In this document: positions 1-64,000 of the stretch, piece after piece
How the letters are laid out: each line of letters begins with the position of its first letter
Numbering within the stretch: position 1 is the first letter of the stretch
Assembly: GCF_001269885.1 (NCBI RefSeq)
Contig: NZ_LHVH01000017.1
Coordinates: forward strand, 1 to 64,000
DNA: 64,000 nucleotides
Source of the DNA: Pseudomonas kilonensis
GTDB taxonomy: Bacteria > Pseudomonadota > Gammaproteobacteria > Pseudomonadales > Pseudomonadaceae
Reading direction: 5' to 3'
Made by a program: the position numbers and the translations under genes
Notes under the pieces: generated by a model
Seen by the model: the letters and a program-made list of their open reading frames with translations, nothing else
The model's database searches: none
What the model was told of the DNA's origin: nothing

Positions 1-363
1 CTCGCGATAACGGTGGATCTGCTTGCATCGATGTTGAATGTGCCGCCGCCATCGCGAGCAAGCTCGGCTCCCACAGGGGTTGGGGATGGATGCGATGTCT
101 GTGAACAGACCCGAAAAAACTGTGGGAGCTGAGCTTGCTCGCGATGGCGGTGGGTCTGCTTGCATCGATGTTGAATGTGCCGCCGCCATCGCGAGCAGGC
201 TCGGCTCCCACAGGGATTGGGGATGGACGCGATGTCTGTGAGCAAACCCGAAAAAACTGTGGGAGCTGAGCTTGCTCGCGATGGCGGTGGGTCTGCTTGC
301 ATCGATGTTGAATGTGCCGCCGCCATCGCGAGCAGGCTCGCTCCCACAGGGATTGGGGATGGC
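1..363. repeat. Tandem REPIN array, period 137 bp
   Basis: About 2.6 tandem copies of a 137-bp unit; the shared word GCTTGCATCGATG recurs at 21, 158 and 295. Each unit carries a long imperfect palindrome: a GTGGGAGCTGAGCTTGCTCG arm (from 122 and 259) faces a CGAGCAGGCTCGGCTCCCAC-type arm, with the CGCCATCGCGAG core between. The first copy is cut by the window edge. The third copy has lost one G in its right arm (near 340). No gene is convincing here; the short reading frames are translations of the repeat. Confidence 0.9.
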
Positions 364-372
364 AACAGGCCT

Positions 373-1260
373 TCAGTACCACCGTGCCTCACCCGGCGGG
401 CGTTTCTTGAAGCGTTTCATGCTCCACATGTATTGGCTCGGGTAGGCCCGCACGTAGCGTTCCACCACTTGGCTCATGGCGGCGCACGAAGTTTCGGTGT
501 CGGTGCTGTACATCGCCTCCGGGGCGGCTTCGAGGATGACTTTGTAGCCCGAGCCGTCCGGCAGGCGCAGGGCGTGGAGGAAGACGCCAACCGCTTTGCC
601 GCCAGCGAGCATGTTGGGTACGAACTTGCTGGTCAGGGCCTGGGTGGCGAAGAAGGGCACAAAGATGCCGGCGGATTCAGACGGCTCCGGGTCGGCGGGG
701 ATGCCCACCTGGCCGCCTTTGCGCACTTCCTTGATGACGCTGAGGATGCCTTCCTTGGTCGATGCTGCGACTTTGTTGCCCAACTGCACGCGTTGCTTTT
801 GCAGCAATTCATCCACGGCCTTGAGCTTGGGCGGACGGTAGAAAATGATCGGTTTGCACTGGCTGCAATAGAAGTGGTTGAGCACTTCCCAGTTGCCCAG
901 GTGGCTGGTGATGCCCACCACGCCTTTGCCGGAGGCCAGCGCTTCTTTCAGCACCTCCAGGCCTTCGACTTCGCGCACCAGCTCGATGGAGCGTTGGGCC
1001 GGCCAGATCCAGGCACAGGCGCTTTCGGTCAGGGATTTGCCGATGTCCTTGAGACTCTGGCCCACCAGGCGTTCGCGCTCGGCCGGGTCCATCTCGGGAA
1101 AACATTTGGCGAGGTTGATCCGCACCACGTCGCGGGAACGGTTGGGAAATTTCCACATGAGCCAGCCAATGGCCGAGCCCACCGCCTGCACCGCGCCCCA
1201 GGGCAGCAGCGCAAACAACCGCAGAGCGCCAACCAGCAAGGCGCCTTTCAACTTATCCAC
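373..1260 (-). CDS. lpxL: Lipid A biosynthesis lauroyl-type acyltransferase (LpxL/HtrB family)
   Basis: 295 aa. Inner-membrane acyltransferase that adds a secondary acyl chain to the lipid A precursor in the Kdo2-lipid A branch of LPS synthesis. An N-terminal hydrophobic anchor (residues 7-36) is followed by the catalytic HX4E motif, His120-L-G-N-W-Glu125. Length is normal for the family. The start is a GTG at 1260 preceded by AGGAG with six bases between. That GTG sits inside a perfect DnaA box (1253-1261). It corresponds to the acyltransferase found near tag and glyQ by oriC in P. aeruginosa; which acyl chain it transfers cannot be read from sequence. Family is certain, the exact paralogue less so. 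Confidence 0.9.
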   Translation of the reverse strand: MDKLKGALLVGALRLFALLPWGAVQAVGSAIGWLMWKFPNRSRDVVRINLAKCFPEMDPAERERLVGQSLKDIGKSLTESACAWIWPAQRSIELVREVEGLEVLKEALASGKGVVGITSHLGNWEVLNHFYCSQCKPIIFYRPPKLKAVDELLQKQRVQLGNKVAASTKEGILSVIKEVRKGGQVGIPADPEPSESAGIFVPFFATQALTSKFVPNMLAGGKAVGVFLHALRLPDGSGYKVILEAAPEAMYSTDTETSCAAMSQVVERYVRAYPSQYMWSMKRFKKRPPGEARWY

Positions 1261-1303
1261 AGGTCACTCCTGAATGTATGGGCCGTGTTGCGAGCCGGCT
1301 ATT

Positions 1304-1861
1304 CTAACCGCCGTTTACCAACTCGGCGTAGCGGTCGCAGTCTAGGGTGTGGTCCATGACCATGCCCGAGGCCTGCATCAAGGCATAGCAAATGGTCGGT
1401 CCGACGAAGGTGAACCCGGCTTTTTTCAAGCCTTTGCTCATCGCCAGTGCCTCGGGCGTGATGGCCGGCACTTCGGTGCGGTCCTTGAAATGATTGATGA
1501 TGGGTTTGTCGCCCACGAACGACCAGAGGAACGCCACCGGGTCTTCCAGCGCCAGCCAGGCCTGGGCGTTGCGGCGGGCCGCCTTGAGCTTGAGGCGGTT
1601 GCGAATGATGCCGGGGTCGAGCATCAGTTCATCGATTTCAGCGTCGCTCATTTGCGCCACCCGCTGCACATCGAAGCCGTACAGCACCTCCCGGTAGCGC
1701 TCGCGTTTGCGCAAAACGGTGATCCAGGACAACCCGGCCTGGAACCCTTCGAGCAAAAGCAACTCGAACAAACCCTGCGCATCGCGCAGCGGCGTGCCCC
1801 ACTCCTGATCGTGATATGCCATGTACAACGGATCTTCGGAACACCAAAAGCAGCGTGGCAT
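1304..1861 (-). CDS. tag: DNA-3-methyladenine glycosylase I
   Basis: 185 aa. Base-excision repair enzyme that removes 3-methyladenine from alkylated DNA. The Tag zinc-binding residues are all visible: Cys4 and His17 at the N-terminus, and the His/Cys pair in MDHTLDC near the C-terminus. The HhH-like glycosylase fold is supported by the conserved GFQAGLSW and FVGPTICYA segments. The frame stays open far upstream through glyQ, but that extension is antisense to glyQ; homology begins at [10 protein letters not shown], so ATG 1861 is chosen. It is divergent from glyQ with about 80 bp between them. Confidence 0.95.
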
Positions 1862-1896
1862 AAGGCTCCAGGGGGCGTGCGCACGAACGAATCGGG

Positions 1897-1902
1897 TATA
1901 CT
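1897..1902 (+). promoter_or_regulatory. Candidate -10 element for glyQ
   Basis: TATACT lies 40 bp before the glyQ start in the tag-glyQ divergent gap. The expected -35 position is GC-rich and poorly conserved, so only the -10 box supports the call. Confidence 0.4.
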
Positions 1903-1942
1903 CCCGCTCTTTAAATCGCAGCCCAAGAAACAGGTGAATTTC

Positions 1943-2896
1943 GTGAGCCAGCCTACGCCAGCCGTGCGTACCTTCCAAGACTTGATCCTCGCCCTCCAGC
2001 AATACTGGGCCGAGCAAGGTTGCGTGGTACTTCAGCCCTACGATATGGAAGTAGGCGCCGGCACTTTCCACACTGCCACGTTTCTGCGTGCCATCGGCCC
2101 GGAAACCTGGAACGCCGCTTATGTGCAGCCCAGCCGCCGCCCGACTGACGGCCGCTACGGCGAAAACCCGAACCGTCTGCAGCACTACTACCAGTTCCAG
2201 GTCGTGCTGAAGCCGAACCCGGAAAACTTCCAGGAGCTGTACCTGGGCTCGCTCAAGCACGTGGGCCTCGACCCGCTGGTGCACGACATTCGCTTCGTCG
2301 AAGACAACTGGGAATCGCCAACCCTGGGCGCCTGGGGCCTGGGCTGGGAAGTCTGGCTCAACGGCATGGAAGTGACCCAGTTCACCTACTTCCAGCAGGC
2401 GGGCGGCATCGAGTGCTACCCGGTCACCGGCGAAATCACCTACGGCCTGGAACGCCTGGCCATGTACCTGCAGGGCGTGGATTCGGTCTACGACCTGGTG
2501 TGGGCCGACGGCCCGTTCGGCAAAGTGACCTACGGCGACGTGTTCCACCAGAACGAAGTGGAACAGTCGACCTACAACTTCGAACACGCCAACGTCGAGA
2601 AGCTGTTCGAACTGTTCGATTTCTACGAAAGCGAAGCCAAGCGCCTGATCGAGCTGGACCAGCCGCTGCCGTTGCCGAGCTATGAAATGGTGTTGAAGGC
2701 GTCCCATACCTTCAACCTGCTGGATGCACGCCGGGCGATTTCCGTGACCGCGCGCCAGCAATACATCCTGCGTGTACGCACCCTGGCGCGTTCCGTTGCG
2801 CAAGCCTACCTGCTGGCCCGTGCCAAGCTGGGCTTCCCGATGGCAACCCCGGACCTGCGTGATGAAGTGTTGGCTAAGCTGGAGGCTGCACAATGA
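1943..2896 (+). CDS. glyQ: Glycyl-tRNA synthetase alpha subunit
   Basis: 317 aa. Catalytic subunit of the bacterial alpha2beta2 glycyl-tRNA synthetase, which charges tRNA-Gly in the cytoplasm. The sequence carries the hallmark [17 protein letters not shown] start and the class II motifs around [13 protein letters not shown] and [11 protein letters not shown]. The start is GTG 1943 (V-S-Q-P-T-P), with AGGTG seven bases upstream; a longer open frame reaches back to 1349 but overlaps tag on the other strand. The stop overlaps the glyS start by four bases (ATGA), implying translational coupling and equal subunit output. Confidence 0.97.
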
Positions 2897-4944
2897 GTGC
2901 TCAAGATTTTCTGGTTGAACTGGGCACCGAAGAACTGCCACCCAAAGCCCTGAACACCCTGGCCGATGCGTTCCTGGCCGGTATCGACAAAGGCCTGCAA
3001 GCCGCCGGCCTGGGCTACGAAGCCAAACAGGTGTACGCCGCGCCGCGCCGCCTGGCCGTGCTGATCACCGCCCTGGCGACCCAGCAGCCAGACCGCAGCA
3101 TCAACCTCGACGGCCCGCCACGCCAGGCCGCGTTCGATGCCGACGGCAACCCGACCCAAGCTGCCCTGGGCTTCGCCAAGAAGTGCGGCGTGGACCTGAG
3201 CGAAATCGACCAGAGCGGCCCGAAGCTGCGCTACAGCCAGAGCATCAAGGGCAAGCCGACCGCCAGCCTGTTGCCGACCATCGTCGAAGACTCCCTCAAT
3301 GACTTGCCGATCCCCAAGCGCATGCGCTGGGCCGCGCGCAAGGAAGAGTTCGTGCGTCCGACCCAATGGCTGGTGATGTTGCTCGGTGACCAGGTCATCG
3401 ATTGCACGATCCTGGCCCAGAAGGCCGGTCGCGATTCCCGCGGTCACCGCTTCCATCATCCACAGAGCGTGCGCATCACCTCGCCGGCCAACTACCTGGC
3501 CGACCTGCGTGCCGCCTACGTGCTGGCCGACGCCAACGAGCGCCGCGAGTTGATCAGCAAACGCACCGAGGAGCTGGCCACCCTGCAGGAAGGCACCGCC
3601 ATCGTACCGGCCAGCCTGCTGGACGAAGTGACCGCGTTGGTGGAATGGCCGGTGCCGCTGGTGTGCTCGTTCGAGGAACGTTTCCTTGAAGTGCCGCAGG
3701 AAGCGCTGATCACCACCATGCAGGACAACCAGAAGTACTTCTGCCTGCTGGACGCCGAAGGCAAGTTGCTGCCGCGCTTCATCACGGTCGCCAACATCGA
3801 AAGCAAGGACCCGCAGCAGATCATCGCCGGTAACGAAAAAGTCGTTCGCCCGCGCCTGACCGATGCCGAGTTCTTCTTCAAGCAAGACAAGAAGCAGCCG
3901 CTGGAAAGCTTCAACGAGCGCCTGCGCAACGTGGTGTTCCAGGAAAAACTCGGCAGCGTCTACGACAAGGCCGAGCGCGTGTCGAAACTGGCAGCGTTCA
4001 TCGCCCCACGCATCGGCGGCGACGCCCAGCGCGCGGCCCGTGCCGGCATCCTGTCCAAGTGCGACCTGTCCACCGAAATGGTCGGTGAGTTCCCGGAGAT
4101 GCAAGGCGTCGCCGGTTACTACTACGCCCTCAACGATGGCGAGCCGCAAGACGTGGCCCTGGCACTGAACGAGCAGTACATGCCCCGCGGTGCTGGCGCT
4201 GAGCTGCCGACCACCCTGACCGGTGCGGCCGTGGCGATCGCTGACAAGCTCGACACCCTGGTCGGCATCTTCGGTATCGGCATGCTGCCCACCGGCAGCA
4301 AAGACCCATATGCCTTGCGTCGTGCGGCGCTGGGCGTGTTGCGGATCCTGATCGACAAGCAGCTGGACCTGGACCTGAACGACGCCGTGGCGTTCGCCGT
4401 CAATGCGTTCGGCAGCAAGGTCAAGGCTGCCGGCCTGGCCGATGCCGTGCTGGAATTCATCTTCGACCGCCTACGTGCGCGTTATGAAGACGAAGGTGTC
4501 GAAGTCGCGACCTACCTGTCGGTGCGTGCCCTGAAACCAGGTTCGGCCCTGGACTTCGACCAGCGTGTACAAGCGGTGCAGGCGTTCCGCAAATTGCCGG
4601 AAGCGGCAGCGCTGGCGTCGGTGAACAAGCGCGTGTCGAACCTGCTGAGCAAGGCCGAGCCCTCCGTCAAAGCCGTTGAAGCACGTTACTTTGATAATGC
4701 CGCCGAGTTTTCGCTCAACTCGGCGATTCAACAGGCGTATGCGTCGGTGCAACCGCTCATGGAAAAACGCGATTATGCCGAGGCCCTGGCGCGCCTGGCG
4801 GCCCTGCGCGAACCGGTCGATGCGTTCTTTGAAGCCGTGATGGTGAATGCGGACAACGAGGACGTTCGCAAGAATCGTTATGCATTGCTGGCACGCCTGC
4901 GCAGCCTGTTCCTCAATATTGCCGATATTTCCGTGCTGGGTTGA
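2893..4944 (+). CDS. glyS: Glycyl-tRNA synthetase beta subunit
   Basis: 683 aa, the usual length. Partner of GlyQ in the heterotetramer; the beta subunit contributes tRNA binding and an HD-type and anticodon-binding C-terminal part. The start [18 protein letters not shown] is the family signature. Conserved blocks include [10 protein letters not shown] and [14 protein letters not shown] in the middle and the DALR-like anticodon-binding region in the last 120 residues. ATG 2893 overlaps the glyQ stop. A strong Shine-Dalgarno for gmhB follows directly after the stop, so the operon continues. Confidence 0.97.
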
Positions 4945-4954
4945 GGAGCTGCTG

Positions 4955-5488
4955 TTGAAACTGCTGATTCTCGATCGGGACGGGGTGATCAATCACGACT
5001 CCGACGCTTACATCAAATCGGTGGAGGAGTGGTTGCCACTGCCCGGTTCGATCGAAGCCATCGCGCAGTTGAGCAAGGCCGGCTGGACGGTGGCGGTTGC
5101 CACCAACCAGTCGGGCATTGCCCGCGGTTACTATGACCTCGCCGTCCTGGACGCCATGCATGAGCGCTTGCGCGCCCTGGTGGCGGAGCAGGGCGGGGAA
5201 GTCGGGCTGATCGTCTATTGCCCGCACGGGCCGGACGAAGGTTGCGATTGCCGCAAGCCCAAGCCGGGCATGTTGAAAACCATTGCCGCGCATTACGGCG
5301 TGGCGCTGGCGGGTGTGTGGTTCGTCGGCGACAGCCTCGGTGACCTGGAGGCGGCCAAGGCCGTCGATTGTCAGCCAGTTTTGGTAAAGACCGGGAAAGG
5401 CGAAAAGACTCTGGGCAAGACCCTACCGGTGGGCACCTTGATTTTTGACGACTTGGCGGCGATTGCCGCTGAACTTATCCACAATTAG
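4955..5488 (+). CDS. gmhB: D-glycero-beta-D-manno-heptose-1,7-bisphosphate 7-phosphatase
   Basis: 177 aa HAD-superfamily phosphatase. It removes the 7-phosphate from heptose bisphosphate in the ADP-heptose pathway for LPS inner core. Catalytic Asp7 and Asp9 lie in LILDRDGV; the GmhB zinc-binding Cys89, His91, Cys97 and Cys99 lie in CPHGPDEGCDC; GDSLGD gives the third HAD motif. The start is TTG 4955 with GAGGAG six bases upstream; the longer open frame overlaps glyS and lacks homology. The last codons form a perfect DnaA box (5475-5483). It sits in the glyQ-glyS-gmhB-plsC operon. Confidence 0.95.
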   Translation: MKLLILDRDGVINHDSDAYIKSVEEWLPLPGSIEAIAQLSKAGWTVAVATNQSGIARGYYDLAVLDAMHERLRALVAEQGGEVGLIVYCPHGPDEGCDCRKPKPGMLKTIAAHYGVALAGVWFVGDSLGDLEAAKAVDCQPVLVKTGKGEKTLGKTLPVGTLIFDDLAAIAAELIHN

Positions 5489-5568
5489 AGCTCCCACGAC
5501 AACCTGATCAAGGATTGTTCGGGAAGCGCTTGAACAGGCGGGCATTGCCCGCAACGGTAAATGCCGCT

Positions 5569-6348
5569 ATGTCGATATTGCAGGCCATCAGAGCCTTTCT
5601 CTTTTACCTGCTGTTGGGCACCAGTTCCTTGCTGTGGTGCTCCTTGAGTTTCTTTATCGCGCCTTTCTTGCCGTTCAAGGCGCGCTACCGTTTCATCAAT
5701 GTGTACTGGTGCCGCTGCGCACTGTGGTTGAGCAAGGTGTTCCTGGGCATCAGCTATGAAGTCAAAGGTGCCGAAAACGTGCCTGACCGGCCCTGCGTGA
5801 TCCAGTCCAACCACCAGAGTACCTGGGAGACGTTCTTTCTCTCGGCCTATTTCGAGCCATTGAGCCAGGTTCTCAAGCGTGAACTGCTGTTCGTACCGTT
5901 CTTTGGCTGGGCCATGGCGATGCTGCGCCCGATCGCCATCGATCGCGACAATCCCAAGGTGGCCCTCAAACAGGTCGCGAAGAAGGGCGACGAACTGCTC
6001 AAGGATAACGTTTGGGTGCTGATCTTCCCCGAGGGCACCCGTGTTCCTTATGGAACCGTCGGCAAATTCTCCCGCAGCGGTTCGGCATTGGCCGTGAACG
6101 CCGATCTGCCCGTGCTGCCGATTGCACACAATGCCGGCAAATTCTGGCCCAAGGCTGGCTGGATCAGGAAACCAGGCGTCATCACTGTGGTGATCGGCGC
6201 GCCGATGTATGCCGAAGGCACTGGACCCCGCGCCATCGCCGAGCTCAATGACCGTGTACAAGCCTGGAATGAACAGACACAACGGGAAATGGGCTCGCTG
6301 CCTCCGACCCCGACAACACCGGCTGCCACCGACCAGCTCGCTGTTTGA
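5569..6348 (+). CDS. plsC: 1-acyl-sn-glycerol-3-phosphate acyltransferase (PlsC/LptA type)
   Basis: 259 aa inner-membrane enzyme that acylates lysophosphatidic acid to phosphatidic acid. Hydrophobic segments cover residues 8-34 and about 48-60. The acyltransferase motifs are clear: His82-Q-S-T-W-Glu87 (HX4E) and FPEGTR at 153-158. ATG 5569 begins MSILQAIRAF; an upstream extension has no homology. It corresponds in position to PA0005 of P. aeruginosa, where it directly follows gyrB. Here three extra genes separate it from gyrB. It is last in the operon and ends 5 bp before a perfect DnaA box. Confidence 0.92.
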   Translation: MSILQAIRAFLFYLLLGTSSLLWCSLSFFIAPFLPFKARYRFINVYWCRCALWLSKVFLGISYEVKGAENVPDRPCVIQSNHQSTWETFFLSAYFEPLSQVLKRELLFVPFFGWAMAMLRPIAIDRDNPKVALKQVAKKGDELLKDNVWVLIFPEGTRVPYGTVGKFSRSGSALAVNADLPVLPIAHNAGKFWPKAGWIRKPGVITVVIGAPMYAEGTGPRAIAELNDRVQAWNEQTQREMGSLPPTPTTPAATDQLAV

Positions 6349-6476
6349 GATCTGTGGATAACCTGTGTACCGTTTTTTCTAAATCCGTTGCTTTTATGCT
6401 GTAGGTATATGTTTTTTATACATATTTCCTAAACACATAAAACCCGCCTTCAGGTGCATAAGTTTTTTATAGCACC

Positions 6477-6527
6477 AAAAGATCGCAGCCTTCGGCAGCT
6501 CCTACAGCCGAAAGCCGCGATCTTTTT
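6477..6527. terminator. Bidirectional rho-independent terminator
   Basis: AAAAGATCGC at 6477-6486 pairs with GCGATCTTTT near 6517-6526, with an inner stem CTTCGGC/GCCGAAAG. The A-run and T-run flank the stem, so it can stop both plsC (plus) and the histidine kinase (minus), whose stop codon it overlaps. Confidence 0.8.
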
Positions 6528-8044
6528 CAATCTTCCAATAACGGGAAACGCAGGCTGAACGTCGTGCCTTTACCCACCACGCTACGGCACTCGATTTTCC
6601 CCTCGTGATGGTCAACCACGGCCTTGACCATCGACAGCCCCAAGCCAATTCCATCGACCCCGTGAGCCGAGGAAAACCGTCGGTACTGACTGAACAGGTC
6701 GGGTAGTTCTTCGGCGCTGATGCCTTTGCCCTGGTCGGCGACATTGCAGATCAACCAGCCCGGGGTGCAATGGACCTGCAGCGAAATGCAGGCGTCGGGC
6801 GCACTGTACTTGATGGCGTTTTCCAGCAGATTGAACAGGGCACGGGTCAGCAACGGTTGATCCGCCCTCAGCATCGCCTCTTCATCCTCTATTTCATGAA
6901 TCAACTGGATGCGTTTTGCCTGGGCGATGGGCAGCGCCTGGTCGAGCACATCCAGCACCAGCATGGCGAACAGCGTCGGCTGGAATTGATACGCCTCGGA
7001 TTCGGCCTTGGCCAATTGCACGAAGCCCTCGGTCAGGTCCAGGGCGCGACGTACCTGGCGCTCGATCTGGTCGAACAGCGGATTATCCCCACCGACCTGA
7101 TGCCGCTGCACATCGAGCAATGCAAGGATCGCCGAGTGCGGGGCGCGCAAATCATGGGAGAGGAAACGCAGCATGACGCTGCGCTGTTCTTCAGCCTCAC
7201 GTTCGGCACTCAGGTCCGTGAGGCTCAACAACCAGCCAATCGGCGCATCGCCATCAACCGGCAATAACGCCGCCCGTTCCAGACGCAAGCTGCGCTCGCG
7301 AATGTCGCGAAACTCCACCAAGGGCAATGTGGATAACCGATGATGCGCCCCATGCTCCAACCCTGGATAACCCAATTGCCCGAGATGCTCCAGCACGTCG
7401 CCGCCCGCCAGACCATGGCCGAACAGCTCGCGCGCCTTGCGATTGCCAAGCAACAGTTTGCCCTGGGGATCACTGATCATGGTCGCCACCGGCAGGTACT
7501 CCAGGCCGTCGGCAATGAAGCGCCGGGTGTCGCGGGTTCGACTCATGGCTTGTTCCAGGGCCATGATCTGGCCCTGCAAGCGGTCGCTGCCGGTGTAGGA
7601 GGCGCGGCGACGTTCCGGGAAGACCTTGGGTTCCGCGTCCAGGCGGGCCAGCTCCCAGCCGAAATAGGCCAGCACCACGCTCAGGCGCCGCCAATTCCAG
7701 ATCAGGTAGCCGAACATGATGCCCAGCACACTTGCCATGGGCGACCACCACCAGCCTCGCGCGCCCAGCACGGCACTGATCAACAGGGCCAGGCTCATGC
7801 CGCCCACTGTTGTCCACAGGGCCAGGCGCGGGCGCAACAGCAACAGGCCCAATACACAGGCCACCAGACACACCGACAACAACACAGCGCCTGGATGGTT
7901 ACCCGTCGATTGGCTGCTCAATGACAGCAAGGCCGTCAGCGGCAACAGCAACAAACTTATCCACAACCACTCCCGCACCAACTGACGAAACAACTGCTGG
8001 ACCTGGGTTGGCTCACGACTTTCACGGCGACGCTGGTTACTCAT
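6527..8044 (-). CDS. Membrane sensor histidine kinase, CHASE2-kinase-like but without the sensor domain
   Basis: 505 aa. The N-terminus has hydrophobic segments at about 24-44, 52-70, 74-95 and 100-117. A PAS-like region spans about 175-275. The phosphoacceptor His297 lies in FLSHDLRAP. The ATPase part shows an N-box (LLENAIKYSA), G1 (ADQGKGIS) and G2 (GIGLGLSMVK). The membrane block and the linker ELARLDAEPKVFPERRR resemble the region after the extracellular domain of CHASE2 kinases, but no CHASE2 domain precedes it. ATG 8044 has AGGAGG just upstream; an alternative start lies at 8065. It is divergent from the response regulator at 8268, its probable partner. The signal is unknown. Confidence 0.85.
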   Translation of the reverse strand: MSNQRRRESREPTQVQQLFRQLVREWLWISLLLLPLTALLSLSSQSTGNHPGAVLLSVCLVACVLGLLLLRPRLALWTTVGGMSLALLISAVLGARGWWWSPMASVLGIMFGYLIWNWRRLSVVLAYFGWELARLDAEPKVFPERRRASYTGSDRLQGQIMALEQAMSRTRDTRRFIADGLEYLPVATMISDPQGKLLLGNRKARELFGHGLAGGDVLEHLGQLGYPGLEHGAHHRLSTLPLVEFRDIRERSLRLERAALLPVDGDAPIGWLLSLTDLSAEREAEEQRSVMLRFLSHDLRAPHSAILALLDVQRHQVGGDNPLFDQIERQVRRALDLTEGFVQLAKAESEAYQFQPTLFAMLVLDVLDQALPIAQAKRIQLIHEIEDEEAMLRADQPLLTRALFNLLENAIKYSAPDACISLQVHCTPGWLICNVADQGKGISAEELPDLFSQYRRFSSAHGVDGIGLGLSMVKAVVDHHEGKIECRSVVGKGTTFSLRFPLLED

Positions 8045-8267
8045 AGGCCTCCTGGCCAACCTCAAGGACTGGGGATTTCTTTACGGGCTTGCAAAGCCCA
8101 TGACTATAACGGGACTCGATGGGTGACGCGCTGCTGCCTTTCCCTCTGTGCCGCGAGCCGGTATTGTCGCAGCCAGCGACAGGTCAATGACAACGAATCA
8201 GCCAGCGGCTGCGTTTCTTTGCCACCTGAAGATGTCCGTTACTCTCGAGATCAAGGAATCGCATTCC

Positions 8268-9002
8268 ATGCGTGTCGCCATACTGGACGATGAACCGGCC
8301 GAGCTGCGCCGGGTAGAACAGACCCTGCAACAAATCCCCGGCAGGGGCGAGCAAGCCTGGACCCTGCACAGCTTTGAGCGAGGCGAGGACTTGTTGCGGC
8401 AACTGCGCCGGGAAACCTTCGACCTGTTGATCCTCGACTGGCAACTGCCGGACATCAGCGGGCTTTCATTGCTGCGCTGGACCCGCGAGCACATGGATTC
8501 GCCACCGGCCGCCATCATGCTGACCAGCCGCGACGGCGAGCACGACATCGTCCAGGCCCTCAACGCCGGTGCCGACGACTATGTGAGCAAACCCTTTCGG
8601 CCCAACGAGCTCAAGGCCCGGGTCACCGCTGTGCTGCGCCGTCACAACCTGCAACGCGCGCCCGCCAGCGACGTGCTGGTGTTCAACGACCTGGCGTTCG
8701 ACGACGCCGAGCTGACCATTACCCGCGCCGGCATACCCATCAGCCTGACCGAGCGAGAATACCGCCTGGCCCGGTGCCTGTTCGCCAACCTGGGCCGGCC
8801 ACTGTCTCGGGAGTATTTCTACGAACGCTTCTGGACCCACGAGGAAATGACCTCGTCCCGCCCGCTCGATACCCACATCTATCGCCTGCGCAACAAGCTC
8901 GGGCTGACGGCGGATCGGGGTTGGCAATTACTGACGATTTATGGGTATGGGTATCGGTTGGAGAATGTGGCGGCGGGAAGTGAGGCGTCTGTCGCGAGTT
9001 AG
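8268..9002 (+). CDS. OmpR/PhoB-family response regulator
   Basis: 244 aa. The receiver domain (residues 1-120) has acidic Asp7/Asp8, phosphoacceptor Asp57 in LILDWQLPD and the conserved Lys of VSKPF near 110. A winged-helix DNA-binding domain follows (about 135-235), ending TIYGYGYRLENV. ATG 8268 (MRVAILDDE) has AAGGA ten bases upstream; the longer open frame has no receiver homology. It is divergently transcribed from the neighbouring kinase with about 220 bp between. It presumably controls its own locus and perhaps the permease next door; targets cannot be read from the sequence. Confidence 0.9.
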   Translation: MRVAILDDEPAELRRVEQTLQQIPGRGEQAWTLHSFERGEDLLRQLRRETFDLLILDWQLPDISGLSLLRWTREHMDSPPAAIMLTSRDGEHDIVQALNAGADDYVSKPFRPNELKARVTAVLRRHNLQRAPASDVLVFNDLAFDDAELTITRAGIPISLTEREYRLARCLFANLGRPLSREYFYERFWTHEEMTSSRPLDTHIYRLRNKLGLTADRGWQLLTIYGYGYRLENVAAGSEASVAS

Positions 9003-9018
9003 GTATTTGATTACATCC

Positions 9019-9046
9019 GTGGCGAGGGGATTTATCCCCTCGCCAC
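9019..9046. repeat. REP palindrome
   Basis: GTGGCGAGGGGAT at 9019-9031 is mirrored by ATCCCCTCGCCAC at 9034-9046. This is a near-perfect hairpin between convergent genes (response regulator and permease), of the same family as the arms at 44894 and 48470. It may also act as a transcript end. Confidence 0.8.
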
Positions 9047-9054
9047 AATGGATA

Positions 9055-10449
9055 TCAGCCGATCGTCTGTACCAGGCTTCCTGCCTTTGCGATCCGGCGG
9101 CGCTGTATCAGCAATCCGGACACCACCACCAAAACACTCAGCAGCCCCGTCGCCAGGATCTCTACACGATGGGCTTCCTGGAACAGCATGATGGTCAAGG
9201 CCCCGACGATGAAGACAATCACCGCGTAGGTCAGGCCGGGGAACAGCCACATGCTGAAAGCGACTTTTTCACCACGCGCCATGCGTTGCTTGCGCATGCG
9301 CAGCTGCGAAACCGCGATGACCAGATACACCAGCAATGCAATGGCACCGGAGCTGGCCAGCAGGAAATCAAACACCGCAGCCGGCGCCACGTAGTTGGCG
9401 AATACCGCCAAAAAGGCCGCACCGGTCGACAGCATCACCGCCCAGTAAGGTGTACCGCTCTTGTTGGTGCGCTGGGAAACGGCCGGCGCATCACCACGCT
9501 TGCCCAACGAGAACATCATCCGCGACGCCGTATACAGCGCCGAGTTCAGGCAGCTCGTGACCGCTACCAGGACGACGATATCGACGATCAGTTTGGCATT
9601 GGGGATGCCCATGCGCTCCAGCACCGTCTGGTAGGAACCGACGCTGGCCAGGAGCGGATCGTTCCACGGCACCAGGGCGACAACGATGAAGATGGACACA
9701 AGATAGAACAAGCCAATCCGCCAGATAACCGAGTTGGTCGCCTTGGAAATCTGCTGGCCAGGGTTCTTCGATTCGGCCGCCGCGATGGTCACGATCTCGG
9801 TGCCCATGAACGAAAACATGGTGGTCAGGATTGCCCCCAACACCGCGCCCATACCGTTGGGCAGGAAGCCCTGGGTGTCGAACAGGTGTGAAACACCGCT
9901 GACCTGGCTGGTGGGCAGCACGCCGAAGATCGCCATCACCCCCAGGCCAATGAAGCCGATGATCGCCACCACCTTGACCAGGGCGAACCAGAATTCAAAT
10001 TCCCCGTAATTCTTCACGCTGAACAGGTTGGTGACCGTCAACAGCAGAGTAATGACCAGCGTGAAGGCCCAGATTGCAACGTCCGGGAACCACGCATGAA
10101 GAATCGTTGCGGCAGCGTTGGCTTCCAGCGGAATCACCAGAACCCAGAACCACCAGTAGAGCCAGCCGATGGTGAAACCGGCCCAATGCCCAATCGCACG
10201 GTCAGCATACGTCGAGAAGGAGCCAGTGTCCGGCGACGCCACCGCCATTTCGCCCAGCATCCGCATCACCAGCACCACCAGGGCACCCGCGGCAGCGTAA
10301 GCCAGCAGCACGGCTGGACCGGCCGCGGCGATAGCGTGGCCGGAGCCAACGAAAAGGCCAGCGCCGATGACGCCGGCGATGGATAGCATCGTCACATGCC
10401 GGGGTTTGAGCCCTTGCTCCAGATGATTGGAAGTTTGCGTACCGCTCAT
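9055..10449 (-). CDS. gabP: Amino acid permease of the APC family, probable GABA permease
   Basis: 464 aa with about 12 hydrophobic segments. It begins with the AAT-family signature around LKPRHVTMLSIAGVIGAGLF and contains GEMAVASPDTGSFSTYADRAIG and NSALYTASRM. Length and motifs fit GabP-type proton symporters for 4-aminobutyrate; a related basic or aromatic amino acid substrate is possible. ATG 10449 (MSGTQTSN) has AAGGG about nine bases upstream; the frame extends to 10485 without a better start. No gab catabolic genes are adjacent. Confidence 0.82.
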   Translation of the reverse strand: MSGTQTSNHLEQGLKPRHVTMLSIAGVIGAGLFVGSGHAIAAAGPAVLLAYAAAGALVVLVMRMLGEMAVASPDTGSFSTYADRAIGHWAGFTIGWLYWWFWVLVIPLEANAAATILHAWFPDVAIWAFTLVITLLLTVTNLFSVKNYGEFEFWFALVKVVAIIGFIGLGVMAIFGVLPTSQVSGVSHLFDTQGFLPNGMGAVLGAILTTMFSFMGTEIVTIAAAESKNPGQQISKATNSVIWRIGLFYLVSIFIVVALVPWNDPLLASVGSYQTVLERMGIPNAKLIVDIVVLVAVTSCLNSALYTASRMMFSLGKRGDAPAVSQRTNKSGTPYWAVMLSTGAAFLAVFANYVAPAAVFDFLLASSGAIALLVYLVIAVSQLRMRKQRMARGEKVAFSMWLFPGLTYAVIVFIVGALTIMLFQEAHRVEILATGLLSVLVVVSGLLIQRRRIAKAGSLVQTIG

Positions 10450-10695
10450 TGAGACTACCCTTGGTATTGGATTTATTCGTGTCACCTCGTACCCACCGCT
10501 CCCCTGTCAATTTAAAGAAACGATGTGTAATTTATTTAATACGCAAGTTCTGCGCCAGAAAATCTGAGGCCCCGTTATCCGGGGGCTCTCACCCCGCACC
10601 TAACCCATTGAGCGTGAAGGCTTTGTGCCAAGGTGTTACCGAGTTACCCCCGTTTTTACCCACAGGCCTGAACAGGGTGCACGTTTTTAAAGCGT

Positions 10696-10730
10696 AAAAA
10701 AAAGCCAACGCATAAGCGTTGGCTTTTTTT
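10696..10730 (-). terminator. gyrB terminator (symmetrical)
   Basis: GCCAACGC (10704-10711) and GCGTTGGC (10716-10723) form a perfect 8-bp stem with a 4-base loop, flanked by A8 and T7 runs. It lies 22 bp past the gyrB stop. The rest of the 302-bp gap up to the permease start holds its promoter region and no gene that I can see. Confidence 0.92.
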
Positions 10731-10751
10731 GGAGCGGTGCTGCTGAAGGGA

Positions 10752-14278
<3,527 letters not shown>

Positions 14279-14304
14279 CTAGCTTCTGCTGGGCATGGGC
14301 ATGA

Positions 14305-15408
14305 TTACAGACGCATCGGCATGACAACGTAAGCCGAATCGTCGTTGTCGGACTCTTGCACCAGCGCACTGCTGTTGGAGTCAGACAGGATCAGACGCAC
14401 TTGCTCGGTGGTCATCACGCCCAACACGTCGAGCAGGTAGCTGACGTTAAAGCCGATTTCCAGGGAGCCGCCGTTGTACTCAACGCCTACTTCTTCTTCC
14501 GCCTCTTCCTGCTCCGGGTTGTTCGCCTGGATCTTCAACTGACCATTGGCCAATTGCAGGCGGATGCCACGGTACTTCTCGTTGGACAGGATCGCGGTAC
14601 GGCTGAACGCTTCGCGCAGCGCCTGGCGATCGCCCAGGACCAGTTTGTCGCCACCTTTTGGCAGCACGCGTTCGTAGTCAGGGAACTTGCCGTCCACCAG
14701 CTTCGACGTGAAGGTGAACTCGCCGGTGGTGGCGCGGATGTGGTGCTGGCCCAGTACGATGCTGACGTTGCCGTCCGGCTCGGTCAGCAGACGGGCCAGC
14801 TCCAGGATACCTTTGCGCGGCACGATCACCTGGTGGCGATCCGGCTGACCGATATCGGCCTGCATCGAGCACATGGCCAGGCGGTGCCCGTCGGTAGCGA
14901 CGGCGCGGATGACGCCGGCAGACACTTCCAGGAGCATGCCGTTGAGGTAATACCGCACGTCTTGCTGGGCCATGGCGAAGCTGGTGCGTTCGATCAGGCG
15001 ACGCAATTTGCTCTGGTCCAGGCTGCAGGTCAGCGAACCCGGGCCTTCTTCAACGGTCGGGAAATCGTTGGCTGGCAGCGTGGACAAGGTGAAACGGCTG
15101 CGACCGGCCTTGACCACGAGCTTCTGCTCATCGACCTTGATGTCGATCAGCGCGTCGTTGGGCAGGCTCTTGCAGATGTCCATCAGCTTGCGCGCCGGCA
15201 CGGTGATGGAACCCGGATCGGCCGGTTCTTCAAGTTGCACACGACCGACCAGCTCGACTTCCAGGTCGGTACCGGTCAGCGACAATTGCTGGCCTTCGAC
15301 AACCAGCAGCACGTTGGAAAGTACCGGCAAGGTCTGGCGGCGTTCGACGACGCCTGCGACCAGTTGCAGGGGTTTCAACAGGGCTTCGCGTTGAATGGTG
15401 AAATGCAT
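14305..15408 (-). CDS. dnaN: DNA polymerase III beta subunit (sliding clamp)
   Basis: 367 aa, the standard length. It forms the dimeric ring that tethers polymerase III to DNA. Three clamp repeats of about 120 residues fit the sequence, from MHFTIQREALLKPLQLVAG to the C-terminal DSAYVVMPMRL, where the MPMRL end is the conserved clamp C-terminus. It lies 39 bp after dnaA and 26 bp before recF on the minus strand, in the origin operon. Confidence 0.98.
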   Translation of the reverse strand: MHFTIQREALLKPLQLVAGVVERRQTLPVLSNVLLVVEGQQLSLTGTDLEVELVGRVQLEEPADPGSITVPARKLMDICKSLPNDALIDIKVDEQKLVVKAGRSRFTLSTLPANDFPTVEEGPGSLTCSLDQSKLRRLIERTSFAMAQQDVRYYLNGMLLEVSAGVIRAVATDGHRLAMCSMQADIGQPDRHQVIVPRKGILELARLLTEPDGNVSIVLGQHHIRATTGEFTFTSKLVDGKFPDYERVLPKGGDKLVLGDRQALREAFSRTAILSNEKYRGIRLQLANGQLKIQANNPEQEEAEEEVGVEYNGGSLEIGFNVSYLLDVLGVMTTEQVRLILSDSNSSALVQESDNDDSAYVVMPMRL

Positions 15409-15447
15409 GGTCTAGTCCCTTGCCTTAATAAGCTGCGCTGGTGGTCA

Positions 15448-16974
15448 TCAAGTGGTCAGTGTACGCAGCAGGTTCTTGTAGTCCTCGCGGATGTCCGCGT
15501 CGGATTCCTTAAGTTCGTTGATCTTGCGACAGGCGTGCAACACCGTGGTGTGGTCGCGTCCGCCAAACACATCGCCGATTTCCGGCAGGCTGTGGTTGGT
15601 CAGTTCCTTGGACAGGGCCATCGCCACCTGACGCGGACGTGCTACCGAACGCGAACGGCGTTTGGACAGCAGGTCGGAAATCTTGATTTTGTAGTATTCC
15701 GCAACCGTTCGCTGAATGTTATCCACAGAAACCAGTTTGTCCTGGAGCGCCAGCAGGTCCTTCAAGGATTCGCGAATCAACTCGATGGTGATGTCGCGGC
15801 CCATGAAGTGCGAGTGAGCGATCACCCGCTTGAGGGCACCTTCGAGCTCACGCACGTTGGAGCGGATACGCTGGGCGATGAAGAACGCGGCGTCGTGAGG
15901 CAGCTCGACCTTGGCCTGGTCGGCTTTCTTCATCAGGATCGCGACGCGGGTTTCCAGCTCGGGCGGCTCGACGGCCACCGTCAGGCCCCAGCCGAAACGC
16001 GATTTGAGGCGTTCTTCAAGGCCTTCGATTTCTTTCGGGTAGCGGTCACTGGTGAGAATGACCTGCTGCCCGCCTTCAAGCAATGCGTTGAAGGTGTGGA
16101 AAAACTCTTCCTGGGAACGTTCCTTGCGGGCGAAGAACTGAATATCGTCGATCAGCAAGGCGTCCACCGAACGGTAGAAACGCTTGAACTCGTTGATCGC
16201 GTTCAGCTGCAGCGCCTTGACCATGTCGGCCACGAAACGCTCGGAATGCAGGTACACGACCTTGGCATTCGGGTTCTTCTTTAATAGATGGTTGCCCACC
16301 GCATGCATCAAGTGGGTCTTACCCAAGCCGACGCCGCCATAAAGGAAGAGTGGGTTGTAACCATGCTTGGGGTTATCCGCAACCTGCCAGGCCGCCGCGC
16401 GGGCCAGTTGGTTGGATTTACCTTCGACGAAATTCTCGAAGGTGAAGGTCCGGTTCAGGTAGCTGGTGTGCTTGAGCGCACCTTCGACCTGGACGGTGCG
16501 CTGTTCGGCACGCACCGGCGCCTGCTGGGAGCTGGCACCGGCCATCGGGTCGAAGCTGTCCCGGGAGGGCTCTTCGCTGACCTCGGCGACCTTTTGTGCA
16601 TTGCGTTTGCTCGGGGCAGGCGCGGGTGCCGGGGCAGCATGGTTGTTAACCGGTGCCGTTGCAGTCTGCTGGGCCTGTGACGCTGCGGCGGCCAGCGGCG
16701 CGTTGGGTGCGGCGCGCGGTGCCGAGCTGCGCTTGCTGCCTATTAATAAGGACAACGCAGGCGCCATGCCATTGCCATGCTCGTCGAGCAGTTCCATGAC
16801 CCGGCCCAGGTACTTTTCGTTGACCCAGTCGAGAACGAAACGGTTCGGTGCATAGACACGCAACTCGTCGCCTTCGGCTTCGACCTGTAGTGGACGGATC
16901 CAAGTGTTGAATTGTTGGGCAGGCAGCTCATCGCGCAAAAGCTCTACGCACTGCTGCCAAAGTTCCACTGACAC
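15448..16974 (-). CDS. dnaA: Chromosomal replication initiator DnaA
   Basis: 508 aa. AAA+ ATPase that binds DnaA boxes, melts oriC and loads DnaB. Domain I is residues 1-80 ([17 protein letters not shown]). Domain II is a low-complexity Ala/Pro linker at about 80-165, the most variable part. Domain III has Walker A GGVGLGKT (near 213) and Walker B LLIDDIQF. Domain IV ends with the DNA-binding [15 protein letters not shown]. The start is GTG 16974. A perfect DnaA box lies inside the gene (15719-15727), besides those in oriC just upstream, consistent with autoregulation. Confidence 0.98.
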
Positions 16975-17041
16975 GGATATCCCCTAAGTTGAAAGCCGGT
17001 GAGGCAAAAACAAGCGGCCATTGTAGCGAGCAGACGGCCAC

Positions 17042-17388
17042 TTATCCACATGCAGCTTGCTGATCGCCCATGATTTATCAATGCGTTAACGGCGAGAAAG
17101 ACGACAGGCGGTCAGTGGATAAGCTCTGTGGATAACCGGGCCTGAGGTCGTTGCACAAGTGGGGGCGAAAGTCTGTGGGTAACCGCCCTGTGGATAACAG
17201 GGCATTCCACACACAGCTTATCCGACAGCGCAGCACAGGCTGACCACTGCTTTCCCGTGTAGTTGTCATTCTCTGTACATGGCGGATTACAAGGCCTGAG
17301 CATGGTTATCCACAGCAAGGTGGCTGCCTTGCTTTTATAAGCTTTACAGAAAAGCTTTAAATAATTCCCTTCTTTATTTTTATATCTA
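17042..17388. other. oriC: Chromosomal replication origin oriC
   Basis: The dnaA-rpmH gap (16975-17540) holds four perfect DnaA boxes: 17042-17050 (+), 17127-17135 (-), 17189-17197 (-) and 17306-17314 (+). Weaker boxes are AGTGGATAA at 17114, TGTGGGTAA at 17174 and TTATCCGAC at 17218. An AT-rich unwinding region (17331-17388) follows the last box, towards rpmH. This is the normal Pseudomonas origin position. No protein gene is credible in this gap. Confidence 0.96.
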
Positions 17389-17451
17389 GGGCTGGGTGAT
17401 GAATCCGCCGAAGCGCCCGGATATCTATTTAAAGGAAACGCTGGTTGGAAA

Positions 17452-17480
17452 TTGACCTAGAGGCTTGCTTTCTCTAGAAT
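17452..17480 (+). promoter_or_regulatory. rpmH promoter (sigma70 type)
   Basis: TTGACC at 17452-17457 and TAGAAT at 17475-17480 are separated by 17 bases, about 60 bp before rpmH. It is a near-consensus sigma70 promoter, as expected for a ribosomal protein gene. Confidence 0.8.
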
Positions 17481-17540
17481 CCCCGGTCTCTTAAAACGGG
17501 GGCCATTCCGGCCCGTTGTGGACGAACCAGGTAACACGAC

Positions 17541-17675
17541 ATGAAACGTACTTTCCAACCAAGCACTATCAAACGCGCTCGTACCCACGGTTTCCGTGCT
17601 CGCATGGCTACCAAGAACGGTCGTGCCGTCCTGTCGCGTCGTCGCGCCAAAGGTCGTGCGCGTCTGGCAGTTTGA
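17541..17675 (+). CDS. rpmH: 50S ribosomal protein L34
   Basis: 44 aa, strongly basic. It begins [18 protein letters not shown] and ends [12 protein letters not shown], the universal L34 pattern. ATG 17541 is preceded by a weak AGGTAA site. It is the first gene of the rpmH-rnpA-yidD-yidC run leading away from oriC. The rnpA start follows 16 bp after the stop. Confidence 0.98.
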
Positions 17676-17691
17676 TAATCCGGCACTGGAG

Positions 17692-18093
17692 GTGAGTCAG
17701 GACTTCAGTCGGGAAAAGCGTCTGCTTACCCCCCGGCATTTCAAGGCAGTCTTTGACTCCCCTACCGGCAAGGTTCCGGGGAAAAATCTCCTGCTCCTTG
17801 CGCGCAGCAACGATCTCGATCACCCCCGACTAGGGCTGGTCATCGGGAAAAAGAGCGTCAAGCTCTCCGTTCAGCGCAATCGCCTCAAACGTCTGATGCG
17901 CGAATCGTTTCGCCTTAACCAGGATTCACTGGTTGGATGGGACATTGTTATCGTCGCGCGCAAAGGTTTGGGTGACGTAGAAAACCCCGAATTGATTCAG
18001 CATTTCGGCAAGCTCTGGAAGCGTCTGGCCCGCAACAAGCCAGTACCAGCAGTCAACACCGAAACTGTAGGGGTAGACAGTCCCGATGCGTAA
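17692..18093 (+). CDS. rnpA: Ribonuclease P protein component
   Basis: 133 aa basic protein cofactor of RNase P, which trims the 5' leader of pre-tRNA. The RNR signature occurs in [12 protein letters not shown] at about 61-72, and [16 protein letters not shown] matches pseudomonad RnpA. The start is GTG 17692 ([10 protein letters not shown]). The only good Shine-Dalgarno, GGAGG at 17688-17692, overlaps this codon, so an unannotated non-ATG start a little upstream (CTG or GTG, overlapping the rpmH end) remains possible. The stop overlaps yidD by 8 bp. Confidence 0.93.
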
Positions 18094-18331
18094 ACTGGCA
18101 CTCGTTCCGATCCAGTTTTACCGCTATGCCATTAGTCCTTTGATGGCCAGTCACTGTCGTTTCTACCCCAGTTGTTCCTGCTACGCGTACGAAGCCATAG
18201 AAAATCATGGCCTACTGCGCGGTGGCTGGCTGACCTTTCGTCGTTTAGGTCGCTGTCATCCGTGGAATCCCGGCGGCTATGACCCGGTTCCGCCTATCCC
18301 TACCTCCCGTTCTTCTTCGATGGCCGAGTAA
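18086..18331 (+). CDS. yidD: Membrane protein insertion efficiency factor YidD
   Basis: 81 aa. Small membrane-associated protein that supports YidC-dependent insertion. The family core is complete: [27 protein letters not shown] and [15 protein letters not shown], with the conserved cysteines. It begins inside the end of rnpA and stops two bases before the yidC start, so it is coupled on both sides. Confidence 0.96.
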
Positions 18332-18333
18332 TC

Positions 18334-20016
18334 ATGGATATCAAACGCACGATCCTGATCGTCGCCCTGGCAATCGTGTCCTACGTCATGGTCCTTAAAT
18401 GGAACCAGGACTATGGCCAGGCTGCCCTGCCGACTCAGAATGTTGCAGCCAGCAATACCGCACCGAGCCTGCCGGATGTCCCAGTTGGCAACAACGCTGC
18501 CAGCAATGACGACATCCCACGCGCGGCAAGCGATACCAGCGCTCCCGCCGAAGCCCCCGTGGTCGTAAGCAAAGATCTCATCCAGATCAAGACGGACGTG
18601 CTCGAGCTGGCAATCGATCCACAGGGTGGTGACGTCGCCCAACTGAAGCTGCCGCTGTACCCGCGTCGCCAGGATCATCCGGAAATCCCGTTCCAGTTGT
18701 TCGACAACGGTAACGAGCGCACCTATCTGGCCCAAAGTGGCCTGATCGGTACCAACGGCCCGGATTCGAGCCCGGCCGGCCGCCCGGTCTATTCCGCCGA
18801 GAAGAAGACTTATCAACTGGCTGACGGTCAGGACCAACTGGTCGTTGACTTGAAGTTCAGCAAGGATGGCGTCAACTACATCAAGCGTTTCACCTTGAAA
18901 CGTGGCCTGTATGACGTAACCGTCTCCTACCTGGTCGACAACCAGAGCGCCCAGCCTTGGTCCGGCGCGATGTTCGCGCAACTCAAGCGTGACGCCAGCG
19001 ACGATCCTTCTTCCAGCACGGCCACCGGCACCGCGACTTACCTGGGCGCTGCCCTGTGGACAAGTTCGGAGCCGTACAAGAAAGTGTCCATGAAGGACAT
19101 GGACAAGGGCCAGGTCAAGGAAACCGTCCAAGGTGGCTGGGTTGCCTGGCTGCAGCACTATTTTGTAACAGCCTGGATCCCGCAGAAGGGCGAAAGCAAC
19201 CTCGTCCAGACGCGTAAAGACAGCAAAGGCAACTACATCGTCGGTTACACCGGTCCGGCATTGACCGCTGCGCCAGGTGCAAAAGTCGAGACCAGCGCCA
19301 TTCTGTATGCCGGTCCAAAAAGCCAGGCCGTCTTGAAAGAGTTGTCCCCAGGTCTGGAACTGACCGTGGACTACGGTTTCCTGTGGTTCATTGCCCAGCC
19401 GATCTTCTGGCTGCTGCAACATATCCACAGCATCGTCGGTAACTGGGGCTGGTCGATCATTTTCCTGACCATGCTGATCAAGGGGATTTTCTTCCCGTTG
19501 TCGGCCGCCAGCTACAAGTCCATGGCGCGCATGCGCGCAGTGGCGCCGAAACTGGCCGCCCTGAAAGAACAACATGGCGATGACCGGCAGAAAATGTCCC
19601 AGGCCATGATGGAGCTGTACAAGAAAGAGAAGATCAACCCGCTGGGTGGATGCTTGCCGATTCTTGTGCAGATGCCTGTGTTCCTGGCGCTGTACTGGGT
19701 TCTGCTGGAAAGCGTGGAGATGCGTCAGGCACCGTTCATGCTGTGGATTACCGACCTGTCGATCAAGGATCCGTTCTTCATCCTGCCGATCATCATGGGC
19801 GCGACCATGTTCATCCAGCAGCAGCTGAACCCAACGCCTCCGGATCCGATGCAGGCGAAGGTCATGAAAATGATGCCAATCATCTTCACCTTCTTCTTCC
19901 TGTGGTTCCCGGCTGGCCTTGTGCTGTACTGGGTTGTGAACAACGTGCTGTCCATCACTCAGCAGTGGTACATCACGCGTAAGATCGAAGCGGCTGCGAA
20001 AAAAGCCGAGGCGTAA
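18334..20016 (+). CDS. yidC: Membrane protein insertase YidC
   Basis: 560 aa, typical of Gram-negative YidC. Inserts and folds inner-membrane proteins alone or with SecYEG; FoF1 subunit c, encoded 8 kb away, is a classic client. TM1 is residues 5-21, followed by a large periplasmic beta-domain to about 350. The conserved core has five further segments (GWSIIFLTMLIKGIFFPL, PVFLALYWVLLESVEMRQAP, MMPIIFTFFFLWFPAGLVLY) and a basic C-terminal tail (KIEAAAKKAEA). A perfect DnaA box lies 8 bp after the stop (20024-20032). Confidence 0.98.
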   Translation: MDIKRTILIVALAIVSYVMVLKWNQDYGQAALPTQNVAASNTAPSLPDVPVGNNAASNDDIPRAASDTSAPAEAPVVVSKDLIQIKTDVLELAIDPQGGDVAQLKLPLYPRRQDHPEIPFQLFDNGNERTYLAQSGLIGTNGPDSSPAGRPVYSAEKKTYQLADGQDQLVVDLKFSKDGVNYIKRFTLKRGLYDVTVSYLVDNQSAQPWSGAMFAQLKRDASDDPSSSTATGTATYLGAALWTSSEPYKKVSMKDMDKGQVKETVQGGWVAWLQHYFVTAWIPQKGESNLVQTRKDSKGNYIVGYTGPALTAAPGAKVETSAILYAGPKSQAVLKELSPGLELTVDYGFLWFIAQPIFWLLQHIHSIVGNWGWSIIFLTMLIKGIFFPLSAASYKSMARMRAVAPKLAALKEQHGDDRQKMSQAMMELYKKEKINPLGGCLPILVQMPVFLALYWVLLESVEMRQAPFMLWITDLSIKDPFFILPIIMGATMFIQQQLNPTPPDPMQAKVMKMMPIIFTFFFLWFPAGLVLYWVVNNVLSITQQWYITRKIEAAAKKAEA

Positions 20017-20038
20017 CTTGCTCTGTGGATAACCACAC

Positions 20039-20063
20039 AAAACGCCCCCTAGTGGGGCGTTTT
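20039..20063 (+). terminator. yidC terminator
   Basis: AAAACGCCCC (20039-20048) pairs with GGGGCGTTTT (20054-20063), giving a strong stem that ends in T residues 20 bp after the yidC stop. mnmE starts 33 bp later. Confidence 0.88.
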
Positions 20064-20095
20064 GCTATCTGCCACTTTTGTCTGGATACCGGTTT

Positions 20096-21466
20096 ATGAG
20101 CGCTCCGCGTGAAACCATCGCCGCCGTTGCCACCGCCCAAGGTCGCGGCGGTGTCGGCATCGTCCGTATTTCGGGGCCCTTGGCCAGTGTTGCGGCCAAG
20201 GCTATCAGCGGTCGCGAACTCAAGCCGCGGTTTGCTCATTACGGCCCGTTTTTCAGTGCTGACCAGCAGGTGCTCGACGAGGGGCTGGCCTTGTATTTCC
20301 CGGGGCCGAATTCGTTCACCGGCGAAGACGTACTGGAACTGCAAGGACACGGCGGCCCCATCGTGCTGGACATGCTGCTCAAGCGTTGCCTGGAACTGGG
20401 CTGTCGCCTGGCCAGGCCGGGTGAGTTCAGTGAACGGGCCTTCCTCAACGACAAGCTCGACCTGGCCCAGGCCGAGGCGATTGCCGATTTGATCGAAGCC
20501 AGTTCGGCACAAGCGGCACGCAACGCATTGCGTTCCTTGCAGGGTGCGTTTTCCCAACGTGTGCATAACCTCACCGAGCAATTGATCGGCCTGCGGATTT
20601 ATGTCGAGGCCGCGATTGATTTCCCGGAAGAGGAAATCGATTTTCTTGCCGATGGCCACGTGCTGAGCCTGCTGGATAAAGTGCGCGATGAGTTATCCAC
20701 AGTACTGCGCGAAGCCGGGCAGGGTGCCTTGCTGCGCGATGGGATGACCGTGGTGATCGCCGGACGGCCGAATGCCGGTAAGTCCAGCTTGTTGAATGCC
20801 CTGGCCGGTCGCGAAGCGGCGATCGTCACCGAGATCGCCGGCACCACCCGGGACATCCTGCGTGAACATATCCACATCGACGGCATGCCGCTGCACGTAG
20901 TGGATACCGCAGGTTTGCGCGACACCGATGACCAGGTGGAAAAAATCGGCGTGGAACGGGCTCTGAAGGCCATTGGTGAAGCCGACCGGGTATTGTTGGT
21001 GGTCGATGCCACCGCGCCGGAAGCCGACGATCCATTTGCCTTGTGGCCTGAATTCCTCGAGGTCCGCCCGGATCCCGCGAAAGTCACGCTGATTCGCAAC
21101 AAGGCCGACCTGACCGGGGAAGCGATTGTCCTTGAGGTCAGCAACGACGGCCATGTGACCATCAGCCTGAGCGCGAAGTCAGCGGGTGAGGGCTTGGAAC
21201 TGCTGCGCGAGCACCTCAAGGCCTGCATGGGCTACGAGCAGACGTCGGAAAGCAGCTTCAGCGCCCGCCGGCGGCATCTTGAAGCCCTGCGCCATGCCAG
21301 TGCCGCCCTGGAACACGGTCGCGCGCAGCTGACCTTGGCGGGGGCGGGTGAGTTGTTGGCCGAAGACCTGCGCCAGGCCCAACATTCCCTAGGGGAAATT
21401 ACCGGCGCCTTCAGCTCCGATGACTTGCTGGGGCGGATCTTTTCCAGCTTCTGCATCGGTAAATAA
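20096..21466 (+). CDS. mnmE: tRNA modification GTPase MnmE
   Basis: 456 aa. With MnmG it builds the cmnm5 group on U34 of several tRNAs. The N-terminal domain binds folate; the central G domain has GRPNAGKSS (G1, near 223) and DTAGLRDT (G3); the C-terminal CIGK carries the catalytic Cys. ATG 20096 ([10 protein letters not shown]) is preferred over TTG 20078 because homology starts there. A perfect DnaA box is inside the gene at 20693-20701. Its partner mnmG follows after an unusual 563-bp gap. Confidence 0.97.
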
Positions 21467-21481
21467 CCCCCACCTTTCTAG

Positions 21482-21530
21482 CCGGGTTTGCCCTCGAAGC
21501 TTCTCGAGTCCAACGCAAACCCGGTTTTTC
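21482..21530 (+). terminator. mnmE terminator
   Basis: CCGGGTTTGC (21482-21491) pairs with GCAAACCCGG (21515-21524) followed by TTTTT. The loop contains a second small inverted repeat, CTCGA/TCGAG. It separates mnmE from the origin-like gap. Confidence 0.88.
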
Positions 21531-21605
21531 CTCTCTTTTTTAAACTGATTGCCCTTCATGGCGGCTTGCCTGTGGACGCTGCGGCGGTCCATCGCGGCGG
21601 TTTTC

Positions 21606-21878
21606 TGTGGATTAAGCCCTGTGAATAACTGCCATTGAGGTCGGTTGATAAACCCCCTTCAAAACTGAAGATAACCGCCTCTGTGGATAACAGGCCCATT
21701 CATCCACAGGCTTACACCGGTTATCCAAGCCCCTCATTGCCACCTGACCACAGGGTTTTGAATCTCTGTACACATTGAAAATAAAGGCCTGTAGAACGTT
21801 ATCCACAGATAGATGGCTCAGTAAGAATAAACATAAAAACAAAGATTTTATAAATTTCTTTCTTTTTTATTTTTTTAA
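21606..21878. other. Second origin-like DnaA-box cluster with AT-rich tail (oriC paralogue)
   Basis: Perfect DnaA boxes lie at 21682-21690 (-) and 21799-21807 (+). One-mismatch boxes lie at 21606 (TGTGGATTA), 21620 (TGTGAATAA) and 21700 (TCATCCACA). An AT-rich run covers 21822-21878. The layout follows oriC closely: boxes at 17127, 17189 and 17306, plus the words TGAGGTCG, CTCTGTACA and AAGGCCTG, all recur exactly 4493 bp further on. From memory, two autonomously replicating fragments have been reported for this part of Pseudomonas chromosomes. Whether this one fires here cannot be told from sequence. Confidence 0.85.
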
Positions 21879-21941
21879 CCGCGAGTTCTCCACAGCTGGT
21901 TAAATTTTGTGCAAAGGGTTCTTTAGAAAGGGCGAAGTCCC

Positions 21942-21947
21942 TATACT
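21942..21947 (+). promoter_or_regulatory. Candidate mnmG -10 element
   Basis: TATACT lies 83 bp before the mnmG GTG start and just past the AT-rich region. A weak TTCTTT sits 17 bases upstream as a possible -35. Confidence 0.4.
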
Positions 21948-22029
21948 TGCCGACCTGGCTCGAAAAACGCCCAGGCCAGACTCAAACCTATTTCCGAATT
22001 ACCTGAATAAAGCAGGCACGAGGTGCGTG

Positions 22030-23928
22030 GTGGATTTCCCTTCCCGTTTTGAAGTGATCGTCATCGGCGGCGGTCATGCCGGTACCGAGGCAGCACTTGC
22101 ATCAGCACGCATGGGGGCAAAAACCCTGTTGCTGACGCATAACGTGGAAACCCTCGGAGCCATGAGCTGCAACCCTGCCATCGGTGGCATCGGCAAAAGC
22201 CACCTGGTCAAGGAAATCGATGCCCTAGGCGGCGCGATGGCCATGGCCACCGACAAGGGTGGTATCCAGTTTCGCGTGTTGAACAGCCGCAAAGGCCCGG
22301 CCGTACGCGCTACTCGCGCCCAGGCCGACCGCGTCCTGTACAAGGCCGCTGTCCGTGAAATCCTGGAAAACCAGCCGAACCTGTGGATATTTCAACAAGC
22401 GGCCGATGACCTGATCGTCGAGCAGGACCAGGTGCGCGGTGTCGTCACGCAAATGGGTCTGCGGTTCTTCGCCGATTCCGTGGTGTTGACCACCGGGACC
22501 TTCCTCGGCGGACTTATCCACATCGGTTTGCAGAATTTTTCCGGCGGCCGCGCCGGTGATCCGCCGTCGATTGCTCTGGCTCACCGTCTGCGTGAGTTGC
22601 CATTGCGTGTCGGGCGCCTGAAAACCGGTACGCCACCTCGCATCGACGGCAAGTCCGTGGATTTCTCGGTGATGACCGAGCAGCCTGGCGATACGCCGAT
22701 CCCGGTGATGTCGTTCATGGGCAACAAGGAACAGCATCCACGGCAAGTCAGTTGCTGGATCACCCACACCAACGCCCGCACCCACGAAATCATCGCGGCG
22801 AACCTCGATCGTTCGCCGATGTATTCCGCTGCCGGTGAAATCGAAGGTGTCGGCCCGCGCTATTGCCCGTCGATTGAAGACAAGATCCATCGCTTTGCCG
22901 ACAAGGAAAGCCATCAGGTGTTCATCGAACCGGAAGGTTTGACCACCCATGAGTTGTATCCGAACGGGATATCCACAAGTCTGCCGTTCGACGTGCAATT
23001 GCAGATCGTGCAATCGATCCGTGGCATGGAGAACGCGCACATCGTGCGTCCGGGTTATGCGATCGAGTACGACTACTTCGATCCGCGCGATTTGAAGTAC
23101 AGCCTGGAAACCAAAGCTATCGGCGGTCTGTTCTTCGCCGGGCAGATCAACGGCACCACCGGCTACGAAGAAGCGGGTGCCCAGGGTTTGCTCGCCGGAG
23201 CCAACGCCGCACTGCTCGCCAAGGGCAAAGAAGCCTGGTGCCCGCGTCGCGATGAGGCGTACATCGGTGTGTTGGTGGATGACCTGATTACCCTGGGTAC
23301 CCAGGAACCGTATCGGATGTTCACCTCCCGCGCCGAATACCGCCTGATCCTGCGTGAAGACAACGCCGACCTGCGCTTGACCGAGAAGGGGCGCGAACTG
23401 GGGTTGGTGGACGACCTGCGTTGGGCCGCGTTCTGCAAGAAGCGCGAGAGCATCGAGCTGGAAGAGCAGCGGCTGAAAAGCACCTGGGTTCGTCCCGGTA
23501 CCGAGCAAGGCGATGCCATTGCGGCGAAATTCGGCACACCGCTGACCCACGAATACAATCTGCTGAACCTCTTGAGCCGTCCGGAAATCGACTATGTCGG
23601 GCTGGTGGAAGTGACCGGCCAGGGCGCGGAAGATCCGCAAGTGGCCGAACAGGTCGAGATCAAGACCAAGTACGCCGGTTACATCGACCGTCAGCAGGAT
23701 GAAATCGCCCGCCTGCGTGCCAGCGAAGACACCAAGCTGCCTGTGGATATCGATTACACCGGTATTTCCGGGTTGTCGAAAGAAATCCAGAGCAAGCTCG
23801 GTGCGACCCGTCCAGAAACCCTGGGCCAGGCCTCGCGCATTCCCGGCGTCACGCCGGCAGCGATTTCGCTGTTGATGATTCATTTGAAAAAACGCGGCGC
23901 CGGCCGCCAGTTGGAGCAAAGCGCTTGA
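22030..23928 (+). CDS. mnmG: tRNA U34 carboxymethylaminomethylation enzyme MnmG
   Basis: 632 aa FAD protein and MnmE partner. The N-terminal Rossmann motif is GGGHAG at 13-18, followed by the conserved [23 protein letters not shown]. The second signature is [20 protein letters not shown], and the C-terminal domain contacts tRNA and MnmE. The start is GTG 22030 (V-D-F-P-S-R-F-E), with GAGG six bases upstream; the frame is open back to 21907 but without homology. A perfect DnaA box lies at 22514-22522, with one-mismatch TATCCACA-type copies near 22383, 22967 and 23740. The stop overlaps the rsmG start. Confidence 0.97.
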
Positions 23929-24569
23929 GTTCGATGGTCACCTCGCAACACGCTGAAGAGTTATCCACAGGTGCCCGTCAGCTCGGCGTCAGCCTGACCG
24001 AAGCCCAGCACGCGCAATTGCTGGGTTATCTGGCGTTGTTGATCAAATGGAACAAGGCCTACAACCTGACCGCCGTGCGCGATCCGGATGAAATGGTCTC
24101 GCGCCATTTGCTCGACAGTCTCAGCGTCATGTCCTTCATCGAAAACGGTCGTTGGCTGGATGTCGGCAGCGGCGGCGGCATGCCAGGAATCCCGCTGGCG
24201 ATCCTGTTTCCCGACTCGCAAGTGACCTGTCTGGACAGCAACGGCAAGAAAACCCGCTTCCTGACCCAGGTCAAACTCGAACTCAAACTGGATAACCTGC
24301 AAGTTATCCACAATCGCGTCGAAGCGTTCCAGCCTGCCGAGCCGTTCAACGGGATCATCTCCCGGGCGTTCAGCAGCATGGAGAACTTCAGCAACTGGAC
24401 TCGCCACCTGGGCGACGCCGATACGCGCTGGCTGGCAATGAAGGGCGTTCATCCGGCCGATGAGCTGGTAGCATTGCCGGCAGACTTCCACCTCGATAGC
24501 GAACACGCCTTGGCCGTACCCGGTTGCCAAGGCCAACGCCATCTGCTGATACTGCGCCGCACGGCATGA
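23925..24569 (+). CDS. rsmG: 16S rRNA (guanine527-N7)-methyltransferase
   Basis: 214 aa SAM-dependent enzyme that methylates G527 of 16S rRNA. Motif I is [35 protein letters not shown] and FNGIISRAF are also conserved. TTG 23925 overlaps the mnmG stop by four bases and gives MSSMVTSQ; ATG 23934 is the alternative. Two perfect DnaA boxes are inside (23961-23969 and 24304-24312). Confidence 0.95.
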
Positions 24570-24587
24570 TTGGGAACACAAGCAAGA

Positions 24588-25385
24588 ATGGCTAAGGTAT
24601 TCGCGATAGCGAACCAGAAAGGTGGTGTGGGCAAGACCACCACCTGCATCAACCTCGCAGCATCCCTGGTCGCGACCAAGCGCCGGGTGCTGTTGATCGA
24701 TCTCGATCCACAGGGCAACGCCACCATGGGTAGCGGTGTGGATAAGCATGGCCTGGAAAATTCCATCTACGACGTCCTGATCGGCGAATGCGATCTGGGC
24801 CAGGCCATGCACTTCTCCGAACACGGCGGTTATCAACTGCTGCCGGCCAACCGTGACCTGACGGCGGCCGAAGTGGTGCTGCTGGAAATGCAGATGAAGG
24901 AAAGCCGCCTGCGCAGCGCCTTGGCGCCGATCCGGGAAAACTACGATTACATCCTGATCGACTGCCCGCCGTCGCTGTCGATGCTGACCCTCAATGCCCT
25001 GGTGGCGGCTGATGGGGTGATTATCCCCATGCAGTGCGAGTACTTCGCATTGGAAGGCTTGAGCGACCTTGTGGATAACATCAAGCGCATCGCCGAACTG
25101 CTGAACCCGAACCTGAAGGTCGAAGGCCTGTTGCGGACCATGTACGACCCGCGCCTGAGCCTGATGAACGATGTCTCGGCCCAGCTCAAGGAGCATTTCG
25201 GCGAGCAGCTCTACGACACGGTCATCCCACGTAACATCCGTCTGGCCGAAGCGCCGAGCTACGGCATGCCGGCCTTGGCCTACGACAAACAATCCCGTGG
25301 TGCGCTGGCTTACCTGGCCCTGGCGGGCGAGATGGTTCGCCGTCAGCGCCGCAATCCACGCACCGCTGCAGCCCAGCCAACTTAA
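24588..25385 (+). CDS. parA: Chromosome partitioning ATPase ParA (Soj)
   Basis: 265 aa. Walker-type ATPase that moves ParB-parS complexes to segregate origins. The deviant Walker A KGGVGKTT lies at residues 11-18, with LLIDLDPQGNATMGSG and DYILIDCPPSLSMLT following. ATG 24588 (MAKVFAIANQ) is chosen over the 24570 opening. Two perfect DnaA boxes fall inside (24737-24745, 25070-25078). It is 9 bp upstream of parB and in the same operon as rsmG. Confidence 0.97.
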   Translation: MAKVFAIANQKGGVGKTTTCINLAASLVATKRRVLLIDLDPQGNATMGSGVDKHGLENSIYDVLIGECDLGQAMHFSEHGGYQLLPANRDLTAAEVVLLEMQMKESRLRSALAPIRENYDYILIDCPPSLSMLTLNALVAADGVIIPMQCEYFALEGLSDLVDNIKRIAELLNPNLKVEGLLRTMYDPRLSLMNDVSAQLKEHFGEQLYDTVIPRNIRLAEAPSYGMPALAYDKQSRGALAYLALAGEMVRRQRRNPRTAAAQPT

Positions 25386-25394
25386 GGAAACCCC

Positions 25395-26267
25395 ATGGCC
25401 GTCAAGAAACGAGGTCTCGGACGTGGACTGGATGCACTGCTCAGCGGTCCGACGGTCAGCTCGCTGGAAGAACAGGCCGTACAGGCCGATCAGCGCGAGC
25501 TGCAGCATCTGCCCCTGGACCTGATCCAGCGCGGCAAATACCAGCCACGCCGGGACATGGACCCGCAGGCGCTGGAAGAACTGGCCCAGTCGATCAAGAG
25601 CCAGGGCGTGATGCAGCCGATCGTGGTCCGGCCGATTGCCAACGGACGCTTCGAGATCATCGCCGGCGAACGTCGCTGGCGCGCCAGCCAGCAGGCCGGC
25701 CAGGAAACCATCCCGGCAATGGTTCGCGATGTGCCGGATGAAACGGCCATCGCCATGGCGTTGATCGAAAACATCCAGCGTGAAGACCTCAACCCGATCG
25801 AGGAAGCGGTGGCCCTGCAGCGCTTGCAGCAGGAATTCCAGCTGACCCAGCAACAAGTTGCCGAGGCGGTGGGCAAGTCCCGCGTGACCGTGGCCAACCT
25901 GCTGCGCCTGATTGCGTTGCCGGAAGTCATCAAGACCATGCTGTCCCACGGCGACCTGGAAATGGGTCATGCCCGGGCATTGCTCGGGTTGCCGGAAAAT
26001 CAACAGGTTGAAGGGGCGCGACATGTTGTCGCACGCGGCCTCACCGTGCGCCAAACCGAGGCACTGGTTCGCCAGTGGCTCAGTGGCAAACCGGCCCCCG
26101 TCGAGGCCCCAAAAACCGATCCGGATATCGCTCGCCTGGAACAACGCCTGGCCGAGCGCCTGGGCTCTGCGGTGCAGATTCGCCACGGAAAGAAGGGCAA
26201 GGGGCAATTGGTGATTGGCTACAACTCCCTTGATGAGCTGCAAGGTGTCCTTGCACACATTCGCTGA
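25395..26267 (+). CDS. parB: Chromosome partitioning protein ParB (Spo0J)
   Basis: 290 aa. CTP-dependent clamp that loads at parS and spreads. The N-terminus MAVKKRGLGRGLDALL is the ParA-interacting start. The CTP-binding motif is GERRWRA at 91-97. The HTH (TQQQVAEAVGKSRVTVANLL) lies at about 150-172, and a C-terminal dimerisation segment closes the protein. Its sites, five parS-like palindromes, are listed in this window. Confidence 0.97.
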   Translation: MAVKKRGLGRGLDALLSGPTVSSLEEQAVQADQRELQHLPLDLIQRGKYQPRRDMDPQALEELAQSIKSQGVMQPIVVRPIANGRFEIIAGERRWRASQQAGQETIPAMVRDVPDETAIAMALIENIQREDLNPIEEAVALQRLQQEFQLTQQQVAEAVGKSRVTVANLLRLIALPEVIKTMLSHGDLEMGHARALLGLPENQQVEGARHVVARGLTVRQTEALVRQWLSGKPAPVEAPKTDPDIARLEQRLAERLGSAVQIRHGKKGKGQLVIGYNSLDELQGVLAHIR

Positions 26268-26312
26268 AACAATTGCTCTTGTAGCGCGCAGTCGGAAATC
26301 ACTACCTGGCAG

Positions 26313-26341
26313 TTGAATAGGGGCAGAACCGCCCCTATACT
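26313..26341 (+). promoter_or_regulatory. atp operon promoter with palindromic spacer
   Basis: TTGAAT (26313-26318) and TATACT (26336-26341) are 17 bases apart, 75 bp before atpI. The spacer is filled by an inverted repeat: AGGGGC/GCCCCT around AGAACC, extending to TAGGGGC...GCCCCTA at 26319-26337. No T-run follows, so an operator or supercoiling-sensitive cruciform is as likely as a terminator. Confidence 0.7.
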
Positions 26342-26415
26342 CTGCGCGCATTTTGTCGGCACAAATTATGCCAAGTTATTGAATTATGGCGGCCGACTAT
26401 TGGAGAGCAAAAGCG

Positions 26416-27709
<1,294 letters not shown>

Positions 27710-27825
27710 GACCAGTCTCGACTAGTCTGATGTCCTTCCCGGTCAAACGGGAAGGAGCCCGAACCGGGCTGAGAAACGATTTGTTTTACCGCTTTAATCT
27801 AAAAAACCTAAACCATACGACGTAA

Positions 27826-28098
<273 letters not shown>

Positions 28099-28156
28099 TT
28101 ACTCGGATGTCTCGAGTAGATTGGTGTGATGGACAACGTAACTGCGAGGTGTTGGC

Positions 28157-28627
28157 GTGAACATTAATGCGACCCTGATTGGCCAGTCCGTTGCGTTCCT
28201 GATTTTTGTACTGTTCTGCATGAAGTTCGTATGGCCTCCGGTCATTGCGGCATTGCACGAACGTCAAAAGAAGATCGCTGATGGTCTGGACGCTGCCAGC
28301 CGTGCAGCTCGCGACCTGGAGTTGGCCCATGAGAAAGTGGGTCAGCAACTGCGCGAAGCGAAAGCTCAGGCAGCTGAAATCATCGAGCAAGCCAAGAAAC
28401 GCGGTACCCAGATTGTCGACGAAGCCCGTGAACAGGCTCGCGTCGAAGCTGACCGTGTGAAGGCTCAGGCTCAAGCCGAGATCGAACAGGAACTCAACAG
28501 TGTCAAAGACGCGCTGCGTGCCCAAGTGGGTGCCCTGGCCGTTGGCGGTGCTTCGAAGATCCTGGGTGCCACAATCGATCAAAACGCGCACGCAGAGCTG
28601 GTTAACCAACTGGCTGCTGAAATCTAA
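28157..28627 (+). CDS. atpF: ATP synthase Fo subunit b
   Basis: 156 aa peripheral stalk. One N-terminal membrane helix (about 7-27) is followed by a long charged helix rich in Ala, Glu, Lys and Arg (30-125), then a delta-binding end. The start is GTG 28157 with GAGG seven bases upstream. Confidence 0.97.
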
Positions 28628-28639
28628 GCGAGGGCGATC

Positions 28640-29176
28640 ATGGCAGAACTGACCACGTTGGCCCGACCTTACGCTAAGGCGGCCTTCGAGCACGCTCAGG
28701 CCCACCAGCAACTGGCCAATTGGTCAGCCATGCTCGGCCTGGCTGCAGCGGTGTCGCAAGACGACACCATGCAGCGCGTGCTCAAGGCCCCGCGACTGAC
28801 GAGCGCAGAAAAGGCCGCCACGTTCATTGACGTGTGCGGCGACAAGTTCGATGCCAAGGCACAGAATTTCATTCACGTCGTTGCCGAAAACGACCGTCTC
28901 CTGCTTCTGCCGGAGATCGCCACTCTTTTCGACCTGTACAAGGCCGAGCAAGAGAAGTCGGTAGACGTGGAAGTGACCAGTGCTTTCGCATTGAACCAAG
29001 AACAGCAAGACAAACTCGCCAAGGTTCTCAGTGCACGACTCAACCGGGAAGTGCGCCTGCAAGTCGAGGAAGACAAGTCCCTGATAGGGGGCGTTGTAAT
29101 CCGCGCCGGCGACCTGGTTATCGATGGCTCGATTCGCGGCAAAATCGCGAAACTTGCCGAAGCATTGAAATCTTGA
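28640..29176 (+). CDS. atpH: ATP synthase F1 subunit delta
   Basis: 178 aa. Links the b stalk to the top of F1. The family start [14 protein letters not shown] and the C-terminal [26 protein letters not shown] are present. It lies 12 bp after atpF. Confidence 0.97.
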
Positions 29177-29197
29177 GTTTGAAGGGGCAGCAGAGCA

Positions 29198-30742
29198 ATG
29201 CAGCAACTCAATCCTTCCGAAATAAGTGAAATTATCAAGGGCCGCATCGACAAGCTCGATGTGACCTCCCAAGCCCGTAACGAAGGCACTGTCGTCAGCG
29301 TATCTGACGGTATCGTGCGGATTCACGGTCTGGCCGACGTCATGTACGGCGAGATGATCGAGTTTCCGGGCGGCGTCTACGGTATGGCCCTCAACCTGGA
29401 GCAAGACTCCGTAGGTGCCGTTGTACTGGGTTCCTACCAGTCGCTGGCCGAAGGCATGAGCGCCAAGTGCACCGGCCGCATCCTCGAAGTTCCGGTGGGT
29501 AAGGAACTGCTGGGTCGCGTCGTCGACGCACTGGGTAACCCTGTTGACGGCAAAGGTCCGCTGAACAACACCGAGACCGACGCGGTCGAGAAAGTTGCTC
29601 CTGGCGTGATCTGGCGTAAGTCGGTAGACCAGCCTGTACAGACTGGCTACAAGGCTGTCGATGCCATGATCCCTGTCGGCCGTGGCCAGCGTGAGCTGAT
29701 CATCGGTGACCGTCAGATCGGTAAGACCGCTCTGGCGATCGACGCGATCATCAACCAGAAGAACAGCGGCATTTTCTGCGTCTACGTAGCCATCGGTCAG
29801 AAGCAATCGACCATCGCCAACGTGGTTCGCAAGCTGGAAGAAAACGGCGCCCTGGCCAACACGATCATCGTGGCGGCCAGCGCATCGGAATCTCCTGCGC
29901 TGCAGTTCCTGGCACCGTACTCCGGTTGCACCATGGGCGAATACTTCCGCGACCGCGGTGAAGACGCGCTGATCGTTTATGACGATCTGTCCAAGCAGGC
30001 AGTGGCTTACCGCCAGATCTCCCTGCTGCTGCGCCGTCCACCAGGCCGTGAAGCCTACCCAGGCGACGTGTTCTATCTCCACTCCCGTCTGCTGGAGCGC
30101 GCATCCCGCGTTTCGGAAGAGTACGTAGAGAAGTTCACCAACGGCGCAGTGACCGGCAAGACCGGCTCCCTGACCGCTCTGCCGATCATCGAAACCCAGG
30201 CTGGCGACGTTTCCGCGTTCGTTCCGACCAACGTGATTTCCATCACCGACGGTCAGATCTTCCTGGAATCGGCCATGTTCAACTCCGGGATCCGTCCTGC
30301 TGTGAACGCCGGTGTTTCGGTATCCCGTGTGGGTGGTGCCGCTCAGACCAAGATCATCAAGAAGCTGTCCGGTGGTATCCGTACCGCCCTGGCCCAGTAC
30401 CGTGAACTGGCGGCATTCGCCCAGTTCGCTTCTGACCTGGACGAAGCGACCCGTAAGCAACTTGAGCATGGTCAGCGCGTTACCGAGCTGATGAAGCAGA
30501 AGCAATACGCACCAATGTCGATCGCTGACATGGCGCTGTCGCTGTATGCCGCTGAGCGTGGGTTCCTGACTGACGTTGAAATCGCCAAGGTCGGCAGCTT
30601 TGAACAAGCGCTGATTGCTTACTTCAACCGCGATCACGCCGACTTGTTGGCCAAGATCAACGTGAAGGGTGACTTCAATGACGAAATCGACGCTGGCATG
30701 AAAGCCGGTATCGAGAAGTTCAAGGCCACCCAAACCTGGTAA
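29198..30742 (+). CDS. atpA: ATP synthase F1 subunit alpha
   Basis: 514 aa. Non-catalytic nucleotide-binding subunit. The P-loop GDRQIGKT is at 170-177. The conserved [22 protein letters not shown] and the N-terminal [14 protein letters not shown] are present. It begins 21 bp after atpH. Confidence 0.99.
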
Positions 30743-30792
30743 GCCGCAGCGGGAGTCGCAAGGCTCCCGCTTGCTAACCTGATAGGTGTTAC

Positions 30793-31653
30793 ATGGCAGG
30801 CGCAAAAGAGATTCGCAGTAAGATTGCGAGCATCAAAAGCACGCAAAAAATTACCAGCGCCATGGAAAAAGTGGCGGTCAGCAAAATGCGCAAGGCACAA
30901 ATGCGCATGGCTGCTAGCCGCCCTTATGCGGAGCGCATCCGCCAGGTTATTGGTCATCTGGCCAACGCCAACCCGGAATATCGCCACCCGTTCATGATCG
31001 ACCGTGCTATCAAGCGCGTCGGTTACGTCGTGGTGAGCAGTGACCGTGGTCTGTGTGGTGGCTTGAACACCAACCTGTTCAAGGCCCTGGTCAAGGACAT
31101 GGCTGTAAACCGCGAACAAGGCGTCGAGATCGATCTGTGCGTGATTGGTAGCAAGGGTGCGGCTTTCTTCCGCAACTTCGGCGGCAACGTCGTCGCTGCT
31201 ATCAGCCACCTGGGTGAAGAACCGTCGATCAATGACCTGATCGGCAGCGTCAAGGTGATGCTGGATGCTTACCTGGAAGGCCGGATTGACCGCCTGTCCG
31301 TGGTATCCAACAAGTTCATCAACACCATGACGCAACAGCCAACCGTGGAGCAATTGATCCCACTGGTGGCGACCCCGGAACAGGAACTCAAGCACCACTG
31401 GGACTATCTCTACGAACCGGATGCCAAGGAGCTGCTTGACGGCTTGATGGTCCGCTACGTGGAGTCGCAGGTCTACCAGGCGGTGGTCGAGAACAACGCA
31501 GCTGAACAAGCAGCGCGGATGATCGCGATGAAGAACGCTACCGACAACGCCGGTGATTTGATCAGCGATTTGCAGCTGATCTACAACAAGGCGCGTCAGG
31601 CTGCGATCACCCAAGAGATCTCGGAAATCGTCGGCGGCGCTGCCGCGGTTTAA
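30793..31653 (+). CDS. atpG: ATP synthase F1 subunit gamma
   Basis: 286 aa. Rotating central shaft. N-terminal [18 protein letters not shown] and C-terminal [17 protein letters not shown] are the two conserved coiled-coil ends. [11 protein letters not shown], near residue 83, is also typical. Confidence 0.98.
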
Positions 31654-33057
<1,404 letters not shown>

Positions 33058-33102
33058 TCCCGGCGCCCGGCAACGGGCGCTAATTTAGGTTGAGGCAATC
33101 AG

Positions 33103-33528
33103 ATGGCTATGACAGTCCATTGCGATATCGTCAGTGCGGAAGGGGAAATCTTCTCCGGTCTGGTCGAGATGGTGATTGCGCATGGTGAGCTGGGTGATCT
33201 TGGTATCGCTCTGGGTCACGCACCGCTGATCACTAATCTGAAACCGGGTCCGATCCGCTTGATCAAGCAGGGCGGGGAAGCCGAGGTGTATTACATCTCC
33301 GGTGGTTTCCTCGAGGTTCAGCCGAACATGGTCAAGGTCCTTGCCGACACTGTGCAACGTGCTGCCGACCTGGACGAAGCCTCCGCTCAGGAAGCCGTCA
33401 AGGCTGCCGAGAAGGCCCTGCACGAGCGTGGCGCGGAGTTCGATTACGGTTCTGCTGCTGCACGTCTGGCCGAGGCCGCAGCCCAGCTGCGCACCGTCCA
33501 GCAGATCCGCAAGAAGTTCGGCGGCTAA
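33103..33528 (+). CDS. atpC: ATP synthase F1 subunit epsilon
   Basis: 141 aa. N-terminal beta-sandwich (to about 85), then a two-helix C-terminal domain that can inhibit ATP hydrolysis. [16 protein letters not shown] and [14 protein letters not shown] match the family. It is last in the operon and followed by a strong terminator. Confidence 0.97.
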
Positions 33529-33554
33529 GCCGTCTGCTTTCTGTGCGATTGATT

Positions 33555-33583
33555 AAAAAGGGTAGCCTCGGCTACCCTTTTTT
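33555..33583 (+). terminator. atp operon terminator
   Basis: AAAAAGGGTAGCC (33555-33567) pairs with GGCTACCCTTTTTT (33570-33583) around a tiny loop. It is a classical intrinsic terminator 27 bp after atpC. Confidence 0.93.
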
Positions 33584-33643
33584 CTTTTCCCGATACTCAT
33601 CATCTGGTCGCAGCCGCTGACCACCCAGGATTGGTAGCCAGTC

Positions 33644-35011
33644 ATGTCTCTCGAAATCGTTATCCTCGCGGCCGGTCAAGGCACCCGCATGCGTTCGGCG
33701 CTGCCCAAGGTCTTGCACCCGGTAGCCGGCAATTCCATGCTCGGCCATGTTATCCACAGCGCCCGGCAACTTGATCCACAGCGCATTCACGTGGTGATCG
33801 GCCACGGTGCCGATGCGGTGCGCGAACGCCTGGCCGCCGATGACCTGAATTTCGTCCTGCAGGACAAACAACTGGGCACAGGCCATGCGGTGGCCCAGGC
33901 CGTGCCGTTCATCACGGCGGATACGGTGCTGATTCTTTACGGCGATGTGCCGCTGATCGAAGTCGAGACCTTGCAGCGCCTGCTCAAGCACGTTGCCCCA
34001 CAGCAGTTGGGCTTGCTGACCGTCGAGCTGGATGACCCCACCGGTTACGGCCGCATTGTGCGCAACGCCGACGGCCAGGTGATGGCGATTGTCGAGCAGA
34101 AGGACGCCAACGAAGCCCAGCGCGCGATCACTGAAGGCAACACCGGGATTCTGGCCGTGCCGGCCGAGCGCCTGGGTGACTGGATGAGTCGTCTGTCGAA
34201 CAACAACGCCCAGGGCGAGTACTACCTGACCGACGTGATTGCCATGGCGGTCAGCGACGGGTTGGTGGTCGCCACCGAGCAGCCGCTGGACGCCATGGAA
34301 GTGCAGGGCGCCAACGATCGCCGGCAACTGGCCGAGCTGGAGCGCCACTATCAATTGCGCGCCGCTCGCCGCCTGATGGCCCAAGGCGTGACCCTGCGCG
34401 ATCCGGCCCGTTTCGACGTGCGCGGTGACGTCAGCGTGGGTCGCGACGTGGTCATCGACATCAACGTCATCCTCGAAGGCAAGGTTGTCATCGAAGACGA
34501 CGTGGTCATCGGCCCGAACTGCGTGATCAAGGACAGCACCCTGCGCAAAGGCGTGGTGATCAAAGCCAACAGCCATCTCGACGGTGCAATCATGGGGGAG
34601 GGCAGCGACGCCGGCCCGTTTGCCCGCCTGCGCCCGGGTTCGGTGCTGGAAGCCCGTGCCCATGTGGGTAACTTCGTTGAACTGAAAAACGCTCATCTGG
34701 GCGAGGGCGCCAAGGCCGGGCACCTGACCTACCTCGGTGACGCTGAAGTCGGCGCCCGCACCAACATCGGCGCCGGGACCATTACCTGCAACTACGATGG
34801 CGCCAACAAGTGGAAAACCGTGTTGGGCGAAGATGTGTTCATCGGCTCTAACAACTCCTTGGTAGCACCTGTGGATATCTCCAGCGGTGCGACCACGGCA
34901 GCCGGTTCGACCCTTACCCAGAATGTGGATAAAGGCCAATTGGCAGTCGGACGCGCCCGCCAACGCAACATCGACGGCTGGAAGCGGCCGGAGAAAATCA
35001 AGAAATCCTGA
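33644..35011 (+). CDS. glmU: Bifunctional N-acetylglucosamine-1-P uridyltransferase / glucosamine-1-P acetyltransferase
   Basis: 455 aa. Makes UDP-GlcNAc for peptidoglycan and LPS. The N-terminal nucleotidyltransferase domain starts with [19 protein letters not shown]. The C-terminal left-handed beta-helix acetyltransferase domain (from about 250) has hexapeptide repeats and [19 protein letters not shown]. Perfect DnaA boxes lie at both ends (33750-33758 and 34924-34932), and another lies just after the stop. It belongs to the same pathway as glmS, 1 kb downstream. Confidence 0.98.
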
Positions 35012-35030
35012 AGTTATCCACATCCCCCTT

Positions 35031-35118
35031 GTGGGAGCGGGCTTGCTCGCGAAAGCGGTGGTTCAGCCAATTAATTCGTTGCTGACTCAACGCATTCGTG
35101 AGCAAGCCCGCTCCCACA
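35031..35118. repeat. REPIN
   Basis: GTGGGAGCGGGCTTGCTCGC at 35031-35050 faces an inverted arm ending AGCAAGCCCGCTCCCAC (about 35101-35117), 50 bp apart. It is the same type as the element at 42942, in the glmU-glmR gap. Confidence 0.9.
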
Positions 35119-35222
35119 TTCGATTTGCGTGATTTCTGAATTTTTCTTCTGGCGCCTTGACGATATCGCTTCAATAGGTTTTGATTGCTTACGTTATCTT
35201 TCGAATCGAAACTTAAGCCGCC

Positions 35223-35999
35223 ATGTCGAAACGCAACACGCCACAGCGCCGTCACAACATCCTTGCCCTGCTCCAGGAGCAGGGTGAGGTCAGTGTGGAT
35301 GAGCTGGCCAAGCGCTTCGAAACCTCGGAAGTTACGATTCGCAAGGACCTCGCCGCCCTGGAAACCAACGGCCTGCTGCTGCGTCGCTACGGTGGCGCGG
35401 TACCGATGCCGCAGGAGTTGGTGGCCGATAACGGGCAAGCCGTCTCCAAGTACAAACTGGCCATTGCCCGGGCCGCCGTGAAGCGGATCCGCGAGCACGC
35501 GCGCATCATCATCGACAGCGGCAGCACCACGGCGGCCATGATTCCGCAACTCGGCCAACAGCCGGGCCTGGTGGTCATGACCAATTCCCTGCACGTTGCC
35601 AATGCCTTGAGTGAACTGGAGCACGAGCCGGTGCTGTTGATGACCGGCGGCACTTGGGACCCTCATTCCGAGTCGTTCCAGGGCCAGGTGGCCGAGCAGG
35701 TTCTGCGTTCCTACGATTTCGACCAGCTGTTCATCGGTGCCGACGGCCTCGATCTGGTTCGAGGTACCACCACCTTCAACGAACTGCTGGGCCTGAGCCG
35801 TGTGATGGCTGAGGTTGCCCGGGAAGTGATCGTGATGGTGGAGGCCGACAAGATCGGCCGCAAGATCCCCAATCTGGAACTGCCGTGGAGCAGCGTCCAT
35901 ACCCTCATTACCGATGATCGCCTGCCCGTAGAGGCCCGCGATCAGATTCAGGCCCGCGGCATCACCGTGATCTGCGCGCCTGTCAGCCAGGAGAAATAG
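35223..35999 (+). CDS. glmR: DeoR/GlpR-family regulator, GlmR type
   Basis: 258 aa. An N-terminal DeoR helix-turn-helix (residues 8-60, [20 protein letters not shown]) is followed by a sugar-phosphate sensor domain with [12 protein letters not shown] and FIGADGLD. Its place directly before glmS matches PA5550 (glmR) of P. aeruginosa, which regulates glmS and amino-sugar metabolism. It ends one base before the glmS ATG, so the two are co-transcribed. Confidence 0.9.
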
Positions 36000-36000
36000 C

Positions 36001-37833
36001 ATGTGTGGAATTGTCGGCGCCGTAGCTGAACGCAACATCACTGCCATCTTGCTTGAGGGCCTCAAGCGTCTTGAATATCGCGGCTATGACAGCGCTGGCG
36101 TGGCGGTTTTCACCAACGACGAAAAGCTTGAGCGCATGCGTCGTCCAGGCAAGGTCAGCGAACTGGAACGAGCGCTGGACGCCGAACCGCTGGTCGGTCG
36201 CCTGGGCATTGCCCATACCCGTTGGGCCACCCATGGCGCGCCGTGCGAGCGTAACGCCCATCCGCATTTCTCCGGCGACCTGGCGGTGGTGCACAACGGC
36301 ATCATCGAGAACTATGAAGCGTTGCGCGAACAGCTGAAGGCGCTCGGCTATGTGTTCACTTCCGACACCGACACCGAAGTCATTGCCCATTTGCTCACCC
36401 ACAAGCTCAAGGATCTGGCGGACCTGACCGTGGCCCTCAAGGCAACGGTCAAGGAACTGCACGGGGCCTACGGCTTGGCGGTGATCAGCGCGAAACAACC
36501 GGATCGCCTGGTAGCAGCCCGCAGTGGCAGCCCGCTGGTGATCGGCCTGGGCCTGGGGGAAAATTTCCTGGCGTCCGATCAACTGGCGCTGCGTCAGGTC
36601 ACTGATCGCTTCATGTACCTGGAAGAAGGCGATATCGCCGAGATTCGTCGCGACAGCGTGCAGATCTGGGACCTCAATGGCAAAAGCGTGGAGCGCGAGA
36701 CCGTTCAGTACCGCGACGGTGCCGAAGCCGCCGACAAGGGCGAGTTCCGCCATTACATGCTCAAGGAAATCCACGAGCAACCGGCCGTTGTGCAGCGCAC
36801 CCTGGAAGGACGCATGAGTCAGGAACAGGTGCTGGTCCAGGCCTTCGGTCCACAAGCGGCCGAATTGTTCGCCAAGGTCCGCAACGTGCAGATCGTGGCC
36901 TGCGGCACCAGTTATCACGCCGGCATGGTCGCCCGTTACTGGCTGGAAGAGCTGGCGGGTATTCCGTGCCAGGTCGAAGTGGCCAGCGAGTTCCGCTATC
37001 GCAAAGTCGTGGTGCAACCCGATTCACTGTTCGTCACCATTTCCCAGTCCGGCGAAACTGCCGACACCCTGGCCGCCCTGCGCAATGCCAAGGAACTGGG
37101 TTTCCTCGCCAGCCTGGCGATCTGCAACGTGGGCATCAGCTCGCTGGTGCGCGAGTCCGACCTGACCCTGCTGACCCAGGCCGGTCGCGAGATCGGTGTG
37201 GCGTCGACCAAGGCGTTCACCACGCAGCTGGTGGGGCTGCTGTTGCTGACGCTGTCCCTGGGCCAGGTGCGCGGCACCCTGGGTGAAGGCGTCGAGGCCA
37301 AGCTGGTGGAAGAACTGCGTCGCCTGCCGGCCCGCCTGGGCGAAGCCTTGGCCATGGACGGCACCGTGGAAAAAATCGCCGAGCTGTTCGCCGAGAAGAA
37401 CCACACCCTGTTCCTGGGCCGTGGCGCGCAATTCCCGGTGGCGATGGAAGGGGCCTTGAAGCTCAAGGAAATCTCCTACATCCACGCCGAGGCCTACCCG
37501 GCCGGCGAGCTCAAGCACGGCCCGCTGGCGCTTGTGGATAACGACATGCCGGTGGTCACCGTCGCGCCGAACAACGAGCTGCTGGAAAAGCTCAAGTCCA
37601 ACCTGCAGGAAGTGCGCGCCCGTGGCGGCCAGTTGATTGTCTTTGCTGACGAGAAGGCCGGCATGACCAATGGCGAAGGCACCCACGTGGTGCACATGCC
37701 GCACATCCACGACATCCTGTCGCCGATCCTCTACACCATCCCGTTGCAGCTGCTGTCGTACTACGTCGCTGTGCTCAAGGGTACCGATGTGGACCAGCCG
37801 CGCAATTTGGCGAAGTCTGTGACGGTGGAGTGA
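36001..37833 (+). CDS. glmS: Glutamine--fructose-6-phosphate aminotransferase (isomerizing)
   Basis: 610 aa. Makes glucosamine-6-phosphate from fructose-6-P and glutamine, the first step to UDP-GlcNAc. Cys2 after Met removal is the glutaminase nucleophile (MCGIVGAV). Two SIS domains follow ([13 protein letters not shown] and the block after [19 protein letters not shown]). The end LAKSVTVE is invariant and forms the Tn7 recognition site. A perfect DnaA box lies at 37533-37541. Confidence 0.98.
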
Positions 37834-37860
37834 TTCATGGCGCTTCTGCTAGCCTGCCGA
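37798..37860 (+). other. attTn7: attTn7 (Tn7 attachment site), unoccupied
   Basis: The last codons of glmS ([11 protein letters not shown]) match the TnsD-binding sequence, and the insertion point is expected about 25 bp after the stop (37856-37860). No transposon follows; the Nudix gene begins at 37927. The 93-bp gap also has an imperfect hairpin (AGCCTGCC facing GGCTGGCAGG) that may end the glmS transcript. Confidence 0.75.
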
Positions 37861-37926
37861 TTCAATTCGACAGGCTGGCAGGCCATGGTTGTGCCTGTGG
37901 CCACTGGTCCCTAACGGAGTGGGCAA

Positions 37927-38523
37927 ATGACACAGGCAATCAGCATCAAGGATCGGGTACGCATCAAGCACGTCGAAGTCCTCTCGGATGATTGGTACGT
38001 GCTGCGCAAGACCACCTATGACTACCTCGGCCGCAATGGCCAATGGCGCGAGCTGACGCGCGAGACCTACGACCGTGGCAACGGCGCCACCATCCTGCTG
38101 TACAGCAAAGCCAAGCAGACCGTGGTGTTGACCCGACAATTCCGCTTCCCGGCCTTCGTCAACGGGCACGATGACCTGTTGATCGAAACCTGCGCCGGCC
38201 TGTTGGACAACGACGACCCGCACACCTGCATTCGCAAGGAAACCCAGGAGGAAACCGGCTATATCATCCAGGACGTGCGCAAGGTGTTCGAAGCCTTCAT
38301 GAGCCCGGGTTCGGTGACTGAACGGGTGCATTTTTTCGTCGGCGAGTACTTCGATGAAGACAAGCAGCACGCAGGCGGCGGCCTGGAAGCCGAGGGCGAA
38401 GAGATCGAAGTGCTGGAGCTGTCCCTCGACCAGGCCTTGGGCATGATCGAGGCCGGGGAGATTTGCGACGGCAAGACCATCATGCTGTTGCAGTACGCCA
38501 AGCTGCATCGGTTGCTGGATTAG
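37927..38523 (+). CDS. Nudix hydrolase, GDP-mannose pyrophosphatase (NudK/YffH) type
   Basis: 198 aa. Probably hydrolyses a nucleoside-diphosphate sugar. The Nudix box is GLLDNDDPHTCIRKETQEETGY; its usual Glu is Asp and its usual first Arg is Lys, but the metal-binding EE of EETGY is kept. The N-terminal half (YVLRKTTYDYLGRNGQW, RQFRFP) resembles NudK. It overlaps the next gene's stop by four bases (convergent). Substrate is inferred only from family likeness. Confidence 0.82.
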   Translation: MTQAISIKDRVRIKHVEVLSDDWYVLRKTTYDYLGRNGQWRELTRETYDRGNGATILLYSKAKQTVVLTRQFRFPAFVNGHDDLLIETCAGLLDNDDPHTCIRKETQEETGYIIQDVRKVFEAFMSPGSVTERVHFFVGEYFDEDKQHAGGGLEAEGEEIEVLELSLDQALGMIEAGEICDGKTIMLLQYAKLHRLLD

Positions 38524-39506
38524 CCCCAGGCCTCCTCTGGGCGACCCTCACCGCCGCCGAATCTTTCGCGATAGGCGGAGGGCGGCAAACCGATAGCGTT
38601 CCTGAACGCGGCCCGGAAACTCTCCACCGACCGATAGCCGCAGGCCTGGGCGATGCCGGCCGTGCTCTGGTCGGTGCTTTCCAGCAGCGCCCGTGCCCGG
38701 TTCAAGCGTTCCTGTTGCAGCCAGGTCTTGGGCGGCAGGCCGGTGGTTTCGACGAAGCGGCGCAGGAAGGTGCGCTCGCTCATGGCGACGCGGGCAGCCA
38801 TGTCGCCGACACTTAGGGGCTGGTCGAGGTTTTCACGCATCCACTGCAGGACGCGGGTCAGTTCGTTGCGTGGTGACTTGCTCACGGGGGCGATGATGAA
38901 CTGGGCCTGGCCACCGGTCCGTTGCGGCGCCATGACCAGGCGACGGGCCACCGAGTTGGCGATGTGCGTGCCGAAGTCCCGGGCAATCAGGTGCAGGCAG
39001 GCATCGATGCCGGCGGCGCTGCCGGCTGAGGTGATCAATTGCCCGGAATCGACATACAGCACATTTGGGTCAACCGTGATCAGCGGGAAGCGCTCGGCCA
39101 GTTCTGCGCAGAATTGCCAATGGGTGGTGGCGGTCTTGCCGTCGAGCAGTCCGGTGGCGGCCAGGGCAAACACGCCTGAGCAGATGGACAGTAAGCGAGC
39201 GCCGCGGGCGTGGGCGCGGCGCAGTGCTTGTAACAGCGCTTCGGGAGGCGGTTCGTGGTGGCTGCGCCAGCCGGGGATGATGATGGTTTGCGCGGTATCC
39301 AGTGCTTCGAGACCCGCGTCGACGGCTATCCGAAGGCCTCCCAGTGCATGCATCGGTCCTGGATCGACGGCAACGATTTGATGGCCATACCACGCTACAT
39401 CCAGCTCAGGGCGGGGCAGGCCGAAGATCTCCAGGGCTATACCAAACTCGAACACACACAGGCCTTCATAAACGAGGATTGCCACGGTTCCGGGATGCGT
39501 ATGCAT
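38520..39506 (-). CDS. GlxA/FtrA-type transcriptional regulator (PfpI domain plus AraC HTH)
   Basis: 328 aa. The N-terminal DJ-1/PfpI amidotransferase-like domain (1-190) has SICSGVFALAATGLLDG, with the nucleophile-position Cys present. The C-terminal AraC domain (about 210-315) has MSERTFLRRFVETTG and GYRSVESFRAAFRNAIG. ATG 39506 is preferred; a GTG at 39521 adds five residues. It is divergent from the aspartate-semialdehyde dehydrogenase gene, 131 bp away, a possible target. Confidence 0.88.
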   Translation of the reverse strand: MHTHPGTVAILVYEGLCVFEFGIALEIFGLPRPELDVAWYGHQIVAVDPGPMHALGGLRIAVDAGLEALDTAQTIIIPGWRSHHEPPPEALLQALRRAHARGARLLSICSGVFALAATGLLDGKTATTHWQFCAELAERFPLITVDPNVLYVDSGQLITSAGSAAGIDACLHLIARDFGTHIANSVARRLVMAPQRTGGQAQFIIAPVSKSPRNELTRVLQWMRENLDQPLSVGDMAARVAMSERTFLRRFVETTGLPPKTWLQQERLNRARALLESTDQSTAGIAQACGYRSVESFRAAFRNAIGLPPSAYRERFGGGEGRPEEAWG

Positions 39507-39637
39507 TTGGCGTAAATCCACCGTTTATTGTCTTGCGCTGCACTGTAGCGGACGGGCCTGTCTCCCTACAATCGATCGCAGGCAATCAGGAAAACCAAGA
39601 CGGTTGAGCCTTTGCAAAGGTGGAAAAGGGACGCGAA

Positions 39638-40627
39638 ATGAAGAAAGTCGCCGTGGTGGGCTGCACCGGTGCAGTGGGCATGACCATGCTGCAATTGCTT
39701 GAAAATACCGATTATGAAGTGGTGTGCATGGCCTCTGGCCGTTCGGCGGGCAAGCGCTTGAAGGTGGGGCAGGTCGAGCACCTGATCGAAGCCTTTTCGG
39801 TCGAGGGATGCGCCGCGTGCGATATCGTCTTCCTGTGTGTCTCCGGGGCCTTCGCCTTGGAGTACGGCGAGCGTCTGGCTGAAAATGCCTACGTCATCGA
39901 TAACTCCTCGGCCTTCCGTTATCACCCGGCGATTCCGCTCCTGGTGCCGCCCATCAACGGTCAGCGTTACAAGGGCGAAAAACTGATCGCCAACCCCAAT
40001 TGCTCCTCGGCCATTGCGCTGATGGTGCTGGGGCCGCTGCATCAGGCCTTCGGGTTGGAGAGCGCGATCATTTCCACTTACCAGGCCGCCAGTGGTGCAG
40101 GGCAGCCAGCGATGCTGGAGCTGCGGGAGAAGGCCAAGTCCTTCAGTGATTATGGCGACCGCGATGACAGCGAGCACTTCGCCCATAACCTGGCTTTCAA
40201 CGTGATTCCCCAGGTCGATTCGTTCGAAGCCAATGGTTACACCCGTGAAGAAATGAAAGTGGTCTGGGAGCTGCGCAAGGTCTTGGATGAGCCGGCGTTG
40301 GCTATCAGCACCACGGCGGTGCGGGTGCCGACCCTGCGCTCCCATGCCGAGAGCCTGAGCCTGCGGTTCAAAAAAACCATCCAGTCATTGGCGCAGGTGC
40401 GTGAGTTGTTGCGCGCGGCGCCGGGGGTTGAAGTGGTGGATGAGCCCGAGTACGGCGCCTATCCGATGCCCATGACCTCCACCTACAAGCATGCGGTGGA
40501 AGTCGGGCGGATTCGCTACAACCTGATCTATGGGAAGCACGGGTTGGACCTGTTCATCAGCGGTGACCAGTTACTGCGGGGGGCGGCACTGAACGCATTC
40601 GAAATCATGCAATTGATCAAGCATTGA
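39638..40627 (+). CDS. Aspartate-semialdehyde dehydrogenase family protein
   Basis: 329 aa. NADP-dependent reductive dephosphorylation of aspartyl phosphate is the family reaction. The dinucleotide-binding GCTGAVG is at 8-14, the catalytic Cys122 lies in NPNCSS, and TAVRVPTLRSHAES carries the catalytic basic and His residues near 230. ATG 39638 has AAGGGA about seven bases upstream; GTG 39620 is a longer option. No other lysine or threonine genes are near, so this is probably a second paralogue beside the housekeeping asd. Confidence 0.85.
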   Translation: MKKVAVVGCTGAVGMTMLQLLENTDYEVVCMASGRSAGKRLKVGQVEHLIEAFSVEGCAACDIVFLCVSGAFALEYGERLAENAYVIDNSSAFRYHPAIPLLVPPINGQRYKGEKLIANPNCSSAIALMVLGPLHQAFGLESAIISTYQAASGAGQPAMLELREKAKSFSDYGDRDDSEHFAHNLAFNVIPQVDSFEANGYTREEMKVVWELRKVLDEPALAISTTAVRVPTLRSHAESLSLRFKKTIQSLAQVRELLRAAPGVEVVDEPEYGAYPMPMTSTYKHAVEVGRIRYNLIYGKHGLDLFISGDQLLRGAALNAFEIMQLIKH

Positions 40628-40648
40628 TCAAGCCCGGCCCCGAACAAT

Positions 40649-40686
40649 AAAAAACGCGCCGCCGTGTTCAAGGCTGCGCGTTTTTT
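40649..40686. terminator. Bidirectional terminator between convergent genes
   Basis: AAAAAACGCGC (40649-40659) pairs with GCGCGTTTTTT (40676-40686), with a further GCC/GGC pair inside. It serves the dehydrogenase (plus) and the sulfatase-like gene (minus), which starts its last codons at 40689. Confidence 0.9.
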
Positions 40687-40688
40687 GT

Positions 40689-42902
40689 TTAGCTGGATTG
40701 GGCCTCGCTGTCTTCCTGCATGTCGTCCAGGTATTGCGGCTGGTCGGTCTGGTCCGGCAGCTCGGTCACGACGCTGAAGTCGCTGATCTCGATGGCGCCG
40801 ACCCCATGACCGAGCAGATGGAAGGAAAACATCTTGCGTTGCTGTGGGTTGTCGAAACGGAGGTTCATCACCAGCGGCTGGTCGGGGGTCACCACCACGT
40901 CTGTCGGCAGGTCCATCGGCACATCCTGCTCTAATTCCTTGGCCTTGAGGGAAATGTAGGCGGCATGGTCTGCCTCGACGGCGCGGATGGTCAGGCTGAC
41001 GCGGGTCTGTGAACCCTTGGGCATTTCCAGGTACTGGGCACCGATCAGGTTGTCGGCCCAGTCGTCGATGACCTGGGCCGGCAGCGGGATTTTATCCGCG
41101 CCGCCGAACTGATAATGCTGGTTCAAGGGCGTGCGCAACAGGGTCTGGTCCAGGGCCGTGGCCCGGGCGCCGATCAGCCTGGCGCGCTGGCCGCTGTATT
41201 GCCCGCCATAGGTGGCACGGTCGGCGATGAAGCCTGCGCTGGTGTAGTCACGGCAATGCTGGAGGAAGTCGCACTCGGTAAACGTGCCTTTGCCGTCGTG
41301 ATAGCGCAGCTTGCCGTTGGTGAACGACATGATTTCCCGGCCCGTCGGGTAGTCCCTGAACATCGAGCGGCCAGACAACGACGTGGGCACCGTAAAGCCG
41401 AAGTAATCGAGGATCGAGGCGGTCAGGTCGACATGGCCGTAGGTGCCTGACTTGATCCGGGGCAACGGTTCCGGCGCCAGCGTCAGGTTGAACCCCCAGG
41501 ACGAGGCCAGCCGCACGTCGTCGATGCCATGGGATTCGTCCGAGGTGATGACCACCAGGGTGTTGTCCAGGATGCCCTGGCGTTCCAGGCCCGCCAGGAA
41601 GTTCTCCAGGGCGTCGTCCAGGTAACCCACCGCCGCCTGCTTGGCGGTGTCGTAGCGTTGCAGGTAGTCATCTGGGGCCGAGTAGGGCTGGTGCGTGCCC
41701 ACGGTCAACAGGGTCAGCATCCAGGGTTTGTCCGCTTTTTGCAGTTGCCCGACGTAGTCCAGCGCGCCTTCGAAGAAGGTCTTGTCGTCCTTGCCCCAAG
41801 GGAATTCCAGGTAGGCGGAGCGAGTGAACCATTCCATGCCCAAGGTCGTGTCGAAACCGATGTGCGGCATGATCCGGTCCTTGGCCATGAACCGCAGGCC
41901 CGCGCCCTGCAGGAAGTGGGTGGAAAAGCCGTTCTGGCGCAACTGGGCTGGCAGGCAGGCTTGGTTACGCTGGCTCTGGTTGAGCATTTCGACGCCTTTG
42001 GGCGTGCCGTTGTCGAGCTTGTCGTAGTCGCCACACAGCATCGCGTACAAGCCCCGGATGGTCTGGTGGCTGTGCAGGACGTAATCGGGGGTGTTCATGC
42101 CGCGCTCGGCCCAGGCGCTGAGGTGCGGCATCAGGTTCTCCTGATAGCTGCTTTTCAAGGCCTGACGGTTGGCGCCCACATAGGCGCCGGGAATGCCCTC
42201 CAGGGCGATGACCAGGACGTTGCGCGCACGCCCGGGTTCGGCCAGCAGTCTGTTGCCATCGAGGTCCAGGCGGGTCAGCCCTGCCATGGGTGGGGCCGGG
42301 TCCACGGCATCGCCGTCGAGCCATTGTCGGGCCTGGTCCCGCCCGGCGGCGATACCCGCCGTGACGAGTTGGTGAGGCAGGTTGAACACGTTCCATTGGT
42401 CCGCCTCGCTGGGGCGCCAGGCTTGCAGCGCGCCGTGGCTCAGCAGGAGCAACACGGGCACGGCCCAGGCGTGGCGAGGCAAGCGTGGCGCTTGGCGTGG
42501 GCGGTTGGTCCATTGGGTCATCAGCCAGAACGCCAGCGCGGCCAACTGGATCGCCGCCAGCCATGGATGGGAAAAGCCGCCGCGGGTGGAGTTTTCAACG
42601 AACTGCGGGTCGGTCAGATAAAGAATGTCCGAAGGATTGGGCATCCGCCCGACCGCGCTGACCAGCTCGATGCTGGCCAGCGTCAACGTGCTCCAGGCCA
42701 GCAATACCGGGAACGCCAGCCACCCGGAACGGTGATGGAGCAGCACGATCAGCAACCCGCCGATACCCAGGTCCGAGAGATAACCCAGCGGGTCGGACCA
42801 GCCGAGGGCGAGACGCAGGCCCATGGGGACGAGTAGTACGCAGCCAATCAGGGCGATGAGGGCGGCGCGCGGATGGGTTGAAGCGCGATAAAGAACGTTC
42901 AC
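40689..42902 (-). CDS. Sulfatase/phosphoglycerol transferase of the LTA-synthase-like family
   Basis: 737 aa inner-membrane protein. Four or five N-terminal hydrophobic segments (about 13-30, 43-58, 61-80, 110-128, 146-158) precede a periplasmic alkaline-phosphatase-fold domain (from about 225: NVLVIALEGIPGAYVG). The nucleophile position is Thr281 in HSHQTIRGLYAMLCG, as in lipoteichoic acid synthase and OpgB. SDESHG and GHVDLTASILDYFG give further metal ligands. A Gram-negative member probably moves phosphoglycerol or phosphoethanolamine onto an envelope glycan or lipid; substrate unknown. A C-terminal 120-residue beta-rich tail follows the core. Confidence 0.83.
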   Translation of the reverse strand: MNVLYRASTHPRAALIALIGCVLLVPMGLRLALGWSDPLGYLSDLGIGGLLIVLLHHRSGWLAFPVLLAWSTLTLASIELVSAVGRMPNPSDILYLTDPQFVENSTRGGFSHPWLAAIQLAALAFWLMTQWTNRPRQAPRLPRHAWAVPVLLLLSHGALQAWRPSEADQWNVFNLPHQLVTAGIAAGRDQARQWLDGDAVDPAPPMAGLTRLDLDGNRLLAEPGRARNVLVIALEGIPGAYVGANRQALKSSYQENLMPHLSAWAERGMNTPDYVLHSHQTIRGLYAMLCGDYDKLDNGTPKGVEMLNQSQRNQACLPAQLRQNGFSTHFLQGAGLRFMAKDRIMPHIGFDTTLGMEWFTRSAYLEFPWGKDDKTFFEGALDYVGQLQKADKPWMLTLLTVGTHQPYSAPDDYLQRYDTAKQAAVGYLDDALENFLAGLERQGILDNTLVVITSDESHGIDDVRLASSWGFNLTLAPEPLPRIKSGTYGHVDLTASILDYFGFTVPTSLSGRSMFRDYPTGREIMSFTNGKLRYHDGKGTFTECDFLQHCRDYTSAGFIADRATYGGQYSGQRARLIGARATALDQTLLRTPLNQHYQFGGADKIPLPAQVIDDWADNLIGAQYLEMPKGSQTRVSLTIRAVEADHAAYISLKAKELEQDVPMDLPTDVVVTPDQPLVMNLRFDNPQQRKMFSFHLLGHGVGAIEISDFSVVTELPDQTDQPQYLDDMQEDSEAQSS

Positions 42903-42941
42903 AAAAGCAGGCCTTTCGATGGGTGCGAGCCAGGCAACCCT

Positions 42942-43029
42942 GTGGGAGCGGGCTTGCTCGCGAAGGCGTTGTGCCAGTCAGCATCCTCGTCAACTGAAAT
43001 ACCGCCTTCGCGAGCAAGCCCGCTCCCAC
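42942..43029. repeat. REPIN
   Basis: GTGGGAGCGGGCTTGCTCGC (42942-42961) and its inverted copy GCGAGCAAGCCCGCTCCCAC (43010-43029) flank a GAAGGCG/CGCCTTC inner stem. It fills part of the 325-bp gap between the sulfatase gene and lysR; the rest is the lysR promoter region with no visible gene. Confidence 0.93.
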
Positions 43030-43227
43030 CAGGTCCAGGTCATTCTCAAGTCATGAAACTGTCATGAAGAGGGATGGTACCAAGGGCAATCGCCCCTGGC
43101 CGAGCCAATGTCCCGGTGTCTGGCTGCGCTACGCTGTGGTTCACTGGCCCAGGCCTCTACAATGGCCGCGTAGCGCTGCTTTGAGACGCGCAGAAAACTT
43201 GTATCAGGATTTCTCATCGGGGGATGG

Positions 43228-44130
43228 ATGGACAGGTTCCAGGAAATGCAGGTTTTCCTTGCCGTGGCCCAGGAGTCGGGGTTTTCGGCAGCAGCGCGGC
43301 GCTTGGGGATGTCGGCGGCCAGCGTCACGCGGGCGGTGGCAGCGTTGGAGCAACGCATCGGCACGCCGTTGTTGGTGCGCTCCACTCGCAATGTGTACCT
43401 GAGCGAAGCCGGCCAGCGCTTTCTCGAGGACTGTCGCCGGATCCTGAGCGATTTGCAGGAAGCCGAGGATTCGGCGGCCGGCAGCCACGTCCAGCCCCGT
43501 GGGCAATTGACGATTACCGCACCGGTGCTGTTCGGTCAGTTATTCGTCACGCCGCTGCTGGTGGATTACTTGCACCGGTTCCCCGAGGTCAGCATCAACG
43601 CCTTGTTGTTGGATCGTACGGTCAGCCTGGTGGAGGAGGGCATCGATGTTGCCTTGCGCATTGGCGAGCTGCCGGACAGCAACCTGCACGCTGTGCGTGT
43701 CGGTGAAGTGCGGCGGGTGGTGTGCGGCGCCCCGGATTTCTTCGCGCGCCACGGGCGGCCCCGGCATCCGGAGGACTTGGAGCGAATACCTGTGGTGGCG
43801 TCGTCGGCCATTGGCCAGGTCAAAAGCTGGACCTTCATCGATTCAGGCCAACCGTTGGCCGTCCGGCCCGTGCCTCGGCTGGTGGTGACGGCCAACCAGG
43901 CCGCGATCACGGCGGCCTGCCAGGGGCTGGGGATGACGCGTGTCCTGTCTTACCAAGTGGCAGGCAACGTGGCGGCCGGGGAATTGGAAATCGTCCTGGC
44001 CGATTTCGAATTGCCGCCTCTGCCGATCCATGTGGTGTATCAGGGCGGGCGCAATGCGCCGGCGCGGGTCCGCAGTTTTGTCGATTTCATCGTCAGTGCA
44101 TTGCGCGAACATCCGGCCTTGAGCGGCTGA
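43228..44130 (+). CDS. LysR-family transcriptional regulator
   Basis: 300 aa. N-terminal winged HTH (residues 4-62, VAQESGFSAAARRLGMSAASVTRAVAAL split across two helices) and a two-lobed effector domain from about 90. The C-terminus (PLPIHVVYQGGRNAPARVRSFVDF) is typical of the DsdC/CrgA-like group. The glutathione transferase gene follows in the same direction after 125 bp and is a likely co-regulated neighbour. Confidence 0.9.
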   Translation: MDRFQEMQVFLAVAQESGFSAAARRLGMSAASVTRAVAALEQRIGTPLLVRSTRNVYLSEAGQRFLEDCRRILSDLQEAEDSAAGSHVQPRGQLTITAPVLFGQLFVTPLLVDYLHRFPEVSINALLLDRTVSLVEEGIDVALRIGELPDSNLHAVRVGEVRRVVCGAPDFFARHGRPRHPEDLERIPVVASSAIGQVKSWTFIDSGQPLAVRPVPRLVVTANQAAITAACQGLGMTRVLSYQVAGNVAAGELEIVLADFELPPLPIHVVYQGGRNAPARVRSFVDFIVSALREHPALSG

Positions 44131-44132
44131 AG

Positions 44133-44157
44133 CATTGTTTCTCTGGCTGAAACAATG
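44133..44157. promoter_or_regulatory. Inverted repeat between lysR and GST gene
   Basis: CATTGTTTC (44133-44141) and GAAACAATG (44149-44157) form a perfect 9-bp inverted repeat with a 7-base centre. There is no T-run, so it is less likely a terminator than an operator, perhaps for the LysR protein just upstream. Confidence 0.45.
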
Positions 44158-44255
44158 GATTGCATTTCTGGGTGATTCTCTTGTTTTTGCCTGGGGCGGA
44201 AGATGACCCCATCGACGCCGTTGTGCTGATGGCGTCACTTGCAGCGGAGTCGACC

Positions 44256-44882
44256 ATGAACCCTATCAAGCACTATCACTTCCCGCTTTCCGGCCATTCC
44301 CATCGCGTTCAACTGATGCTTTCGTTGCTCGGGCTGCCTGTCGAAGAAGTCTTCGTCGACTTGGCCAAGGGCGCGCACAAACAGGCGGACTTCCTGGCGC
44401 TCAATGCGTTTGGCCAGGTGCCGGTCATTGACGATGACGGCGTCGTGCTGGCGGACTCCAACGCGATCCTGGTGTACCTGGCGCACAAATACGGCAAGGG
44501 CCGCTGGCTGCCGACCGATCCGATCGGTGCCGCCCGGGTGCAGCGCTGGCTGTCGGCGGCGGCCGGGCCGATCCATGCGGGGCCGGCCACGGCGCGGCTG
44601 ATCACGGTGTTTGGTGCGGCCTACAACGCCGAGGACGTGATTGCCCGTTCTCACAACGTGCTGAAAGTCATTGATCAGGAATTGAGCAGCCGTGCTTATC
44701 TGGCGGGTGACGCTGCAACCGTTGCGGACATCGCCGGCTACAGCTACATCGCCCACGCACCGGAAGGCAATGTGTCGTTGGACGACTATGCCAATGTACG
44801 GGCCTGGCTGGCGCGGATCGAAGCCTTGCCCGGGTTCGTGGGCATGCCGCGTACGGTTGTCGGGTTGCAAAAGCACGCCTGA
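44256..44882 (+). CDS. Glutathione S-transferase family protein
   Basis: 208 aa. The N-terminal thioredoxin-like domain has [17 protein letters not shown] and the glutathione-binding cis-Pro and Asp-Ser ([22 protein letters not shown]). An all-helical C-terminal domain contains [21 protein letters not shown] 44256 has GGAG six bases upstream; the frame opens earlier at 44160 but without homology. The substrate is unknown. Confidence 0.88.
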
Positions 44883-44893
44883 CACGGAGCCCG

Positions 44894-45003
44894 GTGGCGA
44901 GGGGATTTATCTTCACTGTGGGAGCAAGGCTTGCCCGCGATGAAGGCACTGCGGTCCTTCATAGATCGAGGCGTCTGTTTCGCGAGCAAGCTTTGCTCCC
45001 ACA
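44894..45003. repeat. Composite REP element
   Basis: One GTGGCGAGGGGATTTAT half-element (44894) is followed by a GTGGGAGCAAGGCTTGCCCGC arm (44918) and its inverted arm ending GCTTTGCTCCCAC (45002). Two different REP types sit together in the gap after the GST gene. Confidence 0.82.
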
Positions 45004-45087
45004 GTAGGATCAAATCCCCTCTGCACCATTTCCGCTTCGACCCCAAGTGGCGGTAATCTGCCGGGCTTTGATGGGTGGTGAGGCTCC

Positions 45088-46281
45088 ATGACTTTTCTTT
45101 TCCGGCTCTCCCTGGCCCTCGTCGTGTTGCTCTTGGGGGGCTGCGAACAATCCCCGGCCCCGGCCCTCGATCAGCAGCTCTATATCTGGCAACGCCAATG
45201 GACCCCGGCCCACGCGCTGGCGCTGCGCCAAAGCCAGGGCGATTTTTCCATGCTGCGGGTGCTGGCGTTGCAGGCTTTTCCCGGGGCGGGCTGGAGCCGT
45301 GCGCGGATCAATCCGGCCTTGCTCAAGGCTGACGGCCGTCCGCTGATCGCTGTGATTCGCCTGGACGGTCAGCTCAAGGCTTTGGACCAGGACGAGGTGA
45401 TCGCGCAAATCCAGCAGGTGCTGAGCGATTGGCAAGCCCAAGGCCTGACCCCGGTAGGTGTGGAGATCGACCATGATGCTGGCAATGCACGGTTGCCGGC
45501 CTACGGAACATTCCTCGGCCAACTGCGGCAAGTCCTGCCCGCCAACCTGCGGCTGAGCATCACGGCGCTACCGGCCTGGCTCGACAGCCCAGCATTGCCC
45601 GGGTTGTTGGAAACGGTGGACAGCAGCGTGCTGCAGGTCCATGCGGTGAGCGATCCACGGCAGGGCTTGTTCGATCCGAAACAGGCCCGGCACTGGGCGC
45701 AACGCTGGAGCGACGTCACCACACGGCCGTTTTATCTGGCCCTGCCGGCGTACGGCGTGGCGCTGCTGACCCAGGAGAGTGGCGTTCCGGTGGTGGAAAG
45801 CGAAGTGCCGATCGATCGCGGTGGCGAGCGGCGGGAGTTGCTGGCCGATCCGCAACAAGTGGCCGGGCTTGCGGCAGATTTGCGTGCCGATCCGCCGCAA
45901 CATCTCGCGGGGCTGATCTGGTTTCGCCTGCCGCTGGCCGGCGACCGAAGGGCGTGGAGCCTGACCACGCTCGGCGCCGTCGCCCGGGGCGATAACCTGG
46001 CCAGTCGCCTGGCGTTGCAGTGGGGAGAGCAGGGTGGTTTGTACGATATCCGCCTGGTTAACCAGGGCAATCTCGACAGCCCCTGGCCCCAGCGACTGAC
46101 GCTGGCTGTTGGCGCGTGTGACGGCGTCGATGCCCTGGCCGGTTATACGTTGCAACAAACCCCCGGACTGCTTACCTTCACCCGCATTCAGGAAGGCCGC
46201 TTGGCTGCTGGCAGCCAACGGGCAATCGGCTGGGCGCGCTGTACGAAAATTGACCAAGGAGGTTTCAATGTTTACCCGTAA
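45088..46281 (+). CDS. DUF3142-like lipoprotein
   Basis: 397 aa. A lipoprotein signal peptide ends at Cys19 (LLLGGC), so the mature protein is expected to be anchored in the envelope. The body has a TIM-barrel-like flavour: LYIWQRQWTPA at the start, VGVEIDHDAGNARLPAY, LSITALPAWLDSP and VDSSVLQVHAV, the pattern I associate with DUF3142. An acidic Glu-x-Asp-His near residue 130 could be catalytic in a glycosidase-like fold, but that is inference. Its end overlaps the next gene by 14 bp, so the two are translated together. Confidence 0.75.
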   Translation: MTFLFRLSLALVVLLLGGCEQSPAPALDQQLYIWQRQWTPAHALALRQSQGDFSMLRVLALQAFPGAGWSRARINPALLKADGRPLIAVIRLDGQLKALDQDEVIAQIQQVLSDWQAQGLTPVGVEIDHDAGNARLPAYGTFLGQLRQVLPANLRLSITALPAWLDSPALPGLLETVDSSVLQVHAVSDPRQGLFDPKQARHWAQRWSDVTTRPFYLALPAYGVALLTQESGVPVVESEVPIDRGGERRELLADPQQVAGLAADLRADPPQHLAGLIWFRLPLAGDRRAWSLTTLGAVARGDNLASRLALQWGEQGGLYDIRLVNQGNLDSPWPQRLTLAVGACDGVDALAGYTLQQTPGLLTFTRIQEGRLAAGSQRAIGWARCTKIDQGGFNVYP

Positions 46282-48418
46282 GTGGCCTCGTCACCTACTG
46301 TGCCTGAGCCTTTGCCTGCCGCTGGGCCCGGCGCTGGCCTGCGGGCCGGATTTCCCGATGCGTCTGCTGGATAACCGCGCCCAGTCGCTGGCCGAATTGC
46401 CCGAAGGCAGCTTTCGCTTTGAGGTCAGCCGCCTCGGCCAGGCGATTGCCGGGCTCAAGCCGGCCACCGAGGCAACGCGTAACCCGGACTACAGCTATGA
46501 CGACCTGCCTTCCTACGTTGAACAACGCAACAAGGCTGAGCAGATCGGCCTGACCCCGCCGCAGCAAGCGGTGGTGGAGCGCCTGCGGGCCCTGACCGAT
46601 GTCGACCAGGTGGCAACCGAAGCGGCCAATCTGCCTGATGAACTGCGCCTGTATGCGATTGGCGCGGCGGCTTTTAACGTCGGCGAGCATCAGCGTGCCG
46701 TGGACGCGTTCCAGCAGTTGCTGGCGTTACCGGCCGACCAACGTCGGTTGCGCAGCACCTGGGCCGCGTACTCCCTGGGGCGGGCCTTGTTCGCCGTGAG
46801 CACCGAGGCCGGCAGCGGCGACCCTGTGGTTTTGCAGGACCAGGCGCGAGCAGCGTTTCGCCAGGCCCGCGAGTTGAGCATTGCCGGCTTCAGCGATCCG
46901 CTGGAACTGGGCATCGCCAGCCTTGGCGAAGAAGCCCGGGTGGCCTACACCGCTGACGACTGGGACAGTGCCATCGGCCTGTATGCGATCCAGAACCTGC
47001 AAGGCTCCCCGGTGGGCTACAGCTCGTTGTTGCAACTGGCCGGTGATTTGAGCGTCCAGCCGGATGCGCGCTTGAGCGAACTGCTCAAGACTAAGGCAGT
47101 GCAGCGATTGGTCACCGCCTACCTGCTCAGCCGCGTCGGCTGGTGGGACGGTGAAGAACCCTCTGGCGAGAAAAGGCTGTTCGAACTGTTGCAGGCCAGC
47201 GCCCGGGACAACCTGGACGACGCCGACCGTTTGGCGGCGGTGAGTTACCAGCACGGCGATTACGCCAGCGCCCAGGCTTTTGTGCAAAAGGCTTCCGACA
47301 CCGGCCTGGCCTGGTGGGTGCGTGCCAAGCTGGCCTTGCGCGACGGCGACAAAGTGACCGCGGCGGCGGCTTATGCCAAGGCCGCCCAGGCCTTTCCGAA
47401 CGATGAATCCTGGGGCAACCGGCGCACACCGGATTGGAACTACGAGTCGGTGCAACCCAAGTGCCGTGTCGAAGGTGAAAGCGCGATCCTGGCCCTGCAG
47501 CGCGGCGATTACCTGCAAGCTTTCGATCAGCTCTATCGCGGCCAGAGCAACTATTGGTACGACGCTGCCGCCGTCGCCGAGCGTGTGCTCACGGTGGATG
47601 AGCTCAAGCAGTACGTCGACGCCCAGGTCCCGGCGCCACCGGCGTTGAGCCAGGAGGATCGGGACAACTACGTGCCGCTGCCGGTGGCTGCGAGCCTGCG
47701 CAATCTGCTGGGTCGTAGGTTGTTGAGAGAAGGGCGCTTTGATGAGGCACCGGCTTATTTCGATAACGCGGACCTGCAGAACAAGGCCCGCGCCTATGGG
47801 CAATTGCGCCAGGACGCGGAGTCCAAATGGTGGCCAACCCGACGGGCCGAGGCGTATTTCAATGCGTCCTGGATGGCGCGCAAATGGGGCATGGAGTTGC
47901 TCGGCTATGAGATGGCGCCGGATTACGCCAGCCTGGGCGGCAACTACAGCCTGGAACCGGTTGAACTGAAGGTCGGGCCGCTGGTGGCCGAAGGCGAAGT
48001 GCAACGCCAGCAGGCCAGCGCGGCGCAGCCTGAGGTGCGTTATCACTATCGGTTTGTCGCCACGGCGCTGGCGAGCCAGGCGGCGGATCATTTGCCGCAT
48101 ACCAGCCAGGCCTTTGCGGCGGTGCTGTGCAAAGGGGTGGGGTACAACTCCAGCCTTGAGGAACAAAGCGCGCTGTATCAACGCTATGTGAAGGACGGTC
48201 CGTATGTGGATTGGGCCGGCGATTTCGGTCATCAATGCCAGGAACCGGACTTCAGCAAGGCGAACAAACGCTATGTGACGCAGGCCTTGGACCCGATTCG
48301 TTCGACGTTGCGACCTTACAAGGTTTGGCTGGAGGTGAGCGGGGCCGTGCTGCTGGTAGCGGTGGCGTTGGGGCTGATCAGCCGGCGCCGGCGCAAGGCA
48401 CGGATGTCGACCAGCTAA
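46268..48418 (+). CDS. Conserved envelope protein with TPR-like helices, function unknown
   Basis: 716 aa. The signal peptide (1-24) ends ALA before Cys25; the lipobox is poor (Ala at -3), so lipidation is doubtful. The body is helical with repeat-like stretches (AFNVGEHQRAVDAFQQLLALP, YQHGDYASAQAFVQKA, LALRDGDKVTAAAAYAKAA) fitting TPR or Sel1-like repeats. A membrane helix near the C-terminus (about 690-708) is followed by RRRRKAR, so the protein is likely anchored with its bulk in the periplasm. ATG 46268 has AAGGAGG six bases upstream and lies inside the preceding lipoprotein gene. I do not recognise a characterised homologue. Confidence 0.75.
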   Translation: MFTRKWPRHLLCLSLCLPLGPALACGPDFPMRLLDNRAQSLAELPEGSFRFEVSRLGQAIAGLKPATEATRNPDYSYDDLPSYVEQRNKAEQIGLTPPQQAVVERLRALTDVDQVATEAANLPDELRLYAIGAAAFNVGEHQRAVDAFQQLLALPADQRRLRSTWAAYSLGRALFAVSTEAGSGDPVVLQDQARAAFRQARELSIAGFSDPLELGIASLGEEARVAYTADDWDSAIGLYAIQNLQGSPVGYSSLLQLAGDLSVQPDARLSELLKTKAVQRLVTAYLLSRVGWWDGEEPSGEKRLFELLQASARDNLDDADRLAAVSYQHGDYASAQAFVQKASDTGLAWWVRAKLALRDGDKVTAAAAYAKAAQAFPNDESWGNRRTPDWNYESVQPKCRVEGESAILALQRGDYLQAFDQLYRGQSNYWYDAAAVAERVLTVDELKQYVDAQVPAPPALSQEDRDNYVPLPVAASLRNLLGRRLLREGRFDEAPAYFDNADLQNKARAYGQLRQDAESKWWPTRRAEAYFNASWMARKWGMELLGYEMAPDYASLGGNYSLEPVELKVGPLVAEGEVQRQQASAAQPEVRYHYRFVATALASQAADHLPHTSQAFAAVLCKGVGYNSSLEEQSALYQRYVKDGPYVDWAGDFGHQCQEPDFSKANKRYVTQALDPIRSTLRPYKVWLEVSGAVLLVAVALGLISRRRRKARMSTS

Positions 48419-48469
48419 GCTAACGGCCAGCCGAACACAGTTGTTTGGACCGAGGTCATGGTGGCCTTT

Positions 48470-48602
48470 GTGGCGAGGGGATTTATCCCCGCTGGGCTGC
48501 GCAGCAGCCCCAAAAGCAGTTAACTCAATCTTCCTGGCATACCGAGTTGCCTGGTTTTGGGGGGCTGCTGCGCAGCCCAACGGGGATAAATCCCCTCGCC
48601 AC
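48470..48602. repeat. Large REPIN (133-bp inverted repeat)
   Basis: The outer arms GTGGCGAGGGGATTTATCCC (48470) and GGGATAAATCCCCTCGCCAC (ending 48602) are perfect inverted copies. Inside them GCTGGGCTGCGCAGCAGCCC and its inverted partner extend the match to about 46 bp per arm, leaving about 40 bp of loop. It lies between convergent genes. Confidence 0.93.
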
Positions 48603-48655
48603 AGGTTAACCATGCCCCCGGACCAAACAGTGTTCCTTCCAGCTTTGCGTTGTTC

Positions 48656-50056
48656 CTACATCTGCGTCGCCATCCCCTCCACATTCATCGCCGCCTGGCG
48701 TAACGCCTCCGAGCGGGTAGGGTGTGGGTGGCAGGTCAGGGCGATGTCCTCGGCTGAGGCGCTGAACTCCATGGCCACGCAGTATTCACCGATCATCTCA
48801 CTGACGCTCGGGCCTACCAGGTGCACACCAAGGATCTCATCGGTGCGTTCATCGGCCAGGACCTTGGCGAACCCTTCGGTCTCGTGGTTGATCTTGGCTC
48901 GGCTGTTGGCGGTGAAGGGGAACTTGCCGACCTTGTAGGCACGGCCTTCGGCCTTGAGTTGTTCCTCGGTCTTGCCGACGCTGGCCAGTTCCGGACGGGT
49001 GTAGATGACGCTGGGAATCAGCGCATAGTTGACCTCGGCAGCCTTGCCGGCGATCTGTTCGATGCAGACCATGGCTTCGTCTTCGGCCTTGTGGGCCAGC
49101 ATCGGTCCGGACGTCACATCACCGATGACCCAGACGCCGGGCGCTTCGGTCCGGTGATGCTGGTTGGCGAGCATGCCGCGTTTGTCAGGGCTCAGCCCGA
49201 CGTTCTCCAGCCCCAACCCTTGCGTGTAAGGCCGACGACCGATGGCGACCAGCACGTAATCGGCGTCCAGGGTCTGTGCTTCGCCGCCCGCCGCCGGTTC
49301 GATCTGCAATTGCACGCCGTTGGCCGAGGGAATGGCTCCGGTGACCTTCGAACTCAACTTGAACTGGATGCCCTGTTTACTCAGGGCCCGTTGCAGGGTC
49401 TTGCCGGCCTCGCCATCTACCCCCGGGCAGATGCGATCGAGGTATTCCACCACGGTCACCTGGGCCCCCAGGCGCCGCCAGACCGAACCCAGTTCAAGGC
49501 CGATGACGCCAGCGCCGATCACCACCAGATGCCGGGGCACTTCACTCAGGGACAAGGCGCCGGTGGAGTCGAGGATGCGTTGGTTATCGATGGTCACGCC
49601 TGGCAGCGGCATGGGTTCCGAGCCGGTGGCGATGACGATGTCCTTGGCGCTGAGTTCGGTCCTGGCGCCATCGTCGCCGGTAACGGTCACCTTGCCGGGC
49701 CCGTCGATGTGGCCCCAGCCTTTGATCCAGTCGACCTTGTTCTTGCGAAACAGAAACTCGATGCCCTTGGTCAGGCCAGCCACGCTTTCGTCCTTCTGCT
49801 TCATCATCTGCGCAAGGTTGAGGGTGGGGCTGACTTCAATGCCCAGATTGGCGAATTCCGCTCCCGTGGCGGCTTCGTACAGTTCCGAGGCATGCAGCAA
49901 GGCCTTGGAGGGCATACAGCCGACATTCAGGCAGGTGCCGCCCAGGGTGGCTCGGCCTTCGACACAGGCGGCTTTCAACCCCAACTGCCCGGCCCGAATC
50001 GCCGCGTTATACCCGCCGGGGCCGCCGCCCAGAATGATCACGTCGTAGTTGCTCAT
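48656..50056 (-). CDS. lpd: Dihydrolipoamide dehydrogenase
   Basis: 466 aa flavoprotein. Reoxidises dihydrolipoamide in 2-oxoacid dehydrogenase or related complexes. FAD motif GGGPGGYNAA, redox-active disulfide GGTCLNVGCMPSK, NAD motif GAGVIGLELGSV and C-terminal HPHPTRSEALRQAA with the catalytic His are all intact. ATG 50056 has GGGAG seven bases upstream; the frame extends to 50350 without homology. It stands alone, without E1 or E2 genes, like the third Lpd of P. aeruginosa, so it probably serves a shared or stress role. Confidence 0.93.
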   Translation of the reverse strand: MSNYDVIILGGGPGGYNAAIRAGQLGLKAACVEGRATLGGTCLNVGCMPSKALLHASELYEAATGAEFANLGIEVSPTLNLAQMMKQKDESVAGLTKGIEFLFRKNKVDWIKGWGHIDGPGKVTVTGDDGARTELSAKDIVIATGSEPMPLPGVTIDNQRILDSTGALSLSEVPRHLVVIGAGVIGLELGSVWRRLGAQVTVVEYLDRICPGVDGEAGKTLQRALSKQGIQFKLSSKVTGAIPSANGVQLQIEPAAGGEAQTLDADYVLVAIGRRPYTQGLGLENVGLSPDKRGMLANQHHRTEAPGVWVIGDVTSGPMLAHKAEDEAMVCIEQIAGKAAEVNYALIPSVIYTRPELASVGKTEEQLKAEGRAYKVGKFPFTANSRAKINHETEGFAKVLADERTDEILGVHLVGPSVSEMIGEYCVAMEFSASAEDIALTCHPHPTRSEALRQAAMNVEGMATQM

Positions 50057-50278
50057 TGCTGTTCTCCCGCTTGGCTTGATAAAAAAATTATGCTCGTAAT
50101 ATGAGCGTTTCCAGAGATTTCGGTCAAGGCTTAAGTCAAGCGGCCAGCGTGGGCCTTGGCATGAAGAATTCAAAACGGAAATTTCACAGGAATCGTTATA
50201 AGGTAACGGCATATAACGGAGCGTCGGTGGCGCCTGGCCACGGCCCCGGATTTTGATCGCCACGAGTGCTGGGGTGGT

Positions 50279-52240
50279 ATGCAAGTCGATCTTGATGTCG
50301 AGGGGGCACAGGTGGCCGAATGGCCGCGTTTTCAGCGCGCGTTGTTTCAAGGGCGCCGTTTGAAGCAGATTGCTTTCGCCCTGGGAAGCGTGGCGGGTTT
50401 GGGCCTGGTGCTGGCGTTTTTTATCGGGGTGTTTTCGCCACAGTCGCTATGGCCGGTTTTGCTGGTCAGCCAAGGCGCGGGACTCTTGGTGCTGGTGGTG
50501 GGTTTGCAATCGGCCTGGTGGGTCACGCAATGGCGTAGCAGGGCGCTGCTGCCAGCTGTGGATAACCTGCCTGCGGAAAACGAGCCTGTTGATAACCTGG
50601 GTTGGTATGAGCGGCTGCTGGAGCGAATGGGCGCTCGCGGGGTCGGCCTGCTGAAACAGATCGGTGCGCCTGCGTTGTGGTTGGTCGGGTGGTCAGTGCT
50701 GGTATTGCTGGGCCTGGAGCAAGCCTGGAATTTGCAACTGCCGGCTGCCGCCCTCGGTGTCTCGGCCAGTGTGGGGGCGGTGTTGTCGTTGTTGTTGGCG
50801 TTCGGGTTATTGGTGTTCGAGCGGCAATTGGCCCAGCAATCTCCGGTGGAATGGCCGGAAGCGCCGCCGCTGGCGCAACTGACGCGGGTGGCAATCATCG
50901 TGCTGGTGCTCGGCGCTTTGTGCTTGTTGTTCGCCGCAGAAACGTCCATCTGGCCGATGCGCCTGGCCGTGCTGATGGGGCTGTTGCCGGGCGTGGTGGC
51001 GGCCGAGTTTTTGCTGCGCGCGGTGCTGTCGTTATTCATCCCGCGCCGGGACGCCCTGGAACCGACGCTGCTGGGCCGCAGTGTCATCGCCGATCTGCTG
51101 CGCTGGCCGCCGCAACCGTTGCTGGCCCTGCAGCATGAACTGCACAACCGTTTTGGTATCGACCTGCGGCAGATCTGGGCCTTCAGCTACATGCGCCGGG
51201 CTTTTTTGCCGGTGTTGGCGCTGGTGTCGCTGGTGGGCTGGTTGTTGACGGGCGTGCATGAAGTGCCGCTGCAGGGACGTGGCATCTATGAGCGCTTTGG
51301 CAAACCGGTGGAGGTGTTCGGCCCGGGCTTGCATGTCGCGTTGCCTTGGCCGTGGGGCAGGGTGCTGAACGTCGAGAATGGTGTTGTGCATGAACTGGCG
51401 ACCAGCGTCGCGGAGAGTCGGGCCGTGGTCGAGGCTGAACCGGCGGAGGGACCGGCGCCGGCAATCGCCAATCGGTTGTGGGACGCCAGCCATGTGAACG
51501 ACAAGTCCCAGGTCATTGCCAGTCGTCGTGCCGACCAGCAGAGCTTCCAGATCGTCAACATGGACGTGCGCTTTGTCTACCGTATCGGCCTGACCGACGC
51601 TGCGGCGTTGGCGGCGACCTACAACAGCGCGGATGTGCCGACGCTGATCCGCAGCACCGCCAGCCGCATCCTGGTGCATGAGTTTGCGTCCCGCACGCTG
51701 GACGGTTTGCTGGGCGCGGACCGTGTCAGCCTCGCCGACGAAATCGGTCGCGCCGTCCAGGCTGATTTGCAATCGCTCGACAGCGGTGTGGAAATCCTGG
51801 CGACGGTTGTGGAGGCGATTCATCCACCGGCCGGTGCGGCCAATGCCTACCACGGCGTGCAGGCGGCGCAGATTGGCGCGCAGGCATTGATCGCTCGAGA
51901 GCGCGGCGCGGCGGCGGAACAGACCAACCAGGCGCAATTGCAAGCCAGCGTCGCCCATGACCAGGCTACGGCCACCGCCCGGGAAATCAACGCGACCGCC
52001 CAGGCCGCCGACCTGCGCTTCAATGCCGACCGCAAAGCCTACGCCACGGCGGGGCACGCTTTTGTGCTGGAGCATTACCTGGGCCAACTCAGCCAGGGCC
52101 TCACCAATGCCCGGTTGCTGATTCTCGACCATCGCCTGGGCGGCAGCGGCAACGCGCCGACCATCGACTTGCGTACCTTCACGCTGCCGGCAGACCCTGC
52201 GTCGCCGCGTAACCCTGTCCCGCCAGGAGCTGCCCATTGA
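50279..52240 (+). CDS. SPFH (HflK-like) protein with extended N-terminal membrane domain
   Basis: 653 aa. The first 320 residues contain about six or seven hydrophobic segments (near 32-50, 57-78, 130-150, 155-178, 203-222, 225-247, 305-322), far more than HflK's single anchor. An SPFH/band-7 domain follows (about 323-560): GIYERFGKPVEVFGPGLHVALP, then a polar helical tail with Ala- and Gln-rich coiled-coil character. It is the first of four genes that overlap by 4 bp at each junction. A perfect DnaA box lies at 50557-50565. Function unknown; membrane scaffolding or protease control is suggested by family. Confidence 0.78.
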   Translation: MQVDLDVEGAQVAEWPRFQRALFQGRRLKQIAFALGSVAGLGLVLAFFIGVFSPQSLWPVLLVSQGAGLLVLVVGLQSAWWVTQWRSRALLPAVDNLPAENEPVDNLGWYERLLERMGARGVGLLKQIGAPALWLVGWSVLVLLGLEQAWNLQLPAAALGVSASVGAVLSLLLAFGLLVFERQLAQQSPVEWPEAPPLAQLTRVAIIVLVLGALCLLFAAETSIWPMRLAVLMGLLPGVVAAEFLLRAVLSLFIPRRDALEPTLLGRSVIADLLRWPPQPLLALQHELHNRFGIDLRQIWAFSYMRRAFLPVLALVSLVGWLLTGVHEVPLQGRGIYERFGKPVEVFGPGLHVALPWPWGRVLNVENGVVHELATSVAESRAVVEAEPAEGPAPAIANRLWDASHVNDKSQVIASRRADQQSFQIVNMDVRFVYRIGLTDAAALAATYNSADVPTLIRSTASRILVHEFASRTLDGLLGADRVSLADEIGRAVQADLQSLDSGVEILATVVEAIHPPAGAANAYHGVQAAQIGAQALIARERGAAAEQTNQAQLQASVAHDQATATAREINATAQAADLRFNADRKAYATAGHAFVLEHYLGQLSQGLTNARLLILDHRLGGSGNAPTIDLRTFTLPADPASPRNPVPPGAAH

Positions 52241-53277
52241 GCCAGTCCTCTACACACGATCACCACGACCACGCTGGTCACGATCACGGTCATGCCGGTC
52301 ATCACCATGGGCATCATCACCACCATCATGGCGATCCGCAGCAAGCCGGTCCGTTCCCGTGGCGGCGGATGGGTTGGGCGGTGTTGCTGGTGGCGTTTGC
52401 CGTTGCAGCGGCCAGCCTGGTGCAAGTGCGCTCGGGGGAGGCCACGGTCATCACCCGTTTCGGCAATCCGGCGCGGGTGCTGCTGCAACCTGGCTTGGGT
52501 TGGCGCTGGCCGGCGCCGTTCGAGGCAGCGATCCCGGTGGACCTGCGATTGCGCACCACCTCCAGCGGCCTGCAGGATGTCGGTACTCGTGACGGGCTGC
52601 GGATCATCGTCCAGGCCTACGTGGCGTGGCAGGTACAGGGTGACCCGGACAACGTACAGCGCTTCATGCGCGCGGTGCAGAACCAACCGGACGAAGCCGC
52701 ACGGCAGATTCGCACCTTCGTCGGCTCGGCGCTGGAAACCACCGCCGCCAGTTTTGACCTGGCGAACCTGGTCAACACCGACGCCAGCCAAGTGCGCATC
52801 GCCGATTTCGAAGCTCAGCTGCGTCAGCAGATCGATCAACAGTTGCTCACCACTTATGGCGTGCGCGTGTTGCAAGTTGGCGTTGAGCGCCTGACCTTGC
52901 CCTCGGTGACGCTGACGGCGACGGTGGATCGCATGCGCGCCGAGCGTGAGACCATCGCCACCGAACGCACCGCCATCGGCAAGCGCGAAGCGGCGCAGAT
53001 TCGCTCCGCCGCAGAACGTGATGCGCGAGTCCTGCAAGCCGATGCCACGGTGAAAGCTGCGGATATCGAAGCGCAGTCGCGGGTAGAAGCAGCCGAGATC
53101 TACGGCCGGGCATACGCTGGCTCTCCGCAGCTCTACAACCTGCTCCGTTCGCTGGACACCTTGGGCACCATTGTCAGCCCAGGTACCAAGCTGATTTTGC
53201 GCACCGATGCGGCGCCATTCCGTGTCCTGGTGGACGGCCCTGGTTCCGTGGAAGGCAAAGGTGGAACACAACCATGA
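52237..53277 (+). CDS. SPFH (HflC-like) protein with histidine-rich N-terminus
   Basis: 346 aa. Residues 7-31 contain 16 histidines mixed with Asp and Gly, a probable metal-binding tail. One membrane helix follows (about 45-63), then an SPFH domain (EATVITRFGNPARVLLQPGLGW) and a charged helical stretch with RMRAERETIATERTAIGKRE, like HflC. The start is TTG 52237 inside the stop of the previous gene, with AGGAG seven bases upstream. With the neighbouring ATPase it suggests a metal-linked membrane complex. Confidence 0.8.
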   Translation: MSQSSTHDHHDHAGHDHGHAGHHHGHHHHHHGDPQQAGPFPWRRMGWAVLLVAFAVAAASLVQVRSGEATVITRFGNPARVLLQPGLGWRWPAPFEAAIPVDLRLRTTSSGLQDVGTRDGLRIIVQAYVAWQVQGDPDNVQRFMRAVQNQPDEAARQIRTFVGSALETTAASFDLANLVNTDASQVRIADFEAQLRQQIDQQLLTTYGVRVLQVGVERLTLPSVTLTATVDRMRAERETIATERTAIGKREAAQIRSAAERDARVLQADATVKAADIEAQSRVEAAEIYGRAYAGSPQLYNLLRSLDTLGTIVSPGTKLILRTDAAPFRVLVDGPGSVEGKGGTQP

Positions 53278-54326
53278 GTTTGGTTCCACGTGGAACAAAC
53301 GAGTTATCCAGCCCGTGGATCCAGGCCGGGCGCCTGGCGTTTCTGGCGCTTTACGCCGTCACGGTGTTGGCGGCGTTGGCCTGGGTCTTTTCCAACGTGC
53401 GGCAGATCGATCCGCAGAATCGTGCGGTGGTGCTGCACTTTGGCGCCTTGGATCGCATCCAGAATGCCGGCCTTTTGTTGGCGTGGCCTCGTCCTGTGGA
53501 ACAAGTGGTCTTGCTGCCCGCTGCGGATCGGGTGCTTGAGCGGCGGGTGGAAAATCTGCTGCGCTCGGATGCGGCCTTGCAGGCTGATCGTGTCGCCAGC
53601 TTCGCCACCCCGGCCAGCGATGCGTTGGCCGGCACTGGTTATTTATTGACCGGTGATGCCGGCGTGGTGCAACTGGATGTGCGGGTGTTCTACAAAGTCA
53701 CCGACCCTTATTCCTTCGTCTTGCAAGGTGAACATGTCCTACCGGCACTGGACCGGTTGGCGACCCGCAGTGCCGTGGCCCTGACCGCAGCCCGGGATCT
53801 GGACACCATTCTGGTGGCTCGCCCCGAACTGATGGGCAGCGACAACCAGGCGGCCGAGCGTCGCGAACGCTTGCGTGGCGATCTGGTCCAGGGGCTTAAC
53901 CGACGCCTGGCTGACTTGGCGGCGACGGGGCAGGGGTTGGGGATCGAAGTGGTGCGGGTCGATGTGCAATCGAGTTTACCGGGGCCGGCGGTGAGTGCCT
54001 TCAACGCGGTGCTGACGGCCAGCCAGCAGGCCGATAAAGCCGTGGCCAACGCCCGGACTGAAGCGGAAAAACTCACCCAGGCCGCTCGCCAAGATGCCGA
54101 CCGCGCCGTGCAAGTCGCCCATGCCCAGGCCAGCGAACGACTCGCCAAGGCTTCGGCCGACACGGCCACGGTGCTCGGCTTGGCGAAGACCCAAGGCAGC
54201 GATCCGCAAATGCTGCTGCGTCTGTATCGCGAACGCATGCCTGCCATCCTTCGCCAGGCCGGTTCAGTGACCACGGTCGATCCGAAAGACGATTCCCACC
54301 TGATCATCCAGGGAGCCGGACAATGA
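53274..54326 (+). CDS. SPFH (HflK/HflC-like) protein
   Basis: 350 aa. One membrane helix (about 19-41), an SPFH domain (NRAVVLHFGALDRIQNAGLLLA, then VVQLDVRVFYKVTDPYSFV) and an Ala- and Gln-rich helical tail with many AEKLTQAAR-type repeats. It starts with ATG overlapping the previous stop. The parS site at 53282-53297 lies in codons 3-8 and is read as Val-Pro-Arg-Gly-Thr. It is third in the SPFH/ATPase operon. Confidence 0.8.
   Translation: MSLVPRGTNELSSPWIQAGRLAFLALYAVTVLAALAWVFSNVRQIDPQNRAVVLHFGALDRIQNAGLLLAWPRPVEQVVLLPAADRVLERRVENLLRSDAALQADRVASFATPASDALAGTGYLLTGDAGVVQLDVRVFYKVTDPYSFVLQGEHVLPALDRLATRSAVALTAARDLDTILVARPELMGSDNQAAERRERLRGDLVQGLNRRLADLAATGQGLGIEVVRVDVQSSLPGPAVSAFNAVLTASQQADKAVANARTEAEKLTQAARQDADRAVQVAHAQASERLAKASADTATVLGLAKTQGSDPQMLLRLYRERMPAILRQAGSVTTVDPKDDSHLIIQGAGQ
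53282..53297. promoter_or_regulatory. parS-like site at the start of the third SPFH gene
   Basis: GGTTCCACGTGGAACA keeps the 14-bp core GTTCCACGTGGAAC; the first outer base is mismatched. It lies about 36 kb from oriC. Confidence 0.88.
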
Positions 54327-56242
54327 CCGCCCAAACCAGCGTTGCACCGATGTTGTCCTCGACGGAACAACGCATCGCCGCCCGGCAACTGACCTTGGCG
54401 ATGCTCGCCCTCGGCTTGCTCGCATTGGGCCTGGTATGGCGCGGTTGGTCGCCGGAGCAGAGCGGTGTCAGCCAACTGCTGTTGGGGTTCGCCTCGCTGT
54501 TGGTGGCAGTGCCGGTGATGCGGTCGGCCTGGTACAGCTTGCGTTACCCAAGCCTGCACGGGATTACCGACCAACTCATCGCCCTGGCGATGCTCGGTGC
54601 CTGGGCCACCGGCGATCTGCTGACGGCGGCGTTGTTGCCAATCATCATGATCTTCGGGCATGTGCTGGAAGAGCGCAGCGTCATCGGTTCCCAGGAGGCG
54701 ATCCATGCACTTGGCCAACTGACCCGCAGCCAAGGTCGCAAGGTGCAGGCCGACGGTTCGATCATCGATGTCGACAATGCAACGCTCCAGCCCGGCGATG
54801 TCGTTGAGGTGCGCGCCGGTGACCGGGTGCCGGCTGATGGTCGGGTGTTGTCCGGCCAAGCCAGCCTCGACACCGCGCCCATCACGGGTGAGTCGGTGCC
54901 GTTGGAGGCTGTGGTCGGCACTGAAGTCTTTGGTGGTGCGATCAATCTGGATGGCCTGCTGCGCCTGAAAGTGACCCGTACCGGCGAAGAGTCCACCTTG
55001 GGCAAGGTCATCGCCCTGATGCAAAACGCCGAACGCTCCAAGCCACCCATCACTCGCTTGCTGGAACGCTACGCCGGCAGTTACCTGGTACTGGTGTTGT
55101 TGCTGGCGGCGGTGACCTGGTTCGTGACCAACGATGCCCAGGCGATGCTGGCGGTATTGGTCGCCGCCTGCCCTTGTGCGTTGGTGCTGTCGGCGCCGGC
55201 CACCGCCATTGCCGGGATCGCGGTGGCGGCGCGCCACGGGATCCTGATCCGCAGCTCGGCCTTCCTGGAAGAACTGGCGGACCTGACGTCGTTGGTTGTC
55301 GATAAGACCGGTACTCTGACCTACGGCGTCCTGCGCCTGCAATCCATCGAACATGCCCAGGATGCTCATGCATCGTTGCTGCTGCCTTTGGCGGCCAGCC
55401 TCGGTTCGGCCAGCAGTCATCCGGTCAGTCGTGCGTTGGCAGGGTTGGTGGACCAGGAAGACTGCGTGGCGCTGACGGACATCCATGAGCGCCAGGGCTT
55501 AGGGGTGGTCGCGATGACCGCCCAGGGCGAAGCGGCGCTTGGGCGGCCGGAGTTGTTTGCACAGCTGGGCATTCAAACGTCAGCGGTCCCGGAGCACGAT
55601 GGCCCGATTGCCGGTCTGGCCCTGGATGGGCAGTTCCTCGCCTGGCTGTTGCTGGCCGACAGCGTCAAGCCGGAGGCACGGGTTGCCATGGCCGAGCTGC
55701 GCGAGCTGGGCCTGGGACGTCAGTTGCTGTTGACCGGCGACCGCCAGAGCGTGGCCACGACCCTGGCCCGGGATGTCGGCATCGGCGACCTGCAAGCCCA
55801 GGCCCTCCCTGAAGACAAACTCAAACGGGTCATGGCCGAAATCGACCATGGGTTCCGCCCCATGGTGGTGGGCGATGGCATCAACGACTCCCTGGCGCTC
55901 AAGGCCGGGGTGGTCGGCGTTGCAATGGGCGCCGGCGGCGCAGATATCGCCCTGGCGTCGGCAGACATCGTGCTGATCGGCAGCGACCTGCGACGCCTCG
56001 GCACCTGCGTCCGATTGAGCCGCCAATGCAGGCGCACGTTGCAGGTCAACGTGATCATTGGCCTGGGCTGGACGCTGGCCATCGTCGCCTTTGCCGCCTT
56101 CGGTTGGCTCGGCGCGGCGGGGGCGATGATCGCTGCGCTGCTGCACAATCTCAGTACCCTGCTAGTGTTAGGTAATGCAGGGCGATTGCTGCGGTTCCAG
56201 GAGCCACTCCTGAAAATCCAAGCGAAGGGAGCCGTTGGATAA
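54323..56242 (+). CDS. P1B-type heavy-metal-translocating ATPase
   Basis: 639 aa. It shows the P-type core: TGES at 188-191, ion-binding Cys283-Pro-Cys285 in the membrane, phosphorylated Asp327 in DKTGTLT, the SHPVSRAL HP motif and GDGIND near 517-522. No N-terminal cysteine-type metal domain is present; the protein begins directly with membrane helices. The last membrane segment has HNLSTLLVLGNAGRLL, not the usual copper or zinc P1B signature, so metal identity is open. It is last in the operon and its start overlaps the preceding SPFH gene. Confidence 0.88.
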   Translation: MTAQTSVAPMLSSTEQRIAARQLTLAMLALGLLALGLVWRGWSPEQSGVSQLLLGFASLLVAVPVMRSAWYSLRYPSLHGITDQLIALAMLGAWATGDLLTAALLPIIMIFGHVLEERSVIGSQEAIHALGQLTRSQGRKVQADGSIIDVDNATLQPGDVVEVRAGDRVPADGRVLSGQASLDTAPITGESVPLEAVVGTEVFGGAINLDGLLRLKVTRTGEESTLGKVIALMQNAERSKPPITRLLERYAGSYLVLVLLLAAVTWFVTNDAQAMLAVLVAACPCALVLSAPATAIAGIAVAARHGILIRSSAFLEELADLTSLVVDKTGTLTYGVLRLQSIEHAQDAHASLLLPLAASLGSASSHPVSRALAGLVDQEDCVALTDIHERQGLGVVAMTAQGEAALGRPELFAQLGIQTSAVPEHDGPIAGLALDGQFLAWLLLADSVKPEARVAMAELRELGLGRQLLLTGDRQSVATTLARDVGIGDLQAQALPEDKLKRVMAEIDHGFRPMVVGDGINDSLALKAGVVGVAMGAGGADIALASADIVLIGSDLRRLGTCVRLSRQCRRTLQVNVIIGLGWTLAIVAFAAFGWLGAAGAMIAALLHNLSTLLVLGNAGRLLRFQEPLLKIQAKGAVG

Positions 56243-56424
56243 CCCTTGGCGAACTGTGCGTCACCCTTGCAGTCTCTGTTGGAGAGGGCACCCATACTGG
56301 CATTACCCGGCACAAGGAGTGAATTTGGGACGGTGATAGAGAAAGGCTATAAATTCGATAGCCTGCTATTTTTCTATGATGGTCTACCCTCATTTTCAGA
56401 CGTCTGAAACATGGGGGATTCTTC

Positions 56425-57612
56425 ATGCTCGCGCAACTTCCACCGGCCTTACAGAATCTGCATCTACCGCTTCGGCTGCGGCTCTGGGATGGCCATGAAT
56501 TTTCACTGGGTGACGACCCCAGTGTCACGATCGTGGTCAAGGACCCACAAATGGTCGCGCAATTCACCCATCCCAGCCTGAATGCGCTAGGAGCGGCCTT
56601 CGTCGAAGGCAAGCTGGAACTCGAAGGATCGATCCACGAAGTCATTCGTGTCTGCGATGAATGGAGCCAGGCATTGATTGAGGAAGACGCCGACAACCTG
56701 CCGGTGCGATCGCTCCACGACAAGGAAACCGACGCCCAGGCGATCTCCTATCACTACGATCTTTCCAACGCGTTCTATCAGCTGTGGCTCGACAGTGACA
56801 TGGCCTATTCCTGTGCCTATTTCGAGACGGGCAGTGAAACCCTCGAACAGGCCCAGCAAGCCAAATTCCGCCACTTGTGCCGCAAGCTGCGATTACAGCC
56901 GGGTGACTACCTGCTGGATGTCGGATGTGGGTGGGGCGGCCTGGCCCGTTACGCTGCACGCGAGTTTGGTGCCAAAGTCTTCGGGATTACCCTGAGCAAG
57001 GCGCAGCTGACACTGGCTCGGGAACGGGTCAAGGCAGAAGGCCTGGAGGATCTGGTCGATTTGCAATTGCTGGACTACCGCGACCTGCCCCAGGACGGTC
57101 GCTTCGACAAAGTGGTCAGCGTCGGCATGTTCGAGCATGTTGGCCACGCTAACCTCGAGCAGTACTGCAAGACGCTGTTCGGCGCGGTGCGTGAGGGCGG
57201 GTTGGTGATGAACCATGGCATCACCGCCAAGCACACCGACGGTCGTCCGGTCGGTCGTGGCGCCGGTGAATTCATCGAGAAGTATGTATTCCCCAACGGC
57301 GAGCTGCCTCACCTGTCGATGATCTCTGCCGAAATCAGCGAAGCGGGGCTGGAGATCGTCGACGTGGAAAGCCTGCGCCTGCATTACGCGCGCACGCTCG
57401 ATCACTGGAGTGAACGCCTGGAGGACAATCTCGAGGCCGCCGCGAAGGAAGTGCCGGAACAGGCGTTGCGGATCTGGCGTCTGTACCTGGCCGGCTGCGC
57501 CTACGCGTTCGCCAAGGGCTGGATCAATTTGCACCAGATCCTGGCGGTGAAGGCCCACGCCGACGGTAGCCATGAGTTGCCCTGGACCCGCGACGACATC
57601 TACACCCCTTAG
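56425..57612 (+). CDS. cfa: Cyclopropane-fatty-acyl-phospholipid synthase family protein
   Basis: 395 aa. Transfers a methylene group from SAM to unsaturated acyl chains of membrane phospholipids. The SAM motif is [15 protein letters not shown], and [25 protein letters not shown] and SVGMFEHVG are the family blocks. ATG 56425 has GGGGG about eight bases upstream. The 182-bp upstream gap has CTATAAAT at 56348, which could be a -10 for stationary-phase control, but this is weak. It is convergent with cls, overlapping it by 4 bp. Confidence 0.9.
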
Positions 57613-59048
57613 AGAATCGGGGAAATAAGCCGGGCGATCCGCATGCCGATCTTCTGCAGGCGGTGGGTCTCCCGGCTTTCCTGTTTGTCGATTTCCACGG
57701 CTCGGGCGAAGTCCTGCTCAAGCATCTGCTCGACCTCGGTGGCGAACGGGATATCCACCGTGAGCAGCATGACTTCGAAATTCAGGCGGAACGAACGGTT
57801 GTCCAGGTTCGCACTGCCGATGGCGCTGATTTCCCGGTCGATCAGCACCACTTTCTGATGCAGGAAGCCTGGCGCGTAACGGAACATCCGCACACCGGCC
57901 CGCACCGCTTCAAACGCATACAGGCTGGATGCGGCGTAGACGATCTTGTGGTCTGGCCGCGAGGGCAGCAGGATGCGCACATCCACCCCGCGCAGCACCG
58001 CCAGGCGCAAGGCCGCGAACACCGCTTCGTCAGGGATGAAGTAAGGCGTTGTGATCCAGACTCGCTCGCTGGCCGCATGGATAGCTTCGACGAAAAACAG
58101 CGAACAGGTTTCGTAGGCATCGGCCGGGCCGCTGGTCAGCAACTGGCAGAGCACACCGTCGTCCGGGTAGGTGTCTGGCAGGATCAGCGGTGGCAGCGAA
58201 CGGGCCGCCCAGAACCAGTCCTCGGCAAACGACTCTTGCATACTTCCCACCACCGGGCCGCAGACTTCGACATGGGTGTCGCGCCACGGCGCCAGGGGCG
58301 GCTTTTCGCCCATGTATTCATCGCCCACGTTGTGCCCGCCAACGAAGCCTAGAACGCCATCCACCGCCACGATCTTGCGGTGGTTGCGAAAGTTGACCTG
58401 GAACCGATTGAGCCAGCCGCTGCGGGTGGCGAAGGCTTTGACGTGGACACCACCGTCGCGCAGCGCCTGGACGTAGCGGTGGGGCAGGGAGTGGCTGCCA
58501 ATGCGGTCGTAAAGCAGATACACCGCCACGCCTTCGGCGGCTTTTTTCAGAAGCAGTGTCTGCAGGCGTAGGCCGAGGCGGTCGTCGTGGATGATGAAAA
58601 ATTGAATCAGCACGGCCTGCCGTGCGTTATCGATGGCCTGGAAGATTGCCTCGAACGTGGCCTGCCCATTGACGAGCAAACGCACCTGATTGTTCGCCAG
58701 GCACGGTGTGCGCCCCAGCTTGGGCATGGCCCGTAGCGAGTCGTAGGCCTGGGAGGCACGGGCGGTCAAAGCCTCTTCAACCCACGGCCGCCAGTTCAGC
58801 TCGGAGATCGCCTTGCGCATCTCTTCGTTGGCTTGTCGGCGCGCCTTGATGTAGCCATCAAAGGTGCTGCGCCCGAAAACCAGGTAAGGAATCAACGTCA
58901 GGTAGGGAATGAACAGCAGCGACAGGGCCCAGGCAATCGAGCCTTGGGCCGTGCGCACCGTCAATACAGCGTGGACGGCGGCGACGGAACCCAGGGTGTG
59001 GAGCAGCGCGATCAGGTAACCGAAAACATGCGGGCCGAAATAATCCAT
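57609..59048 (-). CDS. cls: Cardiolipin synthase (ClsA type)
   Basis: 479 aa. Condenses phospholipids to cardiolipin in the inner membrane. Two N-terminal hydrophobic segments (about 8-30, 37-57) precede two phospholipase D motifs: [19 protein letters not shown] and [21 protein letters not shown]. Length and motif spacing are those of ClsA. Its neighbour cfa also modifies membrane lipids. Confidence 0.93.
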
Positions 59049-59189
59049 GGGGCAGCCTTGCTCCGGAAGTTTCTATGCTTAACAGACCATGTTCCATGGC
59101 GAATGTCGCTATTTAATTCACTCGTCCCGGGCTTGAACCGAAGCCTGTGGGCGGCGTCTAACGGCCACTTGTCCTCTGGAGTTTATGCA

Positions 59190-59711
59190 ATGAATGTTCG
59201 TCTGCTGGGTGTGGCCTTGGCAATTGGCTTGGCGGTTCCGATGGCGGCTCAGGCGCAGATGCTCCAGCCGGGTTTGTGGGAACTGACCACCAGCAACATG
59301 AAGGTCGATAACCAGAACTTGCCGGACCTGCAATTGATCCTCGGCCAGTTGCAAACCCAGATGACCCCGGAGCAACGGGCGATGCTGGAAAAGCAGGGCA
59401 TCACCATGGGCGGTAAAGGCATTCGCGTCTGTCTGACCCCGGCGCAGGTGCAAACCAATGACATTCCGCTGCAAGATCCGCAATCGGGTTGCAAGCAGCA
59501 GATCACCGAGCGTACCGGCAATCAGTGGAAGTTTCGCTTCAGTTGCCCGAAAGCCCAGGGTAATGGGATCGCGACGTTCCAGAGCGATCGTGAATTCACC
59601 ACCAAGGTCAACGGCACGTTCAATGCCACCGGCATCCAGCAGAACGGCAGCCTCGACACGCGCGCGGTGTGGCTGGGGCAGGAGTGCGGGACGGTCAAGC
59701 CGAGGGCTTGA
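59190..59711 (+). CDS. DUF3617-type secreted protein
   Basis: 173 aa. The signal peptide (1-22, ending AQA) is followed by QPGLWELTTSNMKVDNQNLP, the DUF3617 start. Four Cys residues (in RVCLTPAQ, SGCKQQ, FSCPKA and QECGTV) likely form two disulfides. ATG 59190 has GGAG eight bases upstream; the frame opens earlier but overlaps cls. A periplasmic role is likely; function unknown. Confidence 0.85.
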   Translation: MNVRLLGVALAIGLAVPMAAQAQMLQPGLWELTTSNMKVDNQNLPDLQLILGQLQTQMTPEQRAMLEKQGITMGGKGIRVCLTPAQVQTNDIPLQDPQSGCKQQITERTGNQWKFRFSCPKAQGNGIATFQSDREFTTKVNGTFNATGIQQNGSLDTRAVWLGQECGTVKPRA

Positions 59712-59741
59712 ATCGGAATTAGGTAATTTCTTGGTGAACCT

Positions 59742-59827
59742 GTGGGAGCAAAGCTTGCTCGCGATGCGGGCAACTTGGTCAATCGCCAAGCGCGTTATCG
59801 TTCATCGCGGGCAAGCCTTGCTCCCAC
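59742..59827. repeat. REPIN
   Basis: GTGGGAGCAAAGCTTGCTCG (59742) and an inverted arm ending GCAAGCCTTGCTCCCAC (59827) flank a spacer with GCGATG/CATCGC. It lies after the DUF3617 gene. Confidence 0.88.
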
Positions 59828-59869
59828 AAGTGCTCGATCAGGGCAAGCCTTGCCACAAGTGCTCGATCA
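59809..59869. repeat. Short tandem duplication at the end of the zinc-binding protein gene
   Basis: GGGCAAGCCTTG(CTC)CCACAAGTGCTCGATCA occurs twice in tandem: 59809-59840 and 59841-59869, the second copy lacking CTC. The second copy supplies the stop codon of the minus-strand gene that ends at 59867. Confidence 0.85.
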
Positions 59870-60742
59870 AGGCCGACTCAGCGCCTCATACAGCGTATTG
59901 AGGTTGTATTCGAACAGGCCGGTGAACGTGCTGGCCGGTCCGCTGGCGGCGAGTGCATCGGAGTACAGCGTGCCGCCGATGTGGGCGCCGCTCTCGTCGG
60001 CGATCAGCTTGAGCAGGCGCGCATCCTTGATGTTTTCCATGAACACCGCTTTGACTTTCGCCTGACGGATCTGGGTAATCAGCGCCGCGACTTCTGCCGC
60101 CGACGGTTCACGCTCTGTGGATAAACCCTGGGGCGCCATGAACTCGATGCCATAGGCCTGGCCCAGGTAACCAAATGCATCGTGGGAGGTCACGATCTTG
60201 CGATTGCCGGCAGGCAATGCACCGAGCTTGGCCTTGGCTTCGGCGAGCAGCGCATAGATTTTCTTCAGGTACGCCTGGCTGTTGCGTTCGTAGTCGGCCT
60301 TGTTGGCCGGGTCGGCCGCTTCCAATGCCTTGGTGATGTTGCTGACATACAGCTCGGCGTTCGCCAGGTTGTGCCAGGCGTGCGGGTCGGGGATGGTCTC
60401 GCCATCCTCATCCAGTGAGCGCGGGATGACGCCGCGACTGGCGCTGATCACCGGGGCAGTGGTTTCAGTGCTGGTCACCAGGCGATCCAACCATGGCTCG
60501 AAGCCCAGTCCGTTCTTGATGATCAGTTTTGCCTTGAGCAATGCCTTGGCGTCGTCTGGTGTGGGTTCGTAGGTGTGTGCATCGGCGTCCGGCCCGACCA
60601 TGTTGGTGATGTGGATATGCTCACCGCCGACCTGTTGGGTCATGTCGGCGAGGATGCTGAAGCTGGTCACCACCTGGAGCTTTTCGGCGGCGGACAGGGA
60701 CATGGACAGCATCAGACTGAATAGCACGAGCAGTACGCGCAT
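59867..60742 (-). CDS. Zinc ABC transporter substrate-binding protein (cluster A-I)
   Basis: 291 aa periplasmic protein with a signal peptide (to about 19). Family ligand positions are His56, His121, His187 and Asp262; three histidines point to zinc rather than manganese (which usually uses Glu at the third place). The His/Asp-rich loop of classical ZnuA is absent. ATG 60742 has AGGTG about seven bases upstream. It is the last gene of a run folE2, ATPase, permease, binding protein. Confidence 0.87.
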   Translation of the reverse strand: MRVLLVLFSLMLSMSLSAAEKLQVVTSFSILADMTQQVGGEHIHITNMVGPDADAHTYEPTPDDAKALLKAKLIIKNGLGFEPWLDRLVTSTETTAPVISASRGVIPRSLDEDGETIPDPHAWHNLANAELYVSNITKALEAADPANKADYERNSQAYLKKIYALLAEAKAKLGALPAGNRKIVTSHDAFGYLGQAYGIEFMAPQGLSTEREPSAAEVAALITQIRQAKVKAVFMENIKDARLLKLIADESGAHIGGTLYSDALAASGPASTFTGLFEYNLNTLYEALSRP

Positions 60743-60753
60743 CGGGAAACACC

Positions 60754-61620
60754 TCATTGGGATGTGATCAAAGGCGGGCGGCGCAGCAAGCCGTGCACCG
60801 GACCGAATACCACCGACAGCAGATAAAACCCGCCTGCCACCAGCACGATGGACGGCCCGCTGGGCAGTGAGTAATAGAAGGACAACAACAGGCCAAGCCA
60901 GACCGAGAGGCAGCCGAGCAGCGCCGCGATCAACATCAGCAGCGGCAGGCGACGGCTCCAGAATCGCGACGCGGCGGCCGGCAGCATCATCAGGCCGACC
61001 ACCATCAGCGCACCGATGGCCTGGAAGCCGATCACCAGGTTCAACACCACCAGGGTCAGAAATACGCCGTGGGCCAACGGGCCGAGACGACTGACGGTTT
61101 GCAGGAACAGTGGGTCCAGGGTATCGAGCAGCAACGGTCGGTAAATCAATGCCATCGCCAACAGGCTGGCACCGGACACCCAGAGCATGCCGGTGAGCGT
61201 CGGGCCGTCCACCGCCAAGGCTGAGCCGAAGAGCAGGTGTAGCAAGTCCAGGCGTTTACCGGCCATGCCGAGGATCAACACGCCGGCCGCCAGGGAAATG
61301 GGATAAATCGCCGCGAGGCTGGCGTCTTCCCTTAGACCGGTACGCCGGGTAATCCAGGCGGCGAGCCCGGCCATGCTCAAGCCCGCGCCCAGGCCGCCAA
61401 CGGTCAAGGCCGGCAGGCTCAGCCCGGCAAACCAGAAGCCGAGGGCGGCGCCAGGCAGAATGCCGTGCGCTACGGCGTCACCAATCAGGCTCATGCGCCG
61501 AAGAATCAGGAACACGCCCAACGGCGCCGTGCTGCACGCCAGCACCAGGCCGCCAAGCAAGGCCCGGCGCATGAAGACAAACTCTTGAAACGGTTGCCAG
61601 AGATGAGTGGCCGCAAGCAT
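60754..61620 (-). CDS. Zinc ABC transporter permease
   Basis: 288 aa with eight or nine hydrophobic segments, ZnuB/FecCD-like. The conserved SLIGDAVAHGILPGAALGF and QAIGALMVVGLMMLPAAA are present. ATG 61620 shares bases with the stop of the ATPase gene (TGATG), so translation is coupled; a GTG at 61632 is longer. It lies 11 bp before the binding-protein gene. Confidence 0.9.
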   Translation of the reverse strand: MLAATHLWQPFQEFVFMRRALLGGLVLACSTAPLGVFLILRRMSLIGDAVAHGILPGAALGFWFAGLSLPALTVGGLGAGLSMAGLAAWITRRTGLREDASLAAIYPISLAAGVLILGMAGKRLDLLHLLFGSALAVDGPTLTGMLWVSGASLLAMALIYRPLLLDTLDPLFLQTVSRLGPLAHGVFLTLVVLNLVIGFQAIGALMVVGLMMLPAAASRFWSRRLPLLMLIAALLGCLSVWLGLLLSFYYSLPSGPSIVLVAGGFYLLSVVFGPVHGLLRRPPLITSQ

Positions 61621-62288
61621 CAGGCCACCCACGTGTGGGGTTGTTGAGCGATCAAGTCGACGCTGCGGCCCAGCACGCAGCCGGTGTTGCTGATCAGCAG
61701 CGTATGGGGGATATGTAGGCGGACCGCTGCCAGATCATGGCATACCACCACGACGGTTCGACCCTGGGCGTGCCAGTGATGGAGGTGTTTCCACAGCAGT
61801 GCCTGGCCCTGTTCGTCGAGGGCGGCGTGAGGTTCGTCGAGCAACAGCAGTGGTGCTTCGGCCAGGCTCAGGCGAGCGAGCAGGGCGCGTTGCAACTCGC
61901 CTCCAGACAGCGCCATTAACGGACGATGCTCAAGGCCGGTCAGTGCCCAGTCGGCCAGTACGGTCTGGAGCAACTGCCTGCGTATGGCTGGCGTGTGTCG
62001 ATTACCCCAGGAACCGGCGGCCACCAACTCTTGCAAACTGATGGGGAATTGCCGATCCAGATGTTGCTGCTGGGGCATGAACGAAACCCCACCACGGCGT
62101 GGAACATCCAAGGTGACTTTGCCGGAGAGCGGTTGTTGCAGTCCCGCGAGCAATTTCAACAGACTGCTTTTGCCCGAGCCGTTGGCACCGATAATGGCGG
62201 TGAGACTACCGGCCGGTCGCTGCATCGTGAGCGGCGGCGTGAGGGGTTGTCCGGGGGCGCCCCAGCGCAGCGCTTGGCAGTTGATCAT
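61620..62288 (-). CDS. Zinc ABC transporter ATP-binding protein
   Basis: 222 aa. Walker A GANGSGKSS (near 35), signature LSGGELQRALLARL and Walker B LLLLDEPHAALDE, with the switch His in VVCHDLAAV. It energises the permease encoded next. Its start overlaps the folE2 stop by four bases (ATGA), tying zinc import to the zinc-sparing enzyme. Confidence 0.93.
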   Translation of the reverse strand: MINCQALRWGAPGQPLTPPLTMQRPAGSLTAIIGANGSGKSSLLKLLAGLQQPLSGKVTLDVPRRGGVSFMPQQQHLDRQFPISLQELVAAGSWGNRHTPAIRRQLLQTVLADWALTGLEHRPLMALSGGELQRALLARLSLAEAPLLLLDEPHAALDEQGQALLWKHLHHWHAQGRTVVVVCHDLAAVRLHIPHTLLISNTGCVLGRSVDLIAQQPHTWVA

Positions 62289-63181
62289 GATGCGTCCCGG
62301 GTCCAGCGGCTTTGCGCCACGGCGTCATGGGCGTGCAGGCTTTCGGCGTGGACGACTCGGACATTCAGGGCAGCGATGTCGGGTGACCGCCTCAGGGCCG
62401 TGCTTAATCGCCGTGCGGCGTCTTCGCAGAACATCAGGTTTTGTCCGTTGGCCAGGGCAAATGCTTGTTCATCGGCGCGCTTGACGGCGGTCTGCACAGC
62501 GGTGCCGAGGGCCGCTTCGGCTTCGTTGATGAAAGATTGCAGTGGCAAATCGTCGGTGTCGGGGTTCAGGCGTAGGGTCAGTGTTGCCGTACTGCGTTGG
62601 CTATGAGGGGTGGCAACAATGCCGTTCGATGAACCTAGCCAGGCCAGGATCTCGGCGTGCTCAAGTTTCTGGTTAGCGAAGTCGTCGACGAATTGCTGTT
62701 GGACCAACTGCCGGGCAAGTGCGGCCGAACAGGGGCAGGTGGATGAATAGGGAATCTGGATGTTCAGTTCCACGTGGAACATTGCGTTTTTCAAGTGGGC
62801 TTCGATGCTCACCGGGTAGCGTTTCCAACCCATCAGCGGGCTGATGAGTGCCGGACGCTTGAGCAGCAGATCGGTATGCACACTGAGCGATGCTGCGTGG
62901 GACAAGCCTTCGTGGCTGTCGAGAAATTGCTGGAGGATTCGGCGCAATAACGCTGGTGAAAGCGGCGTCTCTTCGAGCAACTCCAGCGCCAGGTATAAGC
63001 GTGACATGTGAATGCCGCGCGCCTCACCGTCATCAAGGCTGACACCTGCGTCGGCCATTGCACTGAGACGCTGACCGTCAATCAACACCGGCGTTGCGAT
63101 GCCACACATGCCCACCCAATCGAGGGGCAGGGTTTGACGTGAAGCCTGCGCAGCGATGTCGGGCAGGGTTAACGCGTTCAT
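62285..63181 (-). CDS. folE2: GTP cyclohydrolase FolE2 (type IB)
   Basis: 298 aa. First step of folate and pterin synthesis; this type can work without zinc and replaces FolE under zinc starvation. The SSTCPCSAAL motif with the metal-binding Cys is typical. ATG 63181 (MNALTLPDIAA) is preferred over an upstream start at 63205. A Zur-box palindrome lies 32 bp upstream. A parS-like site is inside the gene (62766-62781), read as Phe-His-Val-Glu-Leu. Confidence 0.93.
   Translation of the reverse strand: MNALTLPDIAAQASRQTLPLDWVGMCGIATPVLIDGQRLSAMADAGVSLDDGEARGIHMSRLYLALELLEETPLSPALLRRILQQFLDSHEGLSHAASLSVHTDLLLKRPALISPLMGWKRYPVSIEAHLKNAMFHVELNIQIPYSSTCPCSAALARQLVQQQFVDDFANQKLEHAEILAWLGSSNGIVATPHSQRSTATLTLRLNPDTDDLPLQSFINEAEAALGTAVQTAVKRADEQAFALANGQNLMFCEDAARRLSTALRRSPDIAALNVRVVHAESLHAHDAVAQSRWTRDAS
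62766..62781. promoter_or_regulatory. parS-like site inside folE2
   Basis: AGTTCCACGTGGAACA keeps the 14-bp core; only the first outer base differs from the perfect palindrome. It lies about 45 kb from oriC. Confidence 0.88.
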
Positions 63182-63212
63182 GGGCAAGGTCCATCGAAGG
63201 TTCAAAATTAGA

Positions 63213-63227
63213 TGTTATAGTATAACA
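63213..63227. promoter_or_regulatory. Zur box upstream of folE2
   Basis: TGTTATAGTATAACA is a palindrome apart from its centre base, matching the TGTTATANNATAACA pattern of zinc-uptake-regulator sites in pseudomonads. It should repress the folE2/ABC run when zinc is plentiful. Confidence 0.85.
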
Positions 63228-63281
63228 ACTAATTTAAAGAAACCTTTTCCATGAAAGGAGTTTCATCTCCCCAAACGTTCA

Positions 63282-63297
63282 CGTTCCACGTGAAACA
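63282..63297. promoter_or_regulatory. Degenerate parS-like site
   Basis: CGTTCCACGTGAAACA has the CACGTG centre and TTCC/GAAA half-sites, intermediate between the Pseudomonas and Bacillus-type sites. It lies just past the stop of the small secreted protein gene and about 46 kb from oriC. Confidence 0.6.
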
Positions 63298-63690
63298 TCA
63301 GCGCGATGAATCCTGGCAGCCGTTCATGCGCCCGCATACAAATGCGCCCCCACTACCACCGGAGCTCGAGAAACGATTAAGGGTCGTCCAGCCCACTCGC
63401 CGGCTGTATCCGACCCAACTTTCTCCATCCGATGCCAAGCCGGTAAAGAAGGTGAGCTGACCGTAACGGCTGTTTGTTTGCGCCCAATAACGACGACTGG
63501 CCGCTTCAAAACCTCGTAAATAAATGGTGTTGCCCGCCGTTGCGACGCTGTAGGCGTTGCCCTGGATGTCCACGCACGCCAGCAGATTTGCACTGCGGGT
63601 GCAGTTCGCCAGGAGTGAGGTTTGGGCCGAAACGCTTAACACCCACAGCAACAACGGGCTCGCCAATACGAATTTCAGATGATTGCGCAT
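63298..63690 (-). CDS. Small secreted cysteine-containing protein, unknown
   Basis: 130 aa. The signal peptide (1-22) ends SVSAQ; the mature part has four Cys (NCTRS, LACVD, FVCGR, NGCQD) and is rich in Ser, Gly and aromatic residues. I do not recognise the family. It is divergent from the COG0523 GTPase across a Zur box (63740-63754), which makes a zinc-starvation role likely. The stop lies next to the degenerate parS site. Confidence 0.68.
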   Translation of the reverse strand: MRNHLKFVLASPLLLWVLSVSAQTSLLANCTRSANLLACVDIQGNAYSVATAGNTIYLRGFEAASRRYWAQTNSRYGQLTFFTGLASDGESWVGYSRRVGWTTLNRFSSSGGSGGAFVCGRMNGCQDSSR

Positions 63691-63739
63691 GGAGTGATCT
63701 CAGGCCAATGCGGGATGGCGGGGGCTGGTTGAATTGCGT

Positions 63740-63754
63740 TGTTATACTATAACA
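63740..63754. promoter_or_regulatory. Zur box between the small secreted protein and the COG0523 GTPase
   Basis: TGTTATACTATAACA is the exact reverse complement of the box at 63213. It lies 50 bp before the minus-strand gene and 80 bp before the plus-strand gene, so it can control both. Confidence 0.85.
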
Positions 63755-63833
63755 TAAGCGCCTTGCCCCTGAATCTAGCCAAACCCTGGAAACGAGCCGT
63801 AGTCGAAGCGGCCGCCCGATGAGGATATACCTG

Positions 63834-64000
63834 ATGCCCAATCGTCTTCCCGTAACCGTGCTTTCCGGATTCCTCGGTGCCGGTAAAAGCACACTGCTCA
63901 ACCACGTTTTGCGTAATCGCGACAATCTACGGGTTGCGGTGATCGTCAACGATATGAGCGAAATCAACCTCGATGGCAGCGAAGTTCAGCGAGATGTCAC
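63834..64000 (+). CDS. COG0523-family GTPase metallochaperone (partial, 3' end outside the window)
   Basis: The first 55 residues are present: [20 protein letters not shown] with Walker [10 protein letters not shown] (residues 12-20), then [13 protein letters not shown], the COG0523 pattern. Such zinc-regulated members deliver zinc to essential enzymes when it is scarce. ATG 63834 has GAGGA eight bases upstream. It is cut by the window end, so the CxCC metal motif cannot be checked. Confidence 0.88.

Follow-up and report, generated by a model that had tools for sequence, protein, structure and literature searches.

A colinear and probably homologous second copy of the replication origin module between mnmE and mnmG in Pseudomonas

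Introduction

Bacteria are usually described as carrying a single replication origin. The Pseudomonas kilonensis DNA analysed here (contig NZ_LHVH01000017.1, positions 1 to 64,000, hereafter the window) raises the question of whether a second origin module, related to the one next to dnaA, lies between mnmE and mnmG. DnaA boxes near gidA were reportedly described in P. putida by Ogasawara and Yoshikawa in 1992, and according to the title of the 1990 paper by Yee and Smith the Pseudomonas origins form a class of their own, apart from the E. coli type.

The existence of two putative Pseudomonas origins is already known. In P. aeruginosa two autonomously replicating fragments were reported as putative origins on one chromosome, one of them essential in laboratory growth, and a non-functional origin may once have been functional (PMC4403523, the available part of which attributes the fragment work to Yee and Smith 1990, Smith 1991 and Jiang 2006). 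According to the available part of PMC3056050, the P. putida oriC sits between rpmH and dnaA and is distinct from enteric origins. DoriC 10.0 includes two predicted origins for some Gammaproteobacteria, with no shared ancestry stated in the available part of that account (PMC6323995), and the available part of PMC4403523 makes no mention of homology between the fragments. In a limited search, the colinear homology of the two Pseudomonas origins was not found in print (Yee and Smith 1990 and Jiang 2006 may contain it), and it is not stated in the available parts of, for example, PMC3642087, PMC3909081, PMC8203912, PMC2099444 and PMC8287927. With the same limit, no publication was found in which the Pseudomonas module is described as shared with origins beside mnmG in the E. 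coli order.

Results

Layout of the two origin regions

In the window, dnaA (15448-16974, minus strand) is followed on the plus strand by rpmH, rnpA, yidC, mnmE and mnmG. The segment that separates the two copies of the module (17541-21466, plus strand) contains ORFs, with their frames checked, which we take by reading to be rpmH, rnpA, yidC and mnmE. Downstream of the second copy lies the mnmG (gidA) ORF (22030-23928, plus strand), and the corresponding E. coli neighbour is annotated as mnmG.

The oriC1 module, on the dnaA-rpmH side (17100-17400, plus strand), consists of a DnaA-box array followed by an AT-rich stretch. A box scan located on its minus strand the boxes a (17114-17122, one mismatch), b (17127-17135, perfect), c (17174-17182, one mismatch) and d (17189-17197, perfect, 62 bp after b), and on its plus strand box f (17306-17314, perfect, 117 bp after d). 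Box f adjoins the AT-rich stretch, a putative unwinding element whose limits were set by eye (17331-17392). The scan also found a perfect box closest to dnaA (17042-17050, listed on the plus strand), which is present near dnaA in genomes that do not have the remaining module and probably belongs to the dnaA promoter.

The colinear second copy, oriC2, is found on the mnmE-mnmG side (21593-21890, plus strand). Boxes a’ (21606-21614) and b’ (21620-21628), each with one mismatch, and the perfect box d’ (21682-21690), 62 bp after b’, are on the minus strand, while box e’ (21700-21708, one mismatch, 18 bp after d’) and the perfect box f’ (21799-21807, 117 bp after d’) are on the plus strand, all located by the same scan. 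An AT-rich stretch, again with limits set by eye (21818-21880), follows as a putative unwinding element, and oriC2 combines two features of a DnaA-dependent oriC, a DnaA-box cluster and an adjoining AT-rich putative unwinding element. The pair formed by boxes d and e in oriC2 has counterparts at certain oriC1 sites, L047 among them, and at the E. coli-order origins L213, L220, L227 and L238.

Promoter-like and terminator-like sites were not in excess over shuffled sequences (2 vs 2.1 and 5 vs 5.4, respectively); a site at 17452-17480 could be an rpmH promoter, judged solely from where it lies. A further perfect DnaA box (20024-20032) is located just after yidC, ahead of a GC-rich hairpin that was recognised by eye and not listed by the terminator-like scan, and a box on the same strand with at most one mismatch was found no more than 80 nt past yidC in 27 of 60 family regions. 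Sites resembling parS, which match the consensus perfectly or with one mismatch, lie at positions 13212, 13842, 53282 and 62766.

Register match between oriC1 and oriC2

The initial annotation had paired three boxes and three words between the two regions at one constant offset. All twelve coordinates were correct, and each pair was exactly 4493 bp apart: the boxes at 17127 and 21620, 17189 and 21682, and 17306 and 21799, together with the words TGAGGTCG, CTCTGTACA (17271-17279 and 21764-21772, plus strand) and AAGGCCTG. The spacing of 117 bp was likewise the same from 17189 to 17306 and from 21682 to 21799. Counting both strands, the window contains no copies of the non-box motifs TGAGGTCG and CTCTGTACA other than these pairs; AAGGCCTG, with eight plus-strand and 13 minus-strand occurrences, is by itself weak evidence.

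Along the +4493 diagonal 119 of 231 positions were identical, and the 62,990 other diagonals reached at most 37.2%. When the boxes were masked at three levels of strictness, this diagonal still ranked first, with 81/176, 75/157 and 56/111 identities (46.0, 47.8 and 50.5%), compared with at most 40.9, 40.9 and 43.0% for the best of the others. A masked local alignment of oriC1 with oriC2 was equalled by none of 1000 dinucleotide shuffles at any of the three levels. The masked end-to-end alignment of the window pair, the scoring of which charged each masked position, was not significant (210, 585 and 487 of 1000 shuffles scored as high). The initial annotation had proposed to give up common descent should the masked alignment be no better than that of shuffled sequence; by local alignment and register the idea stands, and by end-to-end scoring it would fall.

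This question is settled by comparison of many genomes. In the 42 genomes with both copies at the 62/117 spacing, 2310 of 5048 non-box positions (45.8%) were identical in register, and shifting the register by 1 to 12 positions gave at most 31.9%. The earlier view that the elements represent more than a chance cluster of DnaA boxes is borne out by these values and by the first rank of the masked register. Because in-register non-box identity and the 62/117 spacing recur through the family, oriC2 is, as judged from these alignments, an old homologous copy of the origin module and no chance cluster of boxes.

Conservation of both copies in Pseudomonadaceae

Besides the window, the comparison covered 40 regions of the genus and 20 of other family genera; 61 mnmG-side and 56 dnaA-side regions were available. 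A 601-bp query covering oriC2 and the start of mnmG matched all 59 genus genomes (59/59), with matches limited to short pieces in the most distant genomes. A core comprising boxes b, d and f was identified in 54 of the 56 dnaA-side and 59 of the 61 mnmG-side regions, and exactly 62/117 was the best of 25 allowed spacings in 47/54 and 54/59 of these cores, respectively. A profile of the dnaA-side cores matched 58 of the 61 mnmG-side regions (median 116 bits), and the profile of the mnmG-side cores matched 54 of the 56 dnaA-side regions (median 112 bits). Spacings and non-box sequence are common to the family and each profile finds the other copy, in agreement with the ancient duplicated module of common descent that had been proposed.

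When named genomes were scanned for pairs of perfect boxes with a spacing of 116-118 bp, at least 120 stretches were obtained, and these were sorted by their distance to dnaA, rpmH or mnmG. Among the matches listed, all 99 in Pseudomonas or Stutzerimonas were at the two sites (86 at dnaA-rpmH and 13 at mnmG), and the 24 in other taxa were near dnaA (12), near mnmG (one, in Salinisphaera) or elsewhere (11). Ten of the matches listed were Microbacterium stretches with perfect boxes exactly 116 bp apart near dnaA (including L311, L320, L341, L352, L354, L366 and L376).

The initial annotation had regarded one copy as possibly degenerating or specialised, given the weaker boxes of oriC2. Over 52 genomes the oriC2 boxes were indeed weaker on average: mean mismatches in oriC1 and oriC2 were 0.13 vs 1.00 for box b, 0.48 vs 0.58 for box d and 0.33 vs 0.48 for box f. 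However, degeneration is too strong a term, since the AT-rich stretch is full (mean A+T over 60 nt beside box f of 78% in oriC2 and 74% in oriC1, same genomes) and the core is present in 59 of the 61 regions. No core was detected in L084 (both sites), L087 (mnmG side) and L085 (dnaA side, cut by the end of the locus); the dnaA side of L084 scored 18.5 bits with another profile. The mnmE-mnmG gap is 72 bp in L084 and 243 bp in L087, both from other genera of the family, and the lack of a detected mnmG-side core in these two indicates that oriC2 can be lost.

Within the genus, the distance from rpmH to mnmG ranges from 4.3 to 9.2 kb. The mnmE-mnmG gap exceeds 2.5 kb in 12 of the 40 genus regions (L033, L036, L040, L043, L046, L048, L049, L052, L059, L060, L061 and L068), and the oriC2 boxes are still beside mnmG. 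In L048, the extra sequence between mnmE and oriC2 (8289-12289) contains ORFs that on reading resemble TonB-dependent receptor, FecR-like and sigma-factor-like genes.

Similarity to mnmG-side origins of the E. coli order

The E. coli oriC lies, like oriC2, directly upstream of mnmG with its AT-rich side facing that gene. The mnmG-side copy therefore has the position and orientation of E. coli oriC, a likeness that the initial annotation had not foreseen. The boxes that we take to be those named R4, R2 and R1 have the minus, minus, plus order of the Pseudomonas module, and R4 to R1 spans 180 bp compared with 179 bp from b to f. The two differ in inner spacing (74/106 for R4-R2-R1 and 62/117 in Pseudomonas) and in GATC sites, of which E. 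coli oriC has 12 in 300 nt and either copy of the window has none.

The best 30 mnmG loci from 40 E. coli-order genomes were analysed with o1 and o2, the profiles of the two Pseudomonas copies. An arrangement like R4-R2-R1 was found in 15 of these 30 loci, with totals of 177-181 bp where 170-190 bp were allowed. On the expected strand o1 matched 15 and o2 matched 13 of the 30 loci, whereas on the opposite strand each matched one. Scores exceeded those of all 20 box-preserving shuffles, in which the boxes are kept and the filler alone is shuffled, in 20/30 loci for o1 and 18/30 for o2 (about 1.4 expected by chance). These matches give good support for homology between the Pseudomonas module and the mnmG-side origins of many members of the E. 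coli order.

For E. coli oriC itself, four profiles were tried: o1, o2 and two further ones (out2 and ‘all’). The o1 profile aligned R4, R2 and R1 with b, d and f at 14.1 bits, a score reached by 4 of 1000 decoys with true spacing and 1 of 1000 with random spacing. The corresponding counts were 2 and 4 of 1000 for out2 and 21 and 10 of 1000 for ‘all’, and the o2 profile failed (2.2 bits, with 813 and 836 of 1000 decoys as high). Homology with E. coli's own oriC is only suggestive.

Distribution and history of the module in the order of the window

Outside the family, mnmG-side outgroup regions scored above all of their own box-preserving shuffles in 21/38 cases with o1 and 18/38 with o2, and dnaA-side outgroup regions in 10/29 and 8/29. 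In family f144 the module was found at mnmG only (three genomes; L242-L244, L263-L265). From family f150, 16 genomes were sampled, with 15 dnaA and 15 mnmG loci read: six had a clear module at both sites (G341, G336, G244, G335, G285 and G340), G342 had it at dnaA only, and the remaining ones were weaker, unreadable or without it. Thirty further genomes included one with both copies (G264), five with the module at dnaA only (G270, G273, G256, G278 and G274) and six with it at mnmG only (G271, G279, G245, G246 and two f149 genomes, f149 by box geometry alone); in the other 18 the signal was weak, one side could not be read or no module was found. L114 carries both copies, and L117 and L116 have a dnaA-side module, weak in L116. 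As read from these matches, the module is found at mnmG, at dnaA or at both, lineage by lineage, within the order of the window, a distribution that had not been anticipated.

Other arrangements were also seen. In L262, L280 and L274 of family f150, DnaA boxes occur in runs of four, at intervals of about 11 bp; L274 has two of these runs in facing orientation, next to a strong profile match (75-80 bits). In G333 and G338 the matched dnaA and mnmG parts are only ~1.3-1.4 kb apart.

A single gain of oriC1 on the Pseudomonadaceae stem was considered, because the first outgroups seemed to have the module at mnmG only; it was withdrawn, because six f150 genomes hold both copies and several outgroups have the dnaA-side one only. 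In a tree of 72 cores picked as clear matches (L301 and L310 fit the profile only in part), placing all 30 dnaA-side cores in one clade was rejected (AU p 0.0008). The copies of G264 were sisters in this tree (96/96), and they were also mutual best pairwise matches. In a family-centred tree, dnaA-side cores as one clade were not rejected (AU p 0.353). Both trees are based on about 290 columns and contain many open forks; L128, oddly placed in the species tree, was given no weight. On the 72-core tree, a single old split of the module into two site types is rejected.

Copies from the same genome were more alike than random pairs (34.7 vs 27.0, with 5000 permutations reaching at most 31.6). They were no closer to each other than to the copies of the nearest relative (closer in 22/53, p 0.37), and ongoing gene conversion at the strain level is unsupported by this count. 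The copies seem to co-evolve at the level of clades, perhaps through rare conversion or shared binding proteins.

Strand skew and the start of replication

If replication started at mnmG, then yidC and mnmE, which lie between the copies, should show the opposite strand skew. The skew was measured at fourfold sites as yidC plus mnmE minus mnmG, rsmG, parA and parB; this four-gene reference replaced the first part of mnmG alone, which was unreliable. The window had a value of +0.030; across five genus genomes, the window among them, values ranged from -0.088 to +0.102 (mean +0.024). No turn of the skew at oriC2 was found in the genus, where yidC and mnmE have the skew of the genes to the right of oriC2. 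Nine genomes of other family genera were mildly negative (mean -0.067).

Outgroups with the module at mnmG and not at dnaA had a mean of -0.230 (n = 13, excluding L114, which has both copies, and L107, which had no value), as against -0.034 in 14 Pseudomonadaceae with both copies (p 0.0003); the labels first used for this grouping were partly circular, the training set of the ‘all’ profile having included part of these loci. In a stricter set, seven outgroups whose dnaA side was read and empty, the mean was -0.200 (p 0.005 vs the family genomes with both copies); since the genomes are related, these p values are too optimistic. Four genomes with only a dnaA-side module had a mean of +0.033. 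Three outgroups with mnmG-type skew (L100, L103 and L105) had no module detected at either site.

The skew suggests that replication starts on the dnaA side, at oriC1, in Pseudomonas and on the mnmG side in lineages with the module at mnmG only. In the other Pseudomonadaceae genera the skew is intermediate between a dnaA-side and an mnmG-side start.

Discussion

The mnmE-mnmG region probably contains a homologous, colinear copy of the origin module, with oriC2 as a weaker secondary origin and with a module that was copied or converted repeatedly. By analogy with the known action of DnaA at oriC, DnaA would fill boxes b, d and f at each copy, the b-d-f spacing would set the geometry of the DnaA complex, and this complex would open the AT-rich stretch next to box f. 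The main start site in Pseudomonas would be the copy on the dnaA side; oriC2 would be retained as a secondary origin, weaker or conditional, to which DnaA also binds and which possibly affects mnmG. Copying or conversion between the two sites would have happened more than once, with lineages retaining one copy or both. In its present role, oriC2 would most likely serve as a secondary origin that was retained, or as a DnaA-binding site.

The initial annotation had pointed to two plasmid-replicating fragments from this part of Pseudomonas chromosomes; such fragments are reported for P. aeruginosa, and their map position is not given in the available part of that source (PMC4403523). We infer that oriC2 corresponds to the second of them.

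A broader proposal may hold, and we put it forward tentatively: a module of ~250 bp, having repeatedly copied itself between the sites that flank the rpmH-mnmE segment, would be the origin across Pseudomonadales and the order of E. coli, and Pseudomonas would be a two-copy intermediate in which both copies are still workable.

It is possible, if somewhat doubtful, that oriC2 is no origin now and that it was kept for binding DnaA, as a titration site or as a regulator of mnmG. Such a role would be consistent with its weaker boxes, with the dnaA-side start to which the skew of the genus points, and with the inessential P. aeruginosa fragment (available part of PMC4403523), which would also fit a relic. 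However, oriC2 retains its AT-rich stretch together with the exact b-d-f geometry, and titration should need neither; two P. aeruginosa fragments also replicate autonomously (same source), if oriC2 is indeed one of them.

Rather unlikely is a single ancient duplication followed by loss of either copy in different lineages, with no repeated copying. The presence of both copies in Pseudomonadaceae, six f150 genomes and G264, with single copies scattered elsewhere, would follow naturally from it, and the family-centred tree leaves room for a dnaA-side clade. Once outgroup cores are included that clade is rejected, and the sister relationship and mutual best match of the G264 copies argue against it, a pattern that later gene conversion could mimic.

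Convergence, in which the geometry of DnaA imposes equal spacing at any origin in the absence of common descent, would account for the presumably independent 116-bp spacing among the Microbacterium matches listed; it is very improbable, given that non-box sequence agrees in register in the window pair and in 42 genomes, that profile scores collapse once the filler alone is shuffled, and that non-box words of 8 and 9 bases occur in the window only as this pair. A bipartite origin as in B. subtilis or H. pylori, which likewise have two DnaA-box clusters near dnaA (available part of PMC4285127), with both clusters cooperating across a spacer of a few kb, is hardly credible here, where each cluster has its own AT-rich stretch, the distance between them varies within the genus and some genomes have one copy only.

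Under the preferred reading, that of a homologous origin copy beside mnmG, a single module, placed at different sites, may underlie two origin types that look unlike. Should both types share the module, and should it have been moved between the two sites through duplication, what separates dnaA-side from gidA-side origins would become a traceable event. Pseudomonas would then represent a two-copy intermediate, in which the use of two homologous origins by one chromosome could easily be tested.
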